Shown here: positions 1 to 35,934 of the stretch, piece after piece
Numbering within the stretch: position 1 is the stretch's first letter
How the letters are laid out: every line of letters begins with the position of its first letter
Source: Methylotenera sp.
GTDB lineage: Bacteria; Pseudomonadota; Gammaproteobacteria; Burkholderiales; Methylophilaceae
Length of the DNA: 35,934 nucleotides
Assembly: GCA_020622105.1 (NCBI GenBank)
Contig: JAHRYP010000025.1
Span: 1-35,934, forward strand
Direction of reading: 5' to 3'
Made by a program: the position numbers and the translations under genes
The notes under the pieces: model-generated
What the model was told of the DNA's origin: nothing
Seen by the model: only the letters and a program-made list of their open reading frames with translations
The model's database searches: none

Positions 1-2614
1 CTCGCAATCTTTTTGCTTGAGCGCTCTTGCCATCATTACCTGTTTGTAACCAGCCCGCTTCTTTCAAGACCTTACTTACTTGCTTGGAATCATAACCCCT
101 GCAAATATCATTCTTGTAGACCTCAGCCAAGCAGTAATAAAGCGTAGTAGAGCTGCCAGACACGTCAATACACTCGCTGAAACCTGCTCGATTATGGGTC
201 ACTCGCTCATCAGCCCTGTCCACTGGTGAGAACCTGCTCTCACCGTGCAACTCAAAGAATGCTTTTACCTGCGAAAGTATCGCGGTAATTTCCTGATTTC
301 CAGAACCACCTCGACTATCAAGCCAAGCATTAAAGCATCCCCTAGCCGCAGTCTCAGATTCGCCAGTTTGCCAGCCAGTTAAGCCAAATTTCGTTGCAAG
401 CTCCCCCGCCACAGCAACGAGTGCGAAGCGTTCGACGCCTCTTAATACTTGCCCACTGGCACCAACAGGTGAAATTTTTTCCATCATTTTTCTAACGGCA
501 AACTTTAATGATTCTGAGTCGTTGCCGTTGTCGAGGCTAGCACATAACATATCAAGGAATTCACGACCAACACGCCCATGATATTTAGTGCAATTATCTA
601 CAAGTAACTTTGAGAATGCAGCGCCACCATTGGTGTCATGGGTAGTATCAAACAAACCTAAGCCCTTGCCTGCATCTGCTGGAATGTCGATTAATCTTAT
701 TTCCTGCCCTGCCCTACTTCGCTGCCCTGCTACGAGCATGTGCTGTCCTAATGATATTTCACCAGCGCTTAAAAATAACAACCTCCACGACAAGCTGGCA
801 CGTGCAGCCCCTGACTTACCTGCACGGACTTTCCCAGTTCCATTTGCAAGCATATAGGCGATATTTCCAGCTTCTTTTGGGTCACATTGACTAAGCTCAT
901 CAAGAACAAGTAAGCCATCGTTATATAAAGCTGCCAAACCTTCCAATCCATTGCTAGTGGCTCGCCAACGCTGCAAATAATCTAGACCACCCCACACACT
1001 AGCAGCAACTCTCAAAGCCGTTGTTTTACCTGAACTTGAGTCACCCCTAAAGTGAAAACCGCCTGATTCCAAGCCTACTAGATTTAATAGCGGTGCCGCA
1101 AATGCACTTGATGCAGCAAAAACCAAACGCGAATTGTCAGTGCAAAGTTTTGCTACATTATCTTGCCATAGTTTTGATGGCCCTTTATTGGCATAAGCGT
1201 GTGAAAGCCCTCCCGTGCTTTGGAAAAGAACTTCATCTACACCAATAGTTGCATGAGGCAATATAAAGGACTTTTTATACCAGCCTGTTTTTTCAACCGC
1301 TGTAAAATGTTTAGTTACTATTGAGCTGGTTATATAGTCTGCCAATCTAGTTTTAGCTTTGCTATTAGCTGCAATTTCTAAACCCAAACGAAGCAACTCT
1401 GCGCGGTACTCTGCGCCCTCTGCTGCCATCATGGACATAGGCATCGCCCAATGGTGAATAAACCCGCTTCGATCTGGAAAAGCAAGGTAACGCCCCCAGT
1501 CTTGCTTATTTGCTCCCGAAGTGGTGCCTAACACTTCTAATTTTGAACAAACTAATTCAGGTGATAGCGGCTGACCTTCTTTATCAACCCCATTAAAGTA
1601 AACGCCATCATCCCTAACCTCAAACTTACTGGGTTTACTGTCATCGAACCAACCAAGCTTTTTCGCTTCGTAAAAAAGACTCGCTATGCTAATTGCACTG
1701 TCCTTATTACCAAAACTAGACCACGTATAGACTGCACTTGCTTCTTCAAACTTACTCGATGCTTTCGACCAGTCCAGCCATACTTGAATAAGGTCGGTGC
1801 TATGACTATGCAAACACATACCGATTCTTAACCAACTGTCTCTATCATCAATAAACTCAATAGGAAAAATTGCTAAAGCACTTTTAATCTTGTTTATATT
1901 GATATTACTTAGAGAGTTGTTATCATAAGTGGTGCTGGGGAGCATCTTCGAAGCAGGGTTAAGGTTTAAGCCTAAACCCTGCTTTATTTCTTCTACCGTG
2001 TAAGCTGTGTTTTCGTTAATTTCAATAATACGAGTTTGAAAATATAGATTATCAGCATATTTATGATGAAAATAACCAGGCAATCTCATTACCCTATCTT
2101 TGTTGTTGATTGCGGGGTCTGAACCTAACTTTACTGCTATGGCTTTTTGCAAAGGTGTAAAGTCATCTAAGCCACAATCACTTACTAACCAATATGCATG
2201 AAATTTTCCTGGTGAACTTTCTACTACAATGTGAGGTTTAATCGCACATGCAGCTATAGCTGGTAATCCTGTACCTACATTATCCCAGTCAGCGAACAAA
2301 GCTCTCACTCGAATAACATCTGAAGCCTTACGACCTCCATTTGTTTCGTTAATTACGACGAATACTCCGCTTTCACTCTTATTGATTAGCTCTAATTGTT
2401 TAGCATATTGGCTAAGACTGCCAACCAAGACATTGGGCTTTATACCTTCACGCTTAATTTTTGGCTCGGCACCTTCATTTGAACTGTTATTGCAGAATGT
2501 TTGAAAAACATGCTGTGCATCTTTTCCGCCTAATGACGTTAAAAATCTTTCTGCTTCAGTTAAATTAATTAAAAGAATTTCGGGTACGCTTGCTAGAGTT
2601 TTGAGATTAGTCAT
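1..2614 (-). CDS. Primase-helicase (AEP primase + PriCT-2 + DUF927), partial
   Basis: This looks like the replication protein of the integrated element: it would prime and unwind DNA after excision. It opens with ATG at 2614, eight bases inside the previous gene, preceded by a GGGGTGA ribosome binding site. 871 codons are visible with no stop, so the C-terminus lies beyond the left edge. The N-terminal part has archaeo-eukaryotic primase motifs: FADWDN (residues 107-112), a KFHAYW motif with His139, and a later RLPGYFHHK. A PriCT-2-like segment follows at about 240-300. A DUF927-type ATPase comes next, with Walker A GDSSSGKTT (524-532) and Walker B LLVLDEL (about 568-574). Such primases are typical of satellite-like and integrative elements. 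The family assignment is confident from motifs; exact replication mechanism is inferred. Confidence 0.88.
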   Translation of the reverse strand, partial: MTNLKTLASVPEILLINLTEAERFLTSLGGKDAQHVFQTFCNNSSNEGAEPKIKREGIKPNVLVGSLSQYAKQLELINKSESGVFVVINETNGGRKASDVIRVRALFADWDNVGTGLPAIAACAIKPHIVVESSPGKFHAYWLVSDCGLDDFTPLQKAIAVKLGSDPAINNKDRVMRLPGYFHHKYADNLYFQTRIIEINENTAYTVEEIKQGLGLNLNPASKMLPSTTYDNNSLSNININKIKSALAIFPIEFIDDRDSWLRIGMCLHSHSTDLIQVWLDWSKASSKFEEASAVYTWSSFGNKDSAISIASLFYEAKKLGWFDDSKPSKFEVRDDGVYFNGVDKEGQPLSPELVCSKLEVLGTTSGANKQDWGRYLAFPDRSGFIHHWAMPMSMMAAEGAEYRAELLRLGLEIAANSKAKTRLADYITSSIVTKHFTAVEKTGWYKKSFILPHATIGVDEVLFQSTGGLSHAYANKGPSKLWQDNVAKLCTDNSRLVFAASSAFAAPLLNLVGLESGGFHFRGDSSSGKTTALRVAASVWGGLDYLQRWRATSNGLEGLAALYNDGLLVLDELSQCDPKEAGNIAYMLANGTGKVRAGKSGAARASLSWRLLFLSAGEISLGQHMLVAGQRSRAGQEIRLIDIPADAGKGLGLFDTTHDTNGGAAFSKLLVDNCTKYHGRVGREFLDMLCASLDNGNDSESLKFAVRKMMEKISPVGASGQVLRGVERFALVAVAGELATKFGLTGWQTGESETAARGCFNAWLDSRGGSGNQEITAILSQVKAFFELHGESRFSPVDRADERVTHNRAGFSECIDVSGSSTTLYYCLAEVYKNDICRGYDSKQVSKVLKEAGWLQTGNDGKSAQAKRLR

Positions 2615-2810
2615 CGCAATCACCCCATGCGTAGTAATCTTCTATTAGAGCTTCTACAGCTAAAGAACACTTTAAGATTTTATTTTGCTCACGCTTACCG
2701 ACTATCCCACTAGTTAGCGCTGCTCCAAAAACCTTTCCTATACTCGACTTTGCTTCTAATAAATCGTAATAAGCGTTTCTCTTACGATTATCTTCAGGTG
2801 TGAGTGTCAT
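2607..2810 (-). CDS. Small hypothetical protein of the island (67 aa)
   Basis: I do not recognise this protein. The ATG at 2810 is preceded by a good AAGGAG site about 8 bases upstream; a longer version from a TTG at 2918 would overlap the regulator gene and is unlikely. It overlaps the primase start by 8 bases and begins one base after the stop of the AlpA-like gene. The three are therefore probably translated from one message. The sequence is charged and probably mostly helical, with an acidic C-terminal tail (DYYAWGDCDD). No catalytic motif or membrane segment is visible. Position between an AlpA-type regulator and a primase suggests a replication or excision accessory role, which is only a guess. 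Confidence 0.65.
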   Translation of the reverse strand: MTLTPEDNRKRNAYYDLLEAKSSIGKVFGAALTSGIVGKREQNKILKCSLAVEALIEDYYAWGDCDD

Positions 2811-2811
2811 G

Positions 2812-3060
2812 TTATTTAGCTCCTTGTAGAGAGTTAATAAATGAAACCACGTCGACTTCACGCCAAGCCACTGACTTTGCAGAAAGGCTGACTTGTTTGG
2901 GAAAGCGATTTTCTGCAATCATTTTGTAAAGAGTTGAGCGACCTACAGGATAGAGTTCTAAAACTTGCTTGATTCGCAAAAGCTTAGCTTCGTGCCGTAA
3001 TTGCACTTTATGAACTAGTTCAGGCGTTGATATTACTGATAGTAAATTTTCTTTATTCAT
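2812..3060 (-). CDS. AlpA-family transcriptional regulator
   Basis: This is a short DNA-binding protein of the AlpA/phage excisionase-like family. In related elements it activates the integrase or acts in excision. Starting at the ATG at 3060 it has 82 residues. The second half carries the typical winged-helix pattern: LLRIKQVLELYPVGRSTLYK, then RFPKQVSLSAKSVAWRE and a final VVSFINSL. An upstream in-frame ATG at 3111 would add 17 residues but has no ribosome binding site; 3060 has only a weak GAAAG. The gene is 2 bases downstream of the preceding ORF and 1 base upstream of the next. Likely target sites include the repeats before the integrase, but nothing in the sequence proves it. Confidence 0.85.
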   Translation of the reverse strand: MNKENLLSVISTPELVHKVQLRHEAKLLRIKQVLELYPVGRSTLYKMIAENRFPKQVSLSAKSVAWREVDVVSFINSLQGAK

Positions 3061-3062
3061 TT

Positions 3063-3305
3063 TTAAATGTCTTTCAGAAATCGGTGTTTTACACCGAAAA
3101 TAAGTAGACATGAAAAGATGCCCACATAACAATTCAACAAGCCGATATGGTCATGTTGAAGCTGAATGTGGGTAACGCATTTAGGGCATGCGTTTTTGCC
3201 AAAAGTGAGCACTTCTGCTGGCGTGGTATTTATTAATACACGCCCTGTACACGTTTGTGTGTAAAGAGAACTATTTAAAGACTCCCCACTTGTACGCTTC
3301 TCCAT
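3063..3305 (-). CDS. Small hypothetical protein with CPKC motif (80 aa)
   Basis: I do not recognise this. It begins with ATG at 3305, ends 2 bases before the AlpA-like start, and runs in the same direction, which argues that it is a real first gene of the operon. The middle has ACPKCVTHIQLQH, a Cys-pair plus His arrangement that could bind a metal. The C-terminal part (LLNCYVGIFSCLLIFGV) is hydrophobic and could be a single membrane segment. There is no obvious ribosome binding site before the ATG. It could equally be a chance open frame in the 5' leader of alpA. Confidence 0.35.
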   Translation of the reverse strand: MEKRTSGESLNSSLYTQTCTGRVLINTTPAEVLTFGKNACPKCVTHIQLQHDHIGLLNCYVGIFSCLLIFGVKHRFLKDI

Positions 3306-3693
3306 ACAAACAGAGTCTTAAAATAACTCAACTCTCTAAAAACTCACTTCGGCAATTCAGGTGACGGAGCTTATGTCCCAATACTGAAAGCCTGAAATTC
3401 CTAATTTTTAGACTGTCCAACTGAGTGGATTGTATAACTATGCCCTACTTGATGAGAATAGTGAAGCTCGAAATAGACACATAATTAAGTCAAAAATAAT
3501 AAAGTGCTTTCAAAGCCTGCCCTAGTATCAAACCTGAGACATAAAATAATTTAAAATATTTTCTTTAAGGCATTTAATGCCACTGATAAAACCTAAACTA
3601 AAGTCATTTTGTGGTATTTTTATGCCCAACTACTAACCTAAAAAATTTAGCGCTTGTATACACACAGAAGTTTTTAAAAATCAGGGCAATTTA
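3306..3693. other. AT-rich intergenic region
   Basis: This 388-base stretch separates the leftward alpA-primase operon from a rightward truncated ORF. It must hold promoters for both directions. I see no convincing -35/-10 pair, RNA gene, terminator hairpin or copy of the tRNA-Leu 3' end. It is clearly more AT-rich than the kinase block to its right. Confidence 0.5.
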
Positions 3694-3801
3694 ATGAGTC
3701 AAGAAACAATAACAAATTACATTCAAGATGGTGTTAAACAAGGTCATTTAGTCAAAGCGATACTTGTTGAATTAACGCTGGTGGTTGTTCATTTCCCATA
3801 G
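3694..3801 (+). pseudogene. Candidate truncated ORF at the edge of the signalling block
   Basis: An ATG at 3694 preceded by AGGGC opens a 35-codon frame (MSQETITNYIQDGVKQG...). It runs into the 3' end of the histidine kinase gene on the other strand and stops at 3799-3801. Base composition changes from AT-rich to GC-rich within it, between about 3745 and 3790. I read it as the 5' end of an island gene cut off when the kinase block arrived. The parent family is not recognised. It could also be a genuine small peptide or a chance frame. Confidence 0.4.
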
Positions 3802-5497
3802 ATGACATCGCCGCATCCAGTGCTTCCGCAAATTCATTGATCTTGATGGGCTTGGTGAGATAGCGGAGAAATCCAGCATCCAGTCCTTGATCGATGTCGC
3901 GCGTCATGGCATTCGCACTGAGAGCAATAATGGGAATATGTTTCGTTGCCGGGTCGTTACGCAGGAGCACCATCGCTTCTATCCCGCTGATGCCGGTCAG
4001 ATTGATGTCCATCAGGATAATGTCCGGTAGTTGTTCTTGCGCAATTTCGACGCCCCGGATTCCATCGCGGGCGCTTAACATGCGTATATGGGGGCGATCC
4101 TCAATTATTTGCTCGACCAGCATCAGGTTGGCCAGATTATCTTCAACATAGAGCAGGGTGTAGCTTGCCGCATCCCCCTTGTGTGGCGAAACAAATTCTT
4201 CGGGCAAACTAGCTTCTGCAGCAGGCTGTGATGCATCGTCCCGATCCAGTTCGATCCAGAATTCGCTGCCCACACCAACGGTACTTTCTACACCGATGGT
4301 GCCGCCCATCATTTCAACCAATTTTTTGCTGACTGCCAAGCCGATGCCGGTGCCTTCCTTAACCCCGATCTCTTGACCAAGACGGTTGAACGGCTGGAAT
4401 AGATGTGCCAGTTTTTCCGCAGATAATCCCGCACCGCTGTCTTTGACGCTGATGCGCAGGCGTCCCGCAGTATTCTCGGAACACTTCACTTCGACGGTTC
4501 CATTGTCGCTGTTGTATTTGATCGCATTGGAAAGCAGGTTGGCTATAACCTGCTTTAACTTGGTTTGATCGGCATGGACAAACCAAGTGCTGTCGAGCAG
4601 AAGAAAGTTTAAATGAATACCGTTTTCTTTTGCCTGCGGTTTGAACATGGCATGGCATTCGAACAACACCACGGACAGCGATACCGGCTCCATCGACATC
4701 GACGACTTGCCGGACTCGATCAAAGCAAGATCGAGAATCTCATTGATCAGATCCAGCAGGTACCATCCTGCTTTGAGAATTTGGTTCAGCCTTATCACCT
4801 GGACTGGTGTTGGTGATGGTGTGCCCGTTTCCAGCAATTGAGCGAAACCGAGAATGGCATTCAGGGGCGTACGCAGTTCGTGGCTCATATGGGAAAGAAA
4901 ATCCGATTTGGCGAGATTGGCCTTTTCCGCTGCAGTCTTGGAAGCCTCAAGTTCCGTGTTCCTTTCCCGCAACTGCTGGTCGAGCAGTTTATGCAGCGTC
5001 ACGTCTCGCGCAGTGGCAAAGACACCAAGGACGTTGCCCTTATTGTCTTTGTAGACGGAGGCATTGTAAAGTACGTCCATGATGCGGCCACTGACATGGC
5101 GGATGGCGAGCGGATAGTCGCGCACAAGGCCTTCGGAGAAAACTTTCTGATAACCTTCGCGCGCCTGAGTCGGATCAGTGAAGTAATCGGAGAAATCCGT
5201 GCCGATCAATTGTTCGCGCGGTACGCCGGTCGCCTGCACGGAAGCTTCATTCACGTCGGTGATCTTGCCTTCCGCACTGATGGTGACGAGCGGGTCGAGC
5301 GAGGCCTCGATCAGAGAGCGGGAATAGAAGTGTTGATCGCGCAACAGCTGTTCCAATGTAATCGTATCCATTGAACGCACCAAACCTGGGCCGTCTTTGC
5401 TCAGTACGGCATCGGCCTCCCCATGATTCAGTGCGTGCAGCATGCCCTCCGCCATTTTGAGACGTTCTTTCAACTCCGCGTATGTCGGTTCAGTCAT
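3752..5497 (-). CDS. Soluble PAS hybrid histidine kinase
   Basis: This is a cytoplasmic sensor kinase that passes phosphate from a histidine to its own receiver domain. The ATG at 5497 (581 aa) has an AAGAGG site and overlaps the kaiB-like stop by 8 bases; the longer frame begins with TTG at 5530 and is less likely. Order, numbered from 5497: coiled N-terminus, PAS (about 57-170), HisKA with SHELRTPLN (phospho-His about 206), HATPase with an N-box SNAIKYN (about 323-329), then DSGAG and GTGIGLA, and a C-terminal receiver with phospho-Asp in ILMDIN (about 497) and Lys in LTKPI (about 549). No membrane segment is visible, so the PAS probably senses an internal signal. It is the last gene of the KaiC/KaiB block. 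Confidence 0.92.
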   Translation of the reverse strand: MTEPTYAELKERLKMAEGMLHALNHGEADAVLSKDGPGLVRSMDTITLEQLLRDQHFYSRSLIEASLDPLVTISAEGKITDVNEASVQATGVPREQLIGTDFSDYFTDPTQAREGYQKVFSEGLVRDYPLAIRHVSGRIMDVLYNASVYKDNKGNVLGVFATARDVTLHKLLDQQLRERNTELEASKTAAEKANLAKSDFLSHMSHELRTPLNAILGFAQLLETGTPSPTPVQVIRLNQILKAGWYLLDLINEILDLALIESGKSSMSMEPVSLSVVLFECHAMFKPQAKENGIHLNFLLLDSTWFVHADQTKLKQVIANLLSNAIKYNSDNGTVEVKCSENTAGRLRISVKDSGAGLSAEKLAHLFQPFNRLGQEIGVKEGTGIGLAVSKKLVEMMGGTIGVESTVGVGSEFWIELDRDDASQPAAEASLPEEFVSPHKGDAASYTLLYVEDNLANLMLVEQIIEDRPHIRMLSARDGIRGVEIAQEQLPDIILMDINLTGISGIEAMVLLRNDPATKHIPIIALSANAMTRDIDQGLDAGFLRYLTKPIKINEFAEALDAAMSSMGNEQPPALIQQVSL

Positions 5498-5789
5498 TAG
5501 GGCTCGCCTCTTTGAGGCCAAGTGCGGCAAGAGTGCTTGCCGTGTCGGTCAGTGCGCCAAACAGGGTAACCGGGCGCGGAGCAATCAACATCACCGCCGG
5601 TGCAACCAAGATCATGGCTTGCAGCGCCGCCTCGAAATCCTGAAGCACATCAATGATCTCAATGTGATGGCAATCGGGCAGATAGGCGAGGCACAGTGCG
5701 CGCAAGTTTTGCTCGGCAAGGCGCGAATTTGATTCGTTGCCCGCGATAAACAGCCGAAAACGGTATTCGTCCGCGCTCATGTCAGGCAT
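5490..5789 (-). CDS. kaiB: KaiB-like protein
   Basis: KaiB family protein with a thioredoxin-like fold that in cyanobacteria binds KaiC and helps reset its phosphorylation. The sequence has the family pattern: a first strand FRLFIAGNESNS, the LPDCHHIEIIDVLQDFEAA segment, then ILVAPAVMLIAPRP with the conserved proline region, and a C-terminal LTDTAS...ALGL. Length (99 aa, or 96 from a second ATG at 5780) fits KaiB. The ATG at 5789 overlaps the kaiC stop by 8 bases, and the kinase start overlaps the end of this gene. Translational coupling and a shared role with KaiC are therefore likely. No KaiA is encoded, so the partner logic must differ from the cyanobacterial clock. Confidence 0.85.
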   Translation of the reverse strand: MPDMSADEYRFRLFIAGNESNSRLAEQNLRALCLAYLPDCHHIEIIDVLQDFEAALQAMILVAPAVMLIAPRPVTLFGALTDTASTLAALGLKEASPND

Positions 5790-7206
5790 CGTCTTTCAGG
5801 ATAGTGATTCCTTGATCGGAGATGTGAAAGTCGTGATTACAATGTGAATGCACCGAGCCGCGCGACTTCACCACCAGCAACTTGCGCTGCATGACGCCAG
5901 CGTCCGCCACCAATGTCAACTCAATGACCGTGTCGATGAGAGACGAGATACCGATGCCGCTGATTTCGTCCAAGTTGCTGAGGCCTTTTGTCTGGTTGGT
6001 GATGAGGATAATGATGCCCAATTCCTTGCAGGTATTGATCATGCGCATCAAGTATTCAAAGGCGGCCTGCTCGGTGCCCATACGCTTGCAGGCGGAGGCT
6101 GATTCAAGCACGACGCAACGCGGCTGCATCTGCTTGATGGCGTTGAAGGCGCGCACCAAATGTTGCTCCGCGCCCATCGCTTCCGGCATGGCCGTCAACA
6201 GGCGCAGCGAGCCATTGGCTATCATCGGATTCAGATCGGTTCCGGAACTGAGCATCGCCGACACTAGCGCCGCCTCCGACTCCTCGAAATTAAGGTATAA
6301 AACTTTTTCGGCTCTTAAACAGGCCGCATACGTGAATGTGCTGCACAGCGTGGTCTTGCCGGAGCCGGTGGAACCCGTGATCAGCACGCTGGATGCGCGC
6401 CGGAAGCCGCCGCCGATCAGATTATCGAGTACTGTCAGGCCTGTCGAGATTCGCTCTCCCAGCGCCTGATGTGACAAACCAATGTCCGAGATCGGCAGCA
6501 AGGTAATGCCGGGCGGCTCGATCACAAATGGATATTCGTTCGAGCCGAAGCCGGAGCCGCGATATTTAACGACGCGCAATCGGCGGGTGCTCAACTGGCC
6601 GAGCATGCGGTTGTCGAGATGGATGACGCAATCGGCCATGTAGTCGAGGAACTCATGATGCCGCTCATTAACCGTTTCGCGCGAAGCCTTGACCGTCAAC
6701 AGCGCAGTCACCTTTTGCTCCGACAGCCACTGATGCAGCGCCAACAGTTCGTTTTGCTCGCTGCGCTCATCGTTGATCAGGCGCATCAACACATCGATGG
6801 CGTCGATTGCCACGCACTTAGCACCCAACGCCTTGATCTTGTGGTTGAGGATGGCGAGAAAAGACTGTATACCGAATTCGCCGGTAACAATGGCTTTCGG
6901 GTCGATGCGCGCCTCGAACAGAAACAGCTTGCCGTTCTGCTCTAGCGGCACCAGATCCCAACCGAGGGTACTCGTGTTGGTGCGCAGATCAGCAGCGCGC
7001 TCTTCAAAGGAAATGAAAATTCCCGGCTCGCCATCGAGCGCGGCGCGATAGAGGAACTCAAGTCCGAACAGGCTCTTGCCGCTGCCGGGGCCACCGATGA
7101 TCAGCGTGGTGCGTCCCATTGGTAGGCCACCCTTGAGTATCATGTCCAGCCCCTCGATCTGAGTGGGACACTTGGGCAGGTTTGGAAATTGAATATCAAC
7201 CATCAT
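5782..7206 (-). CDS. kaiC: KaiC-like circadian-clock-type ATPase
   Basis: Double RecA-domain ATPase of the KaiC family (474 aa), expected to form a hexamer. The N-terminal half has Walker A GGPGSGKS (38-45) and the catalytic glutamate pair in SFEER (68-69). The C-terminal half has Walker A GSTGSGKT (278-285) and LNFEES (glutamates 308-309). In KaiC of Synechococcus the autophosphorylated pair is Ser431-Thr432 in an ISTITDT context; here the aligned segment is ISSLIDT with Ser421-Ser422, so phosphorylation is possible. The C-terminal tail is short and lacks an obvious KaiA-binding peptide. The start has two ATGs in a row after AGAGAAG. It follows the response regulator by 38 bases. Role inferred: a timing or signal-integration ATPase coupled to the flanking two-component proteins. 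Confidence 0.92.
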   Translation of the reverse strand: MMVDIQFPNLPKCPTQIEGLDMILKGGLPMGRTTLIIGGPGSGKSLFGLEFLYRAALDGEPGIFISFEERAADLRTNTSTLGWDLVPLEQNGKLFLFEARIDPKAIVTGEFGIQSFLAILNHKIKALGAKCVAIDAIDVLMRLINDERSEQNELLALHQWLSEQKVTALLTVKASRETVNERHHEFLDYMADCVIHLDNRMLGQLSTRRLRVVKYRGSGFGSNEYPFVIEPPGITLLPISDIGLSHQALGERISTGLTVLDNLIGGGFRRASSVLITGSTGSGKTTLCSTFTYAACLRAEKVLYLNFEESEAALVSAMLSSGTDLNPMIANGSLRLLTAMPEAMGAEQHLVRAFNAIKQMQPRCVVLESASACKRMGTEQAAFEYLMRMINTCKELGIIILITNQTKGLSNLDEISGIGISSLIDTVIELTLVADAGVMQRKLLVVKSRGSVHSHCNHDFHISDQGITILKDDA

Positions 7207-7244
7207 TCTTCTCTGATTTAAAATTGTTACGGTCCCTACGCGAT

Positions 7245-8069
7245 CTACGTAATGGTCGGAATTTCCACTCCGATACCACGATAACCAATGATGTAGCAGG
7301 ATTGGCTGAATATCGGCTCCCCGCTTACTCGAAAGGCCTGCTGTGAGCCATTGCTATTGGTCCGGTTGATGACGGTATCCAGGAATTTTTCTCGGGCGTC
7401 TATGGCACTCACCAAAAGTTTCCGTTCGGACTCATTCCAGCCACTGGAAAGACCGCTACTGGCATCTTCTGCCAATGAGTCGGTCCGAACTCCAAGCATT
7501 TCCAAAACCGGACCGAATACCTTGGTGAAATTCATGTCTTTGTCCTGCTCCCAGTGCAAATCGGAAGCGAGTTCGGTCAGACAGCGATATCGGTATTCGC
7601 TCGCCTCTAGTTCTGCGGTTCGTTCCCGTACTGTCTGCTCCAGTTCTTTGCTGTAATTCCCCAGCTTCTTGTAGAGCAATCGCACTTCCAGCATGTTGCG
7701 GATACGCGTCATGACTTCGACCAGATCGAAAGGCTTGCTGATGAAGTCCTTTGCTCCAGTTTGCAAGGCACGAAGCTTGTGTCCTGGTTCGGCAGTGATC
7801 GCTAGGACAGGTAGGTAACCGTCAACTGCATTCGTCCTAAGGGCTTCCATCACCTGGAATCCATCCATGTCCGGCATTTTCAGGTCGAGCAGGATCAGGT
7901 CATAGTGGTTACTGCGATGTAGCGCACATACCTCCTGCGGCTTTGTGGTCGAGGTGACACGGGTGTAGCCGGCTTCATGCAGTAGTTGTTCAAGCAGCAT
8001 GATATTGGATTCCTGGTCATCCACAATCAGGATGCTGGCGGTGAGAAGCTCTGACTCAGTAATGTTCAT
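7245..8069 (-). CDS. Response regulator, REC-coiled coil-PAS
   Basis: Receiver-domain protein of 274 residues with no DNA-binding output. The receiver (about 11-130) has acidic residues in LIVDDQE, phospho-Asp62 in LILLDLKMPDMDG and Lys112 in ISKPFD. A helical linker (about 131-160, ELEQTVRERTAELEASE) leads to a PAS-like domain (about 160-270). No HisKA or GGDEF follows, so the output must be protein-protein contact, possibly with the kinase or KaiC. The start has a strong GAGGGGAT site. It is the first gene of the four-gene block, and paired palindromes lie 75-165 bases upstream. A truncated hybrid kinase is an alternative reading, but the stop is clean and the next gene follows in order. 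Confidence 0.88.
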   Translation of the reverse strand: MNITESELLTASILIVDDQESNIMLLEQLLHEAGYTRVTSTTKPQEVCALHRSNHYDLILLDLKMPDMDGFQVMEALRTNAVDGYLPVLAITAEPGHKLRALQTGAKDFISKPFDLVEVMTRIRNMLEVRLLYKKLGNYSKELEQTVRERTAELEASEYRYRCLTELASDLHWEQDKDMNFTKVFGPVLEMLGVRTDSLAEDASSGLSSGWNESERKLLVSAIDAREKFLDTVINRTNSNGSQQAFRVSGEPIFSQSCYIIGYRGIGVEIPTIT

Positions 8070-8144
8070 GGCGATCCCCTCTACAGGTCTGCGAAAAGGT
8101 CATGTCCGGTCTCCATTTAATTAATAGGTATATTGCCTACAGCA

Positions 8145-8237
8145 TACTTTCTCTCACATAGTCCCTATGTGCGGTAGCGTACAGTCTATAAAATACTTTC
8201 TGTGACATATTCCATCTGTGCGTTACCGCACATAGGG
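8145..8237. promoter_or_regulatory. Two palindromes in repeated units upstream of the kai-like operon
   Basis: Two imperfect 38-base direct repeats start at 8145 and 8194 (29 of 38 bases agree by eye). Each contains a 16-base palindrome: TGTGCGGTAGCGTACA (8168-8183) and TGTGCGTTACCGCACA (8217-8232), centres 49 bases apart. In addition, 8163-8179 and 8221-8237 form a 17-base inverted repeat with one mismatch, and CACATAG/CTATGTG (8155-8161/8165-8171) is another perfect inverted pair. They lie just upstream of the response-regulator gene. I read them as binding sites for a dimeric regulator. They could also be ends of the inserted block. Confidence 0.55.
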
Positions 8238-8264
8238 ATACATTTGAGGCCTAACACTTACCGA

Positions 8265-8534
8265 AATGCATACGCCACGTACATTGAGTGCTATTTAAGA
8301 AGCTCTTTAGGTCAATTTCAATTTTTTCAAAAAAATAACGGTGGAATTATTCCAGAACTGAATCAGTCAGCACTTAAAGATATTTCAGTTATCGTGCCAC
8401 CTGTAGAAAGGCAAACCGAGATTGCCGCCCATGTGACAAAAATTAGGGTAAAAGCAAAACAGTTACAAGCAGAATCTGCCAATCTGTTAGCTAAAGCTAA
8501 AGCAGATATTGAGCGCATGATTTTGGGAAATTAA
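8265..8534 (+). pseudogene. C-terminal remnant of type I restriction specificity subunit (HsdS)
   Basis: Only the last ~90 codons of an HsdS-type gene are present. The frame shows YIECYLRSSLGQ, NNGGIIPELNQSALKDISVIVPP and then a long helix QTEIAAHVTKIRVKAKQLQAES...LLAKAKADIERMILGN. This is the typical end of a target-recognition domain followed by the conserved coiled-coil spacer. A full HsdS has about 400-450 residues. Upstream of about 8265 the frame runs through the palindromic repeats and has only a GTG at 8202 as start, so the 5' part is missing. No hsdM or hsdR is in the window. It is inferred to be a leftover from rearrangement in the island. Confidence 0.75.
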
Positions 8535-8594
8535 ACTGGGCATTTTAGGTATTACTTTAAATGCTAAAGCTACACTGCAACACATACTAACTTC

Positions 8595-8674
8595 TCAGGT
8601 GTTGCGCAGAAAGGTATAGCATCACTCGTTGTAACACCTGAAACACTAGCAACACGTAAAACAGACACCTGAAA
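8595..8674. repeat. Short repeats around ACACCTGA downstream of the integrase
   Basis: TCAGGTGTT (8595-8603) and AACACCTGA (8633-8641) form a 9-base perfect inverted repeat with a long spacer. A further direct copy ACACCTGAAA is at 8665-8674, matching 8634-8643. They sit between the HsdS remnant and the integrase stop codon. They might be protein-binding sites of the recombination machinery, or a weak terminator; nothing decides between these. Confidence 0.35.
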
Positions 8675-8677
8675 ACC

Positions 8678-9919
8678 TTACGCTTGCTTAAAGGACAAAA
8701 CTTTTGCTCCGTCTCTGGCAATATCGAGTTGGTCACTCCACCACTGGGCTAATTCTCTACGCTCTTTATCGTATGTAGCTTCATTGTAGGTTTCTCTAAT
8801 TTGGTCTTTATCGCTATGTGATAAAAACGCCTCGATTACGTCTTTTCTGAATAACGCACTTTCATTTGCCTGTGTGCTGAAGAAATGACGACATCCATGA
8901 GGCACGATATGATAATCCGTAAATACAGCCCGAAAGCATTTGCGTATAGTTGCTTCAGAGAGTGGTTTGCTGGGGACTCTTGAGGCAAACAAGTAAGGGG
9001 TGTGCCGAGTGTATTCTCGCAGCTCTTTTAATGCGTTCAGCACCTGCTTTGATAACATCACAGTATGAGACTTAGACATGTACTTACGACTTTTAGCTTG
9101 CTCTAGTGGCAATGTCCATATTGCCTTATCTAAATCAAACTCAACCCATTTAGCACACCTAACTTCACTAGGCCTTTGTGCAAAATGCATATGCAAGTAA
9201 ACGCATGTTGAAACCTCAAGGCTTCCTGCATATTCGGAAAGGTTGCGTAATAACTTACCAGCATCTAGAGTACTTTTGAGGCGCGGGAATTTCTCTCCAA
9301 CGTGCTTGTGCAGTCGAACGTCTTTTAGTGGAATTGGATTTTCTGAGATTATGTTGTCGCTTAGAGCAAAGTCAAAGACAGACTTAATCCATCCGCGTGT
9401 CTTTTCCATAATCTCTAAAGCACCACGCTTTTGCATTACTAGTAAACATTTACGCACCAGCAAATTATCTATTTCGTTAATTGGAATATTGCCGAGCATG
9501 CCATAGACGTTAGCATTAAAGGTTTGCTTTATTTTCAGGAGCGTGGAAGGTGCTAAATCACGCGCTTTAACCTCTATCCAATCTTGTGCAACTGTTTTAA
9601 AAGTTTTGTCTGCATCATCTGCACTTTTAAGCTTAGCAAGCTTAGATGCCACTACTGGGTCTATATGCTCAATCTTTACCTGTTTCTGCATATTACGAGC
9701 CATCTCACGCGCATCACTTAGGGACAGCATAGGATAGACACCTAACTGAATAAGCTTTCGCTTACCGTTTAGCGTGGTACGGAGTTGAAAGTATTTACTA
9801 CCGTTTTCATGAGCAAGTAAAGCTAGTCCCTTTCCATCCCTCATGGGGTTTGGCTTATCACCATACTTAAATGCTTTGATTGTTAGGTCGTCTAGTAAGT
9901 CTGACTTTAGCTTTGCCAT
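8678..9919 (-). CDS. int: P4-type tyrosine integrase of the island
   Basis: Site-specific recombinase of 413 residues that catalyses insertion and excision at the tRNA-Leu gene. The N-terminal ~100 residues match the arm-binding domain of P4-like integrases (LTIKAF, DGKGLALL, LGVYPMLSLSDAR). The core-binding region follows at about 105-200. The catalytic domain has Arg249 in FAQRPSEVR, His341 and Arg344 in PHGCRHFFST, His368 in LSHSD and Tyr378 in RETYNE, with the typical tail RRELAQWWSDQLD. All catalytic residues are present, so the enzyme is probably active. It starts at ATG 9919, 164 bases from the tRNA, a usual position for an integrase next to its attachment site. There is no clear ribosome binding site; nested inverted repeats lie directly upstream. 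Confidence 0.95.
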   Translation of the reverse strand: MAKLKSDLLDDLTIKAFKYGDKPNPMRDGKGLALLAHENGSKYFQLRTTLNGKRKLIQLGVYPMLSLSDAREMARNMQKQVKIEHIDPVVASKLAKLKSADDADKTFKTVAQDWIEVKARDLAPSTLLKIKQTFNANVYGMLGNIPINEIDNLLVRKCLLVMQKRGALEIMEKTRGWIKSVFDFALSDNIISENPIPLKDVRLHKHVGEKFPRLKSTLDAGKLLRNLSEYAGSLEVSTCVYLHMHFAQRPSEVRCAKWVEFDLDKAIWTLPLEQAKSRKYMSKSHTVMLSKQVLNALKELREYTRHTPYLFASRVPSKPLSEATIRKCFRAVFTDYHIVPHGCRHFFSTQANESALFRKDVIEAFLSHSDKDQIRETYNEATYDKERRELAQWWSDQLDIARDGAKVLSFKQA

Positions 9920-9920
9920 A

Positions 9921-9973
9921 AAAGGTATAAAAATAAACTGAGGTATATCTTTATACCTATTTTTATACCCTTT
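9921..9973. promoter_or_regulatory. Nested inverted repeats (GGTATA) in the integrase leader
   Basis: Four copies of GGTATA occur within 50 bases, two in each orientation: 9923-9928, 9942-9947, 9952-9957 (TATACC) and 9964-9969 (TATACC). The inner pair is part of AGGTATA/TATACCT (9941-9947/9952-9958). The outer pair is part of a longer match, AAAGGTATAAAAATA (9921-9935) against 9958-9973 with one extra base. They directly precede the integrase ATG, where a regulator or excisionase, perhaps the AlpA-like protein, could act. The structure could also mask the start codon in the mRNA. Confidence 0.6.
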
Positions 9974-9984
9974 GTATATGGACT

Positions 9985-10004
9985 GATTTAGACGGATTTA
10001 GACC
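9985..10004. repeat. Tandem 10-base repeat GATTTAGAC(g/c)
   Basis: Two adjacent copies of GATTTAGAC at 9985-9993 and 9995-10003 lie between the integrase and the tRNA 3' end. Related TTTAGAC occurs again near 10058. Such direct repeats can be arm-type integrase binding sites, but this is a guess from position. Confidence 0.35.
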
Positions 10005-10082
10005 TGTGGAGACAGTTATTTTACTTAACTTGTTGAATTTAATGAGGTTATTGACTACTTTAGACTGCTTTGGATTACTTTT

Positions 10083-10167
10083 TGGTGCCGACGGAGAGAC
10101 TCGAACTCTCACGACTTTCGTCACTACCCCCTCAAGATAGCGTGTCTACCAATTCCACCACGACGGC
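10083..10167 (-). tRNA. tRNA-Leu (anticodon GAG), island attachment site
   Basis: A class II tRNA cloverleaf of 85 bases including an encoded CCA (10083-10085). The 5' acceptor strand is GCCGTCG and the 3' strand CGTCGGC; they pair except for a U-U at position 5/68. The D arm holds GTGG...AATTGGTAGA, the anticodon stem is CTATC/GGTAG with loop TTGAGGG (anticodon GAG), the long variable arm closes as GAC/GTC, and the T arm is GAGAG-TTCGAGT-CTCTC. It follows secG by 29 bases in the same direction. The integrase lies directly downstream, so the 3' half is the probable attB/attL core. No second copy of the tRNA 3' end is visible in the island part of the window. Confidence 0.96.
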
Positions 10168-10196
10168 ATTTTTTGAGCGAACGCTCAACATTACAA

Positions 10197-10541
10197 TTAT
10201 TTTGGAACCACCTCAGCAGCAGGCGCTTCCGGTTTAACTGCCGCAGGGGCCGCTTCATCCGCGCCTACAGTTTTAGCTGCATGCGACTTCACTACACTGA
10301 CATCACCAGCCTTATGACTCGCCATGTAAGCGAGAGTAAGACTGGTTGTAAAAAATACAATCACGAACCCCGCAGTTGCGCGACTCATAAAATTAGAAGA
10401 CCCAGAAACACCAAACAGGCTTCCAGATGCCCCGCTACCAAAGGACGCGCCCATATCAGCACCCTTGCCGTGTTGCAATAGCACTAAGCCAATTACACCG
10501 ATAGCCGCCAACACATGAACTACTAAAACCAATTTTTCCAT
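10197..10541 (-). CDS. secG: Preprotein translocase subunit SecG
   Basis: Small inner-membrane subunit of the SecYEG channel that helps SecA-driven export. The frame (114 aa) begins at ATG 10541 with an AAAGG site; an in-frame TTG two codons earlier is not needed. Two membrane segments are visible: LVLVVHVLAAIGVIGLVLLQ (about 4-23) and AGFVIVFFTTSLTLAYM (about 57-73). Between them is the family signature GKGADMGASFGSGASGSLFG. The tail is rich in Ala, Pro and Glu, as is common. It lies between tpiA and tRNA-Leu, the usual arrangement in beta- and gammaproteobacteria, where the nuo operon normally follows. Confidence 0.95.
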   Translation of the reverse strand: MEKLVLVVHVLAAIGVIGLVLLQHGKGADMGASFGSGASGSLFGVSGSSNFMSRATAGFVIVFFTTSLTLAYMASHKAGDVSVVKSHAAKTVGADEAAPAAVKPEAPAAEVVPK

Positions 10542-10606
10542 TTTCAACCTTTAACGCCAAACAAGCTAATTACAAGCAACCCAATCATGAGCCTAGAGCC
10601 TTAAAA

Positions 10607-11359
10607 TCAGTTTGCTGCCCGGCATATTCCTTCAAATTCTTCAGCGGTTAATGAGCCTCTGCCAATCAAACCGCCATCAATATCCTGCATAACGAATAAT
10701 TGTACCGCATTTTGCGAATTTACGCTCCCCCCGTAGAGGATTTTCAAGCTATTTGCTGCGCTCTCATCATGCGCTGCAATTCGTCCTCGAATAAATTCAT
10801 GCATATTCTGTGCCTGCTCTGGAGTCGCTGCCAAACCGCTACCAATAGCCCATATCGGCTCGTAAGCAACAACAGCGTTAGCAAACATGGATGCACCATA
10901 GGTGTTGATGATAGTATCTATCTGCTTCGCCACTACCATTTCCATCACACCAGCCTCGCGCTCAATCAGAGTTTCACCTACGCATAGAATCGGTGTAAGT
11001 CCGTGCGATTTGGCTTGCATAAATTTTGTAGCAATATTTTCATCAGACTCACAATAAGCAGTAGCCCGCTCAGAATGACCTACAATTACATGGGTCGCAC
11101 CAAAATCCTGCAGCATACCAACACTTACCTCGCCGGTATAAGCCCCTACCAAATCTTTACTCAGATTCTGAGCACCCCATGCAATAGAAGTTCCCGCCAA
11201 TAAAGACTGCGCCTGCGCGAGGTATGGATAAGGCACACAGACAACAATATCGACATTTTCCAAAGGTTTTAATTTTTGAATATACGCCTCTAGAAGCTGT
11301 CGGTTCGCGCTCAGGTTACCGTGCATTTTCCAATTGGCAACTACTAATTTCCGCGGCAT
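10607..11359 (-). CDS. tpiA: Triose-phosphate isomerase
   Basis: Converts dihydroxyacetone phosphate to glyceraldehyde 3-phosphate in the cytoplasm. 250 residues, full length. Active-site residues are present: Asn9/Lys11 in ANWKMHG, His95 in VIVGHSER, Glu167 in [10 protein letters not shown] and the phosphate-gripping YGGSV (209-213). The flexible loop reads AIGSG instead of the commonest AIGTG, a mild and tolerated change. The gene lies 65 bases upstream of secG and 97 bases downstream of nnrD, so it may have its own promoter in that gap. Confidence 0.97.
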
Positions 11360-11456
11360 GTGAACCTTAATTTATTGTTTTATCGATGTTTTAAAACTGG
11401 CGCCATTCTAGCTTCATGACCTATGATCGTCAATTAAGATCAGCTGTGCTTACTGA

Positions 11457-12323
11457 CTAATTCTGATTAAGTTGATTAATTACGCTTCGCACTTCCAGCA
11501 ACACCTCGGACGCCACTACTCCTCGTGGACCAATTCCGCCTGCGACAAGATTATCTGCGGCTAAGCCATGCGCAAAAACACCGAGCTTGGCAGCATCATC
11601 CGGCTTAACCCCCTGTGTAATAAAGCTGGCAATAATACCCGTCAGCACATCGCCGGTGCCTCCGCTGGCGAGTGCCGGATTACCTGTAGTATTCACAAAA
11701 CAAGCACCATCAGGATATGCGCAGATACTTGCGGCACCTTTAAGCACACAAACCACATTGAATTTTTTCGCCAGCTTCATAGCAGCCTCGGCACGGCTGC
11801 TATGAATAAATTCAGAACTCACACCTAAGAGCCGCGCAGCTTCACCGGCATGCGGCGTAATAATAGTCTGTGCGTGTCGTTTTTTAAGCAGCTCAGCCAA
11901 GTGCGCATGTTCCGCAATCAAGTTAAGCGCATCGGCATCAAGCACTATCGGCATCGCCTGTCCGACTGGTGAAGTTAGCCACCATATAAGCAGTTCAATT
12001 GCCTGAATAGACTGCCCAAGACCGGGCCCGATGGCGACACAATCCAGCTGCTTTAAATGCACCAAAGCCGCAGGTGTGCGCATCATGATTTCCGGGTGAT
12101 TCAAATCTACAAGCGGTGCATTTTTACTTAACATTGCCGCATAAACACGACCCGCACCGCTGAACAATGCAGCACGCGCTGCCAGCAGCACAGCACCGAC
12201 CATACCTTCATCACCGCCGATAACTGCAACACTACCGCAGGAACCCTTGTGCGATTCAGTGCCACGTGGCGGCAATACGTTCTCAAACATGCTTTTAACT
12301 AATAATTGATGATCAGTTTCCAT
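11457..12323 (-). CDS. nnrD: ADP-dependent (S)-NAD(P)H-hydrate dehydratase
   Basis: Repairs hydrated NADH and NADPH, which form spontaneously, using ADP (or ATP). Ribokinase-like fold, 288 residues from ATG 12323, which has a strong GAGGTGG site; a TTG eight codons earlier is a poorer choice. Family motifs: GSVAVIGGDEGMVGA near the N-terminus, VLDADALN (about 127-134), TPHAGEAARL (156-165) and NPALASGGTGDVLTG (about 215-229), the nucleotide-binding loop. It is the stand-alone dehydratase; the epimerase domain that is fused to it in E. coli YjeF/NnrE-D is absent and must be elsewhere. It is 39 bases downstream of recJ, probably co-transcribed. Confidence 0.93.
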   Translation of the reverse strand: METDHQLLVKSMFENVLPPRGTESHKGSCGSVAVIGGDEGMVGAVLLAARAALFSGAGRVYAAMLSKNAPLVDLNHPEIMMRTPAALVHLKQLDCVAIGPGLGQSIQAIELLIWWLTSPVGQAMPIVLDADALNLIAEHAHLAELLKKRHAQTIITPHAGEAARLLGVSSEFIHSSRAEAAMKLAKKFNVVCVLKGAASICAYPDGACFVNTTGNPALASGGTGDVLTGIIASFITQGVKPDDAAKLGVFAHGLAADNLVAGGIGPRGVVASEVLLEVRSVINQLNQN

Positions 12324-12362
12324 AGTAGCCACCTCAATATCATGCAAATATTGCTCTAATTA

Positions 12363-14078
12363 TTAAGCACTGACAAAACGCAAATTCAGCTGTACCTTTT
12401 GCGCCCCATTATAACTGTTAGTTTGCAACTGATAGGCAGCCTGTATACGGTCACCTGGCAAATCCGTCTGGTTAAAATAAATCGCATCAACTTCAATTCT
12501 GGAACGACTTGAAGCTGGCAGATTAGATACTGGCTTCAACGTCAATTTCAAGTGTTTCTCGCCAAGCACACGCTGACTAAGCACTTCAAACTCATCATAA
12601 AATAAAGGCGGCGCAAAGCCCTGCCCCCACACTTGACTCTCCAATAGCTGTGCTGTCTGCAATGTCATATCCTGAGAAGTTAAGCCGCCATCCACTTCCA
12701 GCACAGACTCCAGATCAGCTTCCGTAATCAAACTTCTGACCACCGCCTCAAAGCCATGCTTGAACAGCTCAAAGTCATCGCCTCTGATCGTTAACCCGGC
12801 AGCCATGGCATGACCGCCAAACTTTAAAATAAGATGCGGCTGATGTTTGCTTAACAAATCAAGCGCATCGCGCAGATGCAACCCCGGAATCGATCGCCCC
12901 GACCCCTTGATTAAACCGTCACCCGCATCTGCAAATGCAATCACCGGCCGGTGATGCCGCTCTTTAATGCGTGAAGCCAGAATACCGATCACGCCCTGAT
13001 GCCAGTCCGGCTGGAACATGCTGATTGAGTATTGGCCTTTCATCTCTATATCGTCCAGCGCAATATTTGCGCTATCCTGCATATCCGCTTCTATGCTGCG
13101 GCGTTGCAGGTTTAAGCTATGTAACTGCTGCGCAATCTGCATTGCTTCGATTTCTGAGCCTGCCAGCAAACATTGAATCCCCAGCGTCATATCATCCAGA
13201 CGCCCCGCTGCATTCAATCGCGGCCCCACATAGAAGCCCAGATCCTGCGCTGTCGCTTTTACCGGCTCGCGCCCGGCAATTTTCAGCAAAGCTGTAATGC
13301 CGTAACTGCAAGCGCCGGCACGAATCCTGCGCAACCCCTGCTCGACCAAAATTCGATTATTCTCATCCAGCTTCACCAGATCAGCCACTGTACCCAGCGC
13401 TACCAGATCCAGCAGCTCAGTAAGATTAGGTTCCGGTTGCTGCGCGTAAATACCGCGCTCACGAAATTCTGCACGCAACGCTAGCAAACCATAAAACATG
13501 ACGCCTACACCTGCAAGATTCTTACTTGCAAAGCTACAGCCATGTTGATTCGGGTTAATAATGCAGGCAGCTTGCGGGGTTTCCTGACCCGGCAGGTGAT
13601 GGTCCGTAATCAGCACCTGCATACCAAGCGCATTGGCAGCCGCAACGCCATCAACACTGGCGATACCGTTATCCACGGTAATGATTACATCCGGCTTTTG
13701 TGTGGCAGCAAGCGCTACGATTTCTGGCGTTAAGCCATAACCATACTCAAAACGATTTGGCACTAAAAAACCTACATCGGCACCGAATTCCCGCAAGCCT
13801 TTGACGGCGACCGCAGTTGCTGTCGCGCCATCAGCATCATAATCTCCGATCACCAACAGCTTTTTATTGGCCTGAATTGCATCTGCCAGCAATTTGGCCA
13901 TTTGCTTGTTATTGGTCAGACTATTGGGCGGTAACAAGTTACTCAAGTTTATCGAAACCTGTGCAACATCAGCTACGCCACGCGCAGCAAAAAGCCGCGC
14001 CATTAGCGGTGACAGCCCTGCATTCTGTAAATATTCGGCTGAAGTGTTTGATACAGAACGTTGTTTGATTACAGTCAT
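12363..14078 (-). CDS. recJ: Single-stranded-DNA-specific exonuclease RecJ
   Basis: 5'-3' single-strand exonuclease that acts in recombination and mismatch or base-excision repair. 571 residues, complete. The DHH phosphoesterase motifs are present: VIGDYDADGATATA (about 77-90), TVDNGI (Asp136) and TDHH (158-161). A DHHA1 domain with GSGRSIPGLHLRDAL and the GGHAMAAGLT motif follows, and the C-terminal OB-fold region ends at residue 571. It lies 12 bases downstream of the RpfE-like gene, an arrangement also known from Xanthomonas (rpfE next to recJ). Confidence 0.96.
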   Translation of the reverse strand: MTVIKQRSVSNTSAEYLQNAGLSPLMARLFAARGVADVAQVSINLSNLLPPNSLTNNKQMAKLLADAIQANKKLLVIGDYDADGATATAVAVKGLREFGADVGFLVPNRFEYGYGLTPEIVALAATQKPDVIITVDNGIASVDGVAAANALGMQVLITDHHLPGQETPQAACIINPNQHGCSFASKNLAGVGVMFYGLLALRAEFRERGIYAQQPEPNLTELLDLVALGTVADLVKLDENNRILVEQGLRRIRAGACSYGITALLKIAGREPVKATAQDLGFYVGPRLNAAGRLDDMTLGIQCLLAGSEIEAMQIAQQLHSLNLQRRSIEADMQDSANIALDDIEMKGQYSISMFQPDWHQGVIGILASRIKERHHRPVIAFADAGDGLIKGSGRSIPGLHLRDALDLLSKHQPHLILKFGGHAMAAGLTIRGDDFELFKHGFEAVVRSLITEADLESVLEVDGGLTSQDMTLQTAQLLESQVWGQGFAPPLFYDEFEVLSQRVLGEKHLKLTLKPVSNLPASSRSRIEVDAIYFNQTDLPGDRIQAAYQLQTNSYNGAQKVQLNLRFVSA

Positions 14079-14090
14079 TTTTAGATACAG

Positions 14091-15053
14091 TCACTTCAAA
14101 TATATAGCAACAGGTTTACTTTTACGCCAGAATTTATAGGTCTCGACCGGCCTGATTGTGGCAACCAGCGTCTTTTCATAGCAGCCGAGATTTAACGTCA
14201 ATTGTTCAATTTTTCCGGCTCTTAATGCCTCCCACAATACATTAAAATTTGCGTCATCAGATAGATGATGACCTGGCAATTCCAAACGCGCATGTAAATG
14301 GGCATCTATGTGCTGTAAAATTTTGGGCAATGGCTCCTTTACAGACTGAATGGCCAAACCAGAGCATTGCGCAAGACCACGATAGAGTGGACTGTTGGCA
14401 ACAAACAGATCTATACCACTTTCGGGAGGTAACGTCTGTGGCATAAAGCCGCCGCCGGAAAGCCAAACACTGTTAATAGCAGCTTGATGCTTAGACTCAC
14501 GCTGGATATTGACGGAATGATCATGCAGCAGCATTTGAATTTCATTCAGGTAGGAAACCCAAGCTGACGCCGCAGGGCCTTGCGGCATGAATTGATAGAT
14601 ATTGCGATCCATGGCGACACTGGGCAACGTGGTTTGAATTTCCGGCATCTGTTTTAAGTGTAAATACCATGCGCCTGAGTTGCCAATACAAAACGTCATG
14701 CCATCCTGACTGAAATGCTGATTCAAGCTGGCAATGATTATGTCCGCATGCGCACGATCCACCTGTAGCGGTGCAGGCTCACTTAAACTGAAGCTGTCAC
14801 GCTGCAATAGCAAATGTACCGGGTCTGCGCGTAACCAGTAGGTGCCACCAACAGCCAAACCATCTGTATTGGCAGCAATTGCCGCTATTGGATAATCCGG
14901 TGTTTCTAACAATCCATGCTGTGCACAAACCAATGCCTCAAGCGGCATATCCAACTGCCTGACCTTCGCCCTTGATATCAAACGCGCCAAAGCACTATCG
15001 GCAGGCAAGGCGAGCAGGTTGTGACTCAAAGAACAATCGACAGTTAGTTTCAC
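14091..15053 (-). CDS. RpfE-type regulatory protein (function unclear)
   Basis: A 320-residue soluble protein that resembles the RpfE-type proteins encoded next to recJ in beta- and gammaproteobacteria. These have been annotated as regulatory or as phosphoglycerate-mutase-like, without a firm biochemical role. Visible features: YWLRADPVHLLLQRD near residue 77, SVWLSGGGFMP about two thirds along, and a basic C-terminal end FWRKSKPVAIYLK. The frame starts with GTG at 15053; no good ribosome binding site is seen. Identification rests on the neighbour recJ and recalled family features, so it is moderately sure. Confidence 0.75.
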   Translation of the reverse strand: MKLTVDCSLSHNLLALPADSALARLISRAKVRQLDMPLEALVCAQHGLLETPDYPIAAIAANTDGLAVGGTYWLRADPVHLLLQRDSFSLSEPAPLQVDRAHADIIIASLNQHFSQDGMTFCIGNSGAWYLHLKQMPEIQTTLPSVAMDRNIYQFMPQGPAASAWVSYLNEIQMLLHDHSVNIQRESKHQAAINSVWLSGGGFMPQTLPPESGIDLFVANSPLYRGLAQCSGLAIQSVKEPLPKILQHIDAHLHARLELPGHHLSDDANFNVLWEALRAGKIEQLTLNLGCYEKTLVATIRPVETYKFWRKSKPVAIYLK

Positions 15054-15136
15054 TATATTAATTTACGTAATTTTAATTAACTGTAATTTTACTTGTAAGT
15101 GACTGTACAAGGGGTAAATCTAGTGAAATAGCAATA

Positions 15137-15172
15137 AAAAACCTGACAGCTTTTTAAAACTGTCAGGTTTAT
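15137..15172 (-). terminator. Rho-independent terminator downstream of the glycine-zipper gene
   Basis: AACCTGACAG and CTGTCAGGTT form a 10-bp stem around an A/T-rich loop; on the minus strand it is followed by a run of T. It lies 44 bases beyond the stop of the glycine-zipper gene. It also insulates the rpfE-like/recJ cluster. Confidence 0.9.
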
Positions 15173-15215
15173 TTGTGATAGTAAAAGTTACAGTGAAACT
15201 TAGCTTCACACCATG

Positions 15216-15884
15216 TTAATAATAACGAGGCTCACCACGGTAATCTCTGTCATTCCAATCACGATGTTTACCATGTCCTTTACGCTTGCCTGGCTTGTCG
15301 TAATATGCCGGTTCTCGATAGCTCACTTGCGATACCATGCGGCTATTAGGCGCTACGGCCACATTTACATCAATATAGCGGCCCGGATGCTCATTGGTAA
15401 CCGTATTATAAATTCTACCGTTATATTCATAAGCAACCAGATAACCCACATTCACGGTTTGCCAATTATCAACCTGATAGCAGCTTTGAACCGGCACAGT
15501 ACGTGTCGTGACTACATTGTTTCTGCTGTTTGCGATGCGGTCACCTGCAATTGCACCTACACCGGCACCGACCGCAGTTGCAGCAACACGACCACTGCCA
15601 CGCCCCACCGTATTGCCTAACAGACCGCCGGCAATGCCGCCGATGACAGCACCTGTAATTGAGTGACCACGATCTTCGCGATAACTTTGCTGCTGATATT
15701 CGGTATGGCATTCATCACGCGGCACATTCACGCGCTCGGTTTGCGGTGTGACTGAGAGCACACGGGCAGTGTCAGTATACATATCGCCTGCCATTACTGG
15801 TGTTGCAAATGCTGCTGCCAAAAAAGCCGGAGCAAACATCGCTACACGAACGCCATTTACAACATTAAACTTAATATTACGCAT
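15216..15884 (-). CDS. Glycine-zipper 2TM envelope protein
   Basis: Exported 222-residue protein. A signal peptide ends near VMA-GD (residue 32). Residues about 73-118 form the glycine-zipper membrane domain (ITGAVIGGIAGGLLGNTVG and AVGAGVGAIAGDRIA), as in the 17-kDa surface antigen family. Before it is a Cys-containing segment (RDECHTEY), after it another Cys (VQSCYQV); these might pair. The C-terminus is rich in Lys, Arg, His and Tyr. The role is unknown; such proteins are often linked to envelope stress or membrane stability. AAGGAG lies 6 bases before the ATG. A terminator follows. Confidence 0.85.
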   Translation of the reverse strand: MRNIKFNVVNGVRVAMFAPAFLAAAFATPVMAGDMYTDTARVLSVTPQTERVNVPRDECHTEYQQQSYREDRGHSITGAVIGGIAGGLLGNTVGRGSGRVAATAVGAGVGAIAGDRIANSRNNVVTTRTVPVQSCYQVDNWQTVNVGYLVAYEYNGRIYNTVTNEHPGRYIDVNVAVAPNSRMVSQVSYREPAYYDKPGKRKGHGKHRDWNDRDYRGEPRYY

Positions 15885-15901
15885 TTAACTTCTCCTTTAT
15901 T

Positions 15902-15988
15902 GCTTGTTTTTATCAAGCTATTTGCACAGCTATCATTCAATCGGGTTACCGATTTCTGCATGGTGCATCAATCAATAAATCATGCAGA
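15902..15988. repeat. Small hairpins between polymerase and glycine-zipper genes
   Basis: The gap 15885-16057 holds GCTTG/CAAGC (15902-15918), TCGG/CCGA (15941-15952) and TCTGCATG/CATGCAGA (15955-15962 and 15981-15988). The first sits just upstream of the ribosome binding site of the glycine-zipper gene. They may be operators or leader structures. No clear terminator for the polymerase gene is seen. Confidence 0.35.
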
Positions 15989-16057
15989 TGGTCATTCAAC
16001 GGCACTCGATTTAATTTAGCTGACAGGGAGTTGTTAATGTTGTGTAACTAATGATTT

Positions 16058-17302
16058 TCATGATCCGTCGTCAACCTCATCCCCTTCAATCACTAAATCC
16101 GGGATATGGTTGAACGCAATGCGCATCGGTGCATCTTTGAGTGCATCATGTGCGCCGCCAAAGTAGATCGTGTTTTTACCAAACTTCAGGTTAAGAGTAT
16201 CAATTGCCTTGTTGAGCTTTTTCACATTCTCAAGCGGCTTAATCTGGAACAGGTCTCGGGCAGCTTCTTCAGCCGTCACTAATGCAGAAAAAGATACCCC
16301 TACCGCATATGGCTCATGCTTGGTGTTCGGATAGTGCTGCAGAAACTGCTCAAGCGCATCTATCAGTTGCAGCGTGTTATCAGTAGGTGAAATCGCGCTC
16401 TCCATACTCCAGCTCGGCACATTTCTGAATTTGATCTTGGCGCTAACTCTTGAGGCAAGCAGATCGTAACTGCGCATCCGCATGCAGGCTTTCTGCAACA
16501 AGCGGTGCAGCACTGCCCTTACTCCGGCTTCATTGCGCTGCTCTGGTGGCAGCACATGGGAATGACCCAGACTGCTGCGTGCATTTTTCACATAATATGG
16601 TTCCAGCCCGCGCAGCTTGTCATACATGCGCTCGCCTTCAATACTGCCCCATGCCGTTTGCAGCTGCTGGCGATTCGCTGCATACAACTGCTCTACGGTT
16701 GTGATTTTATAGCGTGCCAGCCGCGCTTCCATTTGCTTGCCGATACCATTTAAATCACGCAGCTTCAGCCCGAATAGGCGCTGGGGCAACTCATGCGGCT
16801 GTATCAGCACACAGCCATCCGGCTTTTGCATATTAGAGGCCACTTTGGCCAGATAGGTATTCGGTGCAATACCTATGGAGCACTTGATATAGTCACCCGC
16901 GTTTCTGGCAAGTACCTGTTTTATTTTAGCAGCCAGCTTCAATGCGTTTTCCGGCAGCTGCTGACTGCCGGTGAGTTTGCATACCATTTCATCAATGGAA
17001 AGCACTTTTTCTACATGCGTACAGCTTTCAACCATTTCAATCAGCTTGTGGTGATATTCCACATAAACCGGTGGACGCGCCTCTACAAAAACGATATCCG
17101 GACACAGCTTACGTGCATCACTTACAATGGTTCCGGTTTTAACGCCAAAGGCTTTGGCCTCATAACTGGCAGCAATGCAACAGGTGGTTTCTGCCATGAC
17201 GGCAAGCACACCAATCGGCTTGCCACGCAAAGCTGGTACTAACTGCTGCTCTACTGAGGCAAAGTAAGAGTTAAAGTCTACGTAAAGTGCATTTAATTTC
17301 AT
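16058..17302 (-). CDS. Y-family DNA polymerase (DinB/UmuC-like)
   Basis: Translesion DNA polymerase of 414 residues. The palm motifs are complete: LYVDFNSYFASVEQQ with Asp9, and VLSIDEM with Asp104 and Glu105, so it should be catalytic, unlike ImuB. A helix-hairpin-helix follows (LRDLNGIGKQMEARL), then a little-finger domain. The N-terminal part reads like the DinB group, but the C-terminal half (RSSLGHSHVLPPEQRN) is closer to a separate UmuC-like lineage, so I give no gene symbol. No umuD or imuA is adjacent and no LexA box (CTGT-N8-ACAG) is visible upstream. The C-terminal tail is acidic. Confidence 0.88.
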   Translation of the reverse strand: MKLNALYVDFNSYFASVEQQLVPALRGKPIGVLAVMAETTCCIAASYEAKAFGVKTGTIVSDARKLCPDIVFVEARPPVYVEYHHKLIEMVESCTHVEKVLSIDEMVCKLTGSQQLPENALKLAAKIKQVLARNAGDYIKCSIGIAPNTYLAKVASNMQKPDGCVLIQPHELPQRLFGLKLRDLNGIGKQMEARLARYKITTVEQLYAANRQQLQTAWGSIEGERMYDKLRGLEPYYVKNARSSLGHSHVLPPEQRNEAGVRAVLHRLLQKACMRMRSYDLLASRVSAKIKFRNVPSWSMESAISPTDNTLQLIDALEQFLQHYPNTKHEPYAVGVSFSALVTAEEAARDLFQIKPLENVKKLNKAIDTLNLKFGKNTIYFGGAHDALKDAPMRIAFNHIPDLVIEGDEVDDGS

Positions 17303-17404
17303 ACTTAAATTGTAATCTTTGCTGAATTAAACTGACTAAGGTAAAACGATTAAATATTGTTGGACTTTCAATTAAGATAGATACCAAATTAAGGCAGATA
17401 AAAA

Positions 17405-17941
17405 ATGAGTAACGAACAGGTAGCAGTTTTTGCAGGTGGTTGTTTCTGGTGCACCGAACCGGTTTTCAGCCAACTCAAGGGGGTAAGCAAAGTAGTTTCC
17501 GGTTACATCGGCGGCCACACCACGAACCCGACTTATAAACAGATATGTAATGGCGACACTGGTCATGCCGAAGCGATTCAAATTACATTTGATGCATCAG
17601 CAGTAAGCTTTGAAACATTGCTCGAAATATTTTTTGTTTCACACGACCCCACCACCCCCAACCGTCAGGGTAATGACATTGGTACACAATATCGCTCCGC
17701 CGTATTTTGCCAGAATGATGCACAAAAAACTGCGGTCATTAGCATGATTAATCAATTAAATGCCGAAGGCGTCTGGGCGGCGCCTATTGTTACGCAGATT
17801 AATGGTGCCGACACATTCTACCCGGCTGAAGACTACCATCAATACTACTTTGCCAATAACCCGAATCAACCTTATTGCATGGCAGTAGCAGCGCCTAAAG
17901 CTGCAAAAATCCGGGCGAAATATGCGCAGTTAATTAAGTAA
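17405..17941 (+). CDS. msrA: Peptide methionine sulfoxide reductase MsrA
   Basis: Reduces methionine-S-sulfoxide in proteins, a defence against oxidants, in the cytoplasm. The active-site motif GCFWC has the catalytic Cys13; Cys158 in QPYCMAV is a candidate resolving cysteine. EAIQITFD, HDPTTPNRQGNDIGTQYRS and FYPAEDYHQYY are the family signatures. 178 residues, full length. It is a single gene, divergent from the Y-family polymerase and convergent with corA; no terminator is seen in the 35-base gap to corA. Confidence 0.97.
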   Translation: MSNEQVAVFAGGCFWCTEPVFSQLKGVSKVVSGYIGGHTTNPTYKQICNGDTGHAEAIQITFDASAVSFETLLEIFFVSHDPTTPNRQGNDIGTQYRSAVFCQNDAQKTAVISMINQLNAEGVWAAPIVTQINGADTFYPAEDYHQYYFANNPNQPYCMAVAAPKAAKIRAKYAQLIK

Positions 17942-17976
17942 GCATATGACAATTTAATAGCTGTATGAGGTTTTGC

Positions 17977-19083
17977 TCAGGTTTTGCTACTCAATAACTG
18001 CCTGCGCCAGAAAATCATCAGCATGAATAGTGCAATGCCACCCATCACGCTCATTGCCCACCAAAAGCCGTTGTGATCTGCAATCCAAGGCATATAGTGA
18101 AAATTCATACCAAAAATACCGGCAATCAGTGTGGCTGGCATAAACAGCATGGCAACTACGGTAAGCGCACGCACTTCAAGATTGACACGATTACTCACGC
18201 TAGTCATGTAGATATCCATCAGCCCGCCTAAGCTATCGCGAATAGATTCCAAAGACTCGATGAAATTGACGGTATGATCATAGACATCACGCAGGTAAGG
18301 AATGGTTGCTGCCCTGAAAAAACCATTTTCATTACGAGTAAGGTGATTAATCACTTCGCGTAGCGGCCAAACCACACGACGCAGCTCAATACTTGCACGT
18401 TTTAACTGATGAATACTATGTAACTGCGTAATGTTCGGGTTGGCAAGTAAGGCATCTTCCAGCGCCTCACTGTCATCGCCCATTTCTTCGAGCACATTAA
18501 AATACTTATCAACAATACTATCCAGCAGTGAATAAGCCAGATAATCGACGCCTAACGCGCGTATTGGAGAATGCTCAGCACGCAAGCGCTCACGCACCGG
18601 GGCAAACGCGCCAGTTGAACGCTCCTGAAAGGTCAGCAAAAAGTGATGCCCAAGCACCATACTGATCTGTTCAGAACTGACTGACAGGGTTTCTTTTTCG
18701 TAATAAAAATGACGCGTTTCCAGAAATACATACTTGCTGTATTCATCCAGCTTGGGGCGTTGCTCCGTATTCAGAATATCTTCGAGCACCAAGGGATGCA
18801 ATCCGAACACAAGGCCAATCTGCCTGATTAAGCCAACATCATGAATGCCATGCACATTCAGCCACAGCTTGTTTGAAGATTCTAAATTGAGCGAGGCAAG
18901 ACCAGCGATATCAATGGCATTCTCCTGCATACCATCTGCATCGTAGCTAATTAAAGTCAGTTTGGGTGGCTCGAGCTGAGTGACATCCTCATCACCCTGC
19001 CCCACATATACCAGAGAACCTGGCGGCAGACCGCTCTTTTTAGCGTGATGCTTTCTGCGACTATGTAAACGAGGCTTTCTCAT
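17977..19083 (-). CDS. corA: CorA-type Mg2+/Co2+ transporter
   Basis: Inner-membrane divalent cation channel, pentameric in the family. 368 residues with a long cytoplasmic N-terminal domain, then two C-terminal membrane segments (about 305-322 and 338-358). Between them is the selectivity motif GMN (325-327) in GIFGMNFHYMPWI. The N-terminus is very basic (RKPRLHSRRKHHAKK). The C-terminus has WRRQ after the second segment. No Mg-sensing leader is seen: only 39 bases separate it from the flavin-reductase-like gene upstream, so it may be part of the glnS transcript. Confidence 0.95.
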   Translation of the reverse strand: MRKPRLHSRRKHHAKKSGLPPGSLVYVGQGDEDVTQLEPPKLTLISYDADGMQENAIDIAGLASLNLESSNKLWLNVHGIHDVGLIRQIGLVFGLHPLVLEDILNTEQRPKLDEYSKYVFLETRHFYYEKETLSVSSEQISMVLGHHFLLTFQERSTGAFAPVRERLRAEHSPIRALGVDYLAYSLLDSIVDKYFNVLEEMGDDSEALEDALLANPNITQLHSIHQLKRASIELRRVVWPLREVINHLTRNENGFFRAATIPYLRDVYDHTVNFIESLESIRDSLGGLMDIYMTSVSNRVNLEVRALTVVAMLFMPATLIAGIFGMNFHYMPWIADHNGFWWAMSVMGGIALFMLMIFWRRQLLSSKT

Positions 19084-19122
19084 GAGGGTATTCCTACAAC
19101 GAAACAGTTACCGTAACAAACT

Positions 19123-19698
19123 TTAGCCAGAATGACCAGCCTGATGCACTTCACCAGTAGCAAAGAAACTGCCACCCGCCACGTGATGAATGGTGCGCAG
19201 GTCGTCATAGCCCTCAAAATGCCAATGGCCATCAGAGAATACGCGCTCATCCGCATAGGCTGCCACCACTTCGGCAATAAATAAATCATAAGTATTCTGG
19301 TTATGTGGCTCAGGGATGATTTTACATTCCAGCCACGCCACGCAGCCTTTGAGTAACGGCGCGGCTATTTCTTTAGCAGGGAAAGTTTCCAAGCCATATT
19401 CAGCAAATTTATCTGTATCTTCCAGGTCACGACCGGAACTGGTGCCCACCTTCTGCACCGTATCAATCTGTGCCACACATGGCACATTAATCGCAAAGGT
19501 ACCGGACGCCTCAATCAGTTCACGCGTATAGGTGTTTTTGTCGATCACGACAATGATTTTTGGCGGATCAAAATCCAGCGGCACATTCCATGCCGCTGCC
19601 ATGATGTTTTGTTTGCCGGCATGGCTGGAAGTAACCAAGATGGTAGGGCCGTGATTCAGCAGGCGATAGGCTTTAGCTAAATCGACGTTTACCATCAT
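19123..19698 (-). CDS. Flavin reductase-like FMN-binding protein
   Basis: A 191-residue protein of the flavin reductase/flavoredoxin-like split-barrel family. N-terminal GPTILVTSSHAGKQNIMAAA and the FDPPKIIVVID segment match the FMN-binding half; TFAINVP follows. Substrate is unknown. The first ATG overlaps the glnS stop (TAATGATGG), so it is translationally coupled to glnS; a second ATG is directly adjacent. There is no NAD(P)H-binding domain beyond the barrel. Confidence 0.85.
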   Translation of the reverse strand: MMVNVDLAKAYRLLNHGPTILVTSSHAGKQNIMAAAWNVPLDFDPPKIIVVIDKNTYTRELIEASGTFAINVPCVAQIDTVQKVGTSSGRDLEDTDKFAEYGLETFPAKEIAAPLLKGCVAWLECKIIPEPHNQNTYDLFIAEVVAAYADERVFSDGHWHFEGYDDLRTIHHVAGGSFFATGEVHQAGHSG

Positions 19699-21485
19699 TA
19701 CTTCTGCCAGGCATCCCGCAAAGTCACCGTACGATTAAATACCGGCTTGCCCGCGACGCTATCTTTCTTATCTGCCACAAAGTAGCCATGACGCTCGAAC
19801 TGGAAGCTATCTTCCGGTTTTGCGTCTTGCAGGCTTTGCTCCAGCTGTGCAGTAATCAGCTGTACAGAGTTTTGGTTGATGTCATCCAAAAAGTCGCGAT
19901 CACCGCTACCTGGGTTAGCTTCTTTAAACAAACGGTCATACAAGCGTACTTCGCATTCGTAAGCATGCGCAGCAGAAACCCAGTGAATGTTACCTTTCAC
20001 TTTAATGCTATCTGAACCCGGTGTGCCGGATTTTGTATCAGGCAAGTATTCGCAATGTACTACGGTCACATTGCCGTCTGCATCTTTTTCGCAGCCAGTG
20101 CATTTCACTACATAACCATAGCGCAGGCGTACTAAACCATCAGGCACTAATCTGAAGAAGCCTTTGCTTGGCTCTTCCATAAAGTCTTCGCGCTCGATCC
20201 ATAATTCTTTTGAAAGCTGCACAGTACGTTTACCCAGTTCTGGTTTCAACGGGTGGTTCGGAGCAAAACAATCTTCACTCTGACCATCTGGATAGTTATC
20301 AATGACCAGTTTGATCGGATCCAGCACGGCAATACGGCGCTCGGCTTCAACGTTAAGCACTTCACGCATGCAGTCTTCAAGTATCGTGTACTCAATCCAT
20401 GAGTCAGCTTTGCTGACGCCGATGCGGTCAGTAAATAATCTGAAGCCAGCGGCTGTATAGCCACGGCGACGCGCACCCGCGAGTGTAGGCAGGCGTGGGT
20501 CATCCCAGCCGGATACGTGCTTTTCTTCAACCAGTTGAATCAGTTTACGTTTTGAAAGCACCACATAAGTCAGGTTTAAACGCGCAAATTCATATTGTTT
20601 TGGCAGCGGATGTGACAGTAATCCTGCATCTGCCAAGCGCTCCAGCAGCCAGTCGTAGAATGGGCGCTGATCTTCAAATTCCAGGGTACAGATAGAGTGC
20701 GTCACACGTTCCAGTGCATCTTCAACCGGATGTGCAAACGTGTACATCGGGTAGATACACCATTTGTCACCAGTGTTGTGGTGATGTGCACGACGCACGC
20801 GGTAAATGGCAGGGTCGCGCATATTGATATTGGGCGATGCCATGTCGATTTTAGCGCGCAACACCATACTGCCGTCGGCATGCTTGCCGTCGCGCATCTC
20901 GCGGAAGCGCGCCAGATTCTCGGCTGCACTGCGATTACGGAATGGAGAATCTTTACCCGCTTCAGTCAGTGTGCCGCGGTTAATGCGCATTTCATCTGCG
21001 CTTTGTTCATCCACGTAGGCAAAGCCATTTTCAATCAAGCTCTCCGCCGCACGATACATGAAGTCAAAATAGTTGCTGGCAAAGTAAAGATTAGACTCAC
21101 TGCCATTGGGGCCTTGATTCTCCCAGCCAAAACCCAGCCATTTCACACCATCTGAAATACTGTCTACATATTCCTGACTTTCTTTTTCCGGATTAGTGTC
21201 ATCAAAACGCATATGGCAGATACCGCCAAAATCACGCGCCAGGCCAAAATTCAGAAAGATGGATTTGGCATGCCCGATGTGCAGATAGCCGTTTGGCTCC
21301 GGCGGAAAACGTGTGCGGATTTTTGCAAAGTCTACCTGACCGGCTTCATGATGCTGCGCATCACCCGGACTGCCCGCCCACTTTTTAGCGGCGTATTTAT
21401 TTTGGCCTAAATCTTTTTCAATAATGGCACGAATAAAGTTAGAAGCTGGCGCTGGTGCGCTGTTTGGATTTTTTTCAGATGACAT
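19698..21485 (-). CDS. glnS: Glutamine-tRNA ligase
   Basis: Charges tRNA-Gln with glutamine in the cytoplasm. 595 residues. Class I synthetase motifs: FPPEPNGYLHIGHAKS with HIGH at 69-72, FDDTNPEKE, and the KMSKS equivalent VLSKRKL. The C-terminal anticodon-binding beta-barrels are present and end with VFNRTVTLRDAW. The N-terminus has a short extra segment (about residues 30-52) before the first motif, otherwise normal. The flavin-reductase-type gene overlaps its stop. Confidence 0.97.
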   Translation of the reverse strand: MSSEKNPNSAPAPASNFIRAIIEKDLGQNKYAAKKWAGSPGDAQHHEAGQVDFAKIRTRFPPEPNGYLHIGHAKSIFLNFGLARDFGGICHMRFDDTNPEKESQEYVDSISDGVKWLGFGWENQGPNGSESNLYFASNYFDFMYRAAESLIENGFAYVDEQSADEMRINRGTLTEAGKDSPFRNRSAAENLARFREMRDGKHADGSMVLRAKIDMASPNINMRDPAIYRVRRAHHHNTGDKWCIYPMYTFAHPVEDALERVTHSICTLEFEDQRPFYDWLLERLADAGLLSHPLPKQYEFARLNLTYVVLSKRKLIQLVEEKHVSGWDDPRLPTLAGARRRGYTAAGFRLFTDRIGVSKADSWIEYTILEDCMREVLNVEAERRIAVLDPIKLVIDNYPDGQSEDCFAPNHPLKPELGKRTVQLSKELWIEREDFMEEPSKGFFRLVPDGLVRLRYGYVVKCTGCEKDADGNVTVVHCEYLPDTKSGTPGSDSIKVKGNIHWVSAAHAYECEVRLYDRLFKEANPGSGDRDFLDDINQNSVQLITAQLEQSLQDAKPEDSFQFERHGYFVADKKDSVAGKPVFNRTVTLRDAWQK

Positions 21486-21551
21486 GGCTACAGATTTAAT
21501 TTAAGTTGCCGTTATTTTACACCAGCTTGCTAACATAGTATGGCACCTCTG

Positions 21552-21785
21552 GAAATTGATTGTATGGGATGAAGTGCACCCGTGAAGGGCGTGTCCGTAG
21601 AATATATGCGCTAAAGCGCATTATTTCACACTTGAATTGCCGCTTCAGCGGCTTAGTCAATTGGGGAAGCCAAATACTGGCTCATACGCCAAAGGCGCAC
21701 GGAACGCAGAAACCGGAATGTACACAAAGTACATGAGGATTTTGAGTACCGCGCAACGAAGCAATACGCCCATACAATCAATTTC
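21552..21785. mobile_element. MITE-like element with 17-bp perfect terminal inverted repeats
   Basis: GAAATTGATTGTATGGG (21552-21568) is repeated in exact inverted form at 21769-21785, giving a 234-bp unit between glnS and birA. Inside are several small hairpins: TGCGC/GCGCA (21607-21620), GCCGC/GCGGC (21639-21652), AGCC/GGCT (21668-21682), CGCC/GGCG (21687-21697) and ATGTAC/GTACAT (21718-21734). No transposase is encoded, and no clear target duplication is seen. It resembles a miniature inverted-repeat element or a structured intergenic repeat. An apparent N-terminal extension of birA from TTG at 21637 is produced by this element. Confidence 0.75.
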
Positions 21786-21810
21786 TAGCCATGCTAAAAT
21801 CAGCACCGCT

Positions 21811-22782
21811 ATGAACGCCCTTACCTTCCCTATTTTAAGACTGCTTGCAGACGGAAAATTTCATTCCGGCGAAGATATTGCGCGCCACTTCAGTGTGAGC
21901 CGCACATCAATATGGAATGCATTGCAGCATGCAGAACAATTGGGCGTGGAAGTTTTTTCTGTGCAGGGGCGTGGCTATAAATTACCGCAGCCAGTCGCAT
22001 TACTAGATGAACAATCCATATTAAGCACGCTTGGCGACCAAGCGGCATTACTGCAAATAGAAGTGCATGACCACTTAGCCTCTACCAACAGCTATTTAAT
22101 GCAGAACATCCATGCAGCCAGGCATGCAACCTGCGTGGCAGCCAACCTGCAAACCGGTGGTCGCGGCAGGCGTGGCCGTAGCTGGCATGCAGGGCTAGGC
22201 GCAAGCCTGACTTTCTCTTTACTTTGGCGCTTTCAATGCGGCGCATCGGCATTATCCGGCTTGAGTCTGGCAGTGGGCGTAGCGCTGATGCGCAGCCTGC
22301 ATGAGTTAGGCATTACCAGTTCACAGCTTAAATGGCCGAATGACGTGCTGATTAACCGTGAAAAACTGGCAGGTATTCTGATCGAGTTACAAGGTGACAT
22401 GGAAGGCCCAAGTACCGCAGTGATCGGCATGGGTATCAATTTAAACTTGCCTGATAAGCTCAAACAGCAGATCGACCAGCCGGTGACAGACTTAGCCAGC
22501 GCTGCTGACGACACGATTAACCCGAATCATCTTCTTGGCATACTACTTAAACATCTGACTCATGTGCTGGCTGCATTCGAACAAGGCGGTTTTGCAACAT
22601 TGCGCGATGAATGGACACAGCACCACGCCTACCATGAGCAGAATGTGCGCATGCTGATGCCAGATGGCCGCGAGATACATGGTGTGGTACAAGGCATTAC
22701 CGAAGACGGCAGCCTGCTGGTAACAACAGCAGAAGGCGTGCAGCGTTTCATATCCGGCGAAATCAGCCTGCGCGGCTTATAA
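21811..22782 (+). CDS. birA: Biotin-protein ligase / biotin operon repressor BirA
   Basis: Attaches biotin to the carrier protein of acetyl-CoA carboxylase and, with its N-terminal winged helix, can repress biotin genes. 323 residues from ATG 21811; a longer frame from a TTG at 21637 runs through a repeat element and is not native. Winged helix at about 1-60 (GEDIARHFSVSRTSIWNAL, then VQGRGYKL). Ligase motifs: TSTNSYLM region, GRGRRGRSW (117-125), KWPNDVLI, KLAGILIEL and GMGINLN. The C-terminal SH3-like domain has ITEDGSLLV and ISGEISLRGL. In many relatives coaX follows directly; here a copper receptor gene lies between. Confidence 0.96.
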   Translation: MNALTFPILRLLADGKFHSGEDIARHFSVSRTSIWNALQHAEQLGVEVFSVQGRGYKLPQPVALLDEQSILSTLGDQAALLQIEVHDHLASTNSYLMQNIHAARHATCVAANLQTGGRGRRGRSWHAGLGASLTFSLLWRFQCGASALSGLSLAVGVALMRSLHELGITSSQLKWPNDVLINREKLAGILIELQGDMEGPSTAVIGMGINLNLPDKLKQQIDQPVTDLASAADDTINPNHLLGILLKHLTHVLAAFEQGGFATLRDEWTQHHAYHEQNVRMLMPDGREIHGVVQGITEDGSLLVTTAEGVQRFISGEISLRGL

Positions 22783-22811
22783 GCTAATATTCCACGCAGG
22801 CAACTAAAGCG

Positions 22812-25031
22812 CTAGTATTTCAACGTAAGACCAACATTAATAGATCGCCCCATACCAGGCACTTGCGTACCATATAACGGCGCAGTGCCACTGGATGACA
22901 TTGTCATGCCTTGTCCGATATACGCGCCACCCAGTGGATCTTGATAATGCTTATCAAAAATATTCTCTACGCCCAGATCAAAACGCGCATGTTTCCACTC
23001 GTAACTACTGTATAGATTAAACAGTGTATATCCGGAAGTTTGCAGTTCTTTGCGCACCGCCTGCACGTTATCCTTGGCATCTACAATTTTGGCCTGAATA
23101 CTGTTTTTCCAGCCGCCGATGCGGTGCTCAAGACCTAACCTGACGTTAAGCGGCATGATGTTATATAAATCGTCATCGGTCTTGGTATTTTTACCACGTA
23201 CATAATTCAAGATACCTGTTGCAGTAAAGCTGCCGTAGCCACTGCCCTCTGCCAGCAGCTTTCTAGCGGATAGGTCAATCCCGTACAGGCGGGCTGACTG
23301 GTTATCCAAACTCAGATTCACAAAGCCATCTGTTCTGGCTGCGCAGGTTTTACCCACTTTTGCACAGCTAACGGCATCAATATAATCATCCACGTAGCTG
23401 ATATACGGTGTCGCTTTCACTTGCCAATCCTGATTCGCAGCGTCGTGCCAATTGGCCGTCATGCTCAGGGTGTGTGCGGTTTCCGGCTTCAGGTTTAAAT
23501 TACCGACATAGCCATTGCCATCGCCTACCCAGTTATTCATGTTCATAACCATGCTATTGCTGTTAGACCAGGTGTAGCGCTCATACAAATTGGGGGAGCG
23601 GTTTTTTATGGCATAACCAGCCTCGTAGGTTTGGGTGTCGTCAGGAGTAAAACGCGCCAAGGCAGTCACGTCGACATTATGGTCGGTATCAGAATGATCA
23701 GCGGCGTTAAAAGTATTGGCTGCAGCGGCATACATAGCGCTATAGCCCTGCACATTGTCAGCATCCATTTTCACCGTGCTGCCGCGCACGCCAACTTGTG
23801 AAAGCCACTGTTTATTCCATTGCGCTTCCCATTCTGCAAACACATCGTAACGATCACGCTGGCCATTATTAATATTGTAAAAAGTACCGGGACCCATCAT
23901 CATGCCGGAGTTCGCAACCGCATCCCACCAGTCATTCAGGCGGTAGCGCTTATACTCAGCACCGATACGCAAAATATCACGGGCAGAAACATTTACATCG
24001 CCCTGCACGGTAACACCTGTTGTTTTACCTTTCGTATCCATCGGCATACCGGCAACATTAGGCACCATCATGCCGTACCAGTATTGTTTATCATCGCCAA
24101 ACTGCATGCTGTGGCGTGTTCTCTCGTGGTAAGTACGCGCTATCAATGTGACCCAGTCATATTGACCTTTGTAGCTCAGGTTATATTGCTGGCTATCGTT
24201 AGCTGTCATATCCATACGCTGATTTGGAAATCCCTGATAAGGAATATTCTGCAAACCGAGCTTGAACTCAAGCAGGTGATTTTCGTGCTGCACACCAAAA
24301 GCCAGCGCATGATTAATTGACTTATAGTAAGAAGAGCCTACTTCATCAGCACCCAGCCAGCCTCTGCCTGCGGCTGCCAAGCCAGATTTCTTGAATGCAC
24401 CGCCTGCTTTGTAATTATTAGCCTCTACGCTTGAACCTGTGTAGCGCATATACACAGACTCATTTGCCACACTTGCTGAAAGATTCACACCACGCGCATC
24501 GTTATTGCTGCGATAGAACGTGTTCACCTGACCGTTAACCAGTAACGCTTTGCCTGCCTCGGCAAATTCCGGCGCCTTGGAATTGACTTGTATGGTGCCG
24601 GCAATACTGTCGCCGCCAACACTAACTGGGGTGATACCGGCAAATACTTTTACTTCGCCCACATTTGCCGGGTCAATATACGAAAGTGGTGGATTCATGT
24701 GATTAGCGCAGCTTGATATCAGATCCATACCATCCACCTTGATGCGAATGCGGTCATCTGCCAGACCATGCATGACCGGCAAGCTGGATACGCCACCGGC
24801 CCGGTAAAAGCTGATACCGGGCTCATCATCCAGCAATTTAGCTGTATCACTGGTGTTTATTGGCAATATTCCGGGTTCATAAATTCTCTCGGCACTCACC
24901 TCGATACTTGGCAAATCCAGATGATCAGCAACTGCTTGCAGCGGAAAAATACTCATCATGCACGATGCCAAAACACTTGGTGATAGAATGCAGTTAATAT
25001 TAGATTGTTTTTTTGTTTTAAATCGTTGCAT
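22812..25031 (-). CDS. TonB-dependent copper receptor, OprC/NosA type
   Basis: Outer-membrane beta-barrel for copper uptake, 739 residues. The signal peptide ends around residue 35 (QAVADH). Plug motifs IRIKVDGMDL and GEVKVFAGITPVSVGGDSIAG are present. In OprC of Pseudomonas copper is held by a Cys-x3-Met and a His-x-Met pair; here SCANHM has Cys108 and Met112, and RHSM has His307 and Met309, with matching spacing. A Met-rich loop MVMNMNNW also appears. The barrel ends in the canonical aromatic C-terminus VGLTLKY. It is a single gene on the opposite strand between birA and coaX and divergent from coaX. No TonB or copper chaperone is adjacent. Confidence 0.92.
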   Translation of the reverse strand: MQRFKTKKQSNINCILSPSVLASCMMSIFPLQAVADHLDLPSIEVSAERIYEPGILPINTSDTAKLLDDEPGISFYRAGGVSSLPVMHGLADDRIRIKVDGMDLISSCANHMNPPLSYIDPANVGEVKVFAGITPVSVGGDSIAGTIQVNSKAPEFAEAGKALLVNGQVNTFYRSNNDARGVNLSASVANESVYMRYTGSSVEANNYKAGGAFKKSGLAAAGRGWLGADEVGSSYYKSINHALAFGVQHENHLLEFKLGLQNIPYQGFPNQRMDMTANDSQQYNLSYKGQYDWVTLIARTYHERTRHSMQFGDDKQYWYGMMVPNVAGMPMDTKGKTTGVTVQGDVNVSARDILRIGAEYKRYRLNDWWDAVANSGMMMGPGTFYNINNGQRDRYDVFAEWEAQWNKQWLSQVGVRGSTVKMDADNVQGYSAMYAAAANTFNAADHSDTDHNVDVTALARFTPDDTQTYEAGYAIKNRSPNLYERYTWSNSNSMVMNMNNWVGDGNGYVGNLNLKPETAHTLSMTANWHDAANQDWQVKATPYISYVDDYIDAVSCAKVGKTCAARTDGFVNLSLDNQSARLYGIDLSARKLLAEGSGYGSFTATGILNYVRGKNTKTDDDLYNIMPLNVRLGLEHRIGGWKNSIQAKIVDAKDNVQAVRKELQTSGYTLFNLYSSYEWKHARFDLGVENIFDKHYQDPLGGAYIGQGMTMSSSGTAPLYGTQVPGMGRSINVGLTLKY

Positions 25032-25138
25032 AGCTTTAACCCTGAACTTTGAAATTTGTTGCTATTCTATCGACTCACGCAAGTGCCGAGAATGTGACAA
25101 ATTGCCGCAGCCCTTGATTAGACAGCCTCTGAACATAT

Positions 25139-25921
25139 ATGCTTTTAACTATTGACGCCGGAAATACCAGAACCAAGTGGGCGATATTTGACCGTCATGG
25201 TGAAATCACCCGGCATGGCGCATGCGTGAATGATCAGCTATCCAACATTGACCTCAGCCCGAAATCGCTAGGTTATGAACGCGTTATTATTTCCAACGTA
25301 GCCGGCAAGGCACACGCGTTAAGGCTTGAAAATTTACTGGCAAGTCATGATCTGCCAGTCATATGGATTAAAGCCAGCCATGAAGCCTGCAATGTCATCA
25401 ACGGCTATGCTGAGATTGAAACTTTAGGTACCGATCGCTGGGCTTCACTGGTTGCAGCGTGGCACATCAAGCACGCATCTTGTGTCGTTGTAAATGCAGG
25501 CACTGCCGTGACGATTGATGCTTTGCACAAACAGCCCGGAAATGATCAGCAAGGCGAATTTCTTGGCGGCATGATTTTGCCCGGGCTCAAGCTGATGCAG
25601 ACAAGCCTCGGCCTTGCTACAGCACAATTGCCAATTAAGGAAGTGATGCAGGATAAAAACGAGAATATGCCAGCAGATATTTTTGCCAAATCTACTATAC
25701 AAGCCATTGAGGCAGGAGTAATGCATGCCATCACCGGCGCAATCGAACATATGGCAAACAGCCTGGAAGCCAAATGTGGACAAACACCTTTTATCGTATT
25801 AAGCGGCGGTGATGCGGCTTTTATTCAAAGTTACCTTACTGACGCCGTGACAAACCCAACCGTAATCGTTGATAATCTTGTTCTAAAAGGGTTGTATCTG
25901 CTGGATCGCTCCGCACAATAA
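25139..25921 (+). CDS. coaX: Type III pantothenate kinase
   Basis: First step of coenzyme A synthesis, phosphorylating pantothenate in the cytoplasm. 260 residues with the ASKHA-fold motifs of CoaX: LLTIDAGNTRTKW (Asp6), LGTDRWASLVAAW, VVNAGTAVTIDAL and GGMILPGLKLM, then LSGGDA near the C-terminus. No good ribosome binding site is seen before the ATG. It is followed 22 bases later by the SPOR gene, a pairing common in betaproteobacteria. Confidence 0.95.
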   Translation: MLLTIDAGNTRTKWAIFDRHGEITRHGACVNDQLSNIDLSPKSLGYERVIISNVAGKAHALRLENLLASHDLPVIWIKASHEACNVINGYAEIETLGTDRWASLVAAWHIKHASCVVVNAGTAVTIDALHKQPGNDQQGEFLGGMILPGLKLMQTSLGLATAQLPIKEVMQDKNENMPADIFAKSTIQAIEAGVMHAITGAIEHMANSLEAKCGQTPFIVLSGGDAAFIQSYLTDAVTNPTVIVDNLVLKGLYLLDRSAQ

Positions 25922-25943
25922 AATTATTATAAAGTGACGCGCA

Positions 25944-26612
25944 ATGAAACGTTTATTTTGGCTGTTAGTGCTCATTAACCTTGGCTTGCTTGCCTACTTC
26001 AACATCGGCTATATATTGCCCGGAAAACCGGATATCAAACTGACAGAAATTAATCCGGATAAAATCAAACTTCTGTCGCAAACCGAGATTGACGCCCTGC
26101 CAAAAAAGGCACAATCATCACCACCTCCAGCCACTATAGAACCTCAACCAGTCGCCATGTGTTTTGAGTGGGGAATTTTCTCGGATGCCAGTCTTGCAAA
26201 AGCGCAAAAAGCATTAGCCAAGATGGCACTTCAAGCGACTGCCAAAGAAGAGAATTCAAATCAACCCAAGCGCTACTGGGTTTACCAGCCTCCGGTAAAA
26301 ACAATCGCTGAAGCGCAGAAAAAAGCTGTGGAGTTTAAAGAACTTGGCGTCCAAGACCTGTTTGTAGTGCAAGAAGAAAAATGGAAAAACGCTATTTCAT
26401 TCGGTATTTTTGAAGACGAACAGCTGGCAGAAAAATTAGTACGAGAACTGCGGGCAAAAGGTATCAAGAATGTTGAAAAAATACTGCGTACTAACGGCAA
26501 AGGTCAACATAGCCTTCTGCTTGGCAGCATAAACGAGAGCGAAGTTGCAGAACTTAAAAAATTAAAACCTGACTTTCCAGCGGCAGAGTTAAAAGAAGTT
26601 AGTTGCAATTAA
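25944..26612 (+). CDS. SPOR-domain membrane protein
   Basis: A 222-residue inner-membrane protein: one N-terminal membrane anchor (about 3-22, LFWLLVLINLGLLAYF), a Pro-rich linker (SSPPPATIEPQP), and a periplasmic C-terminal domain with a Cys-containing WGIFSD and repeated YWVYQPP / SFGIFEDEQLAEKL elements. This matches the sporulation-related repeat that binds denuded peptidoglycan at division sites. A role in cell division or wall is inferred. It follows coaX in the same direction. Confidence 0.85.
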   Translation: MKRLFWLLVLINLGLLAYFNIGYILPGKPDIKLTEINPDKIKLLSQTEIDALPKKAQSSPPPATIEPQPVAMCFEWGIFSDASLAKAQKALAKMALQATAKEENSNQPKRYWVYQPPVKTIAEAQKKAVEFKELGVQDLFVVQEEKWKNAISFGIFEDEQLAEKLVRELRAKGIKNVEKILRTNGKGQHSLLLGSINESEVAELKKLKPDFPAAELKEVSCN

Positions 26613-26718
26613 ATGGGAAATTTTTACATAAATATCCAGTAATTATCTGTGAATAATGATAATCTAATCTTTTATCACTTAAGTTATTTAACGTAATAAT
26701 TGCATAGGGGTATTAACA

Positions 26719-28092
26719 ATGAGCCAAGACCAAGCTATTGATCAATCAACAAGCATATCAAACTCTAAAATCACCCCTAAAAACTACAGTCCTCGCAAGC
26801 CAATTTCTGTAGAAGATTTAGCAATAATCATTGCCTCACATGACAAGTTGCTTGCATGGAATAATGCAGCAGAAATAGCACTTAAGTTCGATGCTAGAAG
26901 TAAAAATACAGATACTACGCTAATTCAAAATATCCGTAATACAGCAGCTTTGATCATATCTTCGGAACGCAGCACCTTCTCGCAAAATTTCGAACTAAGA
27001 CGTGCCAGGAACCTGAGCGATAGCACACTATCAACATCAGAAATGGTAGGTAGTTTTGTAGAAGGCGTACTGTACGAAGCAACCTCTCCCGCTAGAGCAA
27101 TCGTCAACTTACAACAACCTAGCAGCATGAAATTAAGTGAGGCCAACAAAAGATCTGATGCTCTGGAAAATATGGTCATGCACTACGGCTCACAAGCGTT
27201 AGATATTGTTAAGCAAATACCTACCTCCATCACAAATGCTGCAAGCTTTACATTGGGGAACCCTGATGTAGTTGCAAAAAATATAATCAACACTGCAAAC
27301 GAGACGCCTGATTTAGTTAAAAAATATATAACCGACACTCAAAAAATATTCTCACAAAGTTTGGATAGAATTCCATCCGTTATTACCCACGGATTAAAAG
27401 GCAGCAATCCTGAGCAAGCCATTGGCTTTAACTCTGGTGTGATTGCATTTGGTATAATCAAAGAAGCTTTTGGCTCTACTAGTCATAAAGTACGAGACTT
27501 CTCAAAGCATATGACTTTTTACCCCGATGAGGAGGACTTTCAGGGCAATAAAATGCGCAGGGTTTTCTATAATCCGACGGAGGGGCATTCAATAAATGCA
27601 TATGTTGACATGAATGGGCAATTACACTACCACATCATAAAATCTGACGGTGAACGCTACGGCCATGGTAACGAGATGTTTGCCTCCATGGTTGAAAAGT
27701 TCGAACAAAATGGTGTCAAAATCCGAAGCATCAAAGATACTTGGAGAGTTAATGGTAGGGACAGTACCAACGGTCTTCAATATCTGGAAGCGCTTACTGC
27801 CGGATTACCACCCGAAGAAGCTGCTTTTATAACTTTTACTGGAAAACAAGCCAAAGCACTAGGGATTACTAATGTTGTAGTTCCTCCAGTTGACCCAGGT
27901 TCGCCATTCAAACCAGTGTTCACCAAACCCGGCGATAATCATAGCAGCCTTGACTCTAAAACTGCTGTAGATAAAGTCGTAAGTCATCTGAAAACGCTAG
28001 GACTACCGCCTGAAAAAGAACAAATGGCAATCGCACATGTTGAGCAAAAACTCCAATCCAGCAACTCGCGCGACGATTCTATTTCAGCCTAA
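26719..28092 (+). CDS. Unrecognised 457-residue protein
   Basis: I do not recognise this protein. It starts with ATG 26719 after a good AGGGG site and ends before a strong terminator, so it is a real single gene. There is no signal peptide or clear membrane segment. The N-terminal 30 residues are Ser/Thr-rich. The middle (about 100-260) looks helical. Residues about 265-310 look like a small beta-rich segment (MRRVFYNPTEG, AYVDMNGQLHYHI). Residues about 312-388 (GNEMFASMVEKF, then IKDTWRV, LEALTAGLPPEEAAFITFTGKQAKALG) recall, from memory only, a C-terminal module in some secreted or polymorphic-toxin-type proteins. The codon use is more AT-rich than the neighbours, hinting at transfer. Function unknown. 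Confidence 0.7.
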   Translation: MSQDQAIDQSTSISNSKITPKNYSPRKPISVEDLAIIIASHDKLLAWNNAAEIALKFDARSKNTDTTLIQNIRNTAALIISSERSTFSQNFELRRARNLSDSTLSTSEMVGSFVEGVLYEATSPARAIVNLQQPSSMKLSEANKRSDALENMVMHYGSQALDIVKQIPTSITNAASFTLGNPDVVAKNIINTANETPDLVKKYITDTQKIFSQSLDRIPSVITHGLKGSNPEQAIGFNSGVIAFGIIKEAFGSTSHKVRDFSKHMTFYPDEEDFQGNKMRRVFYNPTEGHSINAYVDMNGQLHYHIIKSDGERYGHGNEMFASMVEKFEQNGVKIRSIKDTWRVNGRDSTNGLQYLEALTAGLPPEEAAFITFTGKQAKALGITNVVVPPVDPGSPFKPVFTKPGDNHSSLDSKTAVDKVVSHLKTLGLPPEKEQMAIAHVEQKLQSSNSRDDSISA

Positions 28093-28123
28093 CATATTGT
28101 AATAGTTATCAACTGCTAACCTA

Positions 28124-28155
28124 AAAATACAGGGGCAATAAAACCCCTGTATTTT
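28124..28155. terminator. Strong bidirectional terminator
   Basis: AAAATACAGGGG and CCCCTGTATTTT form a perfect 12-bp stem around an 8-base loop, with A/T runs on both sides. It lies between the rightward 457-residue gene and the leftward lpdA stop, so it can serve both. Confidence 0.95.
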
Positions 28156-28208
28156 ATCGTTAGCTCTAAAAGTGATGTAATAAATTTAAAAGTTGGTGTG
28201 ATATGGGC

Positions 28209-29990
28209 TTAACGTTTTTTGATGTAAAGGTCTGTAATCGTGCCTTCTTTCATCTCGGCTGCAAAACACACAGTTTCAGATAAAGTCGGATGCGCATGAA
28301 TCGTCAAACCCAAATCGTGTGCATCAGCACCCATCTCGATTGCCAATACAGCTTCTGCCAGTAACTCACCTGCATTCACACCGACGATACCAGCGCCAAT
28401 TACGCGATGTGTTTCTTTATCAAATATCAGTTTGGTTGCACCTTCGGTACGTGCAATAGAAAGTGCACGTCCGCTGGCAGCCCAGGGGAAACTGGCTTTT
28501 TCAATGGCGATGCCTTTGGCTTTAGCTTCAGTCTCTGTCACGCCTACCCAAGCCACTTCAGGATCGGTATAAGCAACTGACGGGATTACTGATGCGACAA
28601 ATTCAACTTTTTCACCGGCAATCACTTCAGCGGCTACTTTCGCTTCATGCGTAGCTTTATGCGCGAGCATCGGCTGGCCAACAATATCGCCAATCGCAAA
28701 TATATGCGGCACGTTGGTGCGCATTTGTTTATCTACAGCAATAAAGCCGTAATCATCAACAGCGACACCGGCATTCTCGGCACCGATATTTTTGCCGTTA
28801 GGACGACGGCCGATAGAAACCAGCACGCGGTCATAAATTTGCACCTCTTTAGGCGCGTCTGCGTTGCCGTTAACACCTTCAAATGTTACATGTATGCCAT
28901 CTTTTTTAGGCTCCATGCTCGCCACTTTTGTATTCAGCATAATCGCTTCAAAGCGTTTTTCCATACGCTTTTGCAGTGGTCGTACCAAATCACGGTCACA
29001 GCCTTGAATCAAGCCATCGGTAAATTCAACCACACTCACTTTTGTGCCGAGCGCATCGTAAACTGTACCCATTTCCAGGCCAATAATGCCGCCACCGATC
29101 ACCAGCATGCGTTTAGGAATATCAGCCAAGGCCAAGGCGCCGGTAGAATCCATAATACGCTCATCAGCTGCTACACCCGGGAACTTAGTCGCCTGTGAGC
29201 CAGCTGCAATGATTGCGTTTTCAAAACCTACTGTGGTCACTTTGCCATCAGCAGCAGTCACTGCGATCTGGTTAGGGCTAGTAAATTTACCTACACCTTG
29301 CACTACAGTCACGTTGCGCTGTTTTGCCATGGCTGCCAAACCACCGGTCAACTTGCCAACCACGTCATTGGCTTTCCAATTACGCAACTGGTCTAAATCG
29401 ATTTTTGGTGCGCCAAAGCTTAAGCCGTGATGGCTGGACTCTTCCGCCTCGGTAATCACTTTTGCCGTATGCAGCAATGCTTTTGATGGAATACAACCCA
29501 CATTGAGACAAACGCCACCCAAGGTTGCGTAGCGCTCAATGAGCACCACTTGCTTGCCCAAGTCTGCAGCACGGAAAGCTGCAGTGTAACCGCCAGGGCC
29601 GCTACCAAGCACGACCACTTGCGTATTGATATCACTATTGCCAACAGGCGCAGCGGCTGGTACTGGAACTGAGGCTGTAGCAGCTTGCGCCGCTGGTGCA
29701 GGACTAGCTGCAGGTGCTTCTGTTTTAGCTGGTGCAACTGCAACTGTGGCTTCCGCTTCTACCAATAAAATCAGCGTGCCTTTTGCGATTTTGTCGCCAA
29801 CTTTAACTTTAACTTCTTTTACCGTACCGGCATGAGAGGATGGAATATCCATAGATGCTTTGTCAGACTCAACCGTAATCAGGGAGTCTTCTTTAGCGAT
29901 CACATCGCCTGCCTTTACCAGCACTTCAATCACGTCAACGCTATCAAAGTTGCCGATATCAGGTACCAATACTTCAACTAAATTACTCAT
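28209..29990 (-). CDS. lpdA: Dihydrolipoyl dehydrogenase (E3) with N-terminal lipoyl domain
   Basis: Reoxidises the lipoyl group of pyruvate dehydrogenase, using FAD and NAD+. 593 residues: an N-terminal lipoyl domain with the lysine in ESDKAS (Lys44), then an Ala/Pro linker (about 82-118), then the flavoprotein with FAD motif GSGPGG (129-134), the redox disulfide Cys161/Cys166 in GGVCLNVGC, the NAD motif IGGGIIGLE, and the C-terminal HAHPTLSE with His567 and Glu572. The lipoyl domain fused to E3 is typical of some betaproteobacteria such as Neisseria. It lies downstream of aceF with a terminator between. Confidence 0.96.
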
Positions 29991-30125
29991 GCCTACCCTT
30001 TGCTTTAAACTTTGGTTATTTGCTGCAATTTTATCATCAAACCATGTTACTCAATGATATTGCGCCTGCAATCATGCGACTAAATGCATTAAAACTAATT
30101 ATAAAATCAACTCTGACTGCTAAAT

Positions 30126-30156
30126 AAAAAGGGCGCGAAAATCGCACCCTTTTTTA
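30126..30156 (-). terminator. Terminator between aceF and lpdA
   Basis: AAAAAGGGcGCG and CGCaCCCTTTTT form a long stem with a short A-rich loop, directly after the aceF stop. On the minus strand it ends in a T run. It should reduce or end transcription before lpdA, which implies a separate promoter for lpdA in 29991-30125 or partial read-through. Confidence 0.85.
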
Positions 30157-30169
30157 CTGCTATTAGAAA

Positions 30170-31504
30170 TTACAGCAATAGCCTGCGCACATCGCTCAAC
30201 ATCATGCGCATGTGGCTGGTGAAACGCGCGCCATCAGCACCGTCAATCACGCGATGGTCATATGAAAGTGACATTGGCAAAATCAAACGCGGTTCAAACG
30301 TTTTAGTTTTTGCATCATAGACCGGCTGCATGGATGAGCGTGACACACCCAGAATTGCGACTTCAGGACAGTTGATGATAGGCGTAAACATCGTGCCGCC
30401 AATACCGCCCAGACTTGAGATTGTGAAACAGCCGCCCTGCATCTCTTCAACCTTCAATTTACGTTCACGTGCTTTGGCAGAAAGCTCGCCAAGGTCACGT
30501 GCAATGTCCAGTACATCTTTCTGATGCACATCACGCACCACCGGCACCACCAAGCCATCAGGCGTATCACAGGCAAAACCGATATTGAAGTAGTTTTTCA
30601 ATATCAGGCTATCGCCGTCAGGTGACAATGAGGCATTAAAGTTAGGATAAGCTTTAAGCGCATTTACTGACGCTTTAATCAGGAAAGCCAGCATCGTGAG
30701 CTTAACACCACGCTTCTCTGCTTCACTCTGCATAGACTTGCGGAAGTCTTCCAGATCGGTGATATCAGCATCATCAAACTGCGTGACATGCGGCGCCGTC
30801 ACCCAGTTGCGATGCAAATTAGCCCCTGACAGTTTTTTGATACGTGACAGCGGTTTAGTTTCGATAGTACCAAACTGGCTGAAATCAATGACCGGCATTG
30901 GCAATGCAGCCAAACTGCTCACGCCTGCTCCCATGTTCTCTGTACGTGGTTTAGCTAACTCGCCTTTCACATAACCTTGAACATCGCTTTGCAGGATACG
31001 GTTTTTAGGGCCAGTACCCTGAACCAGTGCCAGATTAACCCCAAGTTCACGCGCAAACTTGCGTATAGATGGACTAGCATGAGAAAGTTTACCAGGAGCC
31101 ACAACGACACTCTCACCAACTGGCGCTGGCTGATGCGCAGGCACTATTGGTTTAGGCGGTTCCGGAGCAGGTCTGGTTGGTTCAGGGATGACAGCTTTAG
31201 GTGTCTCAACTACAGCTGCAGCCTTGGCAGGTGCAACTGCTTCAAGCGCTGACGCTGGCGCTGCATCACTGACATCCATAGTCATCATCAAAGTACCTTG
31301 CGCTGCTTTATCGCCAACTTTAATCTTTACTTCTTTCACCACACCTGCAAACGGCGCTGGAATATCCATAGAAGCTTTATCAGACTCAACCGTCATCAAT
31401 GAGTCATCCTTGGCGATAGTATCACCAGCTTTTACTAATACTTCAATCACATCCACGCTATCGAAATTACCGATATCAGGGACTAATACGTCTTGAACTG
31501 CCAT
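30170..31504 (-). CDS. aceF: Pyruvate dehydrogenase E2, dihydrolipoyl acetyltransferase
   Basis: Core of the pyruvate dehydrogenase complex: moves the acetyl group from lipoate to CoA. 444 residues with one lipoyl domain (Lys43 in ESDKAS), an Ala/Pro-rich linker (about 80-140), the E1/E3-binding domain (about 141-180, HASPSIRKFARELGV) and the catalytic domain ending in SYDHRVIDGADGA with His417 and Asp421. A single lipoyl domain contrasts with three in E. coli. AAGGA precedes the ATG. It follows aceE by 12 bases, hence one operon. Confidence 0.97.
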   Translation of the reverse strand: MAVQDVLVPDIGNFDSVDVIEVLVKAGDTIAKDDSLMTVESDKASMDIPAPFAGVVKEVKIKVGDKAAQGTLMMTMDVSDAAPASALEAVAPAKAAAVVETPKAVIPEPTRPAPEPPKPIVPAHQPAPVGESVVVAPGKLSHASPSIRKFARELGVNLALVQGTGPKNRILQSDVQGYVKGELAKPRTENMGAGVSSLAALPMPVIDFSQFGTIETKPLSRIKKLSGANLHRNWVTAPHVTQFDDADITDLEDFRKSMQSEAEKRGVKLTMLAFLIKASVNALKAYPNFNASLSPDGDSLILKNYFNIGFACDTPDGLVVPVVRDVHQKDVLDIARDLGELSAKARERKLKVEEMQGGCFTISSLGGIGGTMFTPIINCPEVAILGVSRSSMQPVYDAKTKTFEPRLILPMSLSYDHRVIDGADGARFTSHMRMMLSDVRRLLL

Positions 31505-31516
31505 CTGTGTCTATCC

Positions 31517-34186
31517 TTAAACTGTCGTTGGGTTTGGCTTGTTGGAATTTAAGTTGTATTTCTTAACCGCTTCCGCCACTGTAGCTGCCGGCAACTTGCC
31601 GTCATCACTTAACGCTTTCAATGCAGCAACCACAACATAGTATTTATTCACTTCAAAGAAGTCGCGTAATGCTTCACGGCTGTCTGAACGGCCAAAACCA
31701 TCTGTACCAAGTGCTACGAATCTATTTGGCACAAAGCGTTGAATCTGCTCTGCAAAGCTCTTCATATAGTCTGTTGATGCAATGACAGGACCTTTAGCAT
31801 CCTTCAGACACTGCGCAACATAACTGACTCTTTGCGGTTTTTCCGGATTCAACATGTTCCAACGATCGCAATCCAGACCTTCACGGCGCAACTCAGTGAA
31901 ACTTGGCGCACTCCACACATCGGCAGCAATACCCCAATCTTTTTCCAGTAGCTCAGCGGCAGCGATTACTTCACGCAGAATCACACCGCTGCCCATCAGC
32001 TGCACTTTCTCACCCTTAGCTTTAGATTTACTGAAGCTGTACATGCCTTTGAGGATACCTTCTGCGGAATCTTTAGGCATTTCAGGATGCGTGTAGTTTT
32101 CATTCATCAAGGTGATATAGAAATACACGTCTTCTTGATTTTGCACCATGCGGCGTAAACCATCCTGAATAATCACGGCCAACTCGTAAGCAAAGGTTGG
32201 GTCGTAAGAAACGCAATTCGGGATTGTTGCTGACATCAGATGGCTATGGCCATCTTCATGCTGCAGGCCTTCACCGTTCAATGTAGTACGGCCAGCCGTA
32301 GCACCCAACAGGAAGCCACGTGCGCGTGAGTCACCTGCCAACCAAGCCAAGTCTCCGATACGCTGGAAACCGAACATTGAGTAGTAAATATAGAACGGTA
32401 TCATCTGTGTACCGGTAACACTGTATGACGTCGCCGCAGCCAACCAGCTGGAGAATGCACCGGCCTCGTTAATACCTTCTTCCAGAATCTGGCCATCTTT
32501 AGATTCTTTATAGTACATCACCTGATCAGAATCCTGTGGCTCATAGAGCTGGCCCTGACTCGCATAAATGCCGAGCTGACGGAACATGCCTTCCATACCG
32601 AAAGTACGCGCTTCATCCGGTACGATAGGCACCACAAATTTACCCAGCTCTTTATCACGCACGAGTGTTGACAGAATACGCACAAACGCCATGGTGGTAG
32701 AAATCTCACGCTCACCGGTAGCGCCAAGCATATTCTCGAAAGCAGATAACTGCGGAACTTTGAGTTCGTTACCTTTACGGCGACGCTGTGGCACAAAACC
32801 ACCCATCGCAGCACGACGCTCAGCCATGTATTTCATTTCTGGTGAATCTTCAGCCGGCTTGTAGAAGCTCAGGCTTTCAACTTGTTCATCAGTCAACGGC
32901 AAGTCGAAGCGGTCACGGAATTTCTTGAGTGACTCGATATCCATGCTCTTTTGCTGATGGGTTGTGTTCTGACCTTCACCAGCCTCACCCATACCGTAAC
33001 CTTTAACCGTTTTGGCAAGAATTACTGTTGGCTGACCTTTATGATTCACCGCGGCATTGTACGCAGCAAATACTTTATGCGGATCATGGCCGCCACGGTT
33101 CAAGCGCCATATATCCTGATCACTCATGGCAGCTACCATGGCTTTTAATTCAGGGTATTTGCCAAAGAAGTGCTCACGCGTGTAAGCGCCACCTTTTTGT
33201 TTGAAGTTCTGATACTCACCGTCAACGCATTCTTCCATGCGTTTTTTGAGCAAGCCATCTTTATCCATTGCCAACAGTGGATCCCAGTAAGAACCCCAGA
33301 CCACTTTAAGTACATTCCAGCCGGAACCTCTGAAGTCTGATTCCAATTCCTGAATAATCTTGCCGTTACCGCGCACAGGTCCATCCAGGCGCTGCAAGTT
33401 ACAGTTGATCACAAAAATCAGGTTATCAAGTTTTTCACGTACCGCCAGTGAAATAGCGCCCAATGACTCCGGCTCATCCATCTCACCATCACCACAGAAT
33501 ACCCAAACCTTACGATCACTGGTATCAGCGATGCCGCGGTCATGCATGTATTTCAGGAAACGTGCCTGATAAATACCAGCCAATGGGCCCAAACCCATAG
33601 ATACAGTCGGGAACTGCCAGAAATCAGGCATTAACCAAGGGTGAGGATAGCTCGGCAAACCATTGCCGCCGGTTTCCTGACGGAAATTGTCCATTTGTTC
33701 TTCAGTAATACGGCCTTCCAGAAAGGCACGTGCGTAAACGCCAGGGGAAGAATGCCCTTGAAAGTAAACGCAATCACCACCAAAATTTTCATTCGGTGCG
33801 CGGAAAAAATAGTTAAATCCTGTGTCATAAAGCGTAGCAGCTGACTGGAAGCTGGCAATGTGGCCGCCTACACCCGGTGATTTCTCGTTAGCACGCAACA
33901 CCGTCATAATCGCATTCCAGCGCACCAGAGCACGTACGCGGCGCTCCATCTCAGGATCACCCGGCAACTTGGCCTGCAAATGCGTAGGGATGGTATTCAA
34001 ATAAGCGGTTGTAGCGTTATATGGGAGATTCGCACCGGTACGACGTGCTTTATCAATCATCGACTCTATTAAAAAGTGCGCGCGTTCTGGGCCTTCGTTT
34101 TCAATAACGGCCATCAGTGCATCAAGCCACTCTTGCGTTTCTTGATTATCAATATCTGGGCTGTTCAAATTTGTGTTCAATGACAT
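31517..34186 (-). CDS. aceE: Pyruvate dehydrogenase E1, homodimeric
   Basis: Thiamine-diphosphate enzyme that decarboxylates pyruvate and acetylates lipoyl-E2. 889 residues, the size of the homodimeric proteobacterial type. The TPP motif runs from GDGEMDEPES (about 232) to FVINCNLQRLDGP (about 258-270). The motif GGHIASFQSAATLY (107-120) and the central LGATAGRTTLNGEGLQHEDGHSH are diagnostic. It is first in the aceE-aceF-lpdA set; GGAG lies 11 bases before the ATG. Confidence 0.98.
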   Translation of the reverse strand: MSLNTNLNSPDIDNQETQEWLDALMAVIENEGPERAHFLIESMIDKARRTGANLPYNATTAYLNTIPTHLQAKLPGDPEMERRVRALVRWNAIMTVLRANEKSPGVGGHIASFQSAATLYDTGFNYFFRAPNENFGGDCVYFQGHSSPGVYARAFLEGRITEEQMDNFRQETGGNGLPSYPHPWLMPDFWQFPTVSMGLGPLAGIYQARFLKYMHDRGIADTSDRKVWVFCGDGEMDEPESLGAISLAVREKLDNLIFVINCNLQRLDGPVRGNGKIIQELESDFRGSGWNVLKVVWGSYWDPLLAMDKDGLLKKRMEECVDGEYQNFKQKGGAYTREHFFGKYPELKAMVAAMSDQDIWRLNRGGHDPHKVFAAYNAAVNHKGQPTVILAKTVKGYGMGEAGEGQNTTHQQKSMDIESLKKFRDRFDLPLTDEQVESLSFYKPAEDSPEMKYMAERRAAMGGFVPQRRRKGNELKVPQLSAFENMLGATGEREISTTMAFVRILSTLVRDKELGKFVVPIVPDEARTFGMEGMFRQLGIYASQGQLYEPQDSDQVMYYKESKDGQILEEGINEAGAFSSWLAAATSYSVTGTQMIPFYIYYSMFGFQRIGDLAWLAGDSRARGFLLGATAGRTTLNGEGLQHEDGHSHLMSATIPNCVSYDPTFAYELAVIIQDGLRRMVQNQEDVYFYITLMNENYTHPEMPKDSAEGILKGMYSFSKSKAKGEKVQLMGSGVILREVIAAAELLEKDWGIAADVWSAPSFTELRREGLDCDRWNMLNPEKPQRVSYVAQCLKDAKGPVIASTDYMKSFAEQIQRFVPNRFVALGTDGFGRSDSREALRDFFEVNKYYVVVAALKALSDDGKLPAATVAEAVKKYNLNSNKPNPTTV

Positions 34187-34465
34187 TCAGTTAGGACTCC
34201 GTGTTGCAGTATTTGCGGAACATATTTAGTCATCATGACTCTACCTTGGTAGGTATAATTGTTGATAGACTAAAGGTAACAAAATCAAATACAGCGTGTC
34301 TGAATACAACGCGTCATGTTAGCGCGATGCAAATAAAGTTTTTTATAAAACCGTAGTGTGTCTTTTTTAGGGGTTTTGGTCAAGTTTACCAGTATTTTCA
34401 AAGCAGCTAGCCTTGGTTAGATTGCATGTGATATTACAAAATTCATATATATAACAGGATATAAA
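34187..34465. promoter_or_regulatory. Divergent promoter region aceE / aminopeptidase
   Basis: This 279-base gap must hold promoters for both genes. CTACC-TT-GGTAG (34241-34252) is a 12-base palindrome that could be an operator. A TATAAT at 34254-34259 faces the aminopeptidase but has no good -35. I could not match a known pyruvate-regulator site (GGT-N3-ACC) here. Confidence 0.4.
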
Positions 34466-35923
34466 ATGTCGATTAAATTAATACAAAATGCTGCTAACGC
34501 CGACGAAAAAACACTAAATAACTACAAACATGCACTTTTTATACTTCCTGAAAATGAAGACAAAAGTATCCCATTTTCACAGGCACTTTTAACAAAACTC
34601 AATCGAATTAAAAAAGAATATAAAGACCTTGGCAAATCACCTGTGACTGTGGATTTAGCCAATGGCGGCCTCGCGAGTTTTGTTATTTTAAGTGATACAC
34701 TTTCCACATTTCAGCGCCACACGCTATTGCGAAAAGCCAGTAAACAAATACTTGAAGAGCAACCAGAAAAAATAGCACTATGTATTTACAGCAATAGTGA
34801 GTCTCGTGCTACAAATACCTGCGCCGCATATTATGTGCTTAATGTTAATACTGCAGAGTTGCCAAACCGCAAAAAAGACAGTCACAAAAGTAACCTTAAA
34901 TATATAGATATATTCGGACATCAAGCAGACCATGATTATGGTTTTGTTAACGCACGCGTTGCAGGTAACGCTTTATGCAGGCAACTCACTGTCACACCGC
35001 CTAATGATCTAACCCCTACTATTTATAGACAAAAAGTAATCGCATTAGCAAAAGAACATGGCTGGCAACACAAAGAATTCGACATGCCAAAGCTAAGAGA
35101 AATGGGTGCAGGCGCATTTGTTGCGGTTGGGCAAGGCTCTGACCCTCAAGATGCGGCAATAGTGCATCTTACCTATAATCCAAAACAAACTAAAAAGCAT
35201 ATTGCCATCGTTGGCAAAGGTATCTGTTTTGATACAGGCGGACATAATTTAAAGCCTGCTAAATATATGCTGGGCATGCATGAAGATATGAATGGCTCAG
35301 CTGTGGCTTTAGGTATATTACTTGCAGCAAGTAAAATGCAATTACCAATCAAAATTGACTGCTGGCTGGCAATTGCACAAAACCACATTAGCCCAAGCGC
35401 ATACAAGCAGAATGATATCGTAACCGCTCTAAATGGCATGTCTATTGAAATAATCCACACAGATGCTGAAGGCCGTATGGTATTAGCTGACACGCTCACG
35501 CTGGCATCACGCCAAAAACCTGATTACATCATGGATTTCGCTACATTAACCGGCAGTATGATAACTGCTCTCGGCGATCGCATGAGCGGCGCGATCTCAA
35601 ACCGTCCAGAATTGGCCTGCAAAGCGATTAATGCTGGTAATAAATCCGGTGAGAGAATCGTTGCATTTCCATATGAAGAAGACTTTGATAGCGACTTGGA
35701 TAGTGACATTGCTGACATCAAACAATGCACATTAGAAGGCGGTGGTGATCACATACATGCTGCCAGATTCTTAGGTAAGTTTATTGAGAACGATGTCGCA
35801 TGGCTACATACTGACCTATCCTCAGCCAACAGGAAAGGTGGCTTAGGTGCTATTGAAGCGGATACCAATGGGTTTGGTGTCGGCTTTGGTATAGAAATGC
35901 TCAAAATTTTGATTGAAGAATAA
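34466..35923 (+). CDS. M17-family leucyl aminopeptidase
   Basis: Two-metal aminopeptidase that removes N-terminal residues from peptides, 485 residues. Metal and catalytic residues of the family are in place: Lys251 and Asp256 in VGKGICFDTGG, Asp274 in HEDMNGSA, Asp333, Glu335 and Arg337 in HTDAEGR. The signature normally reads NTDAEGRL; here it is HTDAEGRM. FATLTGS follows. The N-terminal ~160 residues are the variable macro-like domain. It could be pepA or a paralogue such as pepB; no symbol is given for that reason. AGGA precedes the ATG. It is divergent from aceE and the window ends 11 bases after its stop. Confidence 0.92.
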   Translation: MSIKLIQNAANADEKTLNNYKHALFILPENEDKSIPFSQALLTKLNRIKKEYKDLGKSPVTVDLANGGLASFVILSDTLSTFQRHTLLRKASKQILEEQPEKIALCIYSNSESRATNTCAAYYVLNVNTAELPNRKKDSHKSNLKYIDIFGHQADHDYGFVNARVAGNALCRQLTVTPPNDLTPTIYRQKVIALAKEHGWQHKEFDMPKLREMGAGAFVAVGQGSDPQDAAIVHLTYNPKQTKKHIAIVGKGICFDTGGHNLKPAKYMLGMHEDMNGSAVALGILLAASKMQLPIKIDCWLAIAQNHISPSAYKQNDIVTALNGMSIEIIHTDAEGRMVLADTLTLASRQKPDYIMDFATLTGSMITALGDRMSGAISNRPELACKAINAGNKSGERIVAFPYEEDFDSDLDSDIADIKQCTLEGGGDHIHAARFLGKFIENDVAWLHTDLSSANRKGGLGAIEADTNGFGVGFGIEMLKILIEE

Positions 35924-35934
35924 TAAATAAATAA

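Follow-up and report, generated by a model that had tools for sequence, protein, structure and literature searches.

KaiBC systems outside cyanobacteria

Both the absence of KaiA and the gene order kaiC-kaiB-kinase have been published for non-cyanobacteria, according to the accessible portions of PMC3164672, PMC4794148 and PMC5520375. The KaiBC system of Rhodobacter (Cereibacter) sphaeroides has this order and no KaiA, together with SS phosphosites and a short N-terminal module in the kinase, and its KaiC carries a C-terminal extension of ~104 aa with an A-loop and coiled coil (available text of PMC10076222). The genes on R. sphaeroides plasmid pB run kaiC-kaiB-HWE kinase, and those on Pararhizobium p3 run kaiC-kaiB-kaiB-'response regulator'. 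The proto-circadian operon of Rhodopseudomonas palustris consists of three genes, kaiC-kaiB-PAS/HK (PMC4794148, in part), and what the Ramlibacter paper calls the 'first kaiC context' comprises clustered kaiC and kaiB, directly followed by a kinase or a GGDEF/EAL protein, with ST or SS sites (PMC3164672, in part).

We analysed a contig of 35,934 nucleotides from Methylotenera sp. (the window) in which the following four genes form a compact block.

7245-8069, minus strand: REC-PAS response regulator, 274 aa, with neither a DNA-binding nor an enzymatic output domain detected
5782-7206, minus strand: KaiC double-domain ATPase, 474 aa, with the S421/S422 phosphosite pair and the C-terminal extension absent
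5490-5789, minus strand: divergent KaiB, 99 aa, with an 8-nt overlap with KaiC
3752-5497, minus strand: hybrid kinase with PAS, HisKA, HATPase and REC domains, 581 aa counted from the ATG, with an 8-nt overlap with KaiB

Like the cyanobacterial KaiABC-SasA/CikA system, the locus has members of the KaiC and KaiB families and a kinase partner, but it has no KaiA, its KaiC ends before the tail, and its kinase contains no KaiB-like domain detectable with Pfam. It differs from R. sphaeroides, where KaiC is 36% identical and long-tailed, the kinase is of the HWE type and no REC gene adjoins the genes on pB. The R. palustris operon was compared by its description, and a REC-PAS gene is not described in the accessible part of that paper (PMC4794148). 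Against the published gene order, the unusual features of the locus are a tail-less KaiC clade, a very divergent KaiB, the replacement of an hsd locus, an operator link and a kinase module; the first, third and fourth of these are not described in the available text of PMC3164672. The novelty proposed in an initial sequence-only reading is thus only partly borne out, as the gene order and the lack of KaiA are already published.

The gene block and its genomic setting

Four intact open reading frames were found where that reading had placed them, in a single operon with two 8-nt overlaps, at 5782-5789 (KaiC/KaiB) and at 5490-5497 (KaiB/kinase, with the kinase start taken as the ATG at 5497), and a 38-nt gap separates the REC gene from kaiC. 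The lack of KaiA also held up: the Pfam model PF07688 had no match in the genome, which is 96% complete, and the control matched only in Synechococcus. The block was likewise correctly recognized as island-borne, and it is foreign in composition, with a GC content of 53.4% as opposed to 40.8 and 39.8% on its two sides. Its neighbourhood contains the following features.

2-2623, minus strand: RepB/PriCT primase with DUF927, a replication protein that extends past the contig end
2812-3132, minus strand: AlpA-family regulator (profile match)
3694-3745, plus strand: broken hsdM, first 17 codons, left border of the inserted block
8292-8534, plus strand: broken hsdS, 3' end, right border of the inserted block
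8678-9919, minus strand: P4-type tyrosine integrase (profile match)
10083-10167, minus strand: tRNA-Leu(GAG), adjoining the integrase and presumed to be the attachment site

The block has replaced the body of an hsdM-hsdS locus, with broken hsd ends remaining on both sides. P4-type islands are marked by an integrase beside a tRNA gene, an AlpA regulator, a replication protein and flanking att repeats; the first three are present here, and the contig ends inside the island. Searched for a second copy of the attachment site, the window yielded nothing besides the tRNA, and the genome gave other tRNA-like and short matches.

KaiC and KaiB

Both proteins match their Pfam families, as had been claimed. 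KaiC matched PF06745 with 332 bits in two stretches, corresponding to tandem RecA-like CI and CII domains, and Walker A and FEE motifs are present in each half. The protein scores above the cut-off of the KaiC equivalog NF006799/PRK09302 in NCBIfam (467.8 against 408 bits) and below that of the stricter circ_KaiC equivalog TIGR02655 (282.4 against 546.25 bits). Its best match among solved structures is R. sphaeroides KaiC (8DB3, E=1.7e-89), with which S421/S422 align at S413/S414. KaiC matches were collected at E 1e-30 or stronger, and among the 23 rows of the KaiB-associated KaiC clade this pair is SS in 18, ST in four and SK in one. The KaiC alignment gave 105 pattern matches in viral contigs, none of them a relative, and phage records gave no match.

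The C-terminal extension bears the A-loop in studied KaiCs. In 13 of the 23 rows the tail comprises 94-117 residues and in the other 10 it comprises 0-34; the window KaiC is among the latter, with zero residues of an A-loop and tail past the aligned end, and belongs to a clade without a long extension. With such a tail-less KaiC, nature supplies a test of the need for an A-loop.

KaiB matched PF07689 with 31.6 bits (gathering cut-off 27) and KaiBs in the PDB with E values of 5e-7 to 1e-3, and missed both NCBIfam circadian KaiB equivalogs (30.8 of 110 and 29.5 of 145.3 bits). The profile search named in the initial reading as a possible refutation places the protein in the Pfam family and outside the equivalogs. 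As the equivalog cut-offs are missed and L and T occupy the basic positions K66/R73, binding of KaiC by the window KaiB is not assured. The three prolines linked to the cis-trans fold switch (P64, P71 and P73) are retained in this protein and in locus L047, and the third is Ser in L048 and L049. The nearest group in the KaiB tree is formed by the loci L045, L084, L090, L092 and L093 (nine rows, support 100/100).

The REC-PAS protein and the kinase

The receiver of the REC-PAS protein was identified by Pfam (Response_reg, 94.3 bits), and its phosphotransfer residue D62 is intact. No Pfam PAS match was found in the C-terminus, where DUF4983 remained below cut-off, so the second half of the proposed REC-PAS architecture draws on likeness to a segment with a PAS in another protein of a Kai locus (29% over 126 aa, with E=3e-15 in this one comparison). 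An AlphaFold model from the single sequence was unusable (pLDDT 38.4). In two more distant loci a receiver-bearing gene also lies directly upstream of KaiC, encoding a REC-guanylate cyclase in L045 and a hybrid kinase in L082. L045 (genome G411) resembles the window in its receiver (65% over 153 aa) and PAS hybrid kinase (55% over 525 aa), but its KaiC is only 37% identical.

A pattern-based scan of GTDB genomes yielded three close kin, all of which have the KaiC-KaiB-kinase trio, with the kinase gene directly after kaiC-kaiB as in the window, and none of which has the REC gene. Homologues thus co-occur in other genomes as predicted, and the conserved unit is the trio and not the mobile four-gene block that the sequence-only reading had envisaged, because the REC gene is missing from all three. 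The dN/dS values of KaiC, KaiB and the kinase against kin were 0.11-0.25; for L048 and L049 dS was 1.4-2.2, which is close to saturation.

The kinase comprises PAS, HisKA, HATPase_c and Response_reg domains by Pfam; its phosphotransfer residues H206 and D497 are intact, and it has no membrane-like stretch. Ahead of these domains lies a short module that recurs in other KaiB-adjacent output proteins.

5339-5497, minus strand: kinase N-terminal module, first 53 codons

The module was found in 8 of 16 KaiB-adjacent output proteins, and is thus missing from half of them, as compared with none of the 27 signalling proteins that served as controls (p=8.9e-5). For this count the seed kin L044, L047 and L049 were dropped, and the window kinase stands outside the table. 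A module match in L080 (2904-4814) lay outside the set of signalling ORFs and was omitted. The kinase frame at 1804-3357 of L080, which may be the remainder of the 2904-4814 protein, was counted as a non-adjacent control. For the output protein of genome G231 the module was matched in L029 (E 0.001), a short locus, and not in the longer L093, and this protein was counted as module-less. A plasmid search gave no match with the N-terminus of the window kinase and one record with that of L082. Sequences resembling 'GEVDALVV' precede PAS domains in other kinases.

Putative Crp/Fnr-type operators

Upstream of the block, at distances of 99 and 148 bp, are two exact copies of the palindrome TGTNCGNTANCGNACA.

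8168-8183, unstranded: putative operator of the Crp/Fnr type, palindrome TGTGCGGTAGCGTACA, 99 bp before the ATG of the REC gene
8217-8232, unstranded: second putative operator of this type, palindrome TGTGCGTTACCGCACA, at 49 bp from the other

No promoter-like match was found at these operators. In its own genome the TGTNCGNTANCGNACA motif occurs at 17 distinct places with at most one mismatch (28 when counted by strand, as compared with 0 for the reversed control), nine of which are on an exopolysaccharide contig with EpsD/EpsE; this operator type also marks host exopolysaccharide and c-di-GMP genes. Among 46 genomes, own included, 16 contain the motif, 18 a homologue of the Crp/Fnr-type regulator and 15 both (Fisher p=2.3e-8), as compared with 8 of 46 for the reversed control pattern (p=1.0); the p-values overstate the association since the compared genomes share ancestry. 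Nine motif sites were found in 21 KaiC loci, as compared with 0.25 in dinucleotide shuffles. Within the 17 KaiC genomes the association is weak (p=0.08), with the motif present in nine and absent from five genomes that have the regulator, and absent from all three that lack it. Among the close kin, a palindrome near kaiC was found only in L049, about 590 bp away; L047 and the locus of G216 yielded none, and the whole genome G216 lacks an exact site. The output, which had been called unknown, is thus partially addressed from the input side by the putative operators, and no DNA-binding output is encoded in the block. A link between kai genes and this operator is not mentioned in the titles and abstract starts of the matches listed for KaiC, Crp, exopolysaccharide and genomic-island literature, and 'Crp' does not occur in the matches listed for PEP-CTERM/exosortase exopolysaccharide literature.

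Proposed function and alternatives

On balance we lean towards a horizontally acquired, KaiA-less KaiC-KaiB-kinase cassette, with the REC-PAS gene added at its front, that works as an ATP/ADP-sensing switch or hourglass feeding the kinase under exopolysaccharide-type control. By analogy with R. sphaeroides KaiC, KaiC hexamers would phosphorylate themselves at S421/S422 and be slow ATPases, which would make the state of KaiC a readout of the ATP/ADP ratio and of elapsed time. KaiB would bind KaiC and alter its ATPase activity, and the kinase may read the KaiBC complex through its short N-terminal module and hand the phosphate of H206 on to its receiver, to the REC-PAS protein or to both. A Crp/Fnr-type regulator probably switches the operon at the two palindromes, and because exopolysaccharide and c-di-GMP genes share this operator type, the cassette would most likely tune surface-polysaccharide or biofilm behaviour to the energy state. 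Several findings count against this reading: the absent KaiC extension, the KaiB scores below the equivalog cut-offs, the palindrome near kaiC in just one of the three close kin, the weak link of motif and regulator within the KaiC genomes, the lack of a promoter-like match at the operators and of a DNA-binding output in the block, and the half of the KaiB-adjacent outputs that have no module. In this reading the cassette most likely acts as an hourglass or switch and not as a free-running clock. The locus and its kin offer two handles: kai genes gain a predicted operator with its regulator, and a short stretch of the kinase becomes a candidate docking site for KaiBC.

A true KaiBC timer of the sort proposed for R. 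palustris, a damped oscillator or 24-h hourglass with which day and night would be anticipated, would be consistent with the joint presence of the phosphosite pair, KaiB and a kinase and with the three slow-isomerising prolines of the window KaiB, but the missing KaiC extension, the lack of the third proline in L048 and L049, and M/A/G instead of K/G/D at the KaiB positions suggested for fold-switch control (K57/G88/D90) make it unlikely. Those same positions point to another reading, doubtful in our view, in which KaiB is fixed in its thioredoxin-like, KaiC-binding state and serves as an adaptor, which would make the cassette a rapid energy switch and not a timer. The G88 equivalent is Ala in all four subfamily and five sister KaiBs, and that of D90 is Gly or Ala; G88A and D90R are proposed to stabilise the switched state of S. 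elongatus KaiB (PMC12618002, in the part available). The same Ala, however, also occurs in second KaiB copies of L080, L086 and L096, R. sphaeroides KaiB has N and K at these positions and adopts both folds, the window protein retains all three prolines, and an AlphaFold model with four KaiBs is too poor for the fold state to be read (pLDDT 49.6).

Decaying cargo, stranded in the island and non-functional in this host, would account for the foreign GC content, the REC-PAS protein without an output domain and the rarity of the KaiB family in relatives (6 of 150 genomes, own included). We nevertheless consider decay quite improbable, as all frames are open with the phosphotransfer residues and 8-nt overlaps in place and dN/dS is low, although these values were measured against kin and so bear chiefly on the lineage prior to its arrival. 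Almost no weight is given to an anti-phage module that fills the place of defence cargo in a satellite-like island: the block does occupy the former place of hsdM-hsdS, but kin lie in other contexts and PADLOC matches for the four proteins were weak or partial, the best being mad8 for KaiC (61.5 bits, best stretch at profile positions 5-70 of 314). A defence role was accordingly rejected as unsupported, with no convincing PADLOC match to a described defence family.

Beyond the favoured switch or hourglass at this locus, betaproteobacterial KaiBC-kinase cassettes might, as a tentative generalization, be energy/time modules of a Crp/Fnr-type exopolysaccharide regulon, with the window's cassette as a stripped-down mobile form that has a tail-less KaiC and possibly a pre-switched KaiB. 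In that generalization many of the output proteins, including histidine kinases and at least one enzyme of the GGDEF-EAL type, would have a short N-terminal module in common for docking to the KaiBC complex, and the Kai input could thus be plugged into different outputs. The betaproteobacterial loci L045, L084, L090, L092 and L093 differ from the window in their KaiC tails of 99-105 aa and, in four of the five, in a GGDEF-EAL gene that follows KaiB.

The Kai cassette and its genes

The block in the window is a mobile KaiBC-kinase cassette that lacks KaiA. Its KaiC is tail-less, its KaiB is divergent, and a REC-PAS gene has been added. The four leftward genes described in the sequence-only reading were all found as claimed, together with both 8-nt overlaps (KaiC/KaiB and KaiB/kinase, taking the kinase ATG at 5497); a 38-nt gap separates REC from KaiC.

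Genes of the block and remnants at its borders
7245-8069, minus strand, REC-PAS
5782-7206, minus strand, KaiC
5490-5789, minus strand, KaiB
5497 (ATG) to 3752 (end), minus strand, PAS-HisKA-HATPase-REC kinase
3694-3745, left border of the block, hsdM remnant (first 17 codons)
8292-8534, right border of the block, hsdS end (Methylase_S, 24.4 vs 22 bits)

Domains were assigned with Pfam and NCBIfam profiles. The window KaiC passed one NCBIfam KaiC equivalog model (467.8 vs a cut-off of 408) and failed the stricter circ_KaiC model (282.4 vs 546.25). The KaiB-like protein, whose family membership had been left to a profile search, scored above the Pfam cut-off (31.6 vs 27) and failed both NCBIfam KaiB equivalog cut-offs. 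The phosphotransfer residues of the block's two-component proteins are intact, and no membrane-like stretch was seen in the kinase (19-residue hydropathy maximum 1.63). The reported lack of KaiA extends to the whole genome, in which none was found.

Probable location within a restriction-modification locus

The window contig (C32) belongs to a 2.5 Mb genome of 53 contigs. A P4-type integrase adjoins tRNA-Leu; deeper in the island are AlpA and a replication protein of RepB/PriCT-DUF927 type. A second att copy was not found within the window, and the contig end falls inside the island. GC content is 53.4% in the block and 46.6% in the chromosomal part of the window; the sequences flanking the block have 40.8% and 39.8%. 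Both flanks were matched, among 150 genomes searched, by only one genome besides the window's own, a relative from the same genus (G020), to which the hsdM remnant is identical at 16 of 17 residues and the hsdS remnant alike at 34 of 52. Because the flank sequences are the ends of a single intact hsdM-hsdS pair in this relative (718 and 477 aa, L063), the Kai block appears to replace the body of a restriction-modification locus. A chimeric assembly as the source of the block-hsd junctions is unlikely, since both borders lie in the same locus, in the correct order and orientation.

Relatives and gene neighborhoods

Contigs of GTDB genomes were scanned against an alignment of two KaiCs, a pattern-based search that may miss kin, and three close KaiCs were found.

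Close kin of the window KaiC
L047, 'Candidatus Gallionella acididurans', 87% like the window's
L048 (contig of G216:C103), uncultured proteobacterium, 76%
L049, Betaproteobacteria MAG, 76%

In the KaiC tree the window and these kin were grouped at 100/100 on a long branch away from the others; in the KaiB tree the group nearest to the four comprises L045, L084, L090, L092 and L093. Of the proposed four-gene order, KaiC-KaiB-kinase recurs in all three kin, but the window-type REC gene does not: tblastn with the window REC gave no match in either L047 or L049, and its hits in the G216 stretch (L044) were confined to receiver or PAS segments of kinases. No kin kinase has the PAS domain of the window kinase, and the L049 kinase is without a receiver as well. 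In Candidatus Gallionella acididurans, an IS200-type (Y1_Tnp) transposase gene (L047:2965-3396) lies upstream of kaiC. Across the order, KaiC was detected at E<=1e-30 in 28 of 399 genomes, own included. A separate KaiC-KaiB pair, distantly related, precedes a PAS-GGDEF-EAL protein in a congeneric genome (G017, L046).

The KaiC-KaiB-output architecture is already known, as it is found in our survey, in the literature and on plasmids. In surveyed loci with readable context, a gene for a kinase, GGDEF-EAL or HD-GYP protein directly follows KaiB, the arrangement that a portion of PMC3164672 terms the 'first kaiC context'; excerpts of PMC5520375 and PMC4794148 describe the same kind of neighborhood. 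R. sphaeroides and Pararhizobium plasmids, like the window, have a signaling output gene after KaiB. A receiver-bearing gene directly upstream of KaiC also occurs in L045 and L082. In L045, the receivers at 4504-5568 (65% like the window REC) and 5691-6812 (61%) are joined to an HD-GYP and a guanylate-cyclase domain, respectively; judged from these fusions, the window REC-PAS therefore appears to be a receiver module lacking the enzyme that usually accompanies it.

The first ~45 kinase residues are 48% and 51% like the window in two kin, vs 35% and 36% for the catalytic part; in L047 the values are 57% and 64%, respectively. An HMM built from the four N-termini (window 5339-5497 and three kin) matched the product of the gene following KaiB at eight more loci (L046, L081-L083, L086, L089, L095 and L096), among them those of R. 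sphaeroides and Pararhizobium and one with a GGDEF-EAL protein; the majority of matches were weak (E 1e-6 to 0.05). With seeds dropped, the module was present in 8 of 16 KaiB-adjacent signaling proteins vs 0 of 27 others (p=8.9e-5). When the R. sphaeroides kinase N-terminus was searched by tblastn against 72,556 plasmid records, 14 matched, and comparison of positions showed kaiC immediately ahead, in the same orientation, in 13; nine of these are near-identical Cereibacter records, which thus leaves five independent cases.

KaiC tail and KaiB fold-switch positions

In an alignment of 23 rows, the window KaiC stops where the tail starts in many other KaiCs. Residues past the aligned end number 0-4 in the four-member clade, 6-8 in three others, 32-34 in three rows and 94-117 in 13. 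As part of PMC10076222 reports that nucleotide exchange and autophosphorylation in R. sphaeroides depend critically on the extended A-loop, the tail-less KaiCs, going by their sequences, would have to function without it.

The window KaiB retains the three fold-switch prolines, the third of which is lost in L048 and L049. According to sections of PMC11551320, isomerization of these prolines governs the slow fold switching of the R. sphaeroides protein, and they are kept in 474 of 487 KaiBs. At the equivalents of K57, G88 and D90 the window protein has M, A and G; G88A and D90R are proposed in part of PMC12618002 to stabilize the switched fold of S. elongatus KaiB. In the R. sphaeroides KaiB, the G88 and D90 equivalents are N and K. 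The fold-state signals from the prolines and from the K57/G88/D90 equivalents conflict, and the predicted model is too poor to decide.

Palindromes and a Crp/Fnr-type regulator

Two palindromes, 49 bp apart, lie between the Kai operon and the hsdS remnant (window 8168-8232). Allowing at most one mismatch, TGTGCGNTANCGNACA gave 28 strand-counted matches in the own genome, corresponding to 17 places, vs 0 for the reversed control. Nine of the 17 are on contig C9 (L070-L073), which also encodes the exopolysaccharide proteins EpsD and EpsE and Crp-like regulators; the two sites separating epsD from a Crp-like gene are, like those of the window, 49 bp apart. Further places are close to one GGDEF and one RelA/SpoT-family gene. 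With a looser pattern and one mismatch, 15 of 18 sites were intergenic (ORFs of at least 100 aa) in ten stretches that had been chosen for containing sites. Sites lie ~110-195 bp ahead of regulator-type genes in four genomes (G000, G103, G016 and G231), measured to the ORF or match start.

The TGTNCGNTANCGNACA palindrome, noted in L070-L079 and at window 8168-8232, tracks the Crp/Fnr-type regulator over 46 genomes: the exact motif was present in 16, a regulator homologue (E<=1e-20) in 18 and both in 15, with p=2.3e-8, a value that overstates the evidence because the genomes share ancestry. The regulator occurs without the motif in three genomes, and the motif without the regulator in one. The reversed control pattern, present in 8 of 46, showed no association with the regulator (p=1.0). 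At the same threshold of E<=1e-20, seven homologues of the regulator are encoded in the own genome.

In 21 KaiC loci, nine palindrome sites were found vs 0.25 expected.

Palindrome sites in KaiC loci
Window, two sites
L089, two, at 158 and 182 bp ahead of the KaiC ORF
L092, one, at 168 bp ahead of the KaiC-matching stretch, but within an open frame
L049, one, ~590 bp before KaiC
L045, one, ahead of the first kinase gene
L081, one, 1.4 kb before KaiC
L084, one, within an ORF

A regulator homologue (2e-104) adjoins the Kai operon in L081. Among 17 KaiC genomes, the exact motif was present in nine, all with the regulator; five had the regulator only and three neither (p=0.08). We infer that the regulator binds the palindromes, and the block is predicted to be under Crp/Fnr-type control, common to exopolysaccharide genes.

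Elsewhere in the window, 28209-29990 encodes a 593-aa dihydrolipoyl dehydrogenase with an N-terminal extension matching a lipoyl-bearing acetyltransferase model.
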